This document shows, piece after piece, positions 1 to 64,000 of a DNA stretch of 64,000 bases; the first letter of the stretch is position 1, and each line of letters starts with the position of its first letter. Below the pieces are notes generated by a model. It had not been told where the DNA came from. It did no database searches and saw only the letters and a list, made by a program, of their open reading frames with translations. The translations under genes and the position numbers were made by a program. The stretch covers positions 62,001 through 126,000 of the forward strand of contig JAJPJG010000051.1 in the NCBI GenBank assembly GCA_021324395.1, read 5' to 3'. Source of the stretch: Spartobacteria bacterium (GTDB taxonomy: Bacteria; Verrucomicrobiota; Verrucomicrobiia; Chthoniobacterales; Chthoniobacteraceae).

Positions 1-32
1 TGAGCGCTTTCATCGACATATGCGGCTGCTTT

Positions 33-74
33 GAACATTCGTCATTTAGTAATTGCTCATTGAATCATTCACTC
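33..74. repeat. heptad-periodic intergenic repeat (copy 1)
   Basis: An A/T-rich run in which the word ATT recurs every 7-8 bp (first bases at 37, 44, 52, 59 and 67), just past the 3' end of the leftward PPK2 gene. It has the same build as the runs near 18990, 21390, 25501, 26266, 53521 and 60530. Only one arm is visible, and the periodicity is less exact here than in the other copies. Confidence 0.45.
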
Positions 75-815
75 GATTTCCGCTTTCTCCAACGCCTTCA
101 CGACTGTCTTAACGACTTTCAATCGCGCATACCATTTGTAATTGGCGCCGATGATGTGCCACGGCGCGCGATCATTCGATGTGCGCTCAAACATTTCCAT
201 CGCGGCTGCATTGTGCTGGTTCCATTTTTTACGATTGCGCCAGTCTTCCTCGCTGATTTTCCAATGCTTGAGCGGATCGCCCTGGCGGCTTTTGAAGCGC
301 GCGAGCTGCTCATCTTTTGTGATGTGAAGGTAGAACTTGATGAGCACCGTGTTGTCGTCCATCAGCGTCCGCTCGAGTTCATTGATCTCGCGATAAGCAC
401 GCTTCCATTCGTCCTCGGTCGCGAAGCCTTCGACGCGCTCAACGAGCACGCGGCCATACCATGAGCGGTCGAAGATCGCGATCTCGCCGCAGGCCGGCAG
501 CTTATTCCAAAAACGCCACATGTAATGATGGCGATATTCCTCGGCGGTCGGTTTGATGACGGAATAAACGCGCACCATTCGCGGATCGAGCCGCTCGACG
601 AGGCGCTTGATCGCGCCGCCTTTTCCCGCAGCGTCCGGGCCTTCGACGACAATAACCACCGACGTCTTCGTCTCGCCAAGTATGCGCTGAAAGCGGAGCA
701 GCTTGATCTGCTGCTCTTTTAGTTTTTCGCGATATTCCTTTTCCGAAACTTGCTTGTGCTCGAGTTCGTCGAGCGGCGTGAATTTTTTTCGAGCGGGAGT
801 TTCGGTAGTCGCCAT
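69..815 (-). CDS. ppk2: polyphosphate kinase 2 (PPK2) family protein
   Basis: 248 residues, the usual length of a one-domain PPK2. These cytoplasmic enzymes move phosphate between polyphosphate and nucleotides. The Walker A-type loop GPDAAGKGG (about residues 59-67) and the Walker B/lid segment FDRSWYGR (about 115-122) are intact, and the typical stretch around KHWKISEEDW lies further on. The first 45 residues are charged and probably helical. The class (ADP-, GDP- or AMP-preferring) cannot be fixed by eye. The gene stands alone, read leftwards, with a secreted-protein gene starting 84 bp away on the other strand. Family assignment is secure and the substrate is not. Confidence 0.93.
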   Translation of the reverse strand: MATTETPARKKFTPLDELEHKQVSEKEYREKLKEQQIKLLRFQRILGETKTSVVIVVEGPDAAGKGGAIKRLVERLDPRMVRVYSVIKPTAEEYRHHYMWRFWNKLPACGEIAIFDRSWYGRVLVERVEGFATEDEWKRAYREINELERTLMDDNTVLIKFYLHITKDEQLARFKSRQGDPLKHWKISEEDWRNRKKWNQHNAAAMEMFERTSNDRAPWHIIGANYKWYARLKVVKTVVKALEKAEIE

Positions 816-898
816 CGCGCTCGGTTATAGCGCGAGCGATGGTTTTCACAAGGCTGCCGCGCTTGACAATGCGGGGCGCAGTTGAGTTTGCTCAGCAC

Positions 899-1402
899 AT
901 GAAACTTGTTCCCACCCTTATCCGTTCCGTCATTGCTGCAACTATCGCGCTCGCTTTTTCCGCGCACGCCGAGATCGATTCAAAAACCGCGTTCGCGCGG
1001 ATGAAGTCGCTGAGCGGCGACTGGCAGGGGCCGAAGATGATGGGCAAACGATGCGATGTGAACTATCGCGTCATTGCCGGCGGCAGCGCGGTGCTGGAAA
1101 CCTGCTTCGCAAACACGCCGATGGAAATGGTGTCGGTTTATTATCCCACGGGAAAAACGCTCGCGATGACGCATTACTGCATGCTCGGCAATCAACCGCG
1201 CATGAAACTCAATTTGAAAAAGAGCACCGCCGACACGCTCGTGTTTGATTTCGCCGGCGGCGACAACATCAAGACGACAAAGATGAACATGCACTCGACG
1301 ACGCTGCATTTCGTCGGCAAAAACAAAATCCAGAGCACCTGCACCGGCGAGGAAAACGGAAAGCGCGGGCAGACGCACACGGCTCTCTTTACGCGGGTTT
1401 AA
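899..1402 (+). CDS. small exported protein of unknown function
   Basis: 167 residues from the ATG at 899, chosen because it opens directly with a signal peptide (MKLVPTLIRSVIAATIALAF then SAHA, cleavage near residue 24). An earlier in-frame ATG at 839 would put 20 unrelated residues ahead of it. The mature part has the pattern SLSGDWQG, a Gly-rich strand with SAVLETCF, then MVSVYYPTGKTLAMTHYC and GNQPRMKL. This resembles lipocalin-like beta-barrel proteins often annotated as DUF1579-like or hypothetical. Three Cys residues remain after cleavage. It probably acts in the periplasm. The hydantoinase gene begins 12 bp downstream and may share its transcript. No function can be assigned. Confidence 0.75.
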   Translation: MKLVPTLIRSVIAATIALAFSAHAEIDSKTAFARMKSLSGDWQGPKMMGKRCDVNYRVIAGGSAVLETCFANTPMEMVSVYYPTGKTLAMTHYCMLGNQPRMKLNLKKSTADTLVFDFAGGDNIKTTKMNMHSTTLHFVGKNKIQSTCTGEENGKRGQTHTALFTRV

Positions 1403-1414
1403 TCCGTAGCGACC

Positions 1415-2791
1415 ATGTCGCTTCTCATCAAAAACGGCGAGATCGTCACCGCGGACGCGCGCTACGTCGCGGATATTTTCTGCGAAGACGAAACGATCAC
1501 GCGCATTGACCGCGACATCGCCGCGCCGCCTGACTGTGAGGTGATCGATGCCAGCGGAAAATATGTGTTTCCGGGTTTCATCGACCCGCATGTGCATATT
1601 TATCTGCCGTTCATGGGGACGTATGCGAAGGACACGCACGAGACGGCTAGCAAGGCTGCACTCGTCGGCGGCACGACGACTTTCATCGAGATGATCTGCC
1701 CGGCGCGCGGCGACAAGCCGCTCGAGGCATTCGAGCTCTGGCTCGGAAAAGCGCAGGGCGCGAGCGCGTGCGACTTCACGTTTCACATGGGCGTGACGCG
1801 TTACGACGATGAAGCGCAGGGCGATTTCGAGGAAATCGTCCGGCGCGGGGTCGCGAGCTTCAAAGTGTTCCTGGCTTACAAAGGCGCGTTCGGTGTGACC
1901 GACGAGGAGTTATACAAAACGCTGACTCTCGCAAAGCGGCTCGGCGTGATCACCACGGCGCATTGCGAGAACGCAGATTTGGTTTTGGAGCTTCAGCGCA
2001 AACTGCTCGCGGAAGGAAAAACGGGCCCTGCCTGGCACTACTGGAGCCGTCCGCCCGCCGTCGAAGCCGAGGGCGTGCATCATCTGATGACGTTCGCCGA
2101 AATGACCGGCGCACATGTTTACATCGTCCACCTGAGCTGTGCCGAGGCATTGCAGGAAGCGATGCACGGCTCCGCGCGCGGCGTGAAAGTCTGGGTCGAA
2201 ACGCTGATCCAATATCTGCTGCTCGATCGCACGAGCGCCGAGGCCGATTTCGAGGGCGCGAAGAATGTGATGTCACCGCCGCTGCGCGATGCGTCAAATC
2301 ACGACGTGCTCTGGAACGCTCTGGCGAAGGGCTTCGCGAGCACGCTGGCGACCGATCACGCGCCGTTCGATTTTGCGCAGAAGCAGATGGGACGCGGCGA
2401 TTTTACAAGAATCCCGAACGGCATCCCGTCGCTCGAGGATCGCGTGAATTTGTATTTCACGCATGGGGTAAAAAGCGGCCGCATCGATTTGCATCGCTTC
2501 GTCGAGACGGCGAGCACAAATGCGGCGAAACTGTTCGGCTTGTTCCCGCGCAAAGGCGCCATCCAGCCGGGCAGCGACGCCGATCTCGTCGTTTACGATC
2601 CAAATTATCGCGGCGTGATCAGCGCGAAAACGCAGCTGATGAATCTCGATTACAATTCGTTTGAAGGGATGGAAATCGCAGGCCGGCCGAGCGTCGTCAC
2701 GGTGCGTGGAAAAGTCGCCGCGCGAGACGGAAAGTTTGTCGGCGAAGTTGGCCGCGGTCGGTTTTTACAGCGCGAGCCGACGCATTTTTAG
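1415..2791 (+). CDS. hydA: dihydropyrimidinase / D-hydantoinase
   Basis: 458-residue cyclic amidohydrolase that opens dihydropyrimidine or 5-substituted hydantoin rings in the cytoplasm. All metal ligands of the family sit at their expected places: H59 and H61 in DPHVH, the carboxylated Lys K150 in [10 protein letters not shown]183 in TAHCEN, H239 in YIVHLS, and the Asp of ATDHAPF near 316. The C-terminal beta-sandwich ([11 protein letters not shown]) is complete. The stop overlaps the stop of the convergent prpD by 4 bp. No pyrimidine-degradation partner is nearby, so the physiological substrate is open. Allantoinase is less likely because the SFKVFLAYK loop is hydantoinase-like. Confidence 0.93.
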
Positions 2792-4218
2792 TCGCAGACG
2801 AAAAGATCGACGAATTGCGAAACCGGCATCGCTTCGAGCCGGCTGTGGTCGTAACAAACGCGAGTAATGCGCTCGACTGCATCAGGTGAAAATCGCGTCG
2901 CCAGATTCTCTTCGAATTTTTTCACGAGCAGCGGAATGCCTTCCGCGCGACGGCGGCGATGGCCGATTGGATAGTTCACTTCGACGCGTTCCGTCGCGCT
3001 GCCATCGCGGAAAAAAACCTGCACGGCATTTGCGATGGAACGCTTTTTGGGATCGAGATAATCGTCGGAATATTGTGGATTTTCGCGAACAACCATTTTC
3101 TCGCGAAGCATGTCGATAAGCGGGTTTGCGGCGACTTCGTCCTCGTAATGATCGGCGGTCAATTTTCCAAAAATGAGACCGATCGCCGTCATGTATTGCA
3201 GGCAGTGATCGCGGTCAGCTGGATTATTCAGCGGGCCGGTTTTGTCGATGATCCGAATCGCGGATTCGTGTGTCGTGATTTCCACGCGTTCGATTTCGTC
3301 GAGCCGCGCGCGCACCTGCGGATGCAAGCCGATTGCCGCCTCAACCGCCGTTTGCGCGTGGAACTCTGCTGGAAACGCAATTTTAAACAACACGTGTTCC
3401 ATCACGTAACTGCCGAGCGGGCGCCCGAGGGAGATCAACTGACGGCGAAACAGCGCGTCACTAAATCCCCACGTCGGCGTCGAGATCGCGCCGGGGTAGC
3501 CCATTTCGCCGCGTAATGCCATCAGAGCGTGCCATACCGCGCGGCCCGTCGCGTCTCCCGCCGCCCACGATTTTCGCGAGCCGGTATTCGGCGCATGCCG
3601 ATATGTGCGCAACGCACCGCCGTCGATCCACGCGTTGGAAATCGCATTCACAATTTGTTCGCGTGTGCCGCCCAGCAGCGCGGTCGCGACGGCGGTCGAC
3701 GCGACGCGCACGAGCAGCACGTGATCAAGTCCGACGCGATTGAAAGAATTTTCCAACGCGAGCACGCCCTGGATTTCGTGCGCCTTGATCATCGCCGTCA
3801 GCACGTCGCGCATTTTTAAAGATGCACCTTGCCTGCTCAAAAAGTCAGCGACGGCGAGGATTGCGCCGAGATTGTCCGAGGGATGCCCCCACTCCGCTGC
3901 GAGCCATGTGTCGTTGAAATCGAGCCAGCGAATCGCGCAACCGATATTAAACGCGGCGTTGACAGGCTCGAGTGCGAAGTTGGTTCCCGGAACTCGCGCG
4001 CCATTCTCCAAAACCGCACCCGGCACAATCGGCCCGAGCATCTTCACGCAAGCCGGATAACTCAGCGCGAGAATGCCGCAGCCGAGCGTGTCCATTAAAC
4101 AATAGCGCGCGGTATCGAATGCTTCGTCACTCGCGATTTGGAAATCGTAAACGTAATCGGCGATCTCGACGAGCAGCGGATCGGGATCGGGAGGGACGTT
4201 GCTGAGCCGCGTGCTCAT
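2788..4218 (-). CDS. prpD: 2-methylcitrate dehydratase (MmgE/PrpD family)
   Basis: 476 residues, full length for PrpD, which dehydrates 2-methylcitrate to 2-methyl-cis-aconitate in propionyl-CoA breakdown. Family signatures are the N-terminal [18 protein letters not shown] with [36 protein letters not shown] and the C-terminal DHCLQYM segment. It is the last gene of a leftward operon: its ATG shares four bases (ATGA) with the stop of prpC, so translation is probably coupled. Neighbouring prpB and prpC make the assignment to the methylcitrate cycle strong. No acnD or prpF alternative dehydratase is present. Confidence 0.93.
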
Positions 4219-5339
4219 GAACGCTTTTCCATGGGCAAAAACGCGCGCGGCTCCGCACCGATGTATTCCGCTGTCGGCCTGATCAGGCGGTTGTTCGCGC
4301 GCTGCTCCATGATGTGAGCGGACCAGCCGGAGATGCGCGCAAAAACAAAAATCGGCGTGAACATCGCCGTCGGAATTCCGAGAAAGCGATACGCGCTCGC
4401 GCTGAAAAAATCCAAATTCGGAAAAAGCTTTTTCTCGCGCAGCATCACCTGCTCGATGCGCTCTGAGATGGCGAAAATGCGCGACTCGGGATGATCATTC
4501 GAAAGTTTGCGCGACCATGATTTGATGATCGGCGAACGCGGGTCGCACTCGCGATAAACCGGATGGCCGAAACCCATCACGGTGCGTTTTTCATCGAGCA
4601 TTTTCATCAAGCCCGCTTCCGCTTCGTCGGCCGTGGAAAATTGCTCGATCAATTCCATCGATGCCTCATTCGCGCCGCCATGCAGCGGGCCGCGCAACGC
4701 GCCGATTCCGCCGGTGACTGCGGAATAAAAGTCGGCGCGTGTTCCCGCGACCACGCGACAGGTAAATGTCGAAGCGTTAAACTCATGTTCAGCGTATAAA
4801 ATCAGCGACACATCCATCGCGCGCGCCTGCAGCGAGCTCGGCGGACGGTCGTGGAGCAGTTGCAAAAAATGCGCGCCGACACCCTGCGCGTCCGTCTGCG
4901 TCTCGATCCGTTTGCCGCTGCGATGAAAGTGATGCCAGTAAAGCAGCATCGACGGAAACGCCGCGATCAGCCGGTGCGCGATCGCTTCCGCATCGCGCGA
5001 TTCGTTTTCCTGTTCGATCGTCCCGAGCGCGGAACAGCCGGTGCGCAAAACATCCATCGGATGCGCATCGGCAGGCACGCGCTCGAGAATTTCGCAAAGC
5101 ACCGGCGGCAAACCGCGCAGGCCGGTGAGTTTTTTACGAAAGCTGTCGAGCTGCTTTTGGTTCGGCAATTCCCCGTAAAGCACGAGCCACGCGACTTCCT
5201 CAAACGTGGCGTGCTCCGCGAGATCTTCGATCGAATAGCCGCGATACGTCAGGCCGACACCTTCCTTGCCGACGGTGCTCACCGCAGTCTGTCCCGCGAC
5301 GACTCCCGACAGCGCGATTTTCTTCTTCGGTTCACTCAT
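4215..5339 (-). CDS. prpC: 2-methylcitrate synthase (citrate synthase family)
   Basis: 374 residues, the short form typical of 2-methylcitrate and Gram-positive-type citrate synthases. The enzyme condenses propionyl-CoA with oxaloacetate. Catalytic segments are visible: the His of EHEFNAST, the His of GFGHPVYR and the Asp of LDFFSA, with the [16 protein letters not shown] loop between them. It lies between prpB and prpD with ATGA overlaps at both ends. Context favours methylcitrate over citrate synthase, although many members accept both acyl-CoAs. A separate citrate synthase is not seen in this window. Confidence 0.93.
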
Positions 5340-6229
5340 AATTTTTGCCCTTCATCGAGCTGCTGCTCGTATTTGTGGTAGTCGAGAATTTCATAAAGCT
5401 CCGCGCGTGTTTGCATGCGATCGACGACCGCGCGCTGTGTGCCGTCCGCGCGAATCGTGCAATACACATCGAGCGCAGCAGCGCTCATCGCGCGAAATGC
5501 GGAAAGTGGATACAGCACCATCGCCACGCCGGTGCCGCGGAGTTCATCGATTGTGAAAAGCGGCGTTTTTCCGAATTCGGTAATGTTCGCCAAGATGGGA
5601 ACGCCGACCGCACGCGTGAACGTTTCGAATTCCGCGAGCGTCGTGCATGCTTCCGCAAAAATCATCTCCGCGCCGGCCTCGCAATATTGCCGCGCTCGCG
5701 CAATCGCCGCATCGAGACCTTCCACAGCGAGCGCGTCGGTTCGCGCCATCACGACAAAGTTCGGATCGGTTTTTGCGCCGACTGCCGCCGCGATTCGGTT
5801 AGTCATTTCCTCTGGCGAAACGAGCTGTTTATTTGGCCTGTGGCCGCAGCGTTTTGCATCCACTTGATCCTCGATGTGAATGCCCGCCGCGCCTGCACTG
5901 ATCAGCGTTTGCACGGTTTTCACCGGATCGTTCCAGGCCGTGTCCGCATCAACGAGCAGCGGCACTTTTGTCGCATTGGAGATTCGTCCAACATCCGTCG
6001 CCACATCGTCGAGTGTCGTCATTCCGAGATCGGGCAAACCGCGCGACGCATTCGCCACACCGGCTCCGGAAAGATAGATCGCGCGAAAGCCCGCGCGCTC
6101 TGCGAGCAAGGCCGAAAACGCGTTGATTGTGCCGGCGATTTGTAGCGGCTTCTCCGCTGCGAGTGCGGCGCGAAAACGAGCGCCGGGGGTTGCGCGAGTT
6201 GATTCGGACACGCCGAAATCCTTCAGCAC
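5336..6229 (-). CDS. prpB: 2-methylisocitrate lyase
   Basis: 297 residues, standard length. It splits 2-methylisocitrate into pyruvate and succinate, the last step of the methylcitrate cycle. The isocitrate-lyase superfamily signature is present as KRCGHRPNK (about residues 130-138), with the metal-binding DADTAWND and IHIEDQ ahead of it. It is the promoter-proximal gene of prpBCD. Its start at 6229 faces the helicase gene, leaving about 85 bp for divergent promoters. Nothing resembling a PrpR regulator is adjacent, so control is probably from elsewhere. Confidence 0.94.
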
Positions 6230-6314
6230 GCTTCACCTTGCGTCAAGCGTCGCGATGTCAATAGCGCGCTGTAAAATTGCGCGATTTTTTAATCTCGCGA
6301 TTGCGCGTGGAGCG

Positions 6315-8336
6315 ATGCAGTTTCTGCCGCCTCGCATGCGGTTCCGACTTTTCGACCTCAATCCCGAACAGGAAAAAGCCGTGCGCACGATCGATGGCCC
6401 GCTGCTGATTCTCGCGGGCGCGGGCACGGGCAAAACGCGCGTCATCACGGCGCGTGTCGCTTACCTGATCGCGCAAGGCGTCGCGCCGGAGCACATCCTC
6501 GCGGTGACTTTTACAAACAAAGCGGCAAATGAAATGCGCGAGCGGCTCGCAACGATGGTGGAGAAGGAGCAGGTCAAGCGCGTGACGATGTCCACATTTC
6601 ACGCGCTCTGCGTGCGCATCCTGCGCGGCGGCATCGACCGGCTCGGCTACAAAAACAACTTCAGCATATACGACGAGTCGGACCAGCTCGGCTTGATCAA
6701 AAAGATCATCACACGCACCGCTGCGCGCGACGAAAAAATCGATCCGCATCTCGCAAAAAACTTGATCAGCAAAGCGAAAAACAACGGCTGGTCCGCGCCA
6801 AAAGACGACCAGACGCTGATCTCTGCGGTTTTCACGCGCTACCAGGTGGAACTAAAAAATCTCAACGCCGTCGATTTCGACGATCTGCTTTTGCTCACGG
6901 TGAAGCTGCTCGCCGAGCACAACGAAGTGCGCGCGAAATGGCAGGAGCGTTTTCGCTACCTCATGGTCGACGAATTTCAGGACACAAACCGGTTACAGCT
7001 CGAGCTGGTCAGTTTGATCGCGGACGCACACAAAAACGTCGCGGTCGTCGGCGACGACGATCAATCGATCTACGGCTGGCGCGGCGCGGAAGTGTCGAAC
7101 ATTCTGGAATTCGAGCACCATTTTCCCAATCCGACGGTTGTTAAACTGGAACAAAACTACCGCAGCACGAACGCAATTCTCGGCACCGCGAATTCGCTTA
7201 TCAAAAACAATCCCCGCCGTCGCGCGAAGCAGCTCTGGAGTGCGCATGCATCGGGCGAAAACGTGCGCGTGGTCCAGATGCCGGACGATCGCGAGGAGGC
7301 AAAGTTTGTCGCCGAGGACATCCAGCGCCGCAACTTCGCAGAAAACGTCGTGTGGAAAAATTTCGCGGTGCTTTATCGCATGAATGCGCAGTCGCGGCTG
7401 ATCGAGGAGAACCTGCGCCGGCTGCACATTCCGTATCGCCTCGTCGGCGGAAAAAGCTTCTTCGACCGGCGCGAAATCAAGGACGTGCTCGCTTACGCGA
7501 CGTGCCTGCTCAATGCAGATGACGACGTCAGCCTGCTGCGAATCATCAACACACCCGCACGCGGCATCGGGCCGGCAGTCGTCGAGCGGGCGCTTGAACA
7601 CAGCGTTCATGCAAAGTGCAGCTTGTTTAAATCGCTGCAATCGCCGGATTTTCTCGAAACGCTCTCCGTGCGCGCGCGAACGGCGATTTCCGAGTTCGCC
7701 GGGATGCTCGATTCCTTTGAAACACGCATCCACACGCCGCTTACGGATCACGCGGAAATCCTCCGCGAACTGATCACGAAAACAACGTATCTCGATGACT
7801 TGAAGCGCACGTGCAAATCCCCCGACGAAGCACTCGATCGCGAAAATAACGTGCAGAACATTTTCAACGATCTCGCGCAATACCAGCAGCGCTCAAGCGG
7901 CGGACTGCAAGGTTTTCTCGACGAAGTCTCGCTCGATCAAGACCGTGAAAAAGACAAGGAGGACGACCAGCACGGCGTCACGCTCATCACGCTGCACGCC
8001 GCGAAAGGGCTCGAGTTTCCGCACGTTTATTTGATCGGACTCGAGGAGGATTTGCTGCCGCATTCGCGCTCAAAGATCGAGGGCACCGTCGACGAGGAGC
8101 GCCGCTTGTTATACGTCGGCATCACACGCGCCATGAGCACGCTGACCATGAGCTGGTGCCGCACGCGGATGAAATTCGGCAGTGCCGCGCCGGGCCATCC
8201 CAGCTCATTCATCAAGGAACTCGCGCCGGAACTCATCGAGCACGTCGACTTCGTGAAACTGATGAACACACCGGTCCAGGAGGACACCGCGAAATCGCGC
8301 TTTGCACAACTTCGCGCTGCGCTAAAAAGCGCGTAA
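6315..8336 (+). CDS. uvrD: UvrD/PcrA/Rep-type superfamily 1 DNA helicase
   Basis: 673 residues from the ATG at 6315. A 3'-5' DNA helicase for repair and replication-fork restart. Helicase motifs are in order: Q-motif LNPEQ, Walker A GAGTGKT (35-41), TFTNKAANEMRER, TFHALC, Walker B VDEFQDTN, GDDDQSIYGWRGA, LEQNYRS, then VTLITLHAAKGLEFPHVYLIG and VGITRA. The length matches Rep or short PcrA, and no extended UvrD/PcrA C-terminal tail is seen. In-frame ATGs at 6123 and 6255 would run into or close to prpB; ATG 6336 is a second plausible start. GGAG sits only 2 bp before 6315, so the start is not certain. Confidence 0.92.
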   Translation: MQFLPPRMRFRLFDLNPEQEKAVRTIDGPLLILAGAGTGKTRVITARVAYLIAQGVAPEHILAVTFTNKAANEMRERLATMVEKEQVKRVTMSTFHALCVRILRGGIDRLGYKNNFSIYDESDQLGLIKKIITRTAARDEKIDPHLAKNLISKAKNNGWSAPKDDQTLISAVFTRYQVELKNLNAVDFDDLLLLTVKLLAEHNEVRAKWQERFRYLMVDEFQDTNRLQLELVSLIADAHKNVAVVGDDDQSIYGWRGAEVSNILEFEHHFPNPTVVKLEQNYRSTNAILGTANSLIKNNPRRRAKQLWSAHASGENVRVVQMPDDREEAKFVAEDIQRRNFAENVVWKNFAVLYRMNAQSRLIEENLRRLHIPYRLVGGKSFFDRREIKDVLAYATCLLNADDDVSLLRIINTPARGIGPAVVERALEHSVHAKCSLFKSLQSPDFLETLSVRARTAISEFAGMLDSFETRIHTPLTDHAEILRELITKTTYLDDLKRTCKSPDEALDRENNVQNIFNDLAQYQQRSSGGLQGFLDEVSLDQDREKDKEDDQHGVTLITLHAAKGLEFPHVYLIGLEEDLLPHSRSKIEGTVDEERRLLYVGITRAMSTLTMSWCRTRMKFGSAAPGHPSSFIKELAPELIEHVDFVKLMNTPVQEDTAKSRFAQLRAALKSA

Positions 8337-8343
8337 TCGGCTT

Positions 8344-9717
8344 GTGGCACGGCTTTGCGGGCCATATCACTTCCGCGTGACGATTCCGTTCCGGCCGGAC
8401 GATCCGCTTCCAAAAAATGCGCAGGCTGCGCTCTGGGTTTTAGGCGCGCTGGTGCTCGTCTTTGGCGCGATTGTCGAAATGCGCTCGGCTTTTCTCCACC
8501 GGCGAATGACGGATGCGGACGATTTTTTTCGCGCGGCGTGGGCGATCCGCACCGGCAGCGACATCTACGAAATCACCGACACGAATGGCTGGCACTACAA
8601 TTACCCGCCGCTCTTCGCGCTGCTGCTCACGCCTCTGGCGAATCCGCCGCCTGGCGCGGACCGCAAGGGATTTTTGCCGTATGAAATTTCGGTCGCGATC
8701 TGGTATGCGCTGAGCATCGCGTTTCTCGCGGTCGCGGCGCACTGGCTGGCGTCGGCGTTCGAGCGCGCGGTGCCGCGATTGCGCAGCCGGCGCCATGGCC
8801 GGCAATGGTGGCTGATGCGATTTCTGCCAGTCGCCGTTTGTTTAATTTCCGTTGGCCGCACGCTTTCGCGCGGGCAGTGCAACACACTTGTGCTGGTCCT
8901 ATTCTGCGGAATGATCGCGCTCCTTTTGAGCGGTCGTCGCGCACTTGCAGGCGGCTGTCTCGCCGGCGCAATCTGCATCAAAATCTGGCCCGCATTTTTA
9001 ATCCTGTATCCGGTTTATCGCCGCGATTTTCGTTTCATCGGCGGATGCGTCGCGGGCGTCATTCTGGGTCTGCTCGTCATTCCGTCGCTTGCGCTTGGCA
9101 GCGTGAAAACGATGGCGCAGTTGCAGCATTACGCGCAGGTGACCCTCCTCCCCGGCCTTGGCATTGGCGAAGATCGCTCGCGCGCGGACGAACTCACGAC
9201 CGCGACAGCGACCGACTCGGAGTCGTTTGTCAGCGTATTGCACGCCATCTCTTTTCCGAATGCCGACACGCGTCCGCAGGATGCGCTTCCGTGGGAACGA
9301 GCCACGCATTGGTTCATCGCTGCGATGCTGACAGCGATGACATTTTGGGCTGCAAAAAGCACGCGTGGTGACGTGCTCGGGGAAGCGATTTTACTCGGCG
9401 CGCTCATGGTGCTGATGCTGCCGATCAGTCCTGTTTGCCACGGTCATTACTTCATTTTCGCACTGCCGCTCGTCTCCGCTCTGGCTGCGGAAGCATGGGA
9501 GCGCTGCGGCGAAATCGGCGCCGGACTTGCCACGTTGTTCGTCGCACATTTTGCGCTGCACCTCATTTCGACCTTGCCTGCATTCGCATGGGCGAAAGAA
9601 TTCGGCGTGCCCCTCGTCGCCACCCTCGCTCTCTGGATCGCCGCGCTTGTCGTTTTGCGAAAACGCGCTGCAGCATTTGCAATAGCGCCGGCCCCCGCGC
9701 TGGAGGTTGCAGCATGA
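8344..9717 (+). CDS. GT87-family (DUF2029) membrane glycosyltransferase
   Basis: 457 residues with about ten hydrophobic segments and an N-terminal periplasmic loop ADDFFRAAWAIRTGSDIYE followed by NYPPLFALLLTPLA. This is the layout of GT-C enzymes of family GT87, which use polyprenyl-phosphate sugars outside the inner membrane. GQCNTLVLVLF and KIWPAFLILYPVYRR also fit the family. The first codon is GTG at 8344, and a second in-frame GTG at 8377 is an equally possible start. It follows the helicase by 7 bp and its stop overlaps the ATG of the GT2-YdjC gene, so these genes form one operon. Acceptor and sugar are unknown. Confidence 0.85.
   Translation: MARLCGPYHFRVTIPFRPDDPLPKNAQAALWVLGALVLVFGAIVEMRSAFLHRRMTDADDFFRAAWAIRTGSDIYEITDTNGWHYNYPPLFALLLTPLANPPPGADRKGFLPYEISVAIWYALSIAFLAVAAHWLASAFERAVPRLRSRRHGRQWWLMRFLPVAVCLISVGRTLSRGQCNTLVLVLFCGMIALLLSGRRALAGGCLAGAICIKIWPAFLILYPVYRRDFRFIGGCVAGVILGLLVIPSLALGSVKTMAQLQHYAQVTLLPGLGIGEDRSRADELTTATATDSESFVSVLHAISFPNADTRPQDALPWERATHWFIAAMLTAMTFWAAKSTRGDVLGEAILLGALMVLMLPISPVCHGHYFIFALPLVSALAAEAWERCGEIGAGLATLFVAHFALHLISTLPAFAWAKEFGVPLVATLALWIAALVVLRKRAAAFAIAPAPALEVAA
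9702..9706 (+). promoter_or_regulatory. ribosome binding site deciding the GT2-YdjC start
   Basis: GGAGG placed 7 bp before the ATG at 9714. It fixes this start, although the reading frame stays open for another 93 codons upstream, inside the GT87 gene. Confidence 0.8.
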
Positions 9718-11252
9718 AAATTTCGTTCGTTTATCCGATGTTCAATGAACTCGGAAACATCGAGAAGCTCCTCCGCACGACGCGCGCAATGGCGGAATCA
9801 ATCCCGCTCGATGATTACGAAATTGTCGTCGTTAACGATTGCAGCAGCGACGGGAGCGGCGAAGTCGTGGAAAAAATGCGCGCGGAAATCCCGCGGCTGC
9901 GCGTGCTCCACCACAAGGAAAATCAAAAGCTCGGCGGTGCGCTGAAGACCGGTTTCGCCGCGGCGAGCCTCGACTACGTGCTCTACATGGACTCGGATTT
10001 CCCCGTGTCGTTTGCCGACGTGGAGCGCGTTCTGCGCAATGTGCGCGAGCCGCTCGACATGCTCGTCGGCTATCGCATCGGACGCGCCGAGGGCGTTTAT
10101 CGTGACATGCAATCGTGGGCTTACAACGAACTGCTGCGACGCGTTTTTGACCTGCGCGTGCGCGATGCAAATTTCGCCTTCAAACTTTTCCGTCGAGAAC
10201 TCGCACGCGCGCCGTTGCAATCTAACAGCTCGTTCATCGACGCCGAACTGCTGCTCGAAGCGCAGCGACTCGACTACAAAATTCGCGAGACAGGCTTTCG
10301 CTATCAAGTGCGCCAGGCCGGCAAATCGACGATCGGCGGGCCTCGCGCGATTCCGCCGTTGCTGCGCGATCTGATCCGCTATCGCCGTGAGCGCTGGTGC
10401 AAGCCCGACACGACGCAGCGTTATGTAATCTTTAACGCCGATGATTTCGGCCTTTGCAGCAGCATCAACGCAGGCGTGATCGCCTGTCATCGCGAGGGCG
10501 TCGTGCGATCTGCGAGTCTCATCGTGACCGGTGAAGCGTTCGATGAAGCAGCGGATTACGCGTTGCACAATCCATCGCTCGATCTCGGGCTGCATTTCGC
10601 ATTGTGCGATGGCCGGCCTGTCTGTGGCGGGGATGATGTGTTATCTCTCGTGGAAAACGACGCACGTTTTCCTACGAACTACGCCGCGTTTTTGCGACGT
10701 TATGTGCGCGGGAAAATTTCGCTGCGGGAAATCGAAATGGAATTTCGCGCACAACTCGCGAAGGCGCTCGCGCGCGGGCTTCGCATCAGTCATCTCGACA
10801 GTCACCAGCATTTGCACGCGCTGCCCGGCGTCTTCGAAATCGTGCTCCGTATTGCGGAGGAACACGGCATCCGCGCTGTGCGCAGCCCGCTCGAGCGGCC
10901 GGTTTTTTTCACGAAACGCATCGCACGCACACTGCAGCGTATCGCGCTCGGCAGCGCGTTTCGCGTGTCACGCCGGCAGCTCTCGCGCTCGACGGTGCGC
11001 ACCGCCGATCACTTTTTCGGCGTGATGCATGCTGGTCGTTGGAATCTGCGAAATCTCAGCGCGACGATTCGCGCGCTGCGTCCGGGCGTGACGGAAATCT
11101 GCTGTCATCCGAGCGCGGAGCCGGTCACCGAGTCGGTGCGTCGCTGGGGCTACAATTTCCGCGACGAGCTGGCGGCGCTCACGAGTGCGCGCCTGCGCGA
11201 GAATCTCAATGAGGCGAATATCCGCGTCATTGGTTTCGGCGAATATTTTTAA
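9714..11252 (+). CDS. fused GT2 glycosyltransferase - YdjC-type carbohydrate deacetylase
   Basis: 512 residues with two catalytic domains. Residues 1 to about 225 are a dolichol-phosphate-mannose-synthase-like GT2 domain: FVYPMFNE, VVVNDCSSDGS, the DSD metal motif at 93-95, and DANFAFKLFRRE at 151-162. There are no membrane helices after it. Residues about 236-512 are a YdjC/ChbG-type deacetylase with metal-site motifs NADDFG (241-246), HLDSHQHLH (360-368) and CHP (464-466). The gene lies between two GT87 genes, overlapping the first by 4 bp. The inferred role is to load a sugar on polyprenyl phosphate and remove its N-acyl group before a GT-C enzyme transfers it. Domain calls are firm and the pathway is a proposal. 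Confidence 0.9.
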   Translation: MKISFVYPMFNELGNIEKLLRTTRAMAESIPLDDYEIVVVNDCSSDGSGEVVEKMRAEIPRLRVLHHKENQKLGGALKTGFAAASLDYVLYMDSDFPVSFADVERVLRNVREPLDMLVGYRIGRAEGVYRDMQSWAYNELLRRVFDLRVRDANFAFKLFRRELARAPLQSNSSFIDAELLLEAQRLDYKIRETGFRYQVRQAGKSTIGGPRAIPPLLRDLIRYRRERWCKPDTTQRYVIFNADDFGLCSSINAGVIACHREGVVRSASLIVTGEAFDEAADYALHNPSLDLGLHFALCDGRPVCGGDDVLSLVENDARFPTNYAAFLRRYVRGKISLREIEMEFRAQLAKALARGLRISHLDSHQHLHALPGVFEIVLRIAEEHGIRAVRSPLERPVFFTKRIARTLQRIALGSAFRVSRRQLSRSTVRTADHFFGVMHAGRWNLRNLSATIRALRPGVTEICCHPSAEPVTESVRRWGYNFRDELAALTSARLRENLNEANIRVIGFGEYF

Positions 11253-11261
11253 GATGCGCGC

Positions 11262-12479
11262 GTGAACGAGACGAAGCGGGTGCTGCAACGATTCGATCTG
11301 CCGAAAATCGCGTTCGGAGCATGGCTCATCGCATTTGCCGTCGTCGCGATTCGCGTGCTCGTGCAGGGCGCGGAAAAGCACAGTGTTTATCCGCCGTATA
11401 TGCTCGCGGCGCATCGTTGGCTGGCGGGGCAGGACCTCTACACACCGGACAACCTGAAATTCCGCTACAGCCCGTTGTTTGCCGTAGGTTTTACGCCGTT
11501 CACATACCTGTCCGATCGGCTCGGCGCGATTTTGTGGCGGCTCATCAATGTCGGCGTGTTTGCGATCGGACTGCGCTGGTGCTCGCGAACTCTGCTGCCG
11601 CGCATCGGCGCAAATGCGATGTCGATCTTGTTTTTGATCGCACTGCCGCTGGTTGTGCCGAGTCTGAACAACGGCCAGACAAATCCGCTGATGACCGGAC
11701 TGATCCTCTGCGCGTTTGCCGCACTTGCGCATGAAATGTGGACGTTCTCCGCTGCGCTGCTAGTGCTCGCCATTTTTCTAAAGCTGTATCCGCTCGCCGC
11801 CGCATTGCTGTTGGTTGCGCTTTATCCGAAGCGGCTCGGCTGGCGATTCATCGCGTTGCTGCTAGGCGGCATCGCGCTATCGTTCTGCCTGCAATCGCCT
11901 CCATTTGTCGTGCGGCAATTCGCGGGCTGGTTCGAGTATTTGCGCGACGATCTCCGGCTCGATTTGCCACCGGATGCCGCGTATCGAGACCTGCGGCTAG
12001 TGCTGAATGTGTCCGGATTGCACCCGGACCCGTTGCTGTATTTTGTTTTACAAATGGCCAGCGCCGCCGCGATTGCGATTGCGTGCGTTTACGCAAAGCG
12101 GCGCGGTATTGCGCGCAACGATTTGCTCCTCATCACCTGCTCATTCGCGAGTTGCTGGATGCTGCTGCTCGGGCCTTCAACCGAGTCGTGCACCTACGCG
12201 CTCGCCGCGGCGCCGATCGGCTGGTTTTTTCTGCAAAGCAGCGCACGCCCGCGATTTTACCGCATCACGCTGTGGTCCGCAGCCGCGCTTCTGATCGTCG
12301 GCTTTGTCGGCGCATGGTTTCCATTCGTCACACACGTGCATGCAATCGGTGAACAGCCGCTCGCGATGCTTCTCGTGCTCGGCTGCGCGATTTACGAGCT
12401 GCGATGCGCGCTCGCCGCGGCCGAAAACCGAACGCATTTGGCAACAGACACCGCACCTGCCATCACTTCTTTGCCATGA
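11262..12479 (+). CDS. second GT87-family membrane glycosyltransferase
   Basis: 405 residues starting with GTG, 9 bp after the fusion gene; no in-frame ATG is nearby. The loop YPPYMLAAHRWLAGQDLYT followed by FRYSPLFAVGFTPF matches the first periplasmic loop of GT87 enzymes. NNGQTNPLMTGLIL and FLKLYPLAAALLL follow, with about nine hydrophobic segments in all. It is clearly related in layout to the gene at 8344 but not a recent duplicate. It is probably an inner-membrane, polyprenyl-phosphate-sugar-dependent transferase. Its stop overlaps the start of the amidotransferase gene (ATGA). Confidence 0.85.
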   Translation: MNETKRVLQRFDLPKIAFGAWLIAFAVVAIRVLVQGAEKHSVYPPYMLAAHRWLAGQDLYTPDNLKFRYSPLFAVGFTPFTYLSDRLGAILWRLINVGVFAIGLRWCSRTLLPRIGANAMSILFLIALPLVVPSLNNGQTNPLMTGLILCAFAALAHEMWTFSAALLVLAIFLKLYPLAAALLLVALYPKRLGWRFIALLLGGIALSFCLQSPPFVVRQFAGWFEYLRDDLRLDLPPDAAYRDLRLVLNVSGLHPDPLLYFVLQMASAAAIAIACVYAKRRGIARNDLLLITCSFASCWMLLLGPSTESCTYALAAAPIGWFFLQSSARPRFYRITLWSAAALLIVGFVGAWFPFVTHVHAIGEQPLAMLLVLGCAIYELRCALAAAENRTHLATDTAPAITSLP

Positions 12480-13177
12480 AAATCCACAGCTTTCAGCACG
12501 CGCCGTTTGAAGAACTCGCGGAGATCGAAAACTGGATTCACGACCGCGGCCACACGGTTGCGACGACGCATTTTTACAAGGGCGACAGCACACCGGCGCT
12601 CGACGATGTGGACTCGCTGATCATCCTCGGCGGCGCGATGAATGTTTACGAGTATCGCGCTTATCCGTGGCTGCGCGACGAGAAGCGGTTCATCGAAAAA
12701 TTCATCGAGACGGGAAAGCCGTTGCTAGGCATTTGCCTTGGCGCGCAGCTGATCGCGGACGTGCTCGGCGCGAAGGTGTATCAAAACGCCGAGCTGGAAA
12801 TCGGCTGGTTTCCGGTGCGATTTCACGAGTCGAAAAAAGTGATCGCGCCGCTGGCGAGGTTTCCGCGCGAGCTGACGGCGCTGCACTGGCATGGCGACAC
12901 GTTCGATTTACCGCCCGGCGCAGTCGCGCTGGCGGAGAGCGACGGCTGCAAACACCAGGCGTTTGCCGTCGGCGAAAAAATCATCGGGCTCCAATTTCAT
13001 CTCGAATCGGACGCAGGGACGGTCGCCGCATTTGCCGAGGAATGCCCGGACGAACCCGCGCGTTATATTCAAACACGGCAGCAGATTCTCGCCGGTCAGA
13101 CGCATCTCGAGCAGACGCATCTCGTGTTGCGGCATCTGCTCGATGCGCTGGCAGAGCCGGTCGCCGTCGAGCGTTGA
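12476..13177 (+). CDS. class I glutamine amidotransferase (GMP-synthase-like)
   Basis: 233 residues from the ATG at 12476, overlapping the GT87 stop by 4 bp. The class I triad is visible: nucleophile Cys in LLGICLGAQL, His in GLQFHLES, and the Glu two residues later. SLIILGGAMNVYEY forms the oxyanion region. Stand-alone proteins of this kind are often annotated as GMP synthase glutamine-hydrolysing domain proteins; no synthetase partner is encoded here. Overlap with the glycosyltransferase operon suggests co-expression but does not reveal the amide acceptor. Confidence 0.88.
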   Translation: MKIHSFQHAPFEELAEIENWIHDRGHTVATTHFYKGDSTPALDDVDSLIILGGAMNVYEYRAYPWLRDEKRFIEKFIETGKPLLGICLGAQLIADVLGAKVYQNAELEIGWFPVRFHESKKVIAPLARFPRELTALHWHGDTFDLPPGAVALAESDGCKHQAFAVGEKIIGLQFHLESDAGTVAAFAEECPDEPARYIQTRQQILAGQTHLEQTHLVLRHLLDALAEPVAVER

Positions 13178-13181
13178 ATGC

Positions 13182-14117
13182 TTACAAAAATGGCGGCGGT
13201 GGCGGTGGAGGCGGAAATTCACCGGGAGGACCAAATCGGCGCGGCCCATCGTCCGGCGGGCCGAAGCTTGGGTCGGGCGTTCCGCGGCATTTGCGCGGGA
13301 CGAACGGGAAATCTGCGGTGACGACGTAGTAGTAAGTGCCTTTCGGAAATTCCGGCGTGACGCCGTGGCGTCCGTTGCACTCGTCGAGATCACCCGCGCC
13401 CGCGACGTATTCGAAATCGACCGTGTAAGTGCCGTCGTAGCGACCGCCCGGACCTGCGTTGCCGCCCGGACGCGTGCCGCTTTTCAACCGATACGACGGC
13501 CTCATCGTGACGATCGCGCTCATCGCGTCGTTCGCGTCGCGATACGCCAACGGCCCATACATCGGGAAGCCATCGGCGGCCCAGCCGATAAGCAACATTT
13601 TGTTCTCGCCGTGCAATTGCCGGATGAGCCCGTGCGGCACACCGTGGTAATGATATGCGCCGTTCGGCTGCACGTGCGCATTGCTCGAGTCCATACCGAG
13701 AAGCCCGCGTCCGCGCACGATCGCTTCCATGTTCCAAATCGACGAGCGGTCGTTGCGCCAGAACTCTGCGGTCGACGGATCGAATTTCACGCCGTTCACC
13801 GCAACGCCGAACATGTGCTTTTTTGACGCGAGCGTCGACGTCTCCACCGGATGCAGCGGCACCTCGAAATGATACGACTGGGGCGCAATTGCGTTTGGAT
13901 TCCCGGCATTGGGAAAATGCCCCGTTGGATGATTCGGAATGTCGTTTGACTCGATGACTCGCTTGTCGCCGCGCTCGTAAATCGACACGCGGCTCTCGGG
14001 TAAACCGAACGCGATCGGCTCCGTAATCTCATCGCCATCCTCGTCGTGCGCTGCTGCGGAAAAGGCGCACACAGTTAAACAAACAAGGATTAGAGGAAAG
14101 TGCGGGACTTTGAACAC
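13182..14117 (-). CDS. exported YHYH-domain protein with polyproline tail
   Basis: 311 residues with an N-terminal signal peptide (VPHFPLILVCLTVCAFSAAA). The YHYH domain is recognised by GAYHYHGVPHGLI (about residues 153-165) followed by IGWAADGFPMYGP. Near the end lies DLDECNGRHGVTPEFPKGTYYYVVT, also typical of the family. The protein ends in an almost pure proline run (PPPPPPPP then FL). YHYH proteins are secreted and possibly metal- or ligand-binding, but no biochemical role is established. The stop is 4 bp from the convergent amidotransferase gene. Confidence 0.85.
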   Translation of the reverse strand: MFKVPHFPLILVCLTVCAFSAAAHDEDGDEITEPIAFGLPESRVSIYERGDKRVIESNDIPNHPTGHFPNAGNPNAIAPQSYHFEVPLHPVETSTLASKKHMFGVAVNGVKFDPSTAEFWRNDRSSIWNMEAIVRGRGLLGMDSSNAHVQPNGAYHYHGVPHGLIRQLHGENKMLLIGWAADGFPMYGPLAYRDANDAMSAIVTMRPSYRLKSGTRPGGNAGPGGRYDGTYTVDFEYVAGAGDLDECNGRHGVTPEFPKGTYYYVVTADFPFVPRKCRGTPDPSFGPPDDGPRRFGPPGEFPPPPPPPPFL

Positions 14118-14174
14118 GAACTCACCCTAACCAATTCACGTTTCCTAACGCGAGTCTCCGCCAGAAGAAGCCTC

Positions 14175-14198
14175 GAAGCCGGTCCGAAGACCGGCTTC
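14175..14198 (-). terminator. stable hairpin, probable transcription end for the Tyr-rich protein gene
   Basis: A perfect 10-bp stem GAAGCCGGTC / GACCGGCTTC. Read on the minus strand the loop is TTCG closed by C-G, the very stable UUCG tetraloop. It lies 9 bp past the stop at 14207. No clean T-run follows, so it may act as an mRNA 3' end or a weak terminator. Confidence 0.5.
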
Positions 14199-14206
14199 CA
14201 CCATAA

Positions 14207-14479
14207 TCATTCCCACGGATCGCCAAACAAAATGTGCTGGATGATCCGATGCGGTCCGGGCGGCAGAATGTAGTGCGGACGATTGTAGTCGCGATAGTAA
14301 TAGCGCTCGTCGGGTTCAGCCCGATAGACGCGCACATCGCGGCGATACGTCGGGCCATAATAGTCGCGGTAAACGTGATGCCGAACCGAAGGGCCGTCGT
14401 CGTAATAAATCGTGTCCGCTTGTGCCAACGGCGCAAGGAATCCAATCGCCAGAACCAATGTCGATAACATGCGTTTCAT
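14207..14479 (-). CDS. small Tyr/Arg-rich exported protein
   Basis: 90 residues. The ATG at 14479 is chosen because it starts a signal peptide (MKRMLSTLVLAIGFLAPLAQA) and because an AGGAG lies about 8 bp ahead of it on the minus strand. The mature 69 residues are dominated by Tyr, Arg, Asp and Pro (YYDDG, YRDYYGPTYRRDVRVYR, RYYYRDYNRPHY) and contain no Cys. Composition suggests a low-complexity envelope or surface protein. No family is recognised. The start lies 136 bp from the divergent methyltransferase gene. Confidence 0.7.
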   Translation of the reverse strand: MKRMLSTLVLAIGFLAPLAQADTIYYDDGPSVRHHVYRDYYGPTYRRDVRVYRAEPDERYYYRDYNRPHYILPPGPHRIIQHILFGDPWE

Positions 14480-14615
14480 TTTTCGGTTCTCCTTTCTTTT
14501 GGATTCGCGCCATTCCCATCCGGGAAATGGCCTCAATATTAAAATCGAATCGTGTCCGCCAAATGGCCCCATCGAACGCTTGCGCGATTTTCCGCTTCGC
14601 ACAAAATGGCGCCTC

Positions 14616-15782
14616 ATGGCCGGACTCGTCATCAAACCACGCACACGCATTCTCCACGGGCACGACTGGGTTTACGCCAGCGACATTTTAAAAGCGTTCG
14701 GCAATCCGCAAAATGGCGAAGTCGTTTCGCTCAAGGACGGACGCGACCATTTGCTCGGCAGCGCGATTTACAATGCGCAATCGCAGATCGTCGCGCGGCG
14801 TTTCTCGCGCCAGCGGCAGGAGCTCGACGCCGATTTTTTTAAAAGGCGCATCGCGCAAGCCGTGGATTATCGCAAGCGACGTGACGTCGATTTGAACGCT
14901 TGCCGCCTCGTCTGGAGCGAGAGCGACGGATTGCCCGGCGTGATCGTCGACCGCTACGGCTCGACGCTTGTTTTGCAAACGCTAACGCTCGCGATGGACC
15001 AGCGCATTTCGTTGATCGTCGATGCGCTGCGCGAAATCGTGTCGCCGGCGGCAATCATCGAGCGCAACGACGCGCCAATCCGGCGCGCGGAAGGACTGGA
15101 GTTGCGCACGGGCATTTTGTTTGGCGAGCCGGCGAAAATCGAAATCGAGTTGCTCGGGCTGAAGTTTGAAATCGATCCGCTGCACGGACAAAAGACCGGC
15201 TTTTATCTCGACCAGATCGACAACTACCGCGCCGTCGCAACGCGCGCGGAAGGCCGCCGCGTGCTCGATTGCTTTGCGAACCAGGGCGCGTTCGCACTCG
15301 CTTGCGCGAAGGCAGGCGCGCGCGAAGTTGCCGCGGTGGAAATCAGCGCAGACGCTGTCGCGCAGATCCACGCGAACGCAGCGCGAAACGAACTGCGGCT
15401 AAATGCAATCGAAGCGAACGTCTTCGATTTTTTAAAGCAACAGGAAACCGCCGGTGCGCAATACGACCTCATCATTCTCGATCCGCCGTCGTTCACGAAG
15501 TCGAAGGGCAAGCTCCACGACGCGATGCGCGGCTACAAGGAAATCCATCTGCGCGCGCTGAAGCTGCTCGCGCCCGATGGTCTGCTCGCGACGTTTTCGT
15601 GCTCGCATCACGTGAGCGCCGAGCTGTTCAAGGAAATGATCATCGATGCACTCGTCGATGCGAAAAAATCGGCGCGCCAGCTCGCGACGCTGCATCAATC
15701 CGCCGATCATCCGATCCTCGCCGGCATTCCGGAGACCGAATATCTGAAAGGCTTCCTGCTCGAGCTCGCGCCGGGGCGTTAA
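14616..15782 (+). CDS. rlmI: class I SAM-dependent rRNA methyltransferase (RlmI-like)
   Basis: 388 residues from the ATG at 14616; the open frame upstream lacks family similarity. The N-terminal PUA domain (LVIKPRTRILHGHDWVYASDI) is followed by the RlmI middle domain (ESDGLPGVIVDRYG) and the methyltransferase core: FYLDQIDNYRA, DCFANQGAFALACAKAGA, motif IV ILDPPSFTKSKGK, and motif VI FSCSHHV with its Cys. This family methylates cytosine-5 of 23S rRNA (position 1962 in E. coli). The gene is monocistronic and converges on hppA. Assignment to this family is secure; the exact rRNA position is inferred from E. coli. Confidence 0.9.
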   Translation: MAGLVIKPRTRILHGHDWVYASDILKAFGNPQNGEVVSLKDGRDHLLGSAIYNAQSQIVARRFSRQRQELDADFFKRRIAQAVDYRKRRDVDLNACRLVWSESDGLPGVIVDRYGSTLVLQTLTLAMDQRISLIVDALREIVSPAAIIERNDAPIRRAEGLELRTGILFGEPAKIEIELLGLKFEIDPLHGQKTGFYLDQIDNYRAVATRAEGRRVLDCFANQGAFALACAKAGAREVAAVEISADAVAQIHANAARNELRLNAIEANVFDFLKQQETAGAQYDLIILDPPSFTKSKGKLHDAMRGYKEIHLRALKLLAPDGLLATFSCSHHVSAELFKEMIIDALVDAKKSARQLATLHQSADHPILAGIPETEYLKGFLLELAPGR

Positions 15783-15804
15783 AAGAAGATTGCGCGCAGC
15801 GGCT

Positions 15805-17904
15805 TTAGTGGCCGCGGGCGATCCAGATTTTCAGGAAAATCGGAATGATCAGAATCGCGAGGATGTTCACCACTTTGATCATCGGGTTGATTGCCGGGCC
15901 TGCTGTATCCTTGTAAGGATCGCCGACAGTATCGCCCGTGACCGAAGCCTGGTGCGCGGCGGAATGTTTGCCGCCGTGATTGCCTTCCTCGATGTATTTC
16001 TTCGCGTTGTCCCATGCGCCGCCGCTCGAGGTCATCGCGATGGCGACGAACAACCCGGTAACGATCGTGCCGACGAGCACGCCTCCGAGCACTTGCGGAC
16101 CGAAGGCCGGAATCGCCGCGACGACGATGACAAAAACAACCGGCAACAGCGCCGGAATGATCATCTCGCGCAACGCGGCCTTGGTGACGATGTCCACGCA
16201 CGTGCCGTAGTCCGGCGTATCTTCCCCTCGCAAAATTCCGGGCTTCGCCTGCAATTGCCGGCGCACTTCACGCACGACAGCGCCCGCGGCTTTGCCGACG
16301 GCATCCATGCTGAACGCAGTGAAAACAAACGGCAGCAATCCGCCGATGAACAAGCCGATGATCACTTCGGGTTCCTGCAGTGAAAAATTAAAATCGAACG
16401 CGTGTTTCGCCTCAGTGTAGTGCGCGCGCAATTCCTCGACATACGAACCGAAGAGCACGAGCGCGGCGAGACCGGCCGACGCGATCGCGTAGCCTTTGGT
16501 CACCGCTTTCATCGTGTTGCCGACTGCATCGAGTTCGTCGGTCACAGTGCGCACTTCCTTAGGCAATGAACTCATCACCGCAATGCCGCCGGCGTTGTCT
16601 GTGATCGGCCCGAATGCATCGAGCGAAATGATCACGCCAGCCATCGAGAGCATGCTCGTGACGGCGATCGCGATGCCGTAGAGACCGGCGAAATGGAACG
16701 AAAGCAGGATCGCGATGCCGATGAATCCGACAGGCAGCGCCGTTGCGTGCTGTCCAATGGCGAGGCCGGCGATGATATTTGTCGCGTGGCCGGTCTCCGA
16801 AGCTTTTGCAATCTTCCGCACAGGCGCAAATGCGGTCGACGTGTAGTAATTCGTGATCAGCACGACGACCCCGGTCATGACGAGCCCGATGAGCGACGCG
16901 CAATAAAGATCGGTCGGCCCGTGGTTCACGCCTGCGAGCATGACGGCATTCGGGAAGAGCAGATGCGTCGCCGGCCAATACAGCACCGCGGAGACAACCC
17001 CGCTCGCGAGCACCGCGCCCATCAGCACTGCGCCGGGATTTCCCTTGCGCAAATTGACAAACAAAATACCGACAATCGCGCTCAGCACGGAAATGCCGCC
17101 GAGCACGAATGGATAAACGACAGCCGCTTTGTTGCCGACGAGCGTCAGCGCGCCGAGCAGCACCGCGCCGATCAGGCTCACAGCATACGTCTCAAACACG
17201 TCCGCAGCCATTCCCGCGCAGTCGCCGACGTTATCGCCGACGTTGTCCGCGATCGTCGCCGGGTTGCGCGGATCGTCCTCGTCGAGATTGCTCTCGATTT
17301 TGCCTACGAGGTCCGCGCCGACATCCGCGGCTTTGGTGTAAATGCCGCCGCCGAGACGGGCAAACACGCTGATCAAGCTCGCGCCGAGCGCAAGCCCGAC
17401 GAGACTCTTCACCGCTGCATCCGAGCCGATGATGCGTTCGGCGATCACGTAGAAAATTCCCACTGCGAGCAGCGCCAGCGCCACGACCAGCAGACCGGTC
17501 ACCGCGCCGCCATTGAACGCCACGCGCAACGCGCTGTGGCGCGAGACGGACGCCGCCTGCGTCGTGCGCGTATTCGCCAGCACGGCGATGCGCATGCCGA
17601 TGTATCCGGCGCAAAGCGAGCAGACCGCGCCGATGACGAAACCAATCGTCGTCGGCACATCTTTAAACACCAGCAGCAGCACGACAATCACCGCGGCGAT
17701 AATCGAGATCGTCGCCACCTGCCGGTTGAGGTAAGCCTTCGCCCCTTCCTCAATCGCGCTGGCGATTTGTCGCATGCGCTCATTGCCGGGCGATGAAGCG
17801 ACGACCCAGCGCATCAAATAAATCGCGAAACCGAGGCCGATAAGCGCGCAAATAAGGGAAAGCGCAATGCCATTGTCGAGGAGGAGATCAGCAAGAAAAA
17901 CCAT
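15805..17904 (-). CDS. hppA: membrane-bound proton-pumping pyrophosphatase, K+-independent type
   Basis: 699 residues with about 15-16 membrane segments; it uses pyrophosphate hydrolysis to pump protons across the inner membrane. The conserved [18 protein letters not shown] substrate loop, the [14 protein letters not shown] motif and the C-terminal [19 protein letters not shown] are intact. The segment that separates the subclasses reads [17 protein letters not shown], with Lys and Thr at the two diagnostic positions. By published family rules this marks the K+-independent H+-pumping form. It is a single gene transcribed leftwards; its 3' end converges on the methyltransferase gene. Confidence 0.95.
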
Positions 17905-18027
17905 AAGGGGAAAATGAGGCGGAGAGTCTAATTACTTTCGTATCTCTGGCAACGAAGAAGTTGCAGACGTGCGATTGCAGCGCGTCCGTGCATATCGCGC
18001 CGGTCTCCAGCGGCCTGCAAAGCCGCG

Positions 18028-18927
18028 CTACTTCGCCAGCAATGACAGCACCGCCTTCTGCGCGTGCAACCGATTTTCCGCCTGGTCGAAAATCGTCTGC
18101 GCATGCCGCTCGAATACCTCGCCCGTGATCTCTTTCTCGCGATACGCAGGCAGGCAATGCATCACCAGCGCGTCCGGCGCGGCATGCCGCAGCATCTCGC
18201 GATTGATCTGGTAGCCGCCGAGCTGCGCGATGCGAAATGTCGACTCGCTCTCCTTGCCCATGCTCACCCAGACATCCGTGTAGAGCACGTCCGCGCCGCG
18301 CGCCGCCGTCTCCACGTTTTCAAAAACGTGCACATTGTCGCTATCGAGCGATGCCAGCAGCCCCGCATCCGGCTGGAAATTGCGCGGCGCCGCGATGTTG
18401 AGCTGGAAATTGCACTTCGCCGCAGCCCACATCCACGAGCGCGGCACATTGCACGCGCCGTCGCCGACGAAACAGATTGTTTTACCTTCGTAACCGCCGA
18501 GCTTTTCCTTGATGGTAAACAAGTCGGCCAGGATCTGGCACGGATGCTCATCATCAGTCAGCGCGTTGATCGTCGGGATGCCGGAAAATTTCGCAAACTG
18601 CTCCACGTCGCTCTGCGCAAACGTCCGGATCACCGCGCCGTGCAGCATCCGGCCCATCACGCGCGCCGTGTCCTGGATCGGCTCCCCCCGCCCGAGCTGG
18701 ATATCGACCGCCGAGAGAAACATCACATCGCCGCCCAGCTCGCGGATGCCCACCTCGAAACTCACCCGCGTCCGCGTCGAACTCTTCGAGAAAATCAGCG
18801 CCCAGCACTGGTGCCGCAGCGGATGCGCCGCGTGCCGTCCGCGCGTCGCCTTCATCTCCGCGGAAAGCTCCACAATGTGCGCGATCTCCTCCGCGCTCAG
18901 CGACTCGATGGAAAGCAGGTGCTTCAT
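18028..18927 (-). CDS. argF: ornithine carbamoyltransferase
   Basis: 299 residues, typical for catabolic or anabolic OTC. It makes citrulline from ornithine and carbamoyl phosphate in arginine synthesis. The carbamoyl-phosphate motif SSTRTRVSFE, the HPCQILADLFT segment (in DDEHPCQILADLF), TDVWVSMGKE, and the ornithine-side HCLPAYR are all in place. Acetylornithine carbamoyltransferase is less likely because of the standard HCLP loop. No other arg gene is adjacent. Transcribed leftwards; upstream lies a heptad-type repeat and then tRNA-Pro. Confidence 0.94.
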   Translation of the reverse strand: MKHLLSIESLSAEEIAHIVELSAEMKATRGRHAAHPLRHQCWALIFSKSSTRTRVSFEVGIRELGGDVMFLSAVDIQLGRGEPIQDTARVMGRMLHGAVIRTFAQSDVEQFAKFSGIPTINALTDDEHPCQILADLFTIKEKLGGYEGKTICFVGDGACNVPRSWMWAAAKCNFQLNIAAPRNFQPDAGLLASLDSDNVHVFENVETAARGADVLYTDVWVSMGKESESTFRIAQLGGYQINREMLRHAAPDALVMHCLPAYREKEITGEVFERHAQTIFDQAENRLHAQKAVLSLLAK

Positions 18928-18986
18928 TTTGAAAAACCGCGGACTCTGGCCGACCGGCGCACTAATGACAAGCGCGGAGTGCGGGC

Positions 18987-19021
18987 ATTGCGGATTTCAG
19001 ATTGCTGATTGCTGATTAGGA
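18987..19021. repeat. heptad-periodic intergenic repeat (copy 2)
   Basis: Five successive heptamers in exact 7-bp phase, each beginning with ATT (first bases at 18987, 18994, 19001, 19008 and 19015): ATTGCGG, ATTTCAG, ATTGCTG, ATTGCTG, ATTAGGA. It lies between the argF start and the tRNA gene. No facing arm is obvious. Confidence 0.7.
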
Positions 19022-19152
19022 AAGCGAGCCGGCCTGGAATCTGATGATCTTCCCATCGCCACGGTTTCAGGCTGAAAGCCTCGCGCAGAAAAATTCACGT
19101 TCTTATTTCTTGCTAGCCTGAAAAAAACGGGCAAAGTGACTCCCCTTTTCAT

Positions 19153-19229
19153 CGGGCTGTGGCTCAGCTTGGTAGAGCGCTTCGTTCGGGACGAAGAGGC
19201 CGCGGGTTCGAATCCCGCCAGCCCGACCA
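19153..19229 (+). tRNA. tRNA-Pro (anticodon CGG)
   Basis: A 77-nt cloverleaf. The acceptor stem CGGGCTG pairs with CAGCCCG, and the D-arm contains GGCTCAGCTTGGTAGAGC. The anticodon stem CTTCG/CGAAG encloses loop TTCGGGA (anticodon CGG, reading CCG). The T-arm is GCGGG TTCGAAT CCCGC. The discriminator base A and CCA are encoded at 19226-19229. The initial C1-G72 pair is usual for bacterial tRNA-Pro. Confidence 0.97.
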
Positions 19230-19261
19230 TTTCCAAACCCTGTCAGCACGGATTGCGAGGA

Positions 19262-19654
19262 GAACAGATGTCCAATGCGTTAAGATGCGAGAATAAGCGT
19301 TAATAGGGGTGACAAGAGCCTCTTGCACTTCATTAAACGACGCCACATAACAAATGTCCAAAACGCAAATTCTGACATTGTGGTGCCGAACAGATGTCCA
19401 CTCGCTAGAAAAAACTTCCCCGCACTTGGCTCCAAAAATAGAGGGAAGCGCCAAGCTGATTTTCATTGCGTGAGCTAGAAGCAATATCCTACCACATCCG
19501 ACTATTGAAACTTGGATGTAGGATGGTGCATACTCACCCCCAACAAGTCCTAAGAACACGAACTACACTTTAATTTCGGTCAGCCGCAAGTGCGGCTGTT
19601 TGTGTTTTCTAAATCGAATTGGACATCTGTTCGGCTACGTTTGGACATCTGTTC
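19262..19654. repeat. four copies of GAACAGATGTCCA in two orientations
   Basis: Two direct copies at 19262-19274 and 19388-19400, then two inverted copies (TGGACATCTGTTC) at 19620-19632 and 19642-19654, all exact over 13 bp. Two forward followed by two reverse copies bracket about 350 bp just downstream of a tRNA gene. The arrangement resembles protein-binding or recombination sites, or the ends of a decayed element. Confidence 0.6.
19581..19598 (+). terminator. perfect hairpin followed by a T-rich stretch
   Basis: CAGCCGCA, AG, TGCGGCTG: an 8-bp perfect stem followed by TTTGTGTTTTCT. It looks like an intrinsic terminator for rightward transcription, but it lies about 350 bp past the tRNA, so the transcript it serves is unclear. 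Confidence 0.4.
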
Positions 19655-19725
19655 AGCGTGCGACCTTCAGATCAACTGAGAGCAACCGGCGCAGCGGTTC
19701 GACTCTTGCCATTTCCCACGTCCCG

Positions 19726-20169
19726 ATGGCCAAAAAGAGCCATTTACTCTGGTTTTGGGACGTCGGGAATGCTGGCCGGAGGTTTCCGGGGTGCTTTTGG
19801 GACGTGAAAAATGGGAGCCGGAACGTTCCGGCGCGCTTTCCGGACGTGGAAAATGGGGCGCGGAGGCTTCCGGCGTGGTTTCGCGACATGGAAAATGCCG
19901 GCCGGAGCGTTCCGGCACGCATTCCTGACGTCGAAAATGCCGGGCGGAGCGTTCCGGTGTGCATTTGGGACGTGGAAAATGGCGGACGGAAGCTTCCGGC
20001 GTGCATTCCGGACGTGAAAAGTGCGGGCCGGAAGGCTCCGGCTCACGTTCCCGACGTGCCGAAAGCAGAGGGCGTATCGGGGTTTGGCTTATGGCGTATG
20101 CCGAAACCGGCTCGCAGGGCGGGAGTTGGCGTTTTTCATGCCGCGAAACAACATGAAGAAATTCCTTGA
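19726..20169 (+). CDS. possible repeat protein of 14-residue units (uncertain)
   Basis: An open frame of 147 residues from the ATG at 19726. The 42-bp tandem array translates here into seven 14-residue units. Asp, Gly-Arg and Pro keep fixed places and the pattern is DV-[KE]-N-[AG]-G-R-x-[VL]-P-A-x-x-P. For: the array keeps a 42-bp phase with no indel, and several unit differences are third-codon-position changes (gtc/gtg, gcg/gca/gct, ccg/cct/ccc). Against: other frames on both strands are also open, no ribosome binding site is clear, and no known family matches. It may be non-coding repeat DNA that happens to be open. Confidence 0.25.
   Translation: MAKKSHLLWFWDVGNAGRRFPGCFWDVKNGSRNVPARFPDVENGARRLPAWFRDMENAGRSVPARIPDVENAGRSVPVCIWDVENGGRKLPACIPDVKSAGRKAPAHVPDVPKAEGVSGFGLWRMPKPARRAGVGVFHAAKQHEEIP
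19759..20060. repeat. 42-bp tandem array, seven units, each with a dyad
   Basis: Units start with GACGT (GACAT once) at 19759, 19801, 19843, 19885, 19927, 19969 and 20011, with a partial eighth at 20053 and a degenerate one at 19717. Spacing is exactly 42 bp throughout. Each unit carries [N]CGGA, four variable bases, TCCGG. In unit 2 this is the 16-bp perfect palindrome GCCGGAACGTTCCGGC, and in unit 6 the palindrome CGGAAGCTTCCG. The central four bases vary while the flanking half-sites are kept. Confidence 0.9.
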
Positions 20170-20326
20170 CGCTTTCATACGGATTTTCCTACACCGTTCC
20201 CCACACGGAAGACGCTGATTAACAACGGCAGGCCTGGTGGTTTGCCGCGGGGCGGCATCCGGTTTTAAACCCAAATAAAAACCAAATGGCACCGGCGGAA
20301 TGCCGGCGCTGGAAGTTGTTAATGTC

Positions 20327-21271
20327 ATGTCAGATCAAGCTACTCTCGATGCAATCGAAACAGGGGAACTCATCCTCATGGTGGATACGGCGCGCGATCC
20401 CGCCGATCCATTTAAACTCACGGTGCCGCTGCGCACTCTCGTTACCACACGGCTGAATGATGCCCGCGGCAAAAACGCGGCGACCACGCTGATAGGCGCT
20501 TCGACCGTCGGCGCTTCGGCGCAGCGGCAGGAGGCGCTCGACAAGCTCGCCGAGTTGCTCCGCAACGGCTTCAGCTTTATCGCGTCGGTGCCGGACGACG
20601 ACCTGCCGGCGGCGCAGCGCGCGCAGGTGCTGGCGGCGTATGGCTGGGAGGGCGGTTTGATCGGAGACCTGGAGTCCCCTTCGCGGATCGAGACCCTGGC
20701 AAACCTCGTGGCGACGGTGGCTCCGGATGCGTCGGTGCCGGCGGCGGGCAAATATCCCGCGACGCTGGTGACGCGCATCGCGAACTGGCTCGCGACTTAC
20801 GATGCGACCAACCTGCTGGCAAACGGCGGCTCCATGCAGACGCTGGTGAAGCAGCGCAATGATGCGCGCGATCTCCTGGAGAGCGCGATCTCGCGCGTGC
20901 GGCATTTCTATTGCAGCGCGAGCGATGATGGCGAGAGCACGCCGGAACTGGCGAAGATCGGCATGCAGCCGAAGCGCGCGCCGGGCGATGCGCAGCCGCA
21001 GCCGCTGCCGGATGCGCCGGGCGCGGTGACATTCAATGCGGCGACGCGCGAGCTGACGATTCCCGCGGTGCCGGCGCACGCGACGTTCATCCGCGCGTTT
21101 CGCCAGCCGGCCGGTGGAGCGGCGGAATCGGCGGGCGTGTCGAATACGAACACAGTCTCGGTCGTCGGCGTGACGCCGCTGACTCCCGGCGTGAAATATA
21201 CGTTCTGGCTCGTGGGCGAAAACTCGCGCGGCAAGGGGCCCGAGAGTGCTTTCGTCGAGTTCACGGCTTAG
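20327..21271 (+). CDS. uncharacterised protein with C-terminal fibronectin III-like domain
   Basis: 314 residues from the ATG at 20327; GGAAG lies 11 bp ahead, and an alternative ATG at 20300 adds nine residues. Residues 1 to about 220 are mostly helical and unrecognised (SDQATLDAIETGELILMVDTA, then QRQEALDKLAELLRNGF and VKQRNDARDLLESAISRVRHFY). After a Pro-rich linker (PLPDAPGAV) the last 80 residues form a beta-sandwich ending VTPLTPGVKYTFWLVGENSRGKGPES, which fits fibronectin type III. No signal peptide is present. It sits alone between the repeat region and a strong terminator. No function is assigned. Confidence 0.7.
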   Translation: MSDQATLDAIETGELILMVDTARDPADPFKLTVPLRTLVTTRLNDARGKNAATTLIGASTVGASAQRQEALDKLAELLRNGFSFIASVPDDDLPAAQRAQVLAAYGWEGGLIGDLESPSRIETLANLVATVAPDASVPAAGKYPATLVTRIANWLATYDATNLLANGGSMQTLVKQRNDARDLLESAISRVRHFYCSASDDGESTPELAKIGMQPKRAPGDAQPQPLPDAPGAVTFNAATRELTIPAVPAHATFIRAFRQPAGGAAESAGVSNTNTVSVVGVTPLTPGVKYTFWLVGENSRGKGPESAFVEFTA

Positions 21272-21296
21272 TTTTACAAAACAGAGAATACCCGGA

Positions 21297-21326
21297 GGCG
21301 GCGCTCCACCCGGGGCGCCGCCTTTT
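21297..21326 (+). terminator. intrinsic terminator after the fibronectin-III protein gene
   Basis: The stem GGCGGCGC / GCGCCGCC (8 bp, 10-nt loop) is followed directly by TTTT, 26 bp past the stop at 21271. Confidence 0.75.
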
Positions 21327-21383
21327 CGGGATTCATCCGATCCGCGCCAGCGAAGCGCGCCGGCGATTTTATTGAGGGTTGCA

Positions 21384-21410
21384 GATTTCGGATTGCTGAT
21401 TGAGCATTCG
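21384..21410. repeat. heptad-periodic intergenic repeat (copy 3)
   Basis: ATT recurs at 21384, 21392, 21399 and 21406 (spacing 8, 7, 7): ATTTCGG, ATTGCTG, ATTGAGC, ATTCG. It ends 5 bp before the dprA start and therefore occupies the position of its ribosome binding site; no purine-rich Shine-Dalgarno is visible. Confidence 0.6.
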
Positions 21411-21415
21411 CGGCC

Positions 21416-22510
21416 ATGACCGACACGGAGGCGTGCATCGCCATCAACATGATTCCAAGGATGGGGCCGGTGCGGCTGCGGAAATTGCTGGAAGTCTTTG
21501 GCACTCCGCAGCGGATTTTGAATGCGAGAGCGAGTGAGCTACGCGTTGTGGACGGGATCGGGCAGGATACGGCGGAGACGATTTCGCAATGGGAAAAGCA
21601 TGTCGATCTCGCGGGGGAATTGCAGCGGATCGAGCAGTTCGGCGCGCGGGTCATTACGCAAGACTCGCCGGAGTATCCGCCGATGCTGCGGCAGATCCAT
21701 TCCGCGCCGATTGTGCTTTATGTGTGGGGCGAATTGCTGGAAAGCGACCAGCACGCGGTCGGCGTCGTCGGTTCGCGGCACGCGAGTCATTACGGGCTCG
21801 AATCGGCAAAGAAGCTCTCCTACCAGCTCGCTTACGCGGGGCTGACGGTCGTGAGCGGATTGGCGCGCGGCATTGACACGGCGGCGCATCAAGGCGCGCT
21901 CGCTGCGAAAGGCAGGACCATCGCGGTGCTCGGCTCCGGGTTGAACAAGCTCTACCCTGCCGAAAACAAGCCGCTCGCCGAAAAAATTGCGCAATCCGGC
22001 GCGGTGGTGACCGAGTTTTCCATGGACGTCAAAGCGGATGTGCAGACCTTTCCGATGCGCAACCGGATCGTCGCCGGATGGGGCTCGGGCGTGCTGGTGG
22101 TCGAAGCGGGTTTGAACAGCGGCGCGTTGATCACGGCGTCGCAGGCGATCGAGCAGGGACGCAGTGTTTATGCGGTTCCCGGGCAAATCGACCGGCCGAC
22201 CGCCGCAGGCTCGAACCGCCTCATTCAGCAAGGCGCGAAGCTCGTGATGAGCGCTGGCGACATCCTCGACGACATGCAGGTTCTTTTTCCCGAAACACCG
22301 AAGCCGCAACCGTCGAATACACGCGCCGATTCGCTGCAGGGCGATGAGAAGTTGGTCTACGGTGCAATCGACGAGGTGGAGACGCCGATTGACGCGATCA
22401 TCACAAAAACCAGTTTGCCTTCCGGAAAAGTGTCTTCTACGTTGCTCGCCCTTGAAATGAAACGGCTGGTTAAACAACTTCCCGGCCAGCATTTCGTGAA
22501 ACTGATTTAA
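21416..22510 (+). CDS. dprA: DNA processing protein DprA
   Basis: 364 residues. DprA binds incoming single-stranded DNA in the cytoplasm during natural transformation and loads RecA. The N-terminal helix-hairpin-helix-like region covers residues 1-65. The Rossmann-fold core carries VGVVGSRHASHYG, VVSGLARGIDTAAHQGAL, VLGSGLNKLYPAEN and FPMRNRIVAG, and a C-terminal winged-helix domain begins near 295. The stop directly abuts the topB ATG (0 bp gap), so the two are co-translated; a dprA-topoisomerase pairing is common in bacteria. comEC at 38426 and pilB/pilT at 51822 are the other competence-type genes here. Confidence 0.95.
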   Translation: MTDTEACIAINMIPRMGPVRLRKLLEVFGTPQRILNARASELRVVDGIGQDTAETISQWEKHVDLAGELQRIEQFGARVITQDSPEYPPMLRQIHSAPIVLYVWGELLESDQHAVGVVGSRHASHYGLESAKKLSYQLAYAGLTVVSGLARGIDTAAHQGALAAKGRTIAVLGSGLNKLYPAENKPLAEKIAQSGAVVTEFSMDVKADVQTFPMRNRIVAGWGSGVLVVEAGLNSGALITASQAIEQGRSVYAVPGQIDRPTAAGSNRLIQQGAKLVMSAGDILDDMQVLFPETPKPQPSNTRADSLQGDEKLVYGAIDEVETPIDAIITKTSLPSGKVSSTLLALEMKRLVKQLPGQHFVKLI

Positions 22511-24973
22511 ATGGCCAAAACCTTAGTCATCGCCGAAAAACCGAGTGTCGCCGCCGACCTGGCGCGCGTGCTGCACGTCAAGAAAACGGCCGATTTTTTT
22601 GAGAACGACGAATACGTGATCTCCTCGGCAGTCGGCCATCTGCTGGAGCTGGCGGTGCCGGAGGAGCATGAGATCAAGCGCGGCAAATGGACGATGGAAA
22701 AGCTGCCGCATCTGCCGCCGGAGTTCGCGCTCGCGCCGATCGAGAGAAACACGGGGCGTCTGAATTTGTTGAAAAAATTGCTCAAGCGCAAAGATGTCGA
22801 CGCGATCATCAATGCGTGCGACGCCGGGCGCGAAGGCGAGCTGATCTTCCGCAACCTCATCCGCGCGAGTGGCGTGAAAAAACCAATTCGCCGGCTCTGG
22901 CTGCAATCGATGACGCCGGAATCAATCCGCGCGGCATTCGACCATTTGCGCAGCGACGACGAGATGCAGCCGCTGGCAAACGCCGCGGTGTCGCGCAGCG
23001 AGTCGGACTGGCTGGTGGGCATCAACTCGACGCGCGCTCTCACGGCGTTCAACTCGCAAGGCGGCGGCTTCACCAAGACGACCGCAGGTCGCGTGCAGAC
23101 GCCGACGCTCGCGATTCTCGTCGAGCGCGAAGAGAAAATCCGCGCGTTTCAGCCGCGCACGTTTTGGGAGGTTTTCGGCGATTTCAGCGTGAAGAGCGGT
23201 GGCTATCGCGGACGCTGGTTTGACGAGAAATTTAAAAAGAACGGCGAGGAAGATGCACGCGCCGAACGGATCTGGGACAAGGCGCAGGCCGATGCGATCA
23301 AAACGAAGTGCGAAGGCAAACCGGGCGTTATCGAAGAGGAAAAAAAACCCGCGTCGCAAATCGCGCCGCAGCTTTACGACCTGACGACTTTGCAGCGTGA
23401 AGCAAACGCGCGGCACGGTTTTCCGGCAAAAATGACGCTGCAAATCGCGCAGGCGCTTTACGAAAAACACAAGGCGCTCACCTACCCCCGCACCGATTCG
23501 CGCTATTTGCCCGAGGATCATCTGGCGACCGCGCGTAACGTCATGGGCAGTTTTCACGATCCGTCGCTGGCCACGCATGCGCGCAAGGCGATCGAGTCGG
23601 GCTGGGTGCGACCGAACAAACGCATTTTTAATAACGCAAAAGTCAGCGACCACTTTGCCATTGTGCCGACCGGGACCGACCCGAAGGGATTGAGCGAAAC
23701 CGAGCAGAAGATTTTCGACCTCGTCGCGAGGCGGTTCGTCGCGGTGTTTTTTCCGGCGGCGCAATTTGAAGTGACCACGCGCATCACGCGCGTCGAGGGC
23801 GAAGCATTCAAGACCGAAGGCAAAATCGTCATCGATCCCGGCTGGCTCGCGGTTTACGGGCGCCAGACGGAAGACGACAGCGACAAAGCCATCACCGCAA
23901 TCACGCCGGGCGAACAGGCGCATACCGAAGCCGTCGAGGTGAAAGAAAACCAGACGAAACCGCCCGCGCGTTTTACGGAAGCGACGCTGCTTTCCGCGAT
24001 GGAAGGCGCCGGCAAACTCGTCGACGACGAGGAACTGCGCGAAGCAATGAGCGAGCGCGGGCTCGGCACGCCGGCAACGCGCGCGCAAATCATCGAGGGG
24101 CTTTTGCTGGAGGGTTATCTCATCCGGCAGGGACGCGAGCTGATTGTAACGGCGAAAGGCATTTCGCTCATCACGCTGCTGCGCAACCTGCGCGCGGAGA
24201 CATTGACCAAACCGGAGCTCACCGGCGAATGGGAATTCAAGCTGCGCCAAATGGAGCGCGGGCAGCTTTCACGCGACGAGTTCATGGGGGAAATTCGCGC
24301 GCTCACGACCGAGCTCGTCGACAAAGTGCGCGGCGGCATGGGCCAGGAAGTGCGGGGAAATTTTCGTCCGATCGAAGTCAAGTGCCCGAAATGCGGCGGC
24401 GGCCCTTTCAACGAAAGCTTCAAGGCTTACGAATGCGCGAATCCGGACTGCAAGCTCATCATCTGGAAAAATATGTCGGGGCGCGAACTCGAGCGCGAGG
24501 AAGTGGCGAAATTGCTCACCGAAAAACGCATCGGCCCGCTCGAAGGCTTCCGCAGCAAACTCGGCCGCGCCTTCAACGCCGTCGTCGTGCTCGACGAAAC
24601 GGAGTGGAAACAGAAATTTGAGTTCGAGAAAAGCAGCGAGTCGGACGACAAAAAAATCGATCTCAGCGCCGCAAAAAAACTCGGTGAAACGCAAAACGGC
24701 GATGTTTACGAAACGGAAAGTGCGTATCTCTGCGTGCCCGCAAAGGCTGATGCGAAGCCGATTCGCATGGGAAAATCAATTTGCCAGCGCGCGATTCCGC
24801 CGGAGCAGGCGCTGAAGATTTTCCGCGATGGCAAAAGCGATTTGCTGCCACGCTTCATCTCGAAAAAAGGCCGGCCATTTGCGGCGTATCTCGTTTTGGA
24901 AAAGGACAAAGTCGGCTTCGAGTTCGCGCCTCGCGAAAAAAAACCGGCCAAGGGCGCAAAGAAAGCGGCTTAA
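22511..24973 (+). CDS. topB: DNA topoisomerase III-like type IA topoisomerase
   Basis: 820 residues. The Toprim domain opens with TLVIAEKPSVA and has the acidic DAGREGELI triad (about residues 118-126). The catalytic Tyr lies in LTYPRTDSRYLP (about 325). The core ends near 610. A CPKCGGGPF...CANPDC zinc-ribbon region and two Toprim_Crpt-type repeats follow, the first at GRELEREEVAKLL to FEFE and the second at GKSICQRAIPPEQ to FEFA, as in several bacterial topoisomerase III proteins. It ends in a Lys/Ala-rich tail. The TopB-type N-terminus and length favour topoisomerase III over topoisomerase I. Confidence 0.92.
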   Translation: MAKTLVIAEKPSVAADLARVLHVKKTADFFENDEYVISSAVGHLLELAVPEEHEIKRGKWTMEKLPHLPPEFALAPIERNTGRLNLLKKLLKRKDVDAIINACDAGREGELIFRNLIRASGVKKPIRRLWLQSMTPESIRAAFDHLRSDDEMQPLANAAVSRSESDWLVGINSTRALTAFNSQGGGFTKTTAGRVQTPTLAILVEREEKIRAFQPRTFWEVFGDFSVKSGGYRGRWFDEKFKKNGEEDARAERIWDKAQADAIKTKCEGKPGVIEEEKKPASQIAPQLYDLTTLQREANARHGFPAKMTLQIAQALYEKHKALTYPRTDSRYLPEDHLATARNVMGSFHDPSLATHARKAIESGWVRPNKRIFNNAKVSDHFAIVPTGTDPKGLSETEQKIFDLVARRFVAVFFPAAQFEVTTRITRVEGEAFKTEGKIVIDPGWLAVYGRQTEDDSDKAITAITPGEQAHTEAVEVKENQTKPPARFTEATLLSAMEGAGKLVDDEELREAMSERGLGTPATRAQIIEGLLLEGYLIRQGRELIVTAKGISLITLLRNLRAETLTKPELTGEWEFKLRQMERGQLSRDEFMGEIRALTTELVDKVRGGMGQEVRGNFRPIEVKCPKCGGGPFNESFKAYECANPDCKLIIWKNMSGRELEREEVAKLLTEKRIGPLEGFRSKLGRAFNAVVVLDETEWKQKFEFEKSSESDDKKIDLSAAKKLGETQNGDVYETESAYLCVPAKADAKPIRMGKSICQRAIPPEQALKIFRDGKSDLLPRFISKKGRPFAAYLVLEKDKVGFEFAPREKKPAKGAKKAA

Positions 24974-25016
24974 TTCGCGCTTCACGAATCCGCGCGTGCG
25001 CTTCACATTGCGCAGC

Positions 25017-25496
25017 ATGAGACGCGCGATTTATCCCGGCAGTTTCGACCCCATCACGAACGGTCACCTCGACGTGATCTCACGCGCCGCGAAGCTTTTC
25101 GACGAAGTCGTCGTCGCGGTCGCATTTAACGAAGCGAAGTCCGGCCTCTTCAGTATCAACGAGCGAATCGAGATGATCCGCGGCGCGACCGGGCAGATTG
25201 AAAATATCCGCGTGTCGCGCTTCGATGGGTTGCTCGTCAGTTTCGCGCAGGAACAAAATGCGTGCGCGGTGATTCGCGGATTGCGCGCGATTTCGGATTT
25301 TGAATTCGAGTTCCAGATGGCGCTGATGAACCGCAAACTCAATGCGAGCATCGAGACGATTTTTTTGATGCCGCGCGAGGAATACACCTATCTCAGCTCG
25401 CGCATCGTGAAGGAAATCGCGCGACTCGGTGGCGATGTCGGCGCGTTTGTGCCACAGGCAATTGTCGAGGGATTGCGCGAGAAATTTCGCGGCTGA
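25017..25496 (+). CDS. coaD: phosphopantetheine adenylyltransferase
   Basis: 159 residues from the ATG at 25017, normal for CoaD, which makes dephospho-CoA from phosphopantetheine and ATP in the cytoplasm. The nucleotidyltransferase motif appears as YPGSFDPITNGHLDVI (residues 5-20), and the ATP-binding YLSSRIVKEIA segment is present near 125. An open frame extends upstream of this ATG into topB and is ignored. It is 43 bp behind topB and is followed by a heptad hairpin element, which may separate it from yceD. Confidence 0.95.
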   Translation: MRRAIYPGSFDPITNGHLDVISRAAKLFDEVVVAVAFNEAKSGLFSINERIEMIRGATGQIENIRVSRFDGLLVSFAQEQNACAVIRGLRAISDFEFEFQMALMNRKLNASIETIFLMPREEYTYLSSRIVKEIARLGGDVGAFVPQAIVEGLREKFRG

Positions 25497-25500
25497 GCGA

Positions 25501-25583
25501 ATTGCGAATTGTTGATTGGCGATTGCTCATTTAGATTTCTGCGGAGCGATCAAACGGCAATTCGTAATTGGCAATCAGCAAAT
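25501..25583. repeat. heptad-periodic hairpin element (copy 4)
   Basis: Left arm: ATT in exact 7-bp phase at 25501, 25508, 25515, 25522 and 25529. Right arm: AAT at 25559, 25566, 25573 and 25581. The arms are roughly reverse complementary around a centre of about 25 bp, so the transcript could fold into a long imperfect hairpin. The right arm ends 2 bp before the ATG of the yceD-type gene. Confidence 0.75.
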
Positions 25584-25585
25584 TT

Positions 25586-26044
25586 ATGAAAGTTCATCTC
25601 AAACAAATCCCCCCGCAGGGATTGCACATCGAAGGCGAGGAAGACGCGGCCTTTCTCGAACTCGCGGAGCACGAGGAAATTTATGTCAAGACGCTCGGAC
25701 CGGTGCGTTACTCGCTGGAAGTCGGCTTGTCCGGCGGTGGCCTGTTTGCGACCGGTTCGCTTGCACTCGATCTGCAGTTCGAGTGCGTGAATTGCCTCGT
25801 AAAATTCGATTACCCGCTGCGCGTCGAGAATTTCGCGATGCAAACGGAACTGGACGGGCGCGAAACGGTGGACTTGACGCCCTATGCCCGCGAAGATATT
25901 TTGCTCGCCCTTCCGCCCTACCCGCATTGCGATTGGAACGGGGAGCGTGCCTGTCCGGGCGCGGCGCGGAACATAAATGACGTCTCGAGCGAATCGCACG
26001 CCTGGGACGCGCTGGATCAACTAAAACTAAAACAACGCAAATAA
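25586..26044 (+). CDS. yceD: YceD/DUF177 family protein
   Basis: 152 residues from the ATG at 25586. This family is nearly always upstream of rpmF, as here (27 bp gap), and in other bacteria is linked to 23S rRNA processing or accumulation. The sequence shows the acidic N-terminal part, the CVNCLVKFDYPL metal-ligand-like Cys pair (about residues 72-83), and VDLTPYAREDILLALPPYPHC. The E. coli role is not assured here. It lies at the head of the yceD-rpmF-plsX-fabH group. Confidence 0.85.
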   Translation: MKVHLKQIPPQGLHIEGEEDAAFLELAEHEEIYVKTLGPVRYSLEVGLSGGGLFATGSLALDLQFECVNCLVKFDYPLRVENFAMQTELDGRETVDLTPYAREDILLALPPYPHCDWNGERACPGAARNINDVSSESHAWDALDQLKLKQRK

Positions 26045-26071
26045 CTTTGCCGGTTCGCCGGCTCCGAAATT

Positions 26072-26254
26072 ATGGGAGTTCCAAAACGTAAAACCTCGAA
26101 AATGCGCCTGCGCACCCGCAAGGCCGCAAACCGCTGGCACGCACCGCAACTGGTGAAGTGCGGACAATGCGGCAGCCGCGTCCAGGCTCATACCGCCTGC
26201 CCTTCGTGCGGCTATTACAAAGGCCGCCAGGTCCTCACCATCGAAGCAGCGTAG
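26072..26254 (+). CDS. rpmF: 50S ribosomal protein L32
   Basis: 60 residues, beginning with GVPKRKTSKMRLRTRKAANRW, the basic N-terminus typical of L32 after the initiator Met. Four cysteines in a zinc-ribbon arrangement (CGQC, then CPSC) identify the zinc-binding form. Located between yceD and plsX as in most bacteria. Confidence 0.96.
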   Translation: MGVPKRKTSKMRLRTRKAANRWHAPQLVKCGQCGSRVQAHTACPSCGYYKGRQVLTIEAA

Positions 26255-26265
26255 TCATCGTTGAA

Positions 26266-26339
26266 GATTCAGATCGTAGATTGTGAAGCCGCGAGCTTGC
26301 GCCCGCCGGTTTTTCAATCTGCAATCATCAATCTGAAAT
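26266..26339. repeat. heptad-periodic hairpin element (copy 5)
   Basis: Left arm: ATT/ATC at 26266, 26273 and 26280 (7-bp phase). Right arm: AAT at 26316, 26323, 26330 and 26337, exactly 7 bp apart. A GC-rich centre (GCCGCGAGCTTGCGCCCGCCGG) separates the arms. It fills the rpmF-plsX gap and touches the plsX start codon. Confidence 0.75.
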
Positions 26340-26340
26340 T

Positions 26341-27378
26341 ATGAAAATCGCTCTCGATGCCATGGGCGGCGATTTCGCGCCGAAAAACACCGTCGAAGGC
26401 GCGGTGATGGCGCTGCGCGAATACAAGCAAGTCACGAAGCTCTTTCTCGTCGGCGACAAAGATCGCGTTGAAGCCGAGCTTAAGGCTCACAGGTTTTCCG
26501 ATCCGCGCATCGAAATCGTTCACGCTTCGCAAGTCGTCGAAATGTCCGACGGCGCAGTCGAGTCGGTGCGAAAAAAGAAGGACTCCTCCGTGAGTCGCGC
26601 CGTCGATCTCGTTAAAAACGGACAAGCCGAAGCGGTCGTCAGCGCTGGACACACCGGCGCGGCAGTCGCGGCGACGACGATCAAATTGCGCACGCTTCCT
26701 GGCGTTGAGCGCCCCGGCATCGCTTCATTGATTCCGACTGAAAGGAACGTTTTCGTCCTCGTCGACGCAGGCGCGAACATTGATGCGCGCCCGGTCCATT
26801 TGCTGCAATACGCGATCATGGGTTCGGTTTATTCCAAACACGTGCTCGGTTACAAAAATCCGTCTGTCGGCTTGATGTCGATCGGATCGGAGGACGTAAA
26901 GGGCAGCGATTTTACGAAGGACGTTTTCAAGCTGCTAAAAGAGAGCAAACTCAATTTCCGCGGCAATGTCGAAGGACACGATCTTTTCGAAAACCCGGTC
27001 GAGGTCGTTTTGTGCGACGGTTTTGTCGGCAACGTCGTGTTAAAAACGTGCGAAGCGATCGCGCACGCGATTTTTGCCTGGCTCAAGCACGAACTGAAAA
27101 AAACGCCGGTGCGTCTCGCTGGCGCGGCAATGGCGAAAAGCGCGTTCAAAGCGATCTATAAAAAAACGAATTACGAGGAATACGGCGGAAGTCCCCTGCT
27201 CGGCGTCAACGGTATTTGCATCATCGCGCACGGCGCGAGCACGCCACTCGCGATCAAGAATGCGATTCGTGTCGCAGCCGAGTCGATCCAGCATCAGATC
27301 AACCCGCAAATTGTCGCCGAAATCAAACGTTACAATGAGTCGTCCGCACCCCCGCAGCCCGCGCCTGCTCAAGCCTAA
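26341..27378 (+). CDS. plsX: phosphate acyltransferase PlsX
   Basis: 345 residues. PlsX converts acyl-ACP to acyl-phosphate for phospholipid synthesis at the inner membrane surface. The family start KIALDAMGGDFAPKNTVEGA is clear, with SAGHTGAAVAATTIKLRTLPGVERPG, the VDAGANIDARP segment, GDGFVGNVVLKTCE-type motif (here CDGFVGNVVLKTCE) and LLGVNGICIIAHGAS. The last 44 bp overlap the beginning of fabH in another frame, so the two are translationally linked. Confidence 0.96.
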   Translation: MKIALDAMGGDFAPKNTVEGAVMALREYKQVTKLFLVGDKDRVEAELKAHRFSDPRIEIVHASQVVEMSDGAVESVRKKKDSSVSRAVDLVKNGQAEAVVSAGHTGAAVAATTIKLRTLPGVERPGIASLIPTERNVFVLVDAGANIDARPVHLLQYAIMGSVYSKHVLGYKNPSVGLMSIGSEDVKGSDFTKDVFKLLKESKLNFRGNVEGHDLFENPVEVVLCDGFVGNVVLKTCEAIAHAIFAWLKHELKKTPVRLAGAAMAKSAFKAIYKKTNYEEYGGSPLLGVNGICIIAHGASTPLAIKNAIRVAAESIQHQINPQIVAEIKRYNESSAPPQPAPAQA

Positions 27379-28357
27379 GCGCACTGTTTCCATCATCGGC
27401 ACCGGCAGCTACGTGCCCGAGCGCGTGCTGACGAATGCCGAGCTGGAAAAACTGGTCGATACGACCGATGAATGGATCGTCACGCGCACCGGCATTCGCG
27501 AGCGTCGCATCGCCGCGTCGGATGAATACACAAGCGACATGGCGACGAAAGCCGCGCAAAAAGCCATCGAGCAGGCCGGCATCTCTCCGGAAGAAATCGA
27601 TTTGATTTTGGTCGCAACGGCAACGCCCGACATGTTTTTTCCGTCAACCGCCTGCTTTGTCCAAAGACAGCTCGGCGCAAAAAAAGCCGCGTGCTTTGAC
27701 ATGTCCGCAGCGTGCTCCGGTTTTCTGTATGCGCTGGAAGTCGCACAGCAATTCATCACGAGCCACACGTTTAACACCGTGCTCGTTATCGGCGCGGAAA
27801 AATTGAGCACGATCGTCGATTGGAACGATCGCAATACATGCGTGCTTTTCGGCGATGGCGCAGGCGCGGCGATTCTGCGCAATCGCGCCGGCTCGCACGG
27901 CGTCATCTCGACCTACATGGGCAGCGATGGAAGTTTCACGGATATTTTATCGATGCCCGGCGGCGGCTGCCGTTTTCCGATCACGCGCGACAATGCAGCG
28001 CAGCGGCTGAACACCATCAAAATGATGGGCAAGGAAGTTTACAAACAGGCCGTAAACGCAATGCTCACCGCCGCGAATACCGCGCTCGAGCAATCCGGGC
28101 TCAAAGCCGACGACCTTGCGTGCATCATTCCGCATCAGGCAAATATGCGCATCATCGAAGCCATCGCGGCGCGCATGAATGTGCCGATGGATCGTTTTCT
28201 CATCAACCTCGACAAATACGGCAACACATCCGCTGCTGCCGTCGCGATCGCACTCGACGAGGCGAATCGCACCGGCCGGATGAAAATCGGCGATTACGTT
28301 TTGCTCGTCGTGTTCGGCGGCGGGCTGACTTGGGCGAGTTCGGTGATTCAGTGGTGA
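27335..28357 (+). CDS. fabH: 3-oxoacyl-ACP synthase III
   Basis: 340 residues from the ATG at 27335, which lies inside plsX. FabH starts fatty acid synthesis by condensing acetyl-CoA with malonyl-ACP. The catalytic triad is intact: Cys in DMSAACSGFLYALE, His in IIPHQANMRIIEA, Asn in KYGNTSAAAVAIAL. The N-terminal GTGSYVPERVLTNAELE is typical; about 15 extra basic/proline-rich residues precede it (SRPHPRSPRLLKPKRTV). A start further in cannot be excluded. It ends the rpmF-plsX-fabH run, and no fabD/acpP follows. Confidence 0.95.
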   Translation: MSRPHPRSPRLLKPKRTVSIIGTGSYVPERVLTNAELEKLVDTTDEWIVTRTGIRERRIAASDEYTSDMATKAAQKAIEQAGISPEEIDLILVATATPDMFFPSTACFVQRQLGAKKAACFDMSAACSGFLYALEVAQQFITSHTFNTVLVIGAEKLSTIVDWNDRNTCVLFGDGAGAAILRNRAGSHGVISTYMGSDGSFTDILSMPGGGCRFPITRDNAAQRLNTIKMMGKEVYKQAVNAMLTAANTALEQSGLKADDLACIIPHQANMRIIEAIAARMNVPMDRFLINLDKYGNTSAAAVAIALDEANRTGRMKIGDYVLLVVFGGGLTWASSVIQW

Positions 28358-28455
28358 GCGGCGACGTGGAATTTTCCGCGGCCGCAATGCGCGAATAGCC
28401 GAATCTTCGACTTACTTCAAAACCGTAAAAAGCAGCGTAAGAGACTGAACAGACT

Positions 28456-28872
28456 TTAGCTGACAAGCGCAGTCTCGCTCAATTGTGCAAGCAAGGTGTC
28501 CACCTTCTTGATCAGCATGCTTGGCGGATATGGCTTGCGCAAAATCGCATCGACGCCACGACTAAACCACAACTGTTCCTCGTCTTCCTCGACCCAACCG
28601 GAGCTGAGAATGACCTTCGTGTCCGGACGTTGCATTTTGATCGTCGCGAGCGTGTCGGCTGCGCTGAGATCGGCCATGAGGCAATCGAGGACGGTCAGGT
28701 CCACGCTGATTCCTTTTTCGATTTGTTGCTCGACGCAATCTTCGCCGCTTGAGGCGAGATAGACTTTGTAACCGGCCCGGCGAAGCGTAAGAGCGGCAAG
28801 ATACCGAAGCTGTTCCTCATCGTCCACGACCATGACTGTTTTGCGCTGCTGCGCGTTGTTTGTTTGACTCAT
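28456..28872 (-). CDS. stand-alone response regulator receiver protein
   Basis: 138 residues from the ATG at 28872, a single REC domain. The acidic pair VVDDEEQ, the phospho-acceptor Asp in LTVLDCLMADLSAADT, the Ser of ILSSGWVEEDEE and the Lys of LRKPYPPSML are in place. There is no output domain, so it must act by protein contact or phosphorelay. The sequence after the phospho-Asp (CLMADLS) departs from the usual LMMP. No kinase is adjacent. Upstream is a divergent spacer with an ATTACGTAAT palindrome and a 17-bp motif also found at 51705. Confidence 0.88.
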   Translation of the reverse strand: MSQTNNAQQRKTVMVVDDEEQLRYLAALTLRRAGYKVYLASSGEDCVEQQIEKGISVDLTVLDCLMADLSAADTLATIKMQRPDTKVILSSGWVEEDEEQLWFSRGVDAILRKPYPPSMLIKKVDTLLAQLSETALVS

Positions 28873-28920
28873 GCCCTGTCTGTTAGCGCGACAAATGCCA
28901 TGCCCGCGCGCATTGACGAA

Positions 28921-28960
28921 ATTACGTAATCTCCGCAAAGGCGTTGCGTAGTTTTGCGGA
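28921..28960. promoter_or_regulatory. dyad-rich control region between receiver and glutaredoxin genes
   Basis: ATTACGTAAT (28921-28930) is a perfect palindrome. TCCGCAAA (28932-28939) and TTTGCGGA (28953-28960) form an 8-bp inverted pair. On the minus strand 28944-28960 reads TCCGCAAAACTACGCAA, matching 14 of 17 bases of TCCGTAAAAATACGGAA at 51705. Probably regulator-binding sites; the regulator is unknown. Confidence 0.5.
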
Positions 28961-29009
28961 AGAATTCCGCTTGGAGAGCCGCGCGGCTGTGGTATTTTCC
29001 CAGACCACT

Positions 29010-29360
29010 ATGGAAAAACCACAGATCACGGCCTACCTGAAAACTTACTGCGGATGGAGCAATGGCGTTCGCGCGGTGCTCAAGAAATACGATTTGCCCT
29101 ACACCGAAAAAGACATCATCCAGAACCCGGCGTTCCGCTGGGAAATGGAGCAAAAAAGCGGGCAACCGCTCTCGCCTTGCGTCGAGGTCAATGGCGTGAT
29201 GCTCGCCGACGTGAGCGGTGAGGAAGTGGAAAGTTATCTCGTGCAAAATGGCGTCGTGCAGTCAAACGACGCACCGACGAGCGTGCCGACGAATTCCTCC
29301 TGCACCGATGCCGAGCACGCCGCGATGCAGGCGGGCGTTCCGCTGAAATTCCAAAGCTAG
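29010..29360 (+). CDS. glutaredoxin-like protein
   Basis: 116 residues from the ATG at 29010. The glutaredoxin fold is recognised from ITAYLKTYCGWSNGVRAVLKKYDLPYTEKDI. The active site is CGWS, a single-Cys arrangement close to the CGFS of monothiol glutaredoxins, which often carry Fe-S clusters. The cis-Pro region reads SGQPLSPCVEVNG, with an extra Cys. A 30-residue tail containing a further Cys (SSCTDAEHAAMQ) is unusual. It may serve redox or Fe-S delivery; no partner is adjacent. A strong terminator follows. Confidence 0.85.
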   Translation: MEKPQITAYLKTYCGWSNGVRAVLKKYDLPYTEKDIIQNPAFRWEMEQKSGQPLSPCVEVNGVMLADVSGEEVESYLVQNGVVQSNDAPTSVPTNSSCTDAEHAAMQAGVPLKFQS

Positions 29361-29391
29361 ACCCACGTAGCTTCGCTTTCTGCAACATCGA

Positions 29392-29424
29392 AACCGCGCC
29401 CGGAAAAAGGGCGCGGTTTTTTTT
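29392..29424 (+). terminator. strong intrinsic terminator after glutaredoxin
   Basis: The stem AACCGCGCCC / GGGCGCGGTT (10 bp, loop GGAAAAA) runs into eight T residues, 32 bp past the stop at 29360. Confidence 0.93.
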
Positions 29425-29472
29425 GCGCATTTTTTCTCGAACGCGAGCGGAGATTCGACAGTCTGTCTGTTC

Positions 29473-29922
29473 ATGAAACTAAATCCGCTCCGTCTTTTCC
29501 TCCTCGTCACGTTCGCCCTGTTCACCGCGCGCGGCTTTGCGCAGGAAGCGCATTGGAACACCGATTTCAAAAAAGCGCAGGCGCAGGCGCAGGCGGAAAA
29601 CAAAAAGCTGCTCATGAATTTCACCGGCTCCGACTGGTGCCCGTGGTGCATTAAGATGGATAAGGACGTTCTCGACAAAAAAGAGTTCAAAGATTACGCC
29701 GCAAAAAATCTCGTGCTCGTGCTCGTCGATTTCCCGAACTCGAAGCACCAGACCAAGCACGTGCAGGATCAAAACAACGACCTGAAGAAAAAATACAACG
29801 CCGATGGTTTCCCGACGTTCGTCCTGGCGGATAAAGACGGCAACGAAATCGGACGTCAGGTCGGCTATCTCGAAGGCGGCCCGACCGCTTTCATCACAAA
29901 GCTCGACAGCTTTAAAAAATAA
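29473..29922 (+). CDS. exported thioredoxin-fold protein
   Basis: 149 residues with a signal peptide (MKLNPLRLFLLVTFALFTAR then GFAQ). The mature part begins with an alanine/glutamine-rich helix (FKKAQAQAQAENK), then LLMNFTGSDWCPWCIKM with the redox pair CPWC (about residues 56-59). GFPTFVLADKDGNEIGR supplies the cis-Pro. This matches thioredoxin_7-type periplasmic proteins found as short single-domain genes in Verrucomicrobiota and Planctomycetes. Probable role in thiol-disulfide exchange outside the cytoplasm; the substrate is unknown. It has its own terminator. Confidence 0.87.
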   Translation: MKLNPLRLFLLVTFALFTARGFAQEAHWNTDFKKAQAQAQAENKKLLMNFTGSDWCPWCIKMDKDVLDKKEFKDYAAKNLVLVLVDFPNSKHQTKHVQDQNNDLKKKYNADGFPTFVLADKDGNEIGRQVGYLEGGPTAFITKLDSFKK

Positions 29923-29940
29923 CGCACCCGCGTTTCCAGG

Positions 29941-29976
29941 CAGCGCCGTTTTGAAAAGAACGGCGCTGTTTTTTTT
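29941..29976 (+). terminator. strong intrinsic terminator after the thioredoxin-fold gene
   Basis: The stem CAGCGCCGTT / AACGGCGCTG (10 bp) with an 8-nt loop is followed by eight T residues, 18 bp past the stop at 29922. Confidence 0.95.
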
Positions 29977-30026
29977 GCATGAGTTTGCTTGCGCAAATGC
30001 GGTGCCACTCATTTGATTCGAATCTT

Positions 30027-30764
30027 ATGAAACGTCCCCTCCTCTGCACCGCCCTCCTTTTAGCCGCGACAACATTCGCACAGCAACCCGCTGCATCGCC
30101 ATCCGCCGGCGCGAAGCCATCGCCGCTGCCGCGCAAGGAATCGGACGCCGTCACGCCCGCGGTAAAAAATCCGGAGCGGCACGCGGAATTTCTCTATCGC
30201 ATCAAGGAAGGCGAAATCGGTCTGCTGTTCCTAGGCGACTCGATCACCGACGGCTGGCCGCGCAAGGGCGAATGGAGCTGGCTGAAATTCGCGCCGTATC
30301 ATCCCGCGAATTTCGGCATCAGCGGCGACCGCACCGAGCACGTGCTCTGGCGCATCACGAATGGCGAGCTCGATGGCATCAGCCCGAAGCTCGTCGTGCT
30401 CATGATCGGCACGAACAACATCGGACAGACTTCAGAGAAACCCGAATGGGCCGCAGCGGGCATCAAGAAGATCGTCGATACGATTCACGAAAAATTGCCG
30501 AACACAAAACTCCTGCTCCTCGCCGTGTTCCCGCGCGCCACGAAAGAGAATCCGATGCGCAAAGCGATCGACGATATCAATCAGATCATCGCAAAACTCG
30601 ACGACGGCAAAACGACGCGTTACCTCGACATCGGCAAAAATTTCCTCGATGCAAACGGCGAGCTCCCGCCGGACATCATGCCTGACAAACTTCATCCGAA
30701 TGCGAAAGGCTACGACATTTGGTATGACGCCATCCACGCGCAGGTGGATGAGATGATGAAATAG
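30027..30764 (+). CDS. exported SGNH/GDSL-family hydrolase
   Basis: 245 residues from the ATG at 30027, which opens a signal peptide (KRPLLCTALLLAATTFAQ). The block I Ser is in LLFLGDSITDGWP, the block II Gly in NFGISGDRTEHVLWR, the block III Asn in MIGTNNIGQ, and the catalytic Asp/His in PDKLHPNAKGYDIW. This is the layout of the platelet-activating-factor acetylhydrolase-like group, often acting on acetylated sugars or lipids in the periplasm. A Pro/Ala-rich linker follows the signal peptide. It converges on the epimerase gene with an 8-bp gap. Confidence 0.9.
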   Translation: MKRPLLCTALLLAATTFAQQPAASPSAGAKPSPLPRKESDAVTPAVKNPERHAEFLYRIKEGEIGLLFLGDSITDGWPRKGEWSWLKFAPYHPANFGISGDRTEHVLWRITNGELDGISPKLVVLMIGTNNIGQTSEKPEWAAAGIKKIVDTIHEKLPNTKLLLLAVFPRATKENPMRKAIDDINQIIAKLDDGKTTRYLDIGKNFLDANGELPPDIMPDKLHPNAKGYDIWYDAIHAQVDEMMK

Positions 30765-30772
30765 CGCGCGCG

Positions 30773-31792
30773 TTATCCGTTTTCGATCGGATCACAGCCG
30801 AGTCCGCTCAGCGTCGGCGGATGTAAAACGCCGCTCTCAAATTTCCACCCGCGAAACGGATCGTCGCGAATGAGCCACGCGCCATCGAGATCGGCGTAGT
30901 CGGTTTGCTGCGCGATCACCGCGCCGGCGGAAATCAGAGCGCTGCTTTCGAGCATGCAGCCGACCATCATGCGCAAGCCGAGCTCGCGTCCGCGCCGCAG
31001 CATCGCGAGCGCCGGAGTCAGTCCGCCGCACTTGACGAGCTTGATGTTGAATCCGGAAAATTTTCCCGGTATTCGCTCAACATCTTCGCGCACGACGCAG
31101 CTTTCATCGGCAAAAATCGGCAGCGCCGAACCGCGCAAATCCGCAGCCTCGCCCGGCGGCAACGGCTGCTCGAGAAACTCCACGCCGATCGCTGCGAGCT
31201 CACGCGAAAGTGCGTTCAAGTCGCGGCCACTCCACGCGCAATTTGCATCCACCGCGAGCCGCGCATTCGTCCGCTCGCGCACAAAACGCACCGCATCGAG
31301 ATCCGCTTCTTTGCCGGCTTTGATTTTAATAAGTGGAAATCCTGCGAGCTCCGCAACTTTCCCCGCGAGCTCTTCCCGAGTCGATATGCCGATCGTGCAA
31401 AAAGTCGCGACCGGACGCGCCTTTTCGCCGAGGGCCAGCTCCGCGACCGACATGCCGCGCAGCTTCGCCGCCAGATCCCACAGCGCGATGTCGAGCGCGC
31501 ATTGCGCCGCGCGCGACGGCTCCAGCAGCGGCCACACTTCACGCCAGATGAGCCCGACTTCCTCGACATCGCGTATGCTGCGATCGCGCAGCCATTCGCC
31601 CGCGCATTGCAGTTTCGAGTTCACGTCATCGGCGCTCTCGGCGTAAAACGCATTTGGCGACGCCTCACCATGTCCGACCACACCCCCCTGCTCCACGCGC
31701 ACAAAGACGTTGCGCACTTCCGCGCGATGCCCGCGGCTGATGCGAAATACCGCGCGCGGATGCAGCGTTCGAATTTCGGAAGTCAGTTTCAC
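30773..31792 (-). CDS. ycjG: dipeptide epimerase (L-Ala-D/L-Glu type), enolase superfamily
   Basis: 339 residues from a GTG at 31792; the frame stays open upstream, but the family N-terminus (KLTSEIRTLHPRAVFRISRG) begins here. Muconate-lactonizing-type barrel: KIKAGKEADLDAVR holds the catalytic KxK-like Lys, LAVDANCAW the first Asp ligand, EFLEQPL the Glu ligand, FADESCV the third acid, and FNIKLVKCGG the second Lys. The residues FCTIGI and GCMLES near the ends fit Ala-Glu epimerases. It faces an MpaA-type amidase gene across 19 bp. The same pair is neighbouring in E. coli (ycjG-mpaA), which supports murein-peptide recycling. Confidence 0.87.
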   Translation of the reverse strand: MKLTSEIRTLHPRAVFRISRGHRAEVRNVFVRVEQGGVVGHGEASPNAFYAESADDVNSKLQCAGEWLRDRSIRDVEEVGLIWREVWPLLEPSRAAQCALDIALWDLAAKLRGMSVAELALGEKARPVATFCTIGISTREELAGKVAELAGFPLIKIKAGKEADLDAVRFVRERTNARLAVDANCAWSGRDLNALSRELAAIGVEFLEQPLPPGEAADLRGSALPIFADESCVVREDVERIPGKFSGFNIKLVKCGGLTPALAMLRRGRELGLRMMVGCMLESSALISAGAVIAQQTDYADLDGAWLIRDDPFRGWKFESGVLHPPTLSGLGCDPIENG

Positions 31793-31811
31793 GTCAACAA
31801 AGTGTAGAATT

Positions 31812-32654
31812 TTGAAAACGATTTTCCAGCACTGCATCGGACGCTCCGTCGCGGAGCGCGAGATCGTCGCCTTCGCAAATTTCGACATAGACGGCACGCC
31901 GCCGCCACACGATCTCACGCTGTTGATCGGCGGCATGCACGGCGACGAAATCGCGACGGTGTTGTTGCTCGAATCGTTCCGCGATCGCTTTTTAAATAAC
32001 GAAAAACTGACCTCGCCGATCGTATTACTGCCCGTCGCGAATCCCGACGGCTACGCACGCCACACGCGCTACAACGCGCACGATGTCGATCTCAACCGCA
32101 ACTGCATCTGGAACTGGAGCGCGCACAGCGAGGAGCCGCCGGGGCCCGAGCCGTGGAGCGAGCCGGAGAGCCGCGCGCTACGCGATTTCATTTTAAAAAT
32201 GGAGCCGGCAAAAATCGTCAGCCTTCACTGGGCGCTCGCGGAGATCGACGCCGACGGCCCGCAATCTACCGCGCTCGCGCAAGCCATGTGGGACGCGCTC
32301 GACGACTATGAGCGCAAGCCGTATCGCCTCCGCATCGCCGAGCTCGGACGTGGCAAACGCCGCCTCCAGCGCACCTACGAAATCTGCCCCGGTTCCCTCG
32401 GCCAATGGTGCGGCTACGGCCTGCGATATGGTGACGGCATGCAGCCAGCGATGATCACGCTTGAGCTACCTTACGATCCCGCCGCCGACTCGCGTCCCGC
32501 GCCGTTGCCAGAAAATCACCTCGCCGACTTGCACGAACGCTGGCGCGCCGACGCGGGCGGCTACCTCGCCGCTGTCGAAATTGCCGTTCACAAAATGCTG
32601 CTCGCCGCCTGCGACTTTCGCGGCTTCGGCGGTAAGGGATCGGTGCTGAGATAG
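31812..32654 (+). CDS. mpaA: MpaA-like murein peptide amidase (M14 zinc carboxypeptidase family)
   Basis: 280 residues if translation starts at the TTG at 31812; ATG codons at 31710 and 31740 are in frame but lie inside the opposing epimerase gene. The zinc motif is LIGGMHGDEIAT (HxxE), with the third ligand His in KIVSLHWALAEID. The substrate-binding NPDGYARHTRYNAHDVDLNRNC is standard, and the catalytic Glu is in MITLELPY. MpaA cuts gamma-D-Glu-diaminopimelate bonds in recycled murein peptides in the cytoplasm, releasing the dipeptide that the neighbouring epimerase then uses. The last 67 bp overlap queC on the other strand. Confidence 0.85.
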   Translation: MKTIFQHCIGRSVAEREIVAFANFDIDGTPPPHDLTLLIGGMHGDEIATVLLLESFRDRFLNNEKLTSPIVLLPVANPDGYARHTRYNAHDVDLNRNCIWNWSAHSEEPPGPEPWSEPESRALRDFILKMEPAKIVSLHWALAEIDADGPQSTALAQAMWDALDDYERKPYRLRIAELGRGKRRLQRTYEICPGSLGQWCGYGLRYGDGMQPAMITLELPYDPAADSRPAPLPENHLADLHERWRADAGGYLAAVEIAVHKMLLAACDFRGFGGKGSVLR

Positions 32655-33304
32655 GCCGTCGGATCCGGCACACCTGCTAGCATGAAAGCTTCGCGTCTTT
32701 CGATGCACGTGCCACAGCTACCGCAATGGATGTCGCCGCCTTTGTAACAAGACCAGGTTCGCGCAAACTCCACACCTAGCTTGTTACCGCGACTGACTAT
32801 CTCCGCTTTGTTCAACGCGATAAAAGGCCGCATTAACTCTATCCCTAGGTAAGTCCCTAGCCTAATAGCTTGCGACATTGCCTGCATGAAGTTTTCGCGA
32901 CAATCCGGATAAATCGCATGGTCGCCCGCATGTGCCGCTATGACCAGGCCGCTCGCATCGCAGCTTTCCGCAAATCCTGCAGCTATCGCCAGCATGATCC
33001 CATTGCGAAAAGGAACTACCGTCGCTTTCATCGTAGCTTCTTCGTAATGTCCATCCGGTATTGCCCCGCCGGTTTTGAGTAAGTCTGACTTAAAGCTATC
33101 AGCTATGAAATCCAACTCTATGATCTTATGCGGCACACTTAGTTTTGCACACTGATAAGCCGCTTCGGGTAATTCTTTGTGGTTATGCTTTGAGCCATAG
33201 TCAAAGCTAAGACCAGCTACCACCTCATGCTGTTGCGCCGCATCGTAAAGCGCGGTCACCGAATCCATGCCGCCGCTTACCAGCACGATGACTTTCTTTT
33301 TCAC
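32588..33304 (-). CDS. queC: 7-cyano-7-deazaguanine synthase
   Basis: 238 residues. QueC turns 7-carboxy-7-deazaguanine into preQ0, an ATP-dependent step in queuosine synthesis. The PP-loop is LVSGGMDSVTAL (residues 8-19) and the zinc site is CGSCGTCIERREAF with an upstream Cys (TWSCYKGGDIHC). The start is GTG, overlapping the queF stop as GTGA. Base use differs from the neighbours: CTAG, TTAG and AGCTAT words are frequent and GC is visibly lower between about 32650 and 33300, which may mean acquisition from elsewhere. The 3' end overlaps mpaA by 67 bp. Confidence 0.93.
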   Translation of the reverse strand: MKKKVIVLVSGGMDSVTALYDAAQQHEVVAGLSFDYGSKHNHKELPEAAYQCAKLSVPHKIIELDFIADSFKSDLLKTGGAIPDGHYEEATMKATVVPFRNGIMLAIAAGFAESCDASGLVIAAHAGDHAIYPDCRENFMQAMSQAIRLGTYLGIELMRPFIALNKAEIVSRGNKLGVEFARTWSCYKGGDIHCGSCGTCIERREAFMLAGVPDPTAYLSTDPLPPKPRKSQAASSIL

Positions 33305-33744
33305 GACCGCGGCAGCGCTTTGACGATCTCGTCAGGATAAGCCGCATCGACTGTGACGCTGATCCCGCCGCGCGCGGCAAACTCACCATGCACCAGCGCG
33401 CGCCTCGGCGCGCATGCTTTCACGATGTCATCGAGGATTCGATTGACGATTTCCTCGTTAAAACTGCGCGTCTGCCGAAACGACGCGAGATAGAATTTCA
33501 GCGACTTCGTCTCGATGCAAAGCTTGTCCGGCACATATTCAATCGTGATCTCCGCAAAGTCCGGCTGACCGGTCACCGGGCACATCGACGTGAACTCCGG
33601 GCAATCGAAGCGTATCCAGTAATCGCGCCGCGGATGCGCGTTTGGAAACGTGTCGAGCGTCGCGGGCGTCGGTGCATCGGGGTATTGCGAGATCGATTTG
33701 CCCAGCAGTCGGAGGTTGCGATATTTCGCGGATTTTTTCGGCAT
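33301..33744 (-). CDS. queF: NADPH-dependent 7-cyano-7-deazaguanine reductase
   Basis: 147 residues, a type I (short) QueF that reduces the preQ0 nitrile to preQ1. The start is the ATG at 33744; the same frame stays open far upstream but only as antisense of sufS. The catalytic Cys and the QueF motif lie in FTSMCPVTGQPDFAEITI (about residues 51-68) and the NADPH-side motif in CIETKSLKFYLASFR. It forms a two-gene queF-queC operon with a 4-bp overlap. queD and queE are not in the window. Confidence 0.94.
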   Translation of the reverse strand: MPKKSAKYRNLRLLGKSISQYPDAPTPATLDTFPNAHPRRDYWIRFDCPEFTSMCPVTGQPDFAEITIEYVPDKLCIETKSLKFYLASFRQTRSFNEEIVNRILDDIVKACAPRRALVHGEFAARGGISVTVDAAYPDEIVKALPRS

Positions 33745-33852
33745 GTTGAAAGGCAGACGCTGTCGCACATCACTCCGTCTGTCAACCGGCAGGAGCTGTC
33801 GTTTTCGCCTAAGTTTGTTCGACGCAGCGCGCGCAAAGGTTACATTGGCGCG

Positions 33853-35091
33853 ATGCAGGATTTGCAGCCGAAGACCGACTGGGCGCGCATTCGCGCCGAT
33901 TTCCCGATCTTGAACGAGCGCGTTCATGGTCGCGATCTCGTCTACTTTGACAACGCGGCGACCTCGCAAAAGCCGCGCGCAGTCATCGATCGGCTCGCGC
34001 ATTATTACCTGCACGAAAACAGCAACGTTCACCGCGGCATCCATGAGTTGAGCAATCGCGCGACGCTCGCTTTTGAAGCGGCAAGGAAACGCGTAGCGCA
34101 GTTCATCGGCGCGGCGAGCGCGAATGAAATCGTTTTTACGCGCGGCACGACGGAGGGAATCAATCTCGTCGCGCAAGCGTGGGGAACGAAAAATCTCAAG
34201 GCGGGCGACAGGATTTTGCTCACGGAAATGGAGCACCACAGCAACATTGTGCCGTGGCAGTTGCTCGCGCAACGCACGGGCGCGGAGCTGCGTTATGTGC
34301 ATGTCACGGGCGACGACGGGCTGCTCGATTTGTCGAATTTCGAAGCGCTGCTCGACGGCGTGAAATTGTTCGCGGTGACGCACATTTCCAACACGCTCGG
34401 CACGGTGAACCCGGTGCGCGAGCTTTGCGCACGCGCGCGCGCGGCGGGCGCGACGACGCTGGTCGATGCGGCGCAAAGTGCGGGGCATTTGCCGGTGGAT
34501 GTGCGCTCGATTGGTTGTGATTTTCTCGCGTTTTCCGGCCACAAAATTTGCGGGCCGACGGGCATCGGCGTGCTCTACGGTCGCGCGGAAAAGCTCGACG
34601 CGATGCCGCCATATCAAGGCGGCGGTGAAATGATTTCGCGCGTCGATTTTCAAGCGTCGCAGTGGAACACGATTCCGCACAAATTCGAGGCCGGCACGCC
34701 GGACATCGCGGGCGCGGTCGGGTTGCACGCGGCGATGGATTACCTCGACGAAATCGGCCGCGACAAAATTTTTGCGCACGATCAGGAGCTTGCCGCGTAT
34801 GCGATGCAGCGGCTTTCGGAGATCGACGGCCTCCGCATTTTCGGGCCGCGCGAAAATCACGCGGGACTCGTCAGTTTTGTGCTGCCGGAGGTTCACGCGC
34901 ACGATGTCGTCACGCTCGCGGATCAGCACGGCGTCGCGCTCCGCGGCGGACATCATTGCAACCAGCCGCTGATGCGAAAACTCGGCGTCCCATCGACCGC
35001 CCGCGCGAGTTTTTACTTTTACAACACACGCGAAGAAATCGACCGATTCATTGACGTGCTCGGCGAAATCCACAAATTTTTCAGCCGCTGA
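33853..35091 (+). CDS. sufS: cysteine desulfurase SufS
   Basis: 412 residues from the ATG at 33853. It takes sulfur from cysteine for Fe-S assembly, using PLP. The start of the fold is YFDNAATSQKPRAVID, the PLP Lys is in AFSGHKICGPTGIG, and the persulfide Cys is in RGGHHCNQPLM within the short SufS-type (group II) loop. It is the first gene of a cluster with sufU 15 bp downstream. A divergent spacer of about 110 bp separates it from queF. No sufBCD genes follow, so the scaffold complex must be encoded elsewhere. Confidence 0.95.
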   Translation: MQDLQPKTDWARIRADFPILNERVHGRDLVYFDNAATSQKPRAVIDRLAHYYLHENSNVHRGIHELSNRATLAFEAARKRVAQFIGAASANEIVFTRGTTEGINLVAQAWGTKNLKAGDRILLTEMEHHSNIVPWQLLAQRTGAELRYVHVTGDDGLLDLSNFEALLDGVKLFAVTHISNTLGTVNPVRELCARARAAGATTLVDAAQSAGHLPVDVRSIGCDFLAFSGHKICGPTGIGVLYGRAEKLDAMPPYQGGGEMISRVDFQASQWNTIPHKFEAGTPDIAGAVGLHAAMDYLDEIGRDKIFAHDQELAAYAMQRLSEIDGLRIFGPRENHAGLVSFVLPEVHAHDVVTLADQHGVALRGGHHCNQPLMRKLGVPSTARASFYFYNTREEIDRFIDVLGEIHKFFSR

Positions 35092-35106
35092 TTTTTCTTA
35101 CGCCAC

Positions 35107-35574
35107 ATGGACTTTGAAGAACTTTACCAGGACATCGTGCTCGATCACTCGCGGCGCCCGCGTAATTTCGGCGAGCTCGCCGAGGCGCAATTTCACGCGC
35201 ATGGCGATAACCCAAACTGCGGCGACGAAGTGACCGTGCATTTAAAGCTCGGCGCCAACGACGCCATCGACGCTCTTACCTTCACCGGCAACGGCTGCTC
35301 GATCTGCATGGCATCGGCTTCGCTGATGACGTTGAAAATGAAACACAAATCGCGCGCGGAAAGCGGCGAGCTGATCCACGCGTTTCACGACATGCTCACC
35401 GCCGAACAGGAAAGCGAGCCGGACAAACGTCTCGGCGATTTGCGAGTCTTCCAAAGCGTTCGCCGATTTCCACAGCGGGTGAAATGCGCGACGCTGCCGT
35501 GGCACGCTCTGGAGGAGGCGCTCGGCAAACCGGCCGGCGGCGAAGTCAGCTTTTCCGAGGACACGGCTGGTTGA
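35107..35574 (+). CDS. sufU: SufU-type sulfur acceptor / scaffold
   Basis: 155 residues. Three conserved ligand positions are present: NPNCGDEV (about residue 38), NGCSICMASAS (about 63-66) and RVKCATLPW (about 126). The spacing between the second and third Cys includes the longer insert typical of SufU rather than IscU. SufU accepts sulfur from SufS in a zinc-dependent manner in Gram-positive bacteria. Its presence beside a separate IscU-like gene at 36773 in the same cluster is noteworthy. A large hairpin repeat element begins directly after its stop. Confidence 0.92.
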   Translation: MDFEELYQDIVLDHSRRPRNFGELAEAQFHAHGDNPNCGDEVTVHLKLGANDAIDALTFTGNGCSICMASASLMTLKMKHKSRAESGELIHAFHDMLTAEQESEPDKRLGDLRVFQSVRRFPQRVKCATLPWHALEEALGKPAGGEVSFSEDTAG

Positions 35575-35576
35575 GG

Positions 35577-35771
35577 ATCCCAACGGGATTCTATCATTCA
35601 GCTCAGGGTTGCGATGCACGAGCTACCCTGGGTTCCCGCCACCGAAAATCACGACAACCCTGAATGGGTTGCATCCATTCGTGCCCGTCATGATGCAACC
35701 CCGTCGGGGTTGGCGCGTTTTATTCGCATACCCCGGGGTAATCGCTGAATGATTCTGCTCCGTTGGAGCAG
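35577..35771. repeat. chain of hairpins bounded by a 10-bp inverted repeat
   Basis: Consecutive hairpins: ATCCC/GGGAT (35577-35589), CAGGGT/ACCCTG (35604-35630), CAACCC/GGGTTG (35655-35671), CAACCCC/GGGGTTG (35696-35712), the palindrome TACCCCGGGGTA (35729-35740), and CTGCTCC/GGAGCAG (35755-35771). GGGTTGCATC (35666-35675) can also pair with GATGCAACCC (35692-35701), an alternative 10-bp stem. ATCATTCAGC (35593-35602) and its complement GCTGAATGAT (35744-35753) bracket most of the chain. It lies inside the suf cluster and has no coding potential. Confidence 0.8.
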
Positions 35772-35772
35772 G

Positions 35773-36085
35773 CCATGGTGGTGGCTCGTCCCAACGCGAG
35801 CCGATAGGCCCGGACACGGCCGTGGCTCGCACAAACGGGAGCCGATAGACCCGGACACGGCCGTGGCTCGCTCAAACGGGAGCCGATGGACCCGGACACG
35901 GCCGTGGCTCGCTCAAACGGGAGCCGATGGACCCGGACACAGCCGTGGCTCGCCTAAACGGGAGCCGATGGGACGGGACACAGCCGTGGCTCGCTCAAAC
36001 GGAAGCCGATGAACCCGGACACGGCTGTGGCTCGTCCAAACGGAAGCCGATGGGACGGGACACGGCTATGGCTCGCTCAAAAGCG
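35773..36085. repeat. 41-bp tandem array, seven units plus a partial
   Basis: Units begin at 35809, 35850, 35891, 35932, 35973, 36014 and 36055 with no indel, and a degenerate unit precedes them. Core of a unit: CCCGGACACGGCCGTGGCTC, then about 8 bp, then AACGGGAGCCGATGGA. CACGGCCGTG is a 10-bp palindrome, and GGCTC...GAGCC can form a second hairpin; later units carry mismatches in both. A 41-bp period shifts the reading frame each unit, so the array is not coding. It separates sufU from the rest of the suf cluster. Confidence 0.9.
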
Positions 36086-36235
36086 GCCTGTTTGACCGCA
36101 CCACCACGCCCGTCGGACTGGCCGGTTACCGTCCCATCGGTTTTGCTCAACAACTCGCGCGTTGTAGCACGCGAAAAGAAGACGCGGAAGCCTGCATTGA
36201 GTTCGCCGCAGCTATCGCTATATTTTGATCTGCTC

Positions 36236-36772
36236 ATGACAATTTCTCCAAACACCACGATGCACGAATTGCTGGAAATCTACCCCGGCGCGCAGCGTGC
36301 GCTTTTTCGCAAATACCACATCGGCGGCTGCGCGTCGTGCGGCTTCCGGCCGGAGGAGACGCTCGCACAGGTCTGCGAGCGCAATGAGCAGTTGCCGGTC
36401 GACGAAGTGATCCGGCATCTCGACGTTAGTCGCGACGAGGACTCAAAAATGCAGATCGCACCCGCGGAACTCGCGGAACATTTGCGCAGCGGCGATGGCC
36501 TGAAGCTCGTGGACGTGCGGACGCACGAGGAATTCGACGCTGCGCACATCGACGGCTCGACGCTTTTCTCACAGGAATTGATGCAGGAGATGCTGATGAA
36601 ATGGGATCGCGACCAGCCGGTGGTGTTTGTTTGTCACCATGGAATCCGAAGCATGGATGCCGCGGCGTATTTTGCCGGGCATGGTTTTACCAATGTAAAA
36701 AGTCTCACCGGCGGCGTCGATGCGTGGAGCACCGAAGTCGATCCAAACGTGCCGCGTTATCATCTCGAATAA
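36236..36772 (+). CDS. DUF1858-rhodanese fusion protein
   Basis: 178 residues from the ATG at 36236. Residues 1 to about 62 form a DUF1858-like helical domain (TMHELLEIYPGAQRALFRKY, then GGCASCGFRPEETL with a CxxC). Residues about 72-178 form a rhodanese domain (LKLVDVRTHEEFDAAHIDG) with its active Cys in VFVCHHGIRSMDAAAYFAG. Rhodaneses carry persulfide sulfur. The stop abuts the IscU-like gene with no gap, so it is probably a sulfur-handling component of the Fe-S cluster operon. The open frame continues upstream into the 41-bp array and is ignored there. Confidence 0.87.
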   Translation: MTISPNTTMHELLEIYPGAQRALFRKYHIGGCASCGFRPEETLAQVCERNEQLPVDEVIRHLDVSRDEDSKMQIAPAELAEHLRSGDGLKLVDVRTHEEFDAAHIDGSTLFSQELMQEMLMKWDRDQPVVFVCHHGIRSMDAAAYFAGHGFTNVKSLTGGVDAWSTEVDPNVPRYHLE

Positions 36773-37273
36773 ATGAGCGACGAAAACCTCCAGCAACGTA
36801 TCGAGGACGCGATTCGCGATCCTAAGAATCTCGGCGAAATGCAAGGCGCGGACGCGGTCGGCACCGTCGGCAGTGCGGACTGCGGCGATATGCTGCGGAT
36901 GTGGGTAAAATTTAAAGAACAGGACGGAAAAAAGATCATCGACCGCGCGACATTTCAGACGTTCGGTTGCGAGACGGCGATTGCCGTTGCGAGTGTTGCA
37001 ACCGAGTTGATCGCGGGCAAAACCGTGGACGAAGCGCTCTCGATGTCCGGCTCAGATTTGTCCGCGCCGCTCGGGCCGTTGCCGCCGATGAAAATTCACT
37101 GCGCGCAACTCGTCGAGGGCGCACTCCGTTCCGCGCTCGCTCCGGAACAAGCAGCGATGCCGGTCGAGCAGACTTTGCAGGCACCGGCGCAGGCTCCGAG
37201 TTTGTTCGATCAATTCGGCGCGGCGACGGAGAAGAAAGTGAAAGTCGTTTTGGAAAACAAACCGAAAGATTAA
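36773..37273 (+). CDS. IscU/NifU N-terminal-type Fe-S scaffold
   Basis: 166 residues. The three scaffold Cys are visible: SADCGDMLRMWVKF (about residue 37), FGCETAIAVAS (about 65) and IHCAQLVEGALR (about 109), with IscU-like spacing and the conserved Asp next to the first Cys. The scaffold part ends near residue 120; an Ala/Pro/Gln-rich linker and a basic tail follow (FDQFGAATEKKVKVVLENK), unlike the usual IscU end. It starts immediately after the rhodanese stop and lies 17 bp before sufT. Named by family only; iscU versus nifU cannot be chosen. Confidence 0.85.
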   Translation: MSDENLQQRIEDAIRDPKNLGEMQGADAVGTVGSADCGDMLRMWVKFKEQDGKKIIDRATFQTFGCETAIAVASVATELIAGKTVDEALSMSGSDLSAPLGPLPPMKIHCAQLVEGALRSALAPEQAAMPVEQTLQAPAQAPSLFDQFGAATEKKVKVVLENKPKD

Positions 37274-37290
37274 TCCACAGATAGAAAATC

Positions 37291-37830
37291 ATGCACGAAA
37301 ACACCGAACGCACATTAAGCCGCGACGTGGAGGCGATTCAGATTCCCGCCGGCAACAAAATCACACTTTCCGCAGGCACGACCGTTTTCATCACGCAGTC
37401 GCTCGGCGGCAGCTACACTGTCGCGACGGAATACGGCCTCGCGCGCATCAACGAAGAAAACGCCGACGCGCTCGGACTCGAGCAGCGCACCGCGGAGAAG
37501 CCGCAATCCGAAGGTCCCGTGGATGAAAAGGCCGTTTGGGATATGTTAAAAACGTGTTACGACCCCGAGATTCCCGTAAACATCGTTGATCTTGGTTTGA
37601 TCTACGATTGCACGGTGACTCCGCGCGACGGCGCGGGCGCAAGCGTGAACGTGAAAATGACGCTGACCGCGCCCGGCTGCGGCATGGGGCCGGTCATCGC
37701 GAATGAAGCGAAAAGCAAAATCGAGGCACTCCCCGGCGTGGACGAAGCCGACGTGGAGCTGGTGTGGGATCCGCCGTGGAATCAATCGATGATCAGCGAA
37801 GTCGGCAAAATGCAACTTGGCATCATCTGA
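37291..37830 (+). CDS. sufT: SufT (MIP18/DUF59 family) Fe-S maturation protein
   Basis: 179 residues. The extended N-terminal part (IQIPAGNKITLSAGTTVFITQSLGGSYTV) is typical of SufT. The DUF59 core then follows with CYDPEIPVNIVDLGLIYD, VNVKMTLTAPGCGMG and VDEADVELVWDPPWNQSMIS. SufT assists maturation of Fe-S proteins under high demand. It closes the suf cluster; trmB begins 8 bp after its stop. The conserved Cys in PGCGMG is retained. Confidence 0.93.
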   Translation: MHENTERTLSRDVEAIQIPAGNKITLSAGTTVFITQSLGGSYTVATEYGLARINEENADALGLEQRTAEKPQSEGPVDEKAVWDMLKTCYDPEIPVNIVDLGLIYDCTVTPRDGAGASVNVKMTLTAPGCGMGPVIANEAKSKIEALPGVDEADVELVWDPPWNQSMISEVGKMQLGII

Positions 37831-37838
37831 GTTTCTGC

Positions 37839-38453
37839 ATGACGCCCGACGTGCGTGCGGAGCATGATGAGTCGCCGGTGGAAATTTTGCCCGCGGATTA
37901 TTTTCGACCGCTCACGCTGCACGAATATTTTCCGCACGAAGCACCGCTGGAAGTGGACGTCGGCTCCGGCCCGGGCGCATTTCTCATCGCAATGGCGCGG
38001 CGACATCCGGAGCGGAATTTTCTCGGGATCGAGCGGCTGCTCGGCCGCGTGCGAAAGACCTGCCGCGCCGCGGAACGGCTCGGCTTGGCAAACGTCCGCC
38101 TCCTGCGCGTGGAGAACTTTTACGCCGTGCGTTACCTACTGCCACCGCAGTCCGTGAGCGTGTTTCACGTCGGCTTTCCCGATCCGTGGCCAAAGCGAAA
38201 ACATTGGAACCGACGCATGGTGAACGCGGAATTTCTGGATGCGATCGCGGCGGCGCTCGTGCCGGACGGCGAGCTGCGCATCAAAACGGACGACCTTCCG
38301 TATTTTAAACAAATGCAAACTGTCTTCGCGGCACGCGATGATTTTCGCGAAATCGCATGGCCGCCTGAGCCGGATTATCCGCAGACCAATTTCGAGCGCG
38401 GATTTCGCGCTCAAGGATTGCCGGTTTACTCACTGCGACTCGTAAAACGCTGA
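37839..38453 (+). CDS. trmB: tRNA (guanine-N7-)-methyltransferase
   Basis: 204 residues from the ATG at 37839. TrmB methylates G46 in the tRNA variable loop. The SAM-binding motif is EVDVGSGPGAFLIAMA, followed by FLGIERLLGRVRK. The catalytic region reads VFHVGFPDPWPKRKHWNRRMV, and the C-terminal PQTNFERGFRAQGLPVYSL is standard. It probably shares a transcript with the suf genes. The last 28 bp overlap comEC on the other strand. Confidence 0.94.
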   Translation: MTPDVRAEHDESPVEILPADYFRPLTLHEYFPHEAPLEVDVGSGPGAFLIAMARRHPERNFLGIERLLGRVRKTCRAAERLGLANVRLLRVENFYAVRYLLPPQSVSVFHVGFPDPWPKRKHWNRRMVNAEFLDAIAAALVPDGELRIKTDDLPYFKQMQTVFAARDDFREIAWPPEPDYPQTNFERGFRAQGLPVYSLRLVKR

Positions 38454-40717
38454 TTCGTTAAAAACGCGCGAGCGCTCCATTTGTCGCGATCGATCGCGAT
38501 CTCCACCGCGCCGGTTTTGTCCTGCCGAAACAGCGCGATACCCCGCGCGGCGACATCATTCACCCACTCCTCCGGGACTTGCTCGTTCGGTGGAAAATCG
38601 GTGCTCGTGCAAACGATCGCACGCGGATTTACCGCATTCAGAAAATCGGGTGTGCCGGAAATGTCCGTCGCGTGCCTGCCTTTGATCAAAATGTCGCTGC
38701 GCAAATCCCGCTCGTGGTCGAGCAGCCATTGCTCCGTGAAAAAGCCGCTGTCGGACATGAATAAAACGCGGGTTTTACACGCGGTCAGTTGCAAAACGAG
38801 CGCCTTGTCATCGGCGGTTCGTGCGTCGATGCCCGGCGGCGGATACAGCACGCGCGCGGTCACGTGCGGAGCGAATCGCAACGTGTCGCCTGGTGCGCAG
38901 ATGCTTTTGCCAAGCTGATTCGCGGCCAGCAGCGCGTGAAATGCGCGGCGATTCATCGACCGATCGCGAACCGCGGAATCGACAATATCGCGCGGCGAAA
39001 AATCGGCGAAAACAAGCGGCGCGGAACCGATGTGCGCCACGTCACCGTGTGTCAGCACAAGCCCGTCGAGCCGATTCACACCACGCGATCTCAAAAATTC
39101 CCGCACGCAATTCTCGTAAGCGAGCTGGTTGCCGCAATCGATCATCCAGTCGTAATTTCCTGCTCGCACGTGCGCCGAGCCACCCGCGCCGAAATCGAAA
39201 ACGGTAATTTCGCACGTCGCGTGTTTTTTCGGCAGCTCGAGGAAAACATGACCGCCCGGAATCAAAGCAAACGCGTGCACCAATGCGAGAATACCATGCG
39301 CAAACAGCCAGTTGATATTGTTAAACACAGCGGAAACAGCATTTCCAAAAAATCCAACAAGCATCGCGAACACACCCTCGAATAACAGCACCAGCGCAAG
39401 CGGCACCACGAGCAGATTTGCAAGCAACGACGAGGGCGCGAGAAGATGGAAATAACCGGCGGTAAACGGGCTCGCCCCGATGCTTGCGGCGGTCGTCACA
39501 CCAAGCAGCGTCGCGATTCGCCGCCACGCCGACGCACACGCGAGTTGTAGCGGATTCCAAAGCAGCCGCGGCAAATAGGGATCAGGCAATCCGAGCGGCA
39601 ACAGACGTTTTCGAATGCGGCTCGCGAGAAACAAAATCGTGCCGACAACGCCGAAGGAAAATTGAAAGCCCGGCATGAACAATTCGTTTGTGTCCCAAAG
39701 CAAAATCGCAAACGCAGCCGCTGCGAGGCTGTTGAACGGAAGCGGATTTCGCTCAGCGAGCGAGCCGCCGAGTAAAATCGCGGCCATCACCGTCGCGCGC
39801 ACGCTGCCGGGGCTAAGCCCGGTCACCAGCGCGTAAAACGCCAGCAGCGGCACGATGATGAAAAACGACGTCCGCCTTTTCATGCCGAGCGGCTTCAATA
39901 GAAACAGCGCGATCAGTGTGAACATGCCAACGTGCAGACCATTCACGACAAATAAATGCAGCGTCCCGGTGCGCTGAAAAAGCTCGCGCGTTTCGCCAGG
40001 CGTCTCGTCTTTCAGCCCGAGCACCATGCTCTGCACGAGACCGGCGATCTCGGGCGAATCGGCGAGATCGACCGTGAGCGTCTTTTGCATCCAACGGCGC
40101 GCCCCTTGCGCGAATGCGATCAGCGCATTGCCATTTCCATGGCTCAACACGACACCATCCGTCGCATAGCGCACGTGGATCTCGGAAAAAATACCGCGCC
40201 GGCGCTGATAAGCCGCATTGTCGAACTCGCCGGGATTGCGAGGCGACGGAATGCTTTTGATGTCGCCGCTGAATGAAATGCGATCGCCGTAAATCGGCGG
40301 CGTTCCGCTCCAGTAAAGAATCGCAATCGCGTCGCAGCTACGTTCCGCATCGAGCGCGACTGATTTGAGCCGAACACAAAACCGCGAGCGTGGAATACCG
40401 TGAAAACTATCCAGCTCGCGTGGTTCTTCGACGACAATTCCAACGCCGCGAACCAGCCGCGAGCCGTCGCCGACATTCTCGGAAATCGCGCGCGCGTCGC
40501 TGTGAACCGCGATCTGATGACGCAGAAAAATCGCCGCGAAAATCGCGATCCACACAAACAACGCACGTCGCCAAACCAGCCACACAATTGCGCTGATTGC
40601 GAATAAGCCAACGATCGCGCCTGCGCTGAACAGCGAGCGATCCGCGCAGAGAATCGCTATGACTGCGCAAAGCGCCAATCCGATGCAAGGCTGCCTGGGC
40701 TGTTTCCATAACCACAT
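38426..40717 (-). CDS. comEC: ComEC/Rec2-family DNA uptake channel protein
   Basis: 763 residues. An N-terminal DUF4131 domain with about three membrane helices and an OB-like segment comes first. The competence domain follows (FQRTGTLHLFVVNGLHVGMF, GLSPGSVRATVMA) with several helices, then a C-terminal metallo-beta-lactamase-like domain from about residue 500 (FDFGAGGSAHVRAGNYDWMIDCG, VLTHGDVAHIGSAP). In this last motif the usual HxDxDH is THGDVAH, so one ligand position differs and nuclease activity is doubtful. ComEC forms the inner-membrane channel for transforming DNA. dprA and pilus ATPase genes occur in the same window. Confidence 0.92.
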   Translation of the reverse strand: MWLWKQPRQPCIGLALCAVIAILCADRSLFSAGAIVGLFAISAIVWLVWRRALFVWIAIFAAIFLRHQIAVHSDARAISENVGDGSRLVRGVGIVVEEPRELDSFHGIPRSRFCVRLKSVALDAERSCDAIAILYWSGTPPIYGDRISFSGDIKSIPSPRNPGEFDNAAYQRRRGIFSEIHVRYATDGVVLSHGNGNALIAFAQGARRWMQKTLTVDLADSPEIAGLVQSMVLGLKDETPGETRELFQRTGTLHLFVVNGLHVGMFTLIALFLLKPLGMKRRTSFFIIVPLLAFYALVTGLSPGSVRATVMAAILLGGSLAERNPLPFNSLAAAAFAILLWDTNELFMPGFQFSFGVVGTILFLASRIRKRLLPLGLPDPYLPRLLWNPLQLACASAWRRIATLLGVTTAASIGASPFTAGYFHLLAPSSLLANLLVVPLALVLLFEGVFAMLVGFFGNAVSAVFNNINWLFAHGILALVHAFALIPGGHVFLELPKKHATCEITVFDFGAGGSAHVRAGNYDWMIDCGNQLAYENCVREFLRSRGVNRLDGLVLTHGDVAHIGSAPLVFADFSPRDIVDSAVRDRSMNRRAFHALLAANQLGKSICAPGDTLRFAPHVTARVLYPPPGIDARTADDKALVLQLTACKTRVLFMSDSGFFTEQWLLDHERDLRSDILIKGRHATDISGTPDFLNAVNPRAIVCTSTDFPPNEQVPEEWVNDVAARGIALFRQDKTGAVEIAIDRDKWSARAFLTNQRFTSRSE

Positions 40718-40946
40718 ACCGGCGCGGAGGTTAGCCGCTCATTCGCTCAAAAGTAAAGCGTTGCTTGCAGGCCTGTTTCGCTCGTGTCTGCGTTGGTTTC
40801 GGGAATACTTTTTGGCACGGTATGCGTTTGGTTTCCATCCAGTCTTAGCTGTTCCTATTTCTGTGCATTGATTAACCTACTGACAGGTCGAAGCCAAAAA
40901 ACGCAACAACTGGAGAGTCGATTTTATAGTCTTTTCTTCCGATTTT

Positions 40947-42077
40947 TCAGCAGCATCCCGAATGGCTACTATGGTTGTGCTTAGATGTCTTGCGTAGATA
41001 AACGAGAGCAACAACCAGCACCATCGCTGCAATATTTAGCCACGTTGTATAGTTCCAGGCAAAGCTGGCGTGTTGCATCGGTCCCATTGCAATTGCCCTG
41101 TCCGGAATAAGACCAAGGCCGGCGAATAGAAGATCGACCGCAATACCTGACAGCACCATTGAGACAAAAAGCACAATGCTGATATAAGCTGCAGCGCGCA
41201 GGCCATAGTATTTCCGGTAGATCAATAGCAGCGGAACAATGATGAGATCTGCGTAGATAAAGGAGATAACGCCGCCAAAGCTAATCCCGTGGGACCAAAG
41301 CAAGCTGGCTAACGGGATATTACCGACTGAGCAAACAAACGAGCCGACGGCAATGATAGGCCCTACAATCGCGTTCTCGATAAGGCGTAGACCCGCGGGC
41401 CCGCCTGTGAGGAACAAGCCCCTCCACCATTCCGCCGGAACCAGCACCATTGCGAAGCCAGCAATAAGGAATCCAGTTATAAGTTCCTTCCAAAGCATGG
41501 ACCACTCCATAAAGAATGCCGATGCTACACTTGCCCACCTGCTTTGACTTGGTTGCATGGCATGGTTGTCATCATTCGAACCGCAGCAACTACGCTCATG
41601 CGAGCCATGACAGCTTTGTTCTTCAATGCTCTGCGCATGCGCGCGTGCTTCATCAGCCAAGCCTTTCGGTAAGGTCAGCCTAACGATAAGCCACATAATC
41701 GCAATCAGCGCGAAAGCTCCAATCACTTCAGCAAGCACAAATGTCCAGCCTAGAAACACCCAAAGAACAGCGCCTAGCTCAAAGACGAGATTCGTCGATG
41801 CAAACATGAAGGCAAGCACTGGAACTAATGCAGCCCCCTTTGAAAATGCAGCCCGCGCCGCAGAGGTCGCGGCGTAGGAGCAGGAGGAACTCGCCGCGCC
41901 AAAAATCGTTGCAAATGCTACTTCGCGCAAACCCGAGCGTCCTAGCGCGTTTGCCATCTGCTCCTTGCTTACAAATACCTGCACTAAGGCCGAGATGCCG
42001 AATCCAAGCACCAGCGCCCACAAGGTTTCCCAAAACATGAAGAACGCACTGTATAGGCCTGAAGTAAACCAGTTCAT
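40947..42077 (-). CDS. permease of the UPF0718/ArsP type, metal-related
   Basis: 376 residues with about eight membrane segments in two halves. The family core is seen as FGAASSSCSYAATSAARAAF and later FVCSVGNIPLASLLWSHGISFGGVISFIYADLI. The central cytoplasmic loop is Cys/His-rich (SCHGSHERSCCGSNDDNH) and the C-terminus ends KHNHSSHSGCC, both suggesting metal binding. It is the last gene of the cus-type operon, 1 bp from cusA. Relatives export organoarsenicals or are unassigned; linkage suggests a heavy-metal substrate. GC content is lower than in flanking genes. Confidence 0.83.
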   Translation of the reverse strand: MNWFTSGLYSAFFMFWETLWALVLGFGISALVQVFVSKEQMANALGRSGLREVAFATIFGAASSSCSYAATSAARAAFSKGAALVPVLAFMFASTNLVFELGAVLWVFLGWTFVLAEVIGAFALIAIMWLIVRLTLPKGLADEARAHAQSIEEQSCHGSHERSCCGSNDDNHAMQPSQSRWASVASAFFMEWSMLWKELITGFLIAGFAMVLVPAEWWRGLFLTGGPAGLRLIENAIVGPIIAVGSFVCSVGNIPLASLLWSHGISFGGVISFIYADLIIVPLLLIYRKYYGLRAAAYISIVLFVSMVLSGIAVDLLFAGLGLIPDRAIAMGPMQHASFAWNYTTWLNIAAMVLVVALVYLRKTSKHNHSSHSGCC

Positions 42078-42078
42078 C

Positions 42079-45000
42079 TTATTGAGCTATTACCAAATTA
42101 GTGTGGTCGAGAGCAACACCTTGCAACTCCCGCTTTTTCCAGATCACAAAGATGACTGGATAAATCAATAGTTCCAAAATCGCCGAGGTAATCACACCGC
42201 CCACCATCGGAGCCGCGATTCGCTTCATCACGTCAGTCCCCGCTTGCGTGACCGGCGACCACATGATCGGCAATAAGCCGAATAAGATCGCAGATACAGT
42301 CATGACCTTCGGCCTGATCCGCTGGACAGCGCCCTCTTTTACTGCTGCATAAAGATCGGTCATGGAATTCATGCGGCCTTCTGCGCGAGACTTTTCCCAT
42401 GCGTGATCAAGATAGAGAAGCATTACAACACCAGTTTCCGCATCAAGTCCTGCTAGCGCAATCAAACCAACCCACACAGCTACACTCATATTGTAGCCAA
42501 GCAGGTAAAGCAGCCAGAACGCTCCAATGAGCGAAAACGGCACGGCTAGCAGCACAATGAAGGTCTTTAGCACGGATTTGGTATTTAGGTAAAGCAGCAG
42601 AAAGATAATCAGCAAAGTAAATGGAACAACGATTTTCAAACGCTGTTCAGCTTCCTTTAGATATTGAAACTGTCCCGCCCATTGAATGTAGCAACCCGGC
42701 GGATACTGAACACGCTCGCGCAGTCGCTCCGCGGCTTTGTGGACATAACCTTCGATGTCATCCGTCGTGATATCCACAAAAACAAAGCCAACGAGTTGTC
42801 CGTTCTCATTACGAATATCGGGTGGGCCGGTTTGGTATTGAATGTCGGCCAGAAGCTCGATCGGAATTTGTGCTCCGGTAGGTGTAGAAACAAGGACACG
42901 CTTTAACGCACTAAGGTCCTGCCTAAAATCGCGTGCGTAGCGTGCATTGACCGAATACCTCTCGCGCCCTTCAACTGTGGTCGTTATCGTTTTTCCGCCT
43001 ATCGCAGTTTCGATAACGTCGTTAACATCACTAACACTCAACCCATAGCGCGCAACGGCTTCTCGATTGACCGTAAAATCCAGGAAGTAGCCGCCGGTTG
43101 TTCGCTCCGCAAAAGCACTGCGAGTGTCCGGCAGATCACTTAGTGCTTTCTCGATTTGAATCGCTACGTGTTGTATCTGTGTCAAGTCAGGGCCAAATAC
43201 TTTCACGCCGAGAACACTGCGAAATCCTGTCGTTAGCATCTCCGTGCGCGTCTGGATAGGCATCCAGAAAATATTGGCCATGCCCGGAGTCTTCACGTTT
43301 GCATTCATCTCAGCGATTAGCTTGTCCCAAGTCATACCATGGCGCCATTGATCGGATGGCTTTAGGGATACTATCGTCTCAAACATCGAAAGCGGCGCGG
43401 GATCCGTAGCCGTTTCCGCCTGCCCGGCTTTACCGAATACTGTTTCTATTTCAGGAATTTTCTTAAGCATCCGATCCTGTATTTGCAGGACTTTTGTCGC
43501 TTCTGTAATCGACATACCCGGCACCGCGGTGGGCATGTAAAGCAGCGTGCCTTCATTCAAAGGCGGCATGAACTCCTTGCCTAACTGTCGGAACGGAAAA
43601 AGGGTCGCGACAAGAAGCAATACGGCGCAAATCAATGTCAGCGCTCGATGCCGCAGGACAAAATTCACACACGGCTGATAAGCCCAAATGAGAAACCTAT
43701 TCACCGGGTTTCTAGCTTCAGAGCTCATTTTTCCACGTATCAGTAATGTCATCAGCACCGGCACAAGAGTAACTCCAAGCAACGACGCAAAAAACATCGA
43801 GAAGGTTTTTGTAAACGCCAGTGGCTTAAATAATCGGCCTTCCTGGGCCGTCAGCGAAAAGACGGGAATAAAGCTCACCGTTATCACCAGTAGCGAGAAA
43901 AATAATGGACGGCCGACGGTCTTTGCTGCAGTGACGATGATTTCGATTCGTTCAGTATTTGTAGGTTCGCGGCCGGAAGTATCGCGAAAATGTTCAAGTG
44001 ACTTATGGGAGTTCTCGACCATGATGATTGCGGCATCGACCATTGCACCGATCGCAATGGCAATTCCCCCCAGCGACATAATGTTGCTGGTTAGATTCAT
44101 GTAGAACATCGGCACGAACGAAAGAATGATCGCAATCGGGAGAGTGATGATTGCCACTAACGACGATCTCACATGCCATAGAAAGATTAAGCAAACGACT
44201 GCGACGACGATGCTTTCCTCGATGAGCTTTTCACGCAGCGTGGCAATCGCGCGCAGAATCAGGTAACTTCGGTCATAGGTCGGAACAATGCGCACGCCCG
44301 ATGGAAGTGATGGCTCTATCTCTTTGAGCTTCTTCTTTACTTCATCGATTACTTTTAGCGCATTCTCGCTGTAACGCATCACTACGATTCCGCCTACTGT
44401 TTCACCTTTCCCGTCCAACTCAGCGACGCCTCGTCGGATATCTCCGCCCAGATGAACCTTGCCAATGTTTTTGACGTAAATTGGGATGCCCTTCTCGACC
44501 TTCAGGACGATGTTCTCAATATCCTCAATACTTTTGATATAACCGCGACCGCGAACGTAATATTCGGTTGTCGCAATCTCAAAAGTCTTCCCACCGACAT
44601 CGCCGTTACTCATTTTGATACGGTTGATTACTTCGCTTAGCGGAATTTTGTAAGCGAGCAAGGCGTTTGGATCCAAATCGACTTGATATTGTCGAACGAA
44701 CCCGCCGATCGGCGCGACTTCTGCAACACCTTTTACCGACTCCAGCGCATACCGCAAATGCCAGTCCTGAAAGCTCCGTAGCTCAGCCAGGTTATGCTGG
44801 CCAGTATCATCAACGAGAGCATACTCATAAGTCCAGCCTACCCCCGAAGCATCCGGGCCGATGATGGGATTCACACCTTCCGGTAAAGAGCCGCGGATCG
44901 AGTTGAGATATTCAATGACGCGTGATCGCGCCCAGTAGATATCGGTGCCGTCCTCAAATATAACGTAAACGAATGACTTGCCGAACATCGACTCACCACG

Positions 45001-45246
45001 CACGAATTTTACCTTAGGCGCGGCAATGAATTGCGTAGAGATAGGATATGTAATTTGGTTTTCGACCAAATCCGGTGAACGGCCTTCCCAGTCCGTATAT
45101 ACAATTACCTGCACATCGCTCAGGTCAGGTATTGCATCCAGCGGCGTATGAATAAGGCCGTATATGCCTGCGGCGACCGCAAACAGTGTGAAGACGAAGA
45201 CGACGAACTTATTCCTAACGCTCGCTTCAATGATGCGCTCGATCAT
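42079..45246 (-). CDS. cusA: CusA/CzcA-family heavy-metal RND efflux pump
   Basis: 1055 residues from the ATG at 45246, overlapping cusB by 20 bp. It is the inner-membrane, proton-driven subunit of a tripartite exporter. The opening MIERIIEASVRNKFVV and TPLDAIPDLSDVQVIVYT is CusA-like, as are YVIFEDGTDIYWARSRV and GPDASGVGWTYEYALVD. The TRTEMLTTGFRS segment keeps the Met that in E. coli CusA belongs to the copper-binding triad, favouring monovalent Cu/Ag over Zn/Co/Cd. About twelve membrane helices. Substrate remains an inference. Confidence 0.93.
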   Translation of the reverse strand: MIERIIEASVRNKFVVFVFTLFAVAAGIYGLIHTPLDAIPDLSDVQVIVYTDWEGRSPDLVENQITYPISTQFIAAPKVKFVRGESMFGKSFVYVIFEDGTDIYWARSRVIEYLNSIRGSLPEGVNPIIGPDASGVGWTYEYALVDDTGQHNLAELRSFQDWHLRYALESVKGVAEVAPIGGFVRQYQVDLDPNALLAYKIPLSEVINRIKMSNGDVGGKTFEIATTEYYVRGRGYIKSIEDIENIVLKVEKGIPIYVKNIGKVHLGGDIRRGVAELDGKGETVGGIVVMRYSENALKVIDEVKKKLKEIEPSLPSGVRIVPTYDRSYLILRAIATLREKLIEESIVVAVVCLIFLWHVRSSLVAIITLPIAIILSFVPMFYMNLTSNIMSLGGIAIAIGAMVDAAIIMVENSHKSLEHFRDTSGREPTNTERIEIIVTAAKTVGRPLFFSLLVITVSFIPVFSLTAQEGRLFKPLAFTKTFSMFFASLLGVTLVPVLMTLLIRGKMSSEARNPVNRFLIWAYQPCVNFVLRHRALTLICAVLLLVATLFPFRQLGKEFMPPLNEGTLLYMPTAVPGMSITEATKVLQIQDRMLKKIPEIETVFGKAGQAETATDPAPLSMFETIVSLKPSDQWRHGMTWDKLIAEMNANVKTPGMANIFWMPIQTRTEMLTTGFRSVLGVKVFGPDLTQIQHVAIQIEKALSDLPDTRSAFAERTTGGYFLDFTVNREAVARYGLSVSDVNDVIETAIGGKTITTTVEGRERYSVNARYARDFRQDLSALKRVLVSTPTGAQIPIELLADIQYQTGPPDIRNENGQLVGFVFVDITTDDIEGYVHKAAERLRERVQYPPGCYIQWAGQFQYLKEAEQRLKIVVPFTLLIIFLLLYLNTKSVLKTFIVLLAVPFSLIGAFWLLYLLGYNMSVAVWVGLIALAGLDAETGVVMLLYLDHAWEKSRAEGRMNSMTDLYAAVKEGAVQRIRPKVMTVSAILFGLLPIMWSPVTQAGTDVMKRIAAPMVGGVITSAILELLIYPVIFVIWKKRELQGVALDHTNLVIAQ

Positions 45247-46510
45247 GACTGATCTCCGAATGACTGCTGGTTTGAACTTCACCGAAATCCTTCAATGCAC
45301 CTTGAACCTTTGACTCTGCATCGATCAAAAAGTTTGCGCTAGCCACAACGCGCTCACCTTCCGACAAACCCTGCGCGATTTCATAGTAGTCCGCATATTG
45401 GTAGCCTAGCTGAATCGGACGTGGCTCAAGCTTGCCTCCTCCTTTGTCAACGAACACGACATTGCGCGCACCGGTTGGCATGACGGCGCTCGTAGGGATC
45501 ACTAATCCATTGCCCATGTCCATGCCTAATTCCGCAGTCGCATACATTCCGGGACGCAGCTTTAGCTTTGAGTTAGCAATGTCGATGCGAACTTTGCAGG
45601 TGCGCTTTACTTCCTCAACGAATGGATTAATAACTGCGACTTCGCCGTTAAATCGCTCATCAGGGTAAGACTTGGTAGTGACTGTAACCTTCTGGCCTTT
45701 CTCCAACATGGAAAGCTCACTCTCGTAGAAATCCGCCCAGACCCAGACTACGGAAAGATCGGCGACTTCCACAAGCTTATCGCCGGCTTTAACACTCGTT
45801 CCTTGTCGAACCGATACTTCCTGAACGACACCGTCGAACGGTGACTGCAGAGTAAGTATGTCAGAGGGTCTGCGGTTACTTTCAAGGTCTGCGATTTGGC
45901 CTGGGGTTAAGTTCCATTGCTGCAAACGCAATCTTGCAGATGAAATGAGACGCTCCGGTCCTTCGCGCGACTCTGCAGTTTTGGCTTCATCACGCATTTT
46001 GAGCAGCATCGCGAACTCCCGCTCGGTGGTCAGCACGTCCGGACTGTAGATCGATACTATCGGAACCTTTTTCGTGACGATTTCACCGGGAGAAGCCACG
46101 AAAAGCTTTTGCACATAGCCATCCACTCTCGCGACAAACGACCATTGACGCTGTATATCAGCTTCGACGACGCCCAGCGCGCGAATCGTATGATAGAGCG
46201 GCTTTCGCTCGACTGTCGCATAAGTGACTCCAATTTGCTGCTGTCGCTCGACTGGAACGACAAAATCGCTCGGCTTACCGTCCGGTGGATGTGCTGGTAT
46301 TGCACTGTCAGTTTTGCTGCCATAGTTTTTCTTCATCACGGGAACCAACTCCATCGAGCAAACTGGACACTTACCCGGTATTTCGGAATGCACGGATGGA
46401 TGCATTGTGCATGTGTAATAATCCACGTCCGGCGGCTTTGTAATTGGAGTTTTTTTGCAGGCTGAAAGCGCCACAACAAGCAGAGCGAATAGATAGATAG
46501 CTTTGTTCAT
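45227..46510 (-). CDS. cusB: CusB-type periplasmic adaptor lipoprotein
   Basis: 427 residues, membrane-fusion protein linking CusA and CusC. A lipoprotein signal ends at ALSAC (about residue 18). A heavy-metal-binding domain follows (YYTCTMHPSVHSEIPGKCPVCSMELVPV region, residues 31-58), then the adaptor hairpin and beta-barrel (DGYVQKLFVASPGEIV, SPFDGVVQEVSVRQGTSV, VWVWADFYESE). The C-terminus is His-rich (SSHSEISHDRAHH). It overlaps cusC at its start (ATGA-type) and cusA at its end, so the three are translated together. Confidence 0.93.
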   Translation of the reverse strand: MNKAIYLFALLVVALSACKKTPITKPPDVDYYTCTMHPSVHSEIPGKCPVCSMELVPVMKKNYGSKTDSAIPAHPPDGKPSDFVVPVERQQQIGVTYATVERKPLYHTIRALGVVEADIQRQWSFVARVDGYVQKLFVASPGEIVTKKVPIVSIYSPDVLTTEREFAMLLKMRDEAKTAESREGPERLISSARLRLQQWNLTPGQIADLESNRRPSDILTLQSPFDGVVQEVSVRQGTSVKAGDKLVEVADLSVVWVWADFYESELSMLEKGQKVTVTTKSYPDERFNGEVAVINPFVEEVKRTCKVRIDIANSKLKLRPGMYATAELGMDMGNGLVIPTSAVMPTGARNVVFVDKGGGKLEPRPIQLGYQYADYYEIAQGLSEGERVVASANFLIDAESKVQGALKDFGEVQTSSHSEISHDRAHH

Positions 46511-47784
46511 TTTTCTGAATCGTTGAGTTGCTGACTCGGAAACACTTCAAGATTTGCACCAATGACGTCTTCTAGTTCCACCAAGGCCGTTCGATACGTT
46601 GTGATGTGATCCCTTCCGGCGGACTCGATATCGCGCAAGTTGCGTTGTGCGGCGATCCAGTCCTGGAAGTTGGCTTTCCCAGATTCGTAGGAGAACTGGC
46701 CTGCCTCGAAAGCTTGTTGCGCTTGAGGAATAAGCTTGTCGCGGAATAGCTCTACATGATGGTGTGCAGTTTCAATGTCGAGCAGTGCATTGCGCAACAG
46801 TGCGAGCGCCTCTGTTTGTGCTTTTTCCGAGGCCTTTTCTGCGGCGTTGAGATTATATGTAGCTTCACGGATCGCTGCCGCGTATTTGCGATAGTTGATC
46901 CATGGGAGGTTCACTGAAACGCCCGCATCCACTTCGCTCACTACTTGTGAAGCACTGTTGTAGCGCTGCGTCTGAATAGTCAAAGCCGGGTCAGGTATCC
47001 ACTCGCGCTGCGCCAACTGTAGCTTCGCTTTTTCCGCAGCGACCCTGGCTTGTGCGATCTTCACTTCAGGTCGGTTGGCGAAGAGCAACACACGAAGCTG
47101 ATTGGCCGAAAAGTTTAAGTTGATCGCTTCAAACTCGACCGGCTCACCTAATGGTTCGAAAGCGTCACGATTCATCAGCACAGCGAGCGTTGATTGCTCT
47201 GCGGCTATCGCTTTAGCTAAGTCGCTATGCGTTTCCATCAACCTGTCAGCCTCCGATTCAGCCATGAGCACATTTGCGACGCTCTGACTGCCGACCTCAT
47301 ATTTAGAACGAGTAATCTCGGCAATGGCTTTCAGTGACACCTGGTTTTTTCGATTTAGCTCCCGTTGCGCATTCGCGTTGAGTAGGCGGATATAGGCTTT
47401 GCGGGCTTGTGCGAGCGCATCAAGTTGCTGCCGACGCGCTTCCTCGTAAGCCACGACAGCTTCCGCAGCGGCAATGCGCGCTCGCGATCGGTTCTTTCCG
47501 GAAAGCGGAACCATCTGCTCGATTGAGACGATTTGGTCCGTGAACGCATTAGGCGAAATCGTCACAAAGCGAGCCGCTCGCGACATGGCGCTTAGCTTTG
47601 GATCTTCCCACGCTAGCTCCTGCGGAATGCGTTCTCGTGTGGCGTTCCAGCGGCTTAGGGCTGCTTTGATGGCCGGATTGTTCGCCAGGACAGCGCGGCT
47701 AACTTCATCGAGAGTTAGTGAAGCCTCAGCGCGGAGATGTGAGAATGGAATTAAACTGAAAAAAAATAGGTAAAGTAGTTTCAT
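46507..47784 (-). CDS. cusC: CusC/TolC-type outer membrane efflux protein
   Basis: 425 residues with a signal peptide (MKLLYLFFFSLIPFSHLRA). Two outer-membrane-efflux-protein repeats are seen, the first starting LTLDEVSRAVLANNPAIKA and the second near LRVLLFANRPEVKIAQARVAAEKAKLQLAQRE. Long amphipathic helices follow (QTEALALLRNALLDIETAHHHVELF). It provides the outer-membrane channel for CusAB. Its ATG lies 7 bp downstream of a strong intercistronic hairpin that starts at the stop codon of the Cys-rich gene, suggesting coupled translation. Confidence 0.92.
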   Translation of the reverse strand: MKLLYLFFFSLIPFSHLRAEASLTLDEVSRAVLANNPAIKAALSRWNATRERIPQELAWEDPKLSAMSRAARFVTISPNAFTDQIVSIEQMVPLSGKNRSRARIAAAEAVVAYEEARRQQLDALAQARKAYIRLLNANAQRELNRKNQVSLKAIAEITRSKYEVGSQSVANVLMAESEADRLMETHSDLAKAIAAEQSTLAVLMNRDAFEPLGEPVEFEAINLNFSANQLRVLLFANRPEVKIAQARVAAEKAKLQLAQREWIPDPALTIQTQRYNSASQVVSEVDAGVSVNLPWINYRKYAAAIREATYNLNAAEKASEKAQTEALALLRNALLDIETAHHHVELFRDKLIPQAQQAFEAGQFSYESGKANFQDWIAAQRNLRDIESAGRDHITTYRTALVELEDVIGANLEVFPSQQLNDSEK

Positions 47785-47790
47785 TGATCA

Positions 47791-47859
47791 TGAGTTAAAG
47801 CGACGGATCGATGCGAAGTCGTGACAGAGGCACACTTCGCCCGTAATGGCTTTAACTCA
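47791..47859 (-). promoter_or_regulatory. intercistronic hairpin at the cusC translation start
   Basis: TGAGTTAAAGC (47791-47801) and GCTTTAACTCA (47849-47859) are an exact 11-bp inverted pair. CGAAGT/ACTTCG (47814-47819, 47834-47839) is nested inside. On the mRNA the first stem bases are the TGA stop of the Cys-rich gene, and the last lie 7 nt before the cusC ATG. The fold would cover the ribosome site until a ribosome reaches the upstream stop. Confidence 0.7.
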
Positions 47860-48237
47860 GATCAAGCGAATACAACCAACCGCGAGCGGCGCAGGCACGT
47901 GGCATGCCTGCGTGAATCCAGCAAACCTTTGGACCTTCTCAACCGACGGAAAAGTGAACAGAGCTGTGACTAAGTTCGCAGTCACTGCAAGCCCAAGTTC
48001 CTGACTCGAATTCTGTGCAGGCAAAGATTGGACAGGTTGCTGCTCTTTCGAGGCTGTGCAGCAGACCTTTGCCTTACAGCACTGTTGATGACAAATTCCG
48101 GACTGCGCACTTTTGCAGCTCGCAGCGGATGAAAAAGGGGCTGCTATGAGACTTAGGACAAATGCGAAGACAATACCGAGACTCGCGGCGTATTTTGTGC
48201 CGCGTGTTGGCTTTAGTCTTTGGAGGTGATGATGCAT
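47857..48237 (-). CDS. small Cys-rich exported or membrane protein heading the efflux operon
   Basis: 126 residues from the ATG at 48237. His-rich start (MHHHLQRLK), a hydrophobic segment YAASLGIVFAFVLSLIAAPF (about residues 17-36), then a Cys cluster CKSAQSGICHQQCCKAKVCC (seven Cys... counted CK, IC, CC, VCC as six to seven within 20 residues) and a Gln/Ser-rich linker. A second hydrophobic stretch and two more Cys lie at the end (QACHVPAPLAVGC). Composition suggests a periplasmic copper- or metal-binding protein. It is the first gene of the cus-type operon. No family is recognised, and other starts upstream are possible. Confidence 0.65.
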   Translation of the reverse strand: MHHHLQRLKPTRGTKYAASLGIVFAFVLSLIAAPFSSAASCKSAQSGICHQQCCKAKVCCTASKEQQPVQSLPAQNSSQELGLAVTANLVTALFTFPSVEKVQRFAGFTQACHVPAPLAVGCIRLI

Positions 48238-48248
48238 TTGCAGGTCTT

Positions 48249-48264
48249 GAGGTTTGATAACCTC
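48249..48264. promoter_or_regulatory. dyad upstream of the efflux operon
   Basis: GAGGTT, TGAT, AACCTC: a perfect 6-bp inverted repeat ending 12 bp before the ATG of the Cys-rich gene. It is a candidate operator or leader hairpin in the 91-bp gap between the receiver gene and the efflux operon. No -10/-35 pair is clear. Confidence 0.4.
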
Positions 48265-48328
48265 GAAGCGTGCGGCGTTCAAATAAAATATCCCAGTCGC
48301 AAAAAATGGGCGGTCTTTACCAAAGAGC

Positions 48329-48712
48329 CTAGGCAGTGTCCTTCGGCAGGTTCGCATCAATGAATTTCGTGAGCGCGTCGAGACTTACTGGCTTGGCCAT
48401 AAATGGAAAGCCGCCGATCAAGTGACCCGGCGTGGCTTCATTCTTTGAAACAATCGCGGTAAGAAAAACGATCTTTGCATTTTTCAATTTCATGTCGCGT
48501 TGGATTTGCCGCGCGACATCGCCGCCGTCGATTTTTGGCATGACGATATCGAGCAGAATCAAATCGGGCATAAACTCGCGGGCGGTTTCGAGCGCGTGCA
48601 TGCCGTCGTTTTCCTCGCGCACGAGAAAATTGCCGGTGCGTTCGAGCGTAAGCTTTAGCAGCCGGGTAAACCCCGGCTCGTCGTCAACAATAAGGATGCG
48701 TTTTTTGTCCAT
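48329..48712 (-). CDS. stand-alone response regulator receiver protein
   Basis: 127 residues, a single REC domain. The acidic pocket is ILIVDDEPG, the phospho-acceptor Asp is in LILLDIVMPKIDGGD, the Thr in IVFLTAIV, and the Lys in PFMAKPVSLDAL. No output domain follows. It begins 3 bp after the stop of the histidine kinase gene and is the obvious phosphorylation partner. The low-GC efflux block starts immediately downstream; there is no DNA-binding part that could regulate it directly. Confidence 0.92.
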   Translation of the reverse strand: MDKKRILIVDDEPGFTRLLKLTLERTGNFLVREENDGMHALETAREFMPDLILLDIVMPKIDGGDVARQIQRDMKLKNAKIVFLTAIVSKNEATPGHLIGGFPFMAKPVSLDALTKFIDANLPKDTA

Positions 48713-48715
48713 GGT

Positions 48716-50701
48716 TCAGGCTTTAAATAGAATCGTAACTCGCGCGCCGCCTTCGGGTCGATTGCCGATCTCGATCGTGCCGCCGTGCAGATCGATGATC
48801 GACCGTGTCACCGTCAGGCCGAGGCCCGTCCCCTTTCCCGTCGGTTTAGTGGTGAAAAATGGATCGAAGACTTTTGTCAGCTTGTCTTCGGAAATGCCGG
48901 GGCCGGTGTCGTCGATTTCGACCACAATCATCTCGTCGCCGATCTGGAAAAACTCAGAGCGCGCGCTGGCGATATTTTCGCCGACGCCAGTGAGCTGCTT
49001 CACATAGGTGCGCACCATGAGCGTTCCGCTTGTGCCCATCGCGTGGATCGCGTTCGTGAAAAGGTTGACGAAAACCTGACCAATTTTCATGCGGTCCAGT
49101 TTGATGCGCGGCAGATCGCCTTGCAGTTGTTTTACGATACGGAAACCATCCCCGGGCATCTCGCCGCGGACCAGCAGCAACGCGTGCTCGATGATTTCGT
49201 TCAGATTTTCCTCGCTCACCTCGAGTTTGCGCGGCTGCGAAAAGTCGAGCAGGCCGCGAATGACGCTGTCGGCGCGATGCACAGCCTCGGAGATGTCCTT
49301 CAAAATCATCGGCACATTGCTGTCGTTGGAGAAATCCTGCTGGCGCAGGTAATCAACGCCCATCGTAATAATCGCGAGCGGATTTTTAACTTCGTGCGCA
49401 ACGCCCGCCGCAAGGCGACCGATCGACTTCATCTTTTCCGCTTCGATGAGTTGCAGTTGTGTTGCGCGCAATTCCTCGTGCGCTTCTTTTAAATCTGCGA
49501 GCGCCGCGACGAGATTCGCGTTGAGCTGGTGCAGGCGTTCGTCGGCGAGTTTTTGTTCGGTGATGTCCCGTCCGATGCAAACAAGTCCGCGCGAGCGGCC
49601 GGACTCATCGCGGAGCGGCACTTTCGTCGTGAGCAGCCATTTGCGCTCGCCTTTCGCGCCGGTTGCAAGCTCCTCACGGTTGAGCATCGGCTCGCCCGAC
49701 TGAATGATCGCCGCGTCACTCATATTGAACTGATGTGCGACTTCTGGCGGGAAAAAATCGAAAACGGTTTTTCCGACAACCCCGTTGGAGTCTTTCGCGC
49801 CGAGAAAGTGCGTGTGCGCCACGTTATCGAGAAGATAGCGGCCCTGAATGTCTTTCACGTAAATCGGATCGGGAAGATTATCGATCACGCTTCGCAGCAG
49901 ATTGCGCTCCGCGGAGAGCTCTTCCTGCATTTGTTTAAATTCAGTAATATCGCGAGAAATGCCCGTCGTGCCGATGACGCGACCTTGCTTGTCATGCAGC
50001 GGCAGCTTTGTCGTCAGCACCCAGCAGACGCGGCCATCGGGCAGCGTTTCTTTTTCCACGCGCGCCTCCAGAGGCTCGCCGGTTTGCATCACGCGCTTTT
50101 CGTCATCAAACGCCTGCTGCGCGTGCTCCGGCAGGAAAAAGTCGAAATCGTTTTTTCCGATCGCATCTTCCGGCCGCTCAAGTTTAAACAACCGCGCCAT
50201 TGCCGGATTCACCCGGATGAAGCGGCTCTCCCGGTCTTTAAAATAGATTCGATCCGAAATGTGATCGAGCAGCGCGTGCAGCAAATCGCGCTCGTGCGCC
50301 AACGCTCGTTCGGTCTGGCTGCGCTCGATCGCGTAGCGCATGGCACGCACAAGTAACTGCGCATCGAAGCGTCCTTTTGCGAGATAATCCTGTGCGCCGG
50401 CATGCACGGTTTTGATCGCGAGTTCCTCGTCGTCTAAGCCGCTCAGCACGATCGTCGGCAAATCCGGCACCCGTTTCGCGAATGTTACAAACGTTTCAAA
50501 GCCGTTGCTATCGGGCAGCGTGAGATCGAGCAGGACGAGGTCAAATTCCTCGCTTTTTGCCAACGTGACGGCGTCTTCGAGACGCGCCGCGCGGTTTGCT
50601 ATTTGGAATGGTGCGGCTGCTTCGCGCAGAAGAATCTCGAGCAAACGCTCGTCGCCTTCACTATCTTCCACGAGCAAAACGCGGAAAGATGAGTCTTTCA
50701 T
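48716..50701 (-). CDS. receiver-PAS-PAS histidine kinase
   Basis: 661 residues. N-terminal REC domain at about 7-125 (VLLVEDSEGDERLL, VLLDLTLPDSNGFE), then two PAS domains (LLDHISDRIYFKDRESRFI at about 145 and VIDNLPDPIYVKDIQGRYL at about 270). HisKA follows with the phospho-His in GVAHEVKNPLAIITM, and HATPase near 530-661 with VFVNLFTNAIHAM (N box), DDTGPGI (G1) and GTGLGLT (G2). No membrane helix, so it is cytosolic. The receiver at the front suggests it is itself the target of another kinase. It forms a cluster with the CHASE3 protein upstream and a receiver downstream. Confidence 0.93.
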   Translation of the reverse strand: MKDSSFRVLLVEDSEGDERLLEILLREAAAPFQIANRAARLEDAVTLAKSEEFDLVLLDLTLPDSNGFETFVTFAKRVPDLPTIVLSGLDDEELAIKTVHAGAQDYLAKGRFDAQLLVRAMRYAIERSQTERALAHERDLLHALLDHISDRIYFKDRESRFIRVNPAMARLFKLERPEDAIGKNDFDFFLPEHAQQAFDDEKRVMQTGEPLEARVEKETLPDGRVCWVLTTKLPLHDKQGRVIGTTGISRDITEFKQMQEELSAERNLLRSVIDNLPDPIYVKDIQGRYLLDNVAHTHFLGAKDSNGVVGKTVFDFFPPEVAHQFNMSDAAIIQSGEPMLNREELATGAKGERKWLLTTKVPLRDESGRSRGLVCIGRDITEQKLADERLHQLNANLVAALADLKEAHEELRATQLQLIEAEKMKSIGRLAAGVAHEVKNPLAIITMGVDYLRQQDFSNDSNVPMILKDISEAVHRADSVIRGLLDFSQPRKLEVSEENLNEIIEHALLLVRGEMPGDGFRIVKQLQGDLPRIKLDRMKIGQVFVNLFTNAIHAMGTSGTLMVRTYVKQLTGVGENIASARSEFFQIGDEMIVVEIDDTGPGISEDKLTKVFDPFFTTKPTGKGTGLGLTVTRSIIDLHGGTIEIGNRPEGGARVTILFKA

Positions 50702-50784
50702 GCAGGGGGGATCAATTTGGCCACCAAAACCCTGTCATCACCCCTTCGCGCCCACAATTCAAGCGGGAAAAGCGCGGCGTGTTC

Positions 50785-51663
50785 TTACGATGCGACCTTT
50801 TGCGCAGTAGCCGCGCAGTCGTCGAAAACAATCGCGGTCTCCGCCCGCTCGTGCAGCGGCATCTCGTCGGAATGCTGCGCGATCAGTCGCTCGTAGATAT
50901 CTTCCGCAAGTCCGTGTGAGATTTTCAGACCAAAACGTTTGCTTAGAAATTGTTCAACAGGCACCCACTTGCCTTCGTATTGCACGCGATTGCTCCACGC
51001 GCAAAATGTGACGAGTTCTTCGAGGCGCTGGTAGCGCTTCAACAGCCAGCGCATGAAAACGACCGCGGCGAAATCGAGCAAGGCGAAAAAGATTGCGAGG
51101 TTGCGATACATCTCCGCGTTTGCGGCGGCGTTGTTGACACGGCTCGACCACAACTGCATTTCGTCCGCCTTCATCGCGTCGATCACTTTGCGCAGGCGAT
51201 CCATCGCCGCGGAGTCTTCGCTTGGCAAAATCTCGTTGCGCGGGACTGTCGCTCCGCTGTCCATTTTACGAATGGTGCGTGTGAGTTCATCGAGCCGCGA
51301 TTGCACGAGACCGCGAATCGCTGCGATGCGATTTTCGAGTTCCGGACGCTGCTCGCCGAGCGTTTTCAAATGCTCTAATTCAACCGTGATTGCCGGCACC
51401 GCGTCCTGATACGGCTGCAGATATTCGCTTTTTCCAGTCAACAAATAACCGCGCTGCGCCGCTTCGCAGCTCAGCATCAATGCGAGCGCATGGTTCGTTG
51501 AATCGATCCAGCGCAGACGGTCGTTCGCTTCCGTCACGGAACGCGCGAAGTTGCTGGAAACGAGATATAAAAGCGACGCAACCAGAAGTCCGAAAATAAA
51601 GACGGTGGCTATTGCGAGGCTCGCGATTCGGCCCATTTGGCCAGTTTCACGGGGGTTTGGCAT
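50785..51663 (-). CDS. CHASE3-domain membrane protein without kinase output
   Basis: 292 residues. A membrane helix at about 12-35 (ASLAIATVFIFGLLVASLLYLV) is followed by a CHASE3-type periplasmic four-helix domain (ALMLSCEAAQRGYLLTGKSEYLQPY). A second helix near 190-210 (LAIFFALLDFAAVVFMRWLL) leads to an 80-residue cytosolic tail. The tail, FCAWSNRVQYEGKWVPVEQFLSKRF and ISHGLAEDIYERL, looks like a worn version of the Cys-containing segment found at the end of many PAS kinases (CxxCkkir...FSHGIC). No kinase, HAMP or cyclase domain is present, so it may pair with the adjacent kinase. Confidence 0.85.
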   Translation of the reverse strand: MPNPRETGQMGRIASLAIATVFIFGLLVASLLYLVSSNFARSVTEANDRLRWIDSTNHALALMLSCEAAQRGYLLTGKSEYLQPYQDAVPAITVELEHLKTLGEQRPELENRIAAIRGLVQSRLDELTRTIRKMDSGATVPRNEILPSEDSAAMDRLRKVIDAMKADEMQLWSSRVNNAAANAEMYRNLAIFFALLDFAAVVFMRWLLKRYQRLEELVTFCAWSNRVQYEGKWVPVEQFLSKRFGLKISHGLAEDIYERLIAQHSDEMPLHERAETAIVFDDCAATAQKVAS

Positions 51664-51704
51664 AATTGGTTAAAAGCAGCTTCGGTGCTCGCTCGGCGAT
51701 TTTA

Positions 51705-51746
51705 TCCGTAAAAATACGGAATCAGGATTTCCCTGATGTTTTTTTT
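51705..51746 (+). promoter_or_regulatory. dyads and T-run in the CHASE3/pilB divergent region
   Basis: TCCGTA AAAA TACGGA (51705-51720) is a perfect 6-bp dyad. ATCAGG/CCTGAT (51721-51726, 51732-51737) then forms a hairpin followed by eight T, which could act as an attenuator before pilB. The 17-bp word TCCGTAAAAATACGGAA also occurs with 14 of 17 matches at 28944-28960. Confidence 0.5.
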
Positions 51747-51821
51747 GATCCGAAAATGAGAGCGCTCCGTTGACATGCGCTTCATAGGCAAATAGTTTTT
51801 TGCCTCACCCTTTCCCTCAGC

Positions 51822-53522
51822 GTGGCACAAAACGACGATTACGTAATTGAGATCCTTCAGGACACCGGTCTTGTCACCAAATCGCAGCTCGATCGCGCGC
51901 GCGCCGAAGCGTCGCCGAAACGAAGCGTAGTGGATACGTTGGTCGAAAACGGCATTGTCTCACAGGAAGACGTCACGCGCGCTCTCGCAGCACACGCGAG
52001 CATGGATTTCGTCGATCTGAATGCCATCACGATTCCGCAGGATGTCATCAACACGATTCCGCCGGATGTTGCACGGCGTTATAGAGTCGTGCCGATCGCG
52101 CAGCTCGACGGCAGCTTGATGGTCGCCATCGGCGATCCGCTGAATTTCGACACGTTCGATAATCTCAACTTTTTGCTGAAACGCGACGTCGAGTTTGTCT
52201 GCTCCACACCGGATCAGATCAGAACCGCGCTGATGAAATATTACGGCACGGCCGAGGAAGCCGCCGCCGCGCTCGAAGGACAAATCGGTGACGGCATCGA
52301 AATTAGCGGCGAAAGCGTCGGTGACGTAGTTGAAGGCGAAGTCGGCGATGCGCCGATCATCAAGATGGTGACGATGCTCATCCTCGAGGCTTACAAATCG
52401 CGCGCGAGCGACATTCATCTCGAGCCGCTGGAAAAACGCTTCCGCGTTCGCTTCCGGATCGACGGCGTTTTGCACGAGATGCAAAGCCCGCCGAAGAAGC
52501 TGCAGAGCGCCGTCACGAGCCGTTTGAAAATCATGACCGGCTCGATGAGCATCGCCGAAAAACGCGTTCCGCAGGACGGTCGAATCCAGGTGAAGATGGG
52601 CAAAAAATCGATCGACTTGCGCGTTTCGACCATCCCGACAAATCACGGTGAAAGCATCGTCATGCGTATCTTGGACAAGTCGAGCATGGGCGCGCTCGGA
52701 TTGCCGCAGCTCGGTTTTTTGAGCGACGACCAGGAGATTTTCGAGCGGCTCATCACGCTGCCCGACGGCATCATTCTGGTGACCGGCCCGACCGGTTCCG
52801 GCAAATCGACGACGCTTTACGCGTGTTTAAATTCGATTAACAAGCCCGACCGGAAGATCATCACCGTCGAGGATCCAGTCGAATATCAGATGAACGGCAT
52901 CAACCAAGTGCAGGTGAACGTCGATATCGGCATGACTTTTCCAGCAGCGCTTCGCTCGATGCTCCGCCAGGCGCCGAACATCATCATGATCGGTGAAATT
53001 CGCGACGCCGAAACGGCGAACATCGCGATCAACGCATCGCTCACCGGCCACCTCGTTTTCTCGACGCTTCACACCAATGACGCGCCAAGTGCCGTCGCGC
53101 GACTTGTCGACATCGGCGTGCAGCCGTTCCTTGTTTCCAGCTCCGTCCGCGCGATCATGGCGCAACGGCTCGTCCGCAAGTTGTGCGACAAATGCAAACA
53201 ACCCGCCGAGTTATCGGAAGCCGAAATGCGCGCGCTCCACATCGACGCTTCGCAAGTCGGTGACGCCGCGGTCATGCATCCGCGTGGCTGCGACGCCTGC
53301 CGCCACGTCGGCTACAAAGGCCGGATGGGCATCTTCGAGATTTTCCTCATCGACGACGACGTCCGATTCATGATCAACGACCGCGCATCGACCCTCGCGT
53401 TGCGCAAACGCGCCCGCGAAATGGGCATGCGCACCTTGCGCGAAGATGGCGTCCGCAAAGTCCTCTCCGGCCTAACCACCGCCGAGGAAGTCATCGCGAC
53501 GACGATGGGAGACGCGGACTAA
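51822..53522 (+). CDS. pilB: type IV pilus assembly ATPase PilB (GspE family)
   Basis: 566 residues from a GTG at 51822. It powers pilus extension at the inner membrane. The N-terminal MshEN-like domain covers residues 1-145 (VTRALAAHASMDFVDLNAITIP). Walker A is GPTGSGKST, the Asp box ITVEDPVEYQM, Walker B MIGEIRDAETA, and the His box HLVFSTLHTNDAPSA. The zinc-binding Cys are in CDKCKQP and CDACRHVGYKGRMG, as in PilB. A heptad hairpin repeat and pilT follow. No pilin or pilC gene is in the window. Confidence 0.95.
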   Translation: MAQNDDYVIEILQDTGLVTKSQLDRARAEASPKRSVVDTLVENGIVSQEDVTRALAAHASMDFVDLNAITIPQDVINTIPPDVARRYRVVPIAQLDGSLMVAIGDPLNFDTFDNLNFLLKRDVEFVCSTPDQIRTALMKYYGTAEEAAAALEGQIGDGIEISGESVGDVVEGEVGDAPIIKMVTMLILEAYKSRASDIHLEPLEKRFRVRFRIDGVLHEMQSPPKKLQSAVTSRLKIMTGSMSIAEKRVPQDGRIQVKMGKKSIDLRVSTIPTNHGESIVMRILDKSSMGALGLPQLGFLSDDQEIFERLITLPDGIILVTGPTGSGKSTTLYACLNSINKPDRKIITVEDPVEYQMNGINQVQVNVDIGMTFPAALRSMLRQAPNIIMIGEIRDAETANIAINASLTGHLVFSTLHTNDAPSAVARLVDIGVQPFLVSSSVRAIMAQRLVRKLCDKCKQPAELSEAEMRALHIDASQVGDAAVMHPRGCDACRHVGYKGRMGIFEIFLIDDDVRFMINDRASTLALRKRAREMGMRTLREDGVRKVLSGLTTAEEVIATTMGDAD

Positions 53523-53599
53523 ATGCAAAACGCAAAAGACGGACAAAACGCAGAATTCATTCTGCGCGCACTTTTGCATTTTGATTTTTGATTTTTCGC
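53521..53599. repeat. heptad-periodic hairpin element (copy 6)
   Basis: Left arm AAATGCA, AAACGCA, AAAGACG; right arm TTTTGCA, TTTTGAT, TTTTGAT, all in 7-bp phase. The centre is the perfect stem CGCAGAAT/ATTCTGCG. AAATGCAAAA at the start is the exact complement of TTTTGCATTT near the end. It fills the pilB-pilT gap and begins within the pilB stop codon. Confidence 0.75.
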
Positions 53600-53600
53600 A

Positions 53601-54677
53601 ATGTCCACCATTCCTCTTGAAGACCTTCTCCGCCTCGTCATCGAGGAAGATGCGTCGGATTTGCACATCGCGGTCGGCGTTCCGCCCACGCTACGCATCA
53701 AGGGCACGCTGACAAAACTCAATGTCGCGCCGCTCGCGCCGGCGGACACCGAGACACTCGCACGTGGACTCGCGCCTGACTTTCACTTCGACAAAGTCAA
53801 CACGGAGGGGAGCGCCGATTTTGCCATTTCCTTCCGCGACAACAATCGCTTTCGCGTGAACGTCTATCGCGAGAAAGGCAACTACGCCGCAGCCGTTCGT
53901 CTGTTGCCGAAAAAACTGATGGCGCTCGATGAGATCGGCCTGCCGCCCGCGGTGCGCGATTTGCTCGATTTGCCGCGCGGACTCGTGCTCGTCACCGGCC
54001 CGACCGGTTCCGGCAAAACGACGTCGCTGGCGAGCATGCTGACGGTCATCAACGAAACTTCGCCGCGGCATATCATCACGATCGAAGATCCGATTGAATA
54101 CTATCTCGACCACAAACTCGGCGTCGTGAACCAACGCGAAATCGGCGTCGATGTGCCGACATTTGCCGACGGCCTGCGCCGCGCACTTCGTCAGGATCCC
54201 GACGTGATTCTCGTCGGCGAAATGCGCGACCTCGAGACGATTGAAACCGCAATCACCGCCGCCGAGACCGGCCATCTCGTCTTTTCGACGCTGCACACCA
54301 CAGGCTCGGCGCGCACGATCGACCGTATTGTTGACGCGTTTCCCGCGGACCATCAGGAGCAAATTCGCGTGCAGCTTTCGACGAATCTTAAAGCGGTTCT
54401 GTCGCAACTCCTGCTCCCGCGTGCCGATGGCAAAGGTCGCATCGCCGTGCACGAGCTCATGATCAACACGCCATCGATCGCCGCGCTGATCCGCGATAAC
54501 AAATCCTTCCGCATCCAAAACGACATTCTCACCGGCTCGAAATTCGGCATGGTCTCGCTCGAATTTTCGCTCGTCGATCTTTACCAGCGCGGCCTTATCA
54601 CACGCGATCTCGTCACCGGAATGGCGCAGGACCAGCAGGTCGCGCGGCAGCTCCTCGGCGAACCGGCGGCAGTTTAA
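53601..54677 (+). CDS. pilT: type IV pilus retraction ATPase PilT
   Basis: 358 residues, standard for PilT. It drives pilus retraction and twitching, and is needed for DNA uptake in many species. N-terminal PAS-like part (EEDASDLHIAVGVPPTLRIKG), Walker [11 protein letters not shown], Asp box ITIEDPIEYYLDHK, Walker B VILVGEMRDLETI, His box GHLVFSTLHTTGSARTIDR, and the PilT signature AIRDNK-type segment (AALIRDNKSF). It follows pilB by 78 bp in the same direction and ends 15 bp from a convergent gene. Confidence 0.95.
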   Translation: MSTIPLEDLLRLVIEEDASDLHIAVGVPPTLRIKGTLTKLNVAPLAPADTETLARGLAPDFHFDKVNTEGSADFAISFRDNNRFRVNVYREKGNYAAAVRLLPKKLMALDEIGLPPAVRDLLDLPRGLVLVTGPTGSGKTTSLASMLTVINETSPRHIITIEDPIEYYLDHKLGVVNQREIGVDVPTFADGLRRALRQDPDVILVGEMRDLETIETAITAAETGHLVFSTLHTTGSARTIDRIVDAFPADHQEQIRVQLSTNLKAVLSQLLLPRADGKGRIAVHELMINTPSIAALIRDNKSFRIQNDILTGSKFGMVSLEFSLVDLYQRGLITRDLVTGMAQDQQVARQLLGEPAAV

Positions 54678-54692
54678 AACACGCGCGGTTTT

Positions 54693-55490
54693 TTAGCCGA
54701 TGCGCTTGATTTCGCAAAAGGTGCGCGTGATTTCGCCGTCGCGCGCGCTGCACAGAAAATAGCCTTTTTGCGGCGTGGCGTCGTTGTTCGCGCGCCACCA
54801 GGAGCAGCAGCGATTTGTCGTGACAGGCGCATGCGCGAATTCGCGCCGCGTGTAGCCATGCCAGTGGCCGTTGAAGACGGCGCGCAAACTTTGCCTTCGG
54901 AAACGCTCCAGCACTTGCGGCGCGTTGCGAGGACGCGTCCAGACGCCGGTGCCCATCGGAAAATGCGTAAGCAAAACCGTCGGCTTTTCGTGGTTGATCG
55001 ACGGTAAGTTTTCATCGAGCCAGTCGAGTGTGGTCTGTGGAATTTTTGTGTAGAAAACCTGTTGCCCCTGCGTTGAGTCGAGTGCGACGAATTGCCATCC
55101 TTTGTGCTCAAAATGGTAGTTGATACTGCGCGGAAAAATTTGCTCAAACGCGCGCCGATCATCCTCCGCCGCGTGATCGTGATTCCCGATCGTCGCAAAA
55201 AGCGGAACGCGCAGTTGCCCGAAAATTTCACGCACCGCGCCGATCTGCTCTGCGTGCCCATTCTCCGCGAGATCACCGTTTAGCACGCAAAAATCGGCTT
55301 CATGACTGCGCATCGCGCGAACCACGCCCTCGAACCATTCGCCGCAGCGCGCATCGCGATAGTGCAAATCGTTCACGACGATGAAGCGGAAGTCCGCACC
55401 CCTTTCGTTCGCACGCAAGATTCGCGGAATGCCGAGCGCCAGCGCACTCAGCGCGGTTTTGCGCAGCATCTCGCGGCGGGTGAAAAGCAT
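54693..55490 (-). CDS. exported metallophosphoesterase
   Basis: 265 residues. The N-terminus FTRREMLRKTALSALALGIP has a twin-Arg-like start and a hydrophobic stretch, so export (possibly by Tat) is likely. The calcineurin-type metal motifs are VNDLHYRD (D-x-H), VLNGDLAENG (GD), IGNHDH (GNHD), LTHFPMG (H) and NGHWHGYTR (GHxH). Substrate unknown; relatives include phosphodiesterases and acid phosphatases. It is convergent with pilT and lies 31 bp beyond the start side of... the YihY gene, which reads the same way further right. Confidence 0.87.
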   Translation of the reverse strand: MLFTRREMLRKTALSALALGIPRILRANERGADFRFIVVNDLHYRDARCGEWFEGVVRAMRSHEADFCVLNGDLAENGHAEQIGAVREIFGQLRVPLFATIGNHDHAAEDDRRAFEQIFPRSINYHFEHKGWQFVALDSTQGQQVFYTKIPQTTLDWLDENLPSINHEKPTVLLTHFPMGTGVWTRPRNAPQVLERFRRQSLRAVFNGHWHGYTRREFAHAPVTTNRCCSWWRANNDATPQKGYFLCSARDGEITRTFCEIKRIG

Positions 55491-55520
55491 CGCTCGAGTT
55501 TAATCTGTCCCCATTGCTTT

Positions 55521-56366
55521 TCAATCTCCCGCGCGCGTGCCGTGATGCCGCGAATAGACGTGCGTGAACTCCGCACCGAATAGCAAAATCATCGACGAGT
55601 AATAAACCCAGAGCAGCAGCATCGCGACCGAGCCCGCCGCACCGTAGCTCGACACAAGCGCGCTGCGGCCGAGATAAAGCCCGAGCAAAAATTTGCCGAT
55701 TGAGAAAAAGAACGACGTCGCAAAGGCGCCGTGCAAGACATCGCGCCAGGCGATTTTTGTCTCCGGCAGAATCTTAAAAATCATCGCGAACAGCGCCGCA
55801 CTGACGAGCACCGAGACGACGAAGTTCAGTGCTTCCGCGACCATTTGAAAAGCGGGCATCGTGGAGTGGAGCATCGTCGTGATCGCAGTGATCGCGGCGG
55901 AAATCACCAGCGAGACAAGCAGCAAAAAGCCGAAACCGAGCACGGCGGCAAAGGAGAGAAAGCGGTTCTTGATGAGCGCGCAAAACCCGCTGCTTTCGGT
56001 CGTCGGCACTTTCCAGATATTGTTTAACGCTGATTGCAATTCCGCGAACACACCGGAAGCGCCGAAAAGCAGCGTCACCGCGCCGACGATCACCGCGATC
56101 GTGCTCTTCTTTGGCTGCATCGCGCTTTGCACCATCGACTGCACCGCGATTGCGCCCGCGTCGCCGAGGAGACCGCGAATTTGCAGCGAGATTTGCTCCG
56201 ACGCGCCATGATAAGTGAAAACGAGCCCCGCGATCGAAATCGCGATCACCAGCAGCGGCGCGAGGGAAAAGATCGTGTAGTAAGCCAGCGCCGCAGCCAT
56301 GCGGCTCGCGTTGTCGTTGCTGAAATCCGCGCACGTTTTCTTGAGCAGCGCGATGCATTCTTTCAT
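55521..56366 (-). CDS. YihY/BrkB-family inner membrane protein
   Basis: 281 residues from the ATG at 56366; an ATG ten codons earlier is also in frame. Six membrane helices. The family motifs are SRMAAALAYYTIFSLAPLLVI, LLFGASGVFAELQSALNNIWKVP, FILPETKIAWRDVLHGA-type (here KILPETKIAWRDVLHGAF), and SSYGAAGSVAMLLLWVYYSSMILLFGAEFTHVY. Formerly labelled ribonuclease BN, a name since withdrawn; the function is unknown. It is 30 bp upstream of the metallophosphoesterase in the same direction, so an operon is possible. Confidence 0.92.
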   Translation of the reverse strand: MKECIALLKKTCADFSNDNASRMAAALAYYTIFSLAPLLVIAISIAGLVFTYHGASEQISLQIRGLLGDAGAIAVQSMVQSAMQPKKSTIAVIVGAVTLLFGASGVFAELQSALNNIWKVPTTESSGFCALIKNRFLSFAAVLGFGFLLLVSLVISAAITAITTMLHSTMPAFQMVAEALNFVVSVLVSAALFAMIFKILPETKIAWRDVLHGAFATSFFFSIGKFLLGLYLGRSALVSSYGAAGSVAMLLLWVYYSSMILLFGAEFTHVYSRHHGTRAGD

Positions 56367-56442
56367 CAAAGGAAATTCGCACGCGCAAAACGCCACGCGC
56401 TTTTCATTCGATTTACAAAGCGTAGCGCGTTAGTAACGGCTC

Positions 56443-57291
56443 GTGTCCGCTACGCTGCTGAAAATCTCCTGTCCCGACCGCGTCGGTCTGCTCGCGCGGC
56501 TGACGAGTTTCGTCGCGTATCACGGCGGCAATCTGCTGGAAGTGCATCAGTTCACCGACCCGCTCAGCGGCTGGTTTTTCGCGCGGCTCGCCATCGACAC
56601 GGGCACGCTCGCTCTCGATCTGCCCGCGCTGCGGAAGGCATTCAAGCCGACTGCCGACGAGCTGCAGGCCGACTGGACGATTCGCGATGAGACAGTGAAA
56701 ATGCGCGTCGTCATCCTCGTCAGCAAACTCGGCCATTGCCTCGCAGACCTGCTCTGGCGCTGGCGCTCCGGCGAATTGCCCATCGACATTCCGCTCGTCA
56801 TTTCGAACCACGAGGACTTCCGCGAGATGACCGAACGCGAAGGGCTGCGCTTCGAGTTCGTGCCGACCGACGACAAGGCGGCTGCTTTTGAAAAAATGCG
56901 CGAGCTGTTTCGCTCCGTAAACGCCGAGCTCATCGTCCTCGCGCGCTACATGCAGATTTTGCCGCGCGAGATTTGCGACGAATGGCCGGGCCGCATCATC
57001 AACATCCACCACTCGTTTTTGCCGTCATTCGTCGGCGCGAATCCCTACAAGCGCGCCTATGATCGCGGGGTGAAATTAATCGGCGCGACGTGCCACTACG
57101 CCACCGCCGAGCTCGACGAAGGCCCGATCATCGACCAGGAAGTCGTCCGCGTGGAGCACTTCCACATGCCCGATGATTTGCTGCGCCTAGGCCGCGATTG
57201 CGAACGCCTCGCCCTCGCCCGCGGCGTCCGCTACCACATCCACGACCGCGTCCTCATCCACGGGAAGAAATCGATCGTCTTCCGCGACTAA
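56443..57291 (+). CDS. purU: formyltetrahydrofolate deformylase
   Basis: 282 residues from a GTG at 56443. It releases formate from 10-formyl-tetrahydrofolate, balancing one-carbon pools. An N-terminal ACT domain (LLKISCPDRVGLLARLTSFVAYHGGNL) is followed by the formyltransferase core with LVISNHEDFREM, LARYMQILP, and the catalytic HHSFLPSFVGANPYKRAYDRGVKLIGATCHY; the Asp lies in DEGPIIDQE. All catalytic positions (Asn, His, Asp) are present. Single gene, starting 76 bp from the divergent YihY gene. Confidence 0.95.
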   Translation: MSATLLKISCPDRVGLLARLTSFVAYHGGNLLEVHQFTDPLSGWFFARLAIDTGTLALDLPALRKAFKPTADELQADWTIRDETVKMRVVILVSKLGHCLADLLWRWRSGELPIDIPLVISNHEDFREMTEREGLRFEFVPTDDKAAAFEKMRELFRSVNAELIVLARYMQILPREICDEWPGRIINIHHSFLPSFVGANPYKRAYDRGVKLIGATCHYATAELDEGPIIDQEVVRVEHFHMPDDLLRLGRDCERLALARGVRYHIHDRVLIHGKKSIVFRD

Positions 57292-57320
57292 CCGGCAATC
57301 CCCGGCAATCCCCGGCAACT
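57292..57320. repeat. three tandem copies of CCGGCAATCC
   Basis: A 10-bp unit repeated two and a half to three times just past the purU stop; the last copy reads CCGGCAACTC. The rest of the 109-bp gap before the next gene shows nothing else. Confidence 0.7.
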
Positions 57321-57400
57321 CCGACGAGCCCGCTGTCGCTGACTTTCTACTGGTAGATCTCTTTCACACGTCTATTTTCGACAAACAAACTAAAACACCT

Positions 57401-57715
57401 ATGAAATACATGCTCACCTGGACGGAACGTCCGCAAGGCTCACCGATCGAATACGAGAATGCCCAAAAGCGCATTCTGGAGGTTTTCACACAATGGAAAG
57501 CTCCCGCCAATTTCAAGATCGAGCTCTTCGTCGTCCGGGTGGGCGACTGGGGCGGCTATATGATGGTGGATTGCGATGATCCCACCACCGTCCACAAGGT
57601 CTGCTCGATGCTCCCTGCGTTTGTATTCGAGGCGCGCCCGGTCATCCCCATCGAGGATGCTGTGCGCGTGGAACTCGAATCTATCGCGTTTCGCGATGGA
57701 CTGCCGAAAAAATGA
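57401..57715 (+). CDS. DUF3303-type small protein
   Basis: 104 residues without a signal peptide. The pattern KYMLTWTERPQG, then VLEVF-like helix (ILEVFTQWKAPANF), WGGYMMVDCDDPTTVHKVCSMLPAFVFEARPVIPIEDAV fits the DUF3303 ferredoxin-like fold, a stress-type alpha/beta monomer. Function unknown. It precedes the PafA-like gene by about 125 bp and in the same direction, with no terminator visible between them. Confidence 0.8.
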   Translation: MKYMLTWTERPQGSPIEYENAQKRILEVFTQWKAPANFKIELFVVRVGDWGGYMMVDCDDPTTVHKVCSMLPAFVFEARPVIPIEDAVRVELESIAFRDGLPKK

Positions 57716-57839
57716 TGCATCGACGCCGGCAATGTCTGCGGTGAAAGGGTGTTAAGTCAGGCTCAAAGCGGCGCGATTCGCCGTAACTGGCAGGCGCATA
57801 AATCTTGTGCAATCGCGGTTCATGGGGGAAGTTTCGGGC

Positions 57840-59234
57840 GTGAACCGCATCGTCGGCCTCGAAACGGAATACGGTTGCCTCGTCACCGACGCGCACGGGA
57901 TCGGTTGCGTCGATTCGTGGCCGGTGCGGGTGAAGAATCATCTCTTTAAAAAAGAGAGGTTGGGCGCGATCGACCTGCACTATCGCGATTACGAGGAGCC
58001 GCCGGGCAATGGCGGTTTTTTGCTAAATGGCGGACGGCTTTACGTCGATATGGGGCATCTCGAATACTCGTCGCCGGAATGTCTCACGGTGCGCGATATT
58101 GTCGCTTACGATCTCGCGGGCGACGCGATGCTGCAGCTCGGGCTGGAGGAAATGGATGCGACGGAGCACGTCTCGTTTTTAAAAAACAACGTCGATCATC
58201 ACACCGGCGCTACGTTTGGCTGCCACGAAAATTACCTCATGCGGCGCGACGTGCAGTTCAATCCGGACATTCTCGGCACGCTGCTTTCGTTCCTCGCGAC
58301 GCGGCAAGTTTTCACCGGCGCGGGACGCGTCGGCTCGGCGAATCCGCTCTCGTTCGAGTTTGAATCGCTGCCCGAGGATGGCCTCGTCGATTTTCAAATC
58401 TCACAACGCGCCGATCACATCGTGAACGACATCTACCAGTGGGTGCAGTTCAACCGCGCGATCATCAACGCGCGCGACGAGCCACTCGCGGATTACCGGA
58501 AATATCGGCGGCTGCATTTGTTGATCGGCGACTCGAACATGAGCCCGTTCGCGACCGCGCTGAAGGTCGGCACGACGGCGCTGATTCTCACGCTTCTCGA
58601 AGATCGAAAGCTGCCGCGCGACGTGATTTTGCGCGATGCGGTGACGGCGACGCGGCAGATTTCGCGCGACGCGACAGGGCGCGCGGTGATCGCGCTCGAG
58701 GACGGGCGCACACGGGACACGCTCGATATTCAATGGGAGTTTCTCGAGCACGCGCGCAAGCATCTCGCCGGCGCGGATGAAGAGACTGACTGGATTTTGG
58801 AAAGCTGGGCGTTCACGCTCGACGCGCTCGACAGAAAACCGGAGCTGCTCATCGGCGGTGTCGATTGGATTTCGAAGAAATGGATGCTCGAGATGTTTAT
58901 GGAAAAGGAGCAGCTCACCTGGCGCGATCCGTGGATGCAGAGTCTCGACCTCGAATATCACAACCTCAATCCGGCGCGCGGACTTTTCTTTGCGCTGAAT
59001 CCGGCGAAGGCCATCGGCGAATTTAACGATAGCGTGCGGCGCGAAGAGGCGTTGCGCATCCCGCCGTCAAACACGCGGGCGCATGGCCGCGGAAAAGCGG
59101 TCGAGTTTTTCCAGGCGCATGGTTCGCCGTATCTGATCAACTGGGACTCGATCGCATTCGAGAACCACAATTACCTGATGATGCAGGATCCGTTTGATTC
59201 CTACGACGGCGCGGTCGCGGAATTTCTGCGCTAA
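57840..59234 (+). CDS. pafA: PafA/Dop-family ligase (Pup- or UBact-type conjugation enzyme)
   Basis: 464 residues from the GTG at 57840, preferred because GGGGGA lies about 10 bp ahead and translation then begins NRIVGLETEYG, the family N-terminus; GTG 57807 and ATG 57822 are alternatives. Glutamine-synthetase-like fold: the ATP/Mg Glu pair in ETEYG (8-12), the catalytic Asp in RLYVDMGHLEYSSPEC (Asp about 70), GCHENYLM, LHLLIGDSNMS, and RDEPLADYRKYRRLH. The C-terminal NTRAHGRGKAVEFF and LINWDSIAFEN resemble PafA more than Dop. In other phyla it attaches Pup, or UBact, to lysines. No modifier or proteasome subunit gene is seen here. Confidence 0.85.
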   Translation: MNRIVGLETEYGCLVTDAHGIGCVDSWPVRVKNHLFKKERLGAIDLHYRDYEEPPGNGGFLLNGGRLYVDMGHLEYSSPECLTVRDIVAYDLAGDAMLQLGLEEMDATEHVSFLKNNVDHHTGATFGCHENYLMRRDVQFNPDILGTLLSFLATRQVFTGAGRVGSANPLSFEFESLPEDGLVDFQISQRADHIVNDIYQWVQFNRAIINARDEPLADYRKYRRLHLLIGDSNMSPFATALKVGTTALILTLLEDRKLPRDVILRDAVTATRQISRDATGRAVIALEDGRTRDTLDIQWEFLEHARKHLAGADEETDWILESWAFTLDALDRKPELLIGGVDWISKKWMLEMFMEKEQLTWRDPWMQSLDLEYHNLNPARGLFFALNPAKAIGEFNDSVRREEALRIPPSNTRAHGRGKAVEFFQAHGSPYLINWDSIAFENHNYLMMQDPFDSYDGAVAEFLR

Positions 59235-59243
59235 ACGCGCTGT

Positions 59244-60518
59244 TTACGCAGCGTCCTTGTCCTGTTTCTTGCGAATGAGCGGCGGCTTTTTGCCTTCGAC
59301 GACCGCGCGGTTCACCGTGACGTCGGCGATGTCTTCGCGGCTCGGGATGTCATACATGATGTCGAGCATCAGCCGCTCGAGCATCGAGCGTAGCGCACGC
59401 GCGCCGGTTTGCTTCTGCGCCGCCTGCTGAGCGAGCGCGCGCAATGCGTCTTTGGTGACGGTGAGGTTGACGCCCTCCATCGCGAGCAGCTTCGTGTATT
59501 GCTTGATCATCGCGTTTTTCGTCTCGGTCAAAATCATCGTCAACTCATCCTCCGTGAGCGGATCGAGTGCGGTGACGACCGGCAGACGTCCGATGAATTC
59601 CGGGATCATGCCGAAGCTCAGCAAATCCTCCGGCTCGGTGTGGCGGATGGCTTCCTGCGCGAGAATCTCCTCGGCGTGCTCGCTTTGCACGGCGAAACCG
59701 AGCGCGCGTTTGCCGGCGCGGCGCTGCACGATTTTGTCGAGGCCGACAAATGCGCCGCCGCAGATGAACAGGATTTTTTCGGTGTTGATCTGGATGTATT
59801 CCTGGTGCGGATGCTTGCGCCCGCCTTGCGGCGGAACGTTGCAGGTCGAGCCTTCGAGGATTTTTAATAGCGCCTGCTGCACGCCTTCGCCGCTCACGTC
59901 GCGGGTGATCGACACGTTGTCGGTTTTACGCCCGATCTTGTCGATCTCGTCGATGTAAACGATGCCAATTTCCGCGCGTTTTACGTCGTAGTCCGCATTC
60001 TGCAGCAAACGCAAAATGATGTTCTCGACATCCTCTCCGACGTAGCCGGCCTCGGTCAGGGTCGTCGCATCCGCAATGCAAAACGGCACGTCCAAAATGC
60101 GCGCGAGCGTTTTTGCTAGGAGCGTTTTGCCGCTACCGGTCGGGCCGATGAGAAGGATGTTGCTTTTCTCGATCTCGACATCTGCGAACGGATCGAGTGA
60201 AGCGACGCCGGCGGTCGTCGGCACGCTTTGCATGATGCGTTTGTAGTGATTGTGCACCGCGACGCTGAGGACTTTTTTCGCGCGGTCCTGGCCGATCACG
60301 TATTGATCGAGTTGGCGACGAATCTCCACCGGCTTCGGCACGCGCAACGAGGTCGATTGCTTGCGCGCGTCCTCGCTCAGTTCCTTATCGAGAATGCCTT
60401 TGCAGACATTGATGCAGCTATCGCAAATGTAAACGCCCGGTCCCGCGATGAGCTTGCGGACTTCCGCGTGGCTTTTGCCACAGAAGCTGCACATCGTAAG
60501 ATTGGAAGCACGGGCCAT
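59244..60518 (-). CDS. clpX: ATP-dependent Clp protease ATPase subunit ClpX
   Basis: 424 residues. It unfolds substrates and feeds them to ClpP. N-terminal zinc-binding domain (CSFCGK...CDSCINVC). AAA+ core: Walker [16 protein letters not shown], pore loop [11 protein letters not shown], Walker [11 protein letters not shown], and [18 protein letters not shown]. The ClpP-contact loop reads ALGFAVQ (LGF in place of the usual IGF). It ends with a Lys-rich tail. It lies downstream of clpP and tig in the same direction, separated from clpP by a heptad hairpin element, and converges on the PafA-like gene with a 9-bp gap. Confidence 0.96.
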
Positions 60519-60529
60519 GAGGAATTATA

Positions 60530-60617
60530 AATGATGAACGCTGAATGAAAAATCGATTCTACTGCGGATGTGCAGCGCCAATTTCGTTCTGCATTCTACA
60601 TTCATCACTCTGATTTT
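60530..60617. repeat. heptad-periodic hairpin element (copy 7)
   Basis: Left arm: AAT/AAC at 60530, 60537, 60544 and 60551 (exact 7-bp phase). Right arm: ATT at 60593 and 60600, continuing as ACT at 60607, partly inside the clpP stop. The arms TGATGAA...GAATG and CATTC...TTCATCA are complementary. It fills the clpP-clpX gap. Confidence 0.7.
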
Positions 60618-61276
60618 TGTTCTTTCGCTTCAGTCATGATCGCATCCGTCGGCACTTGCTTGCGCGACTGCACGACTTCATCGACCAGGCCGTAATCCTT
60701 CGCCTCGAACGACGTCATGTAATAGTCGCGATCCGAGTCGCCCTTTACCTGGTCTTCACTTTTTCCAGTGTGTTCGGCGATGATTTTGATCAAGCGTTTC
60801 TTCAGTTTAAACATGTATTCGACAGTCCGTTCCACGTCGCTGGCAGTGCCTTGGGCGCCGCCGGAGACCTGATGGATCATGATGTCGCTATTCGGTAAAG
60901 CATAACGCTTGCCCTTTGCACCGGCGCAAAGCAGAACAGCGCCCATGCTCGCAGCCATGCCGAGGCAATAGGTGGTCACGTCGCAGGTCAAAAACTGCAT
61001 CGTGTCGTAAATCGCGAGTCCCGCGGTGACGGACCCGCCGGGCGAATTGATGTAGATATTGATGTCTTTTTTCGGATCTTCCATTTGCAGGAAAAGCATC
61101 TGCGCGATCACGAGATTGGCGACGTGATCATCGATCGGCGTGCCGAGGAAAATGATGCGGTCTTTCAGCAGCCGCGAATAAATGTCGTAGCTGCGCTCCC
61201 CTCGCCCGGTCTGCTCGACGACCATCGGGATTAGCATGTTGTGCGGGGTAGGTCGGGTGTTGGATTGGATCAACAT
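60605..61276 (-). CDS. clpP: ATP-dependent Clp protease proteolytic subunit ClpP
   Basis: 223 residues from the ATG at 61276; an ATG 11 codons earlier would overlap tig. Start region [26 protein letters not shown] is standard. The catalytic Ser is in [14 protein letters not shown], the His in [12 protein letters not shown], and the Asp in DSDRDYYMT. It assembles the serine protease barrel that ClpX docks on. It follows tig closely, as in many bacteria (tig-clpP-clpX). Confidence 0.95.
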
Positions 61277-61286
61277 AAGGTTCGGA

Positions 61287-62594
61287 TTAAGTCGTCTGGA
61301 CGCTAGCATTCGAGCTTAGGAAATCAAGCACCTTGCCCGTCAGGATTTCCTCCTGGATTTGTTCGAGCGCGCCTCGCTTTTCGAGTTCCTTCAGCATCTT
61401 GTCCATCGCGACGCCGTAACGCGCGGCCATCTGCGCGAGGTGCTGCTGATACTCTTCCTTCGTTATCGAAATTTTTTCGTTCTCCGCGATGCGCAGCAAA
61501 ATGAATGTTCCCTTGAGCCGCTCACGGGCGCCTTGCGAAGCGGAGCCGATCAGATCTTTCTCGTTATCCTTGATCAATTCATCGGCGACGCCGCGCGCCT
61601 GATTTTCGCGCACGATCTCGGCCAAAATGCGGCGCGTCTCGCCGCGGACGAGATTTTCCGGAAGCTCGCATTCCACTTTGCCGAGCAGGTGCTGCATGAT
61701 CTGGCCTCGCTTTTCGCGATCGAGTTCCGCGGCTTTCTCGCGCGAGAGCTCGACCTTCACCAGGTCGCGCAATTCAGACACGTTTTTGCCCGGGATCACT
61801 TTCGCGGCAAACTCATCCGTCAGCTCCGGCAGTTGTTTTTCCTTCAATCCCTTGATCGTGACTTTGTAATGAATCTTCTGCCCGGCCATTTCCGCAACCG
61901 CGAAATCCGCCGGAACTTCGATGTCAAACTCGCGCGTTTCGCCGAGCTTCGCGCCGATGAGTTGCTCGCTGAAACCGGGGAAAAACGACTGCGGCGTGAG
62001 CCGAATCCAAAACTCGCTGTTGCCCGAGAGCGGCTTGCCGGCTTTCGGAAACACGTCATGCACAGGCTTCCCGTCGATCGTTCCCGCGTAATCAATCACC
62101 GCAAAATCATTCATCGCCAAATCGCGCTCTGCGATATCGGAGAAATCGGCGTATTGATTGCGCAAATTCTCGATCGCCTCCTCGACTTCCGCATCGGTCA
62201 CCTCGCCTGATTTCACCGTCACCGGAATGTTTTTGTATTCCGGCATTTCAAACTCCGGCGCGGTCACCAGCGTCGCCGTAAAATGCATTCCTTTGTCCTG
62301 CGCGATCTCGACGTCCTCGACGTTCGCGATGGAAAGCACGCGCAATTTCTTCTCGCTGATCGCTTCGCGGCAGCTCTCGGACAGCAACTGTTTTTCCAGC
62401 TCTTCGCGAATCTGTTTTTCGAATTTTTTCTCCACGATCTTGCGCGGCGCCTTGCCTGGGCGATAGCCCGGCAGTTTCGCGTAGCGCACGTAATCCTTCG
62501 CGATGTTTTCCCACGCTTTGTTCACTTTTTCTGGCTCCACCTCCACGTGCAAAGTGGTGATGCAATTCGGTAAATTCTCAACTTGGACGTTCAT
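61287..62594 (-). CDS. tig: trigger factor
   Basis: 435 residues from the ATG at 62594; a longer open frame upstream has no similarity to the family. Ribosome-associated chaperone and prolyl isomerase. The ribosome-docking signature is [11 protein letters not shown] (about residues 41-51). The central PPIase domain runs from about 150 to 245 ([40 protein letters not shown]), and the C-terminal helical arms follow ([10 protein letters not shown] onward). It is the first gene of tig-clpP-clpX, with about 110 bp to the NRPS gene. Confidence 0.94.
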
Positions 62595-62703
62595 AAAATG
62601 ATGCGAACCGCGCAACATAGCGGCTCCATGCGAAAAGCCAACTTTCTTGTGCGCGAAGGCGGAGTCTTGCGAATGAGACAAGATTTGCAGTGGCAGTAAC
62701 GCG

Positions 62704-64000
62704 CTATCGAATCTGCGCAGCTTCGCGAACTGTCGCTCCGTTTTGCGCACACTCCAAAAGCGCTGTGCGGATTTTCTTCGCGACTTTTGCGACGTGTGGT
62801 TTGTAAAGCATCGTCTCATGCACCGCCCCGTCGATGCGGAACAGCTCAAGGTTCGTCGCAAAACCATTCCAGCCACGATCGGCCTTATATTCGTAGCCGT
62901 CGTGCGGATTATCCGCGATGAAGACGAGCACCGGACCGTCGTATTGCTGCGGACGGTAATCCGCCCACGCGCGCTCGCTGACTTCGCGCCCGCGCACGAG
63001 ACGCAAGTCGGCGGAAAGCGGTGCCTTTGCCTGATCTAAAACACGCGCTGCCATTTTGTTTACGCGGCCTTTTTCGCGCGAGACATTGGCAAGCACTTTT
63101 CCAAACGCGCGATCGGCGAGCAGTCGCAGCGTGCCGCCGAGGTTCATGCCATTCGCGAGGCGGCGATTCATCGCGATGCGCTCGCGCAAATTCAAGCGCC
63201 GCGGCGGACGGCCCGGATTGTAGCTGTCGAAAAGCACGATGAGTCCGACCTCCTCGCCTTTCGCGCGAAGCTGCTGCGCCATCTCGTAAGCGACAACGCC
63301 GCCGAGCGAATAGCCGGCGAGATGGTAAGGTCCGCGCCGCTGCACACGCTGGATTTGGTTTATATAAAACGCGGCCATTTCCTCGACGGTCTCGTGCATC
63401 GTTCCGCCTGCAAGCCACGGCGCTTCGAGCGCGAGCAATGGCCGATCAGCGCCGAGATGCTCGCTTAAGGCGCGATAAACAAGCGTTCCACCATCACCGC
63501 CGTGAATGCAGAAAAGCGCTGCTTCACTACCATTTGGCTGAAGTGTAACAAGTGTCGATGGCTCGTCGGCACCATTCTTTTTCTCGTCGAGCAAAGGCGC
63601 GAGCGCCTTGATTGTTGGCGCTCGAAATAGCGTGGAAAGCGGCAGCGCTTTGCCGAACTCGCTCCGAATCTGCACGAACATGCGCATCGCCAAAAGCGAG
63701 TCACCGCCGAGATCGAAAAAATCGTCGTCGATGCCAATGCCGCTGACGTTGAGTTTCTGCTCCCAAATTTTTGCGAGCTTCCGCTCGGCGTCTGTGCGGG
63801 GAGCGCGCGAGATGGTTTTGACCGAATGATGCTGCGCGAAATCGGGCGCAGGCAATGCGCGGCGGTCGAGTTTGCCATTCGGTGATTTCGGCAGCGCCGG
63901 CAAAATGACGACAGCCGATGGCACCATATAATCGGGCAGCGTTTTTCGCAGCGCGGCCAGAATGGTCGCCTTGGACGCGGCGTCGGAATACGGCGCAATC
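62704..64000 (-). CDS. C-terminal end of a non-ribosomal peptide synthetase (A-PCP-TE), partial
   Basis: 432 complete codons, open to the window edge on the 5' side. The first visible residues (IAPYSDAASKATILAALRKTLPDYMVPSA region) are the end of an adenylation domain, with the A10 Lys in SPNGKLDRRALP. A peptidyl carrier domain follows with its phosphopantetheine Ser in DDDFFDLGGDSLLAMRM. The last 240 residues are a type I thioesterase: FCIHGGDGG, nucleophile Ser in LAGYSLGGVVAYEMA, Asp near FIADNPHDGYE, and His in IDGAVHETML. A terminal thioesterase means product release happens here. Product unknown. Confidence 0.93.
   Translation of the reverse strand, partial: IAPYSDAASKATILAALRKTLPDYMVPSAVVILPALPKSPNGKLDRRALPAPDFAQHHSVKTISRAPRTDAERKLAKIWEQKLNVSGIGIDDDFFDLGGDSLLAMRMFVQIRSEFGKALPLSTLFRAPTIKALAPLLDEKKNGADEPSTLVTLQPNGSEAALFCIHGGDGGTLVYRALSEHLGADRPLLALEAPWLAGGTMHETVEEMAAFYINQIQRVQRRGPYHLAGYSLGGVVAYEMAQQLRAKGEEVGLIVLFDSYNPGRPPRRLNLRERIAMNRRLANGMNLGGTLRLLADRAFGKVLANVSREKGRVNKMAARVLDQAKAPLSADLRLVRGREVSERAWADYRPQQYDGPVLVFIADNPHDGYEYKADRGWNGFATNLELFRIDGAVHETMLYKPHVAKVAKKIRTALLECAQNGATVREAAQIR

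Follow-up and report, generated by a model that had tools for sequence, protein, structure and literature searches.

The analysed window, a stretch of 64,000 nucleotides from a Spartobacteria bacterium (contig JAJPJG010000051.1, assembly GCA_021324395.1), encodes a single protein of 512 amino acids in which a GT2 glycosyltransferase domain is joined to a YdjC-type deacetylase domain, between two GT-C proteins of the GT87 family. The fusion is a real gene and, judging from its sequence, its product probably works as a bifunctional enzyme in a pathway of known type, with a new architecture. The best reading of the locus, and a probable one, is a route of the Arn/FlmF2–NaxD kind, leading to a polyprenyl-phosphate-linked hexosamine that a GT-C enzyme would transfer to an acceptor in the envelope.

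The first GT-C gene, GT87a (positions 8344–9717, forward strand, as are the next three genes), encodes a membrane glycosyltransferase of 457 amino acids, and its stop codon shares the tetranucleotide ATGA with the start of the fusion gene (9714–11252), an overlap of 4 bp. After a gap of 9 bp follows GT87b (11262–12479), encoding a GT-C fold protein of 405 amino acids. Pfam assignments and coordinates thus agree with the preliminary description, which had placed the fusion between two GT87 genes with touching or nearly touching ends. Downstream, a gene for a class-I glutamine amidotransferase (12476–13177; PF00117, 82.3 bits) has its ATG overlapping the GT87b stop by 4 bp and is possibly in the same operon as GT87b. 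Upstream, a helicase gene ends 7 bp ahead of GT87a. Given this overlap and this gap, the gene run may exceed 8344–12479. GC content by codon position was codon-like throughout the genes of the run. At the far end of the window, the open reading frame at 62704–63927 looks by eye like an NRPS-like C-terminal part, with a carrier-domain motif and a thioesterase-like stretch.

Pfam analysis of the fusion, which is a single open frame, located PF00535 at residues 4–164 (96.6 bits) and PF04794 (YdjC) at residues 237–499 (222.3 bits), the GT2 part being encoded at 9714–10418 and the deacetylase part at 10419–11252. The DSD motif is found at residues 93–95, NADDFG at 241–246, HLDSHQHLH at 360–368 and CHP at 464–466, a GLH motif is also present in the deacetylase part, and the catalytic residues of both halves were intact in the motif check. 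In the hydropathy scan, no window of 19 residues exceeded 1.11 and no membrane segment was found. The two-domain composition, every motif named for it and the lack of a membrane anchor are therefore as originally proposed.

The GT2 half resembles the polyprenyl-phosphate transferases in sequence and in its predicted structure, a kinship that also suggests its acceptor. A 28-row profile (A3) compared with the PDB gave ArnC as the best match (2.6e-37), followed by DPM synthase (1.5e-29) and GtrB (1.8e-29), and the AlphaFold model of this half (pLDDT 92) had ArnC, DPMS and GtrB as top matches in Foldseek. The models cover the GT2 domain and GT87b, each on its own. With a GT-A fold, a DxD motif and these proteins as the closest in sequence, the domain is of the ArnC/DPM1/GtrB type, and its earlier designation as DPM1-like is well founded, since DPM synthase is among the top three by profile and by fold. 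The C-terminal membrane helices that characterize the ArnC/GtrB subtype were not present in the hydropathy profile of the fusion. ArnC carries such helices and human DPM1 does not, so that the trait is not universal in the wider family.

In the case of the YdjC half, the profile (A4) matched the chitooligosaccharide deacetylase 7vi8 in the PDB (2.9e-40), and residues D10, D11, H61, H131, H133 and H232 (domain numbering) were invariant in the alignment of 19 relatives. Chitin disaccharide deacetylases are among the YdjC relatives. The conserved Asp and His residues, together with the PF04794 score, place it in the YdjC family. The fusion is the only YdjC protein of the genome at E ≤ 1e-20.

In another genus of the same order (g182), the closest relatives of the two halves are encoded as separate, adjacent genes in the order PMT_2 (a GT-C family), GT2 and YdjC. 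Identity to the fusion is about 43% for GT2 and 35–39% for YdjC, and the GT2 and YdjC genes overlap by 4 bp in most copies. Among the g182 genomes, of which at least 20 are listed, 7 contained the pair, and the named copies among loci L073–L083 belong to Verrucomicrobia MAGs. The PMT_2 loop in g182 has an ArnT-like DE motif. The context expected of a NaxD-like deacetylase, encoded with a polyprenyl-phosphate GT2 and a GT-C enzyme, is thus found both in the fusion locus and in the g182 loci. In one g182 copy (G436; L041, 395–1864), YdjC is apparently broken in its N-terminal part beside an intact GT2. In addition, a radical SAM gene, scoring far under the HpnH cut-off, follows the pair in two g182 genomes (L040, 404–1546; L041, 1918–3060).

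Proximity to GT-C genes above background also extends to GT2 relatives in other phyla. A contig scan with a single protein found none of these relatives, which were recovered with an alignment query. Among the relatives outside g182 scoring above 150 bits, a large multi-span gene was located within two genes of GT2 in 14 of 18 loci. Multi-span genes accounted for 24/70 near genes and 8/95 far genes (Fisher p = 3.7e-5), figures to be taken as an estimate, since the neighbours were scored by hydropathy counts on mechanically called ORFs. Pfam identified YfhO, PMT, PMT_2 and GT87 among the multi-span neighbours. Loci L079–L081 have the order YfhO, GT2 and small-multidrug-like protein. Locus L075 (1–3437, Candidatus Zipacnadia) comprises YfhO, a NodB/DUF2334 deacetylase, GT2 and a short four-span gene; in L079 and L080, which are sister loci, the same gene is small-multidrug-like. 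By its predicted gene products, L075 is an independent Arn-like set.

A second GT2–YdjC fusion was found neither in about 680 sampled genomes (289 of the phylum plus 197 and 199 of two orders, few of them shared) nor in 72,556 plasmids, where the search gave 52 records, none spanning 80% of the fusion. The search of viral contigs gave no match, and no paper on a GT2–YdjC fusion was found in the literature. Since the genome searches were samples with few candidates scored per genome, and the phylum was searched at a strict cut-off, a single fusion is not proof of uniqueness. In the proposed search across genomes for the same domain order and its flanking genes, the GT87 flanks thus stand for one fused case and no further fusion came to light. 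A fusion that mostly lacks GT-C neighbours, the contrary outcome, did not appear; because only one fused case was found, this test rests on the unfused relatives.

Both flanking proteins belong to GT87 by PF09594 (92.5 bits for GT87a and 62 bits for GT87b) and have 8 hydrophobic segments each. GT87b is additionally assigned by fold, its model (pLDDT 89.5) having PimE as the top Foldseek match, followed by GPI mannosyltransferase I and ArnT. Sequence searches of the PDB with single GT87 or PMT_2 queries gave no match. In PimE, which uses polyprenyl-phosphate-mannose, D58 is essential (PMC12041525). The first loop of GT87a, the candidate counterpart of the catalytic loop of GT-C enzymes, contains TDADDFF, with Asp57, Asp59 and Asp60 at a position set by a sequence anchor and not by a solved structure. 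In GT87b and 21 aligned relatives, no conserved Asp is found in the first loop, its position being set likewise by a sequence anchor. Since, by this anchor, GT87a keeps the loop Asp and GT87b is without it, GT87a is likelier to be the transferase and GT87b is an uncertain one. Of the two possible transferases proposed earlier, GT87a is thus retained, and GT87b is no longer an equal candidate. The GT87b subfamily may use another catalytic residue. This subfamily (L189–L207) is common in the order and has K174, D243 and E308 invariant. GT87b has many relatives in the order, with paralogs elsewhere in the same genome, whereas no homolog of GT87a at E ≤ 1e-12 was detected in the order (193 further genomes searched). 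Therefore, only gene position links GT87a to the fusion, and no other genome has so far shown this pairing with GT87.

Three other explanations were weighed. An assembly artefact, with two neighbouring genes fused by error in a metagenome-assembled genome, might be suspected, given that g182 holds the same pair unfused with its 4-bp overlap and that the fusion is known from one genome. It is nevertheless extremely unlikely, as one frame runs across both halves and the short linker joining them, which is shorter by a few residues than the g182 GT2 tail, and the YdjC half is left without an in-frame start. From the end of the GT2 fold up to NADDFG, there is no in-frame ATG, GTG or TTG, and the YdjC half could therefore not be produced as a separate intact protein. 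The other two frames are closed by stops at the junction. Regarding function, the locus could serve exopolysaccharide or glycan assembly, with GT2 extending a glycan or glycolipid by HexNAc, YdjC deacetylating the resulting oligosaccharide and the GT87 proteins working separately. The weak matches of the GT2 half to PgaC/IcaA and other non-polyprenyl GT2 models, the soluble chito-oligosaccharide deacetylases among YdjC proteins and the GT87b paralogs elsewhere in the genome are in line with this explanation. It is unlikely, since the best full-length kin of the GT2 half are polyprenyl-phosphate transferases, the GT-C adjacency is recurrent across phyla and no polymerase, export or chain-length genes were recognised by eye near the fusion.

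Since hopanoid genes occur in the genome, a hopanoid role, not considered in the preliminary description, was put to the test as well. The fusion would then replace HpnI and HpnK, with GlcNAc being added to bacteriohopanetetrol and deacetylated to BHT-glucosamine. Squalene-hopene cyclase and HpnH are encoded side by side, HpnK is the best NCBIfam name for the YdjC half, no other YdjC is available in the genome at the threshold given above, and BHT-glucosamine is still made by some bacteria without HpnJ (PMC12583986). This explanation is disfavoured and very unlikely. The YdjC half scored 207.5 bits on TIGR03473, below the cut-off of 232.6, compared with 341–394 bits for ten full-length HpnK proteins (Acidobacteria and one alphaproteobacterial order), and the tree placed the fusion and g182 YdjC proteins outside the HpnK clade (support 99/96) and its larger group (100/99). 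The union of fusion and g182 is weaker (88/61), and the fusion branch is long. HpnJ is absent from the genome, the GT2 half gave no HpnI match up to E = 0.1, and the hopanoid locus, which lies on a different contig, contains neither GT2 nor YdjC. Alphaproteobacteria nearly always carry hpnI, hpnK and hpnJ together or lack all three (PMC12583986). In the alphaproteobacterial order of genome G478, HpnK-type YdjC proteins are present with no adjoining GT2 match. The YdjC half was thus rejected as HpnK by its score and tree position, and the locus as an HpnI/HpnK/HpnJ system by the absent HpnJ and a GT2 half that is not HpnI.

The lipid-linked amino-sugar route, already favoured in the preliminary description, held in the available tests, namely the kinship of GT2, the GT-C adjacency and the unfused PMT_2–GT2–YdjC loci of g182. 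We infer its reactions, substrates and acceptor; domains, fold, residues and gene order are computed. By analogy with ArnC, DPMS and GtrB, the GT2 half would use a nucleotide sugar to attach an N-acetylhexosamine to polyprenyl phosphate at the cytoplasmic face. The YdjC half would then remove the acetyl group from the lipid-linked sugar to give a free amine, as suggested by YdjC/NaxD activity and the gene pairing. A flippase step would move the lipid-linked hexosamine across the membrane (no flippase gene for the route was identified), and a GT-C enzyme, most likely GT87a, would transfer the hexosamine to an envelope acceptor, e.g., lipid A or a surface glycan. Points against the route are the single fused genome, the purely positional link of GT87a, the absence of an identified flippase gene and the chitin disaccharide deacetylases among YdjC relatives. 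LpxC was found in this genome and in 7/7 g182 genomes searched, so that lipid A is available as a candidate acceptor. In Francisella and Acinetobacter, the YdjC protein NaxD removes the acetyl group from undecaprenyl-phosphate-linked GalNAc, and the sugar is then transferred to lipid A (PMC11279074). In an Acinetobacter expression data set, genes annotated as GT39, GT2 and ChbG/HpnK deacetylase have near-consecutive locus tags and are upregulated together (PMC9083411). The step order ArnC–ArnD–ArnT is that of the Arn scheme (PMC10632790). A more specific version, considered a realistic but tentative possibility, is that the fusion acts as a single bifunctional polyprenyl-phosphate N-acetylhexosaminyltransferase/deacetylase, passing its product from domain to domain with no separate NaxD or ArnD and coupled to an amino-sugar-handling GT87.

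Deacetylation on the carrier lipid would place positive charge on the cell envelope; such a step is known from tolerance to antimicrobial peptides. In a fused enzyme, loading and deacetylation would take place on the same lipid intermediate, and one soluble-looking protein could be assayed. The predicted proteins suggest that uncultured Verrucomicrobiota follow the Arn/NaxD logic with other GT-C partners.

The logic of the pathway is already known; the novelty lies in the fusion, its missing membrane helices and the GT87 partners. In FlmF2/NaxD/FlmK of Francisella (NaxD also of Acinetobacter), compared by description, GT2 likewise forms polyprenyl-phosphate-HexNAc, YdjC deacetylates it and GT-C transfers it, but these are separate proteins, whereas the present locus encodes GT2 and YdjC as a single polypeptide, with GT87 neighbours. 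ArnC/ArnD/ArnT/ArnEF share the step order, and ArnC is nearest to the GT2 half in fold and profile, although ArnD is a NodB-type deformylase and not a YdjC protein, and the fusion is without the membrane helices of ArnC. The g182 locus, in which the closest relatives of the two halves lie side by side and overlap, differs in its unfused genes and in PMT_2 as GT-C partner. In CsbB/GtcA/YfhO (PMC7389260), GT2 also charges undecaprenyl phosphate for a GT-C enzyme that uses it outside, and the closest out-of-phylum GT2 relatives of the fusion adjoin YfhO, but that system is without a deacetylase. HpnI/HpnK/HpnJ similarly combine a glycosyltransferase and a YdjC deacetylase to give a lipid-linked glucosamine, a system from which the fusion locus departs in the points given above. 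Finally, PimE shares the GT87 family and fold and a polyprenyl-phosphate-sugar donor, while, by the sequence anchor, a loop Asp is kept in GT87a and not in GT87b, and the substrate here would be a sugar other than mannose.
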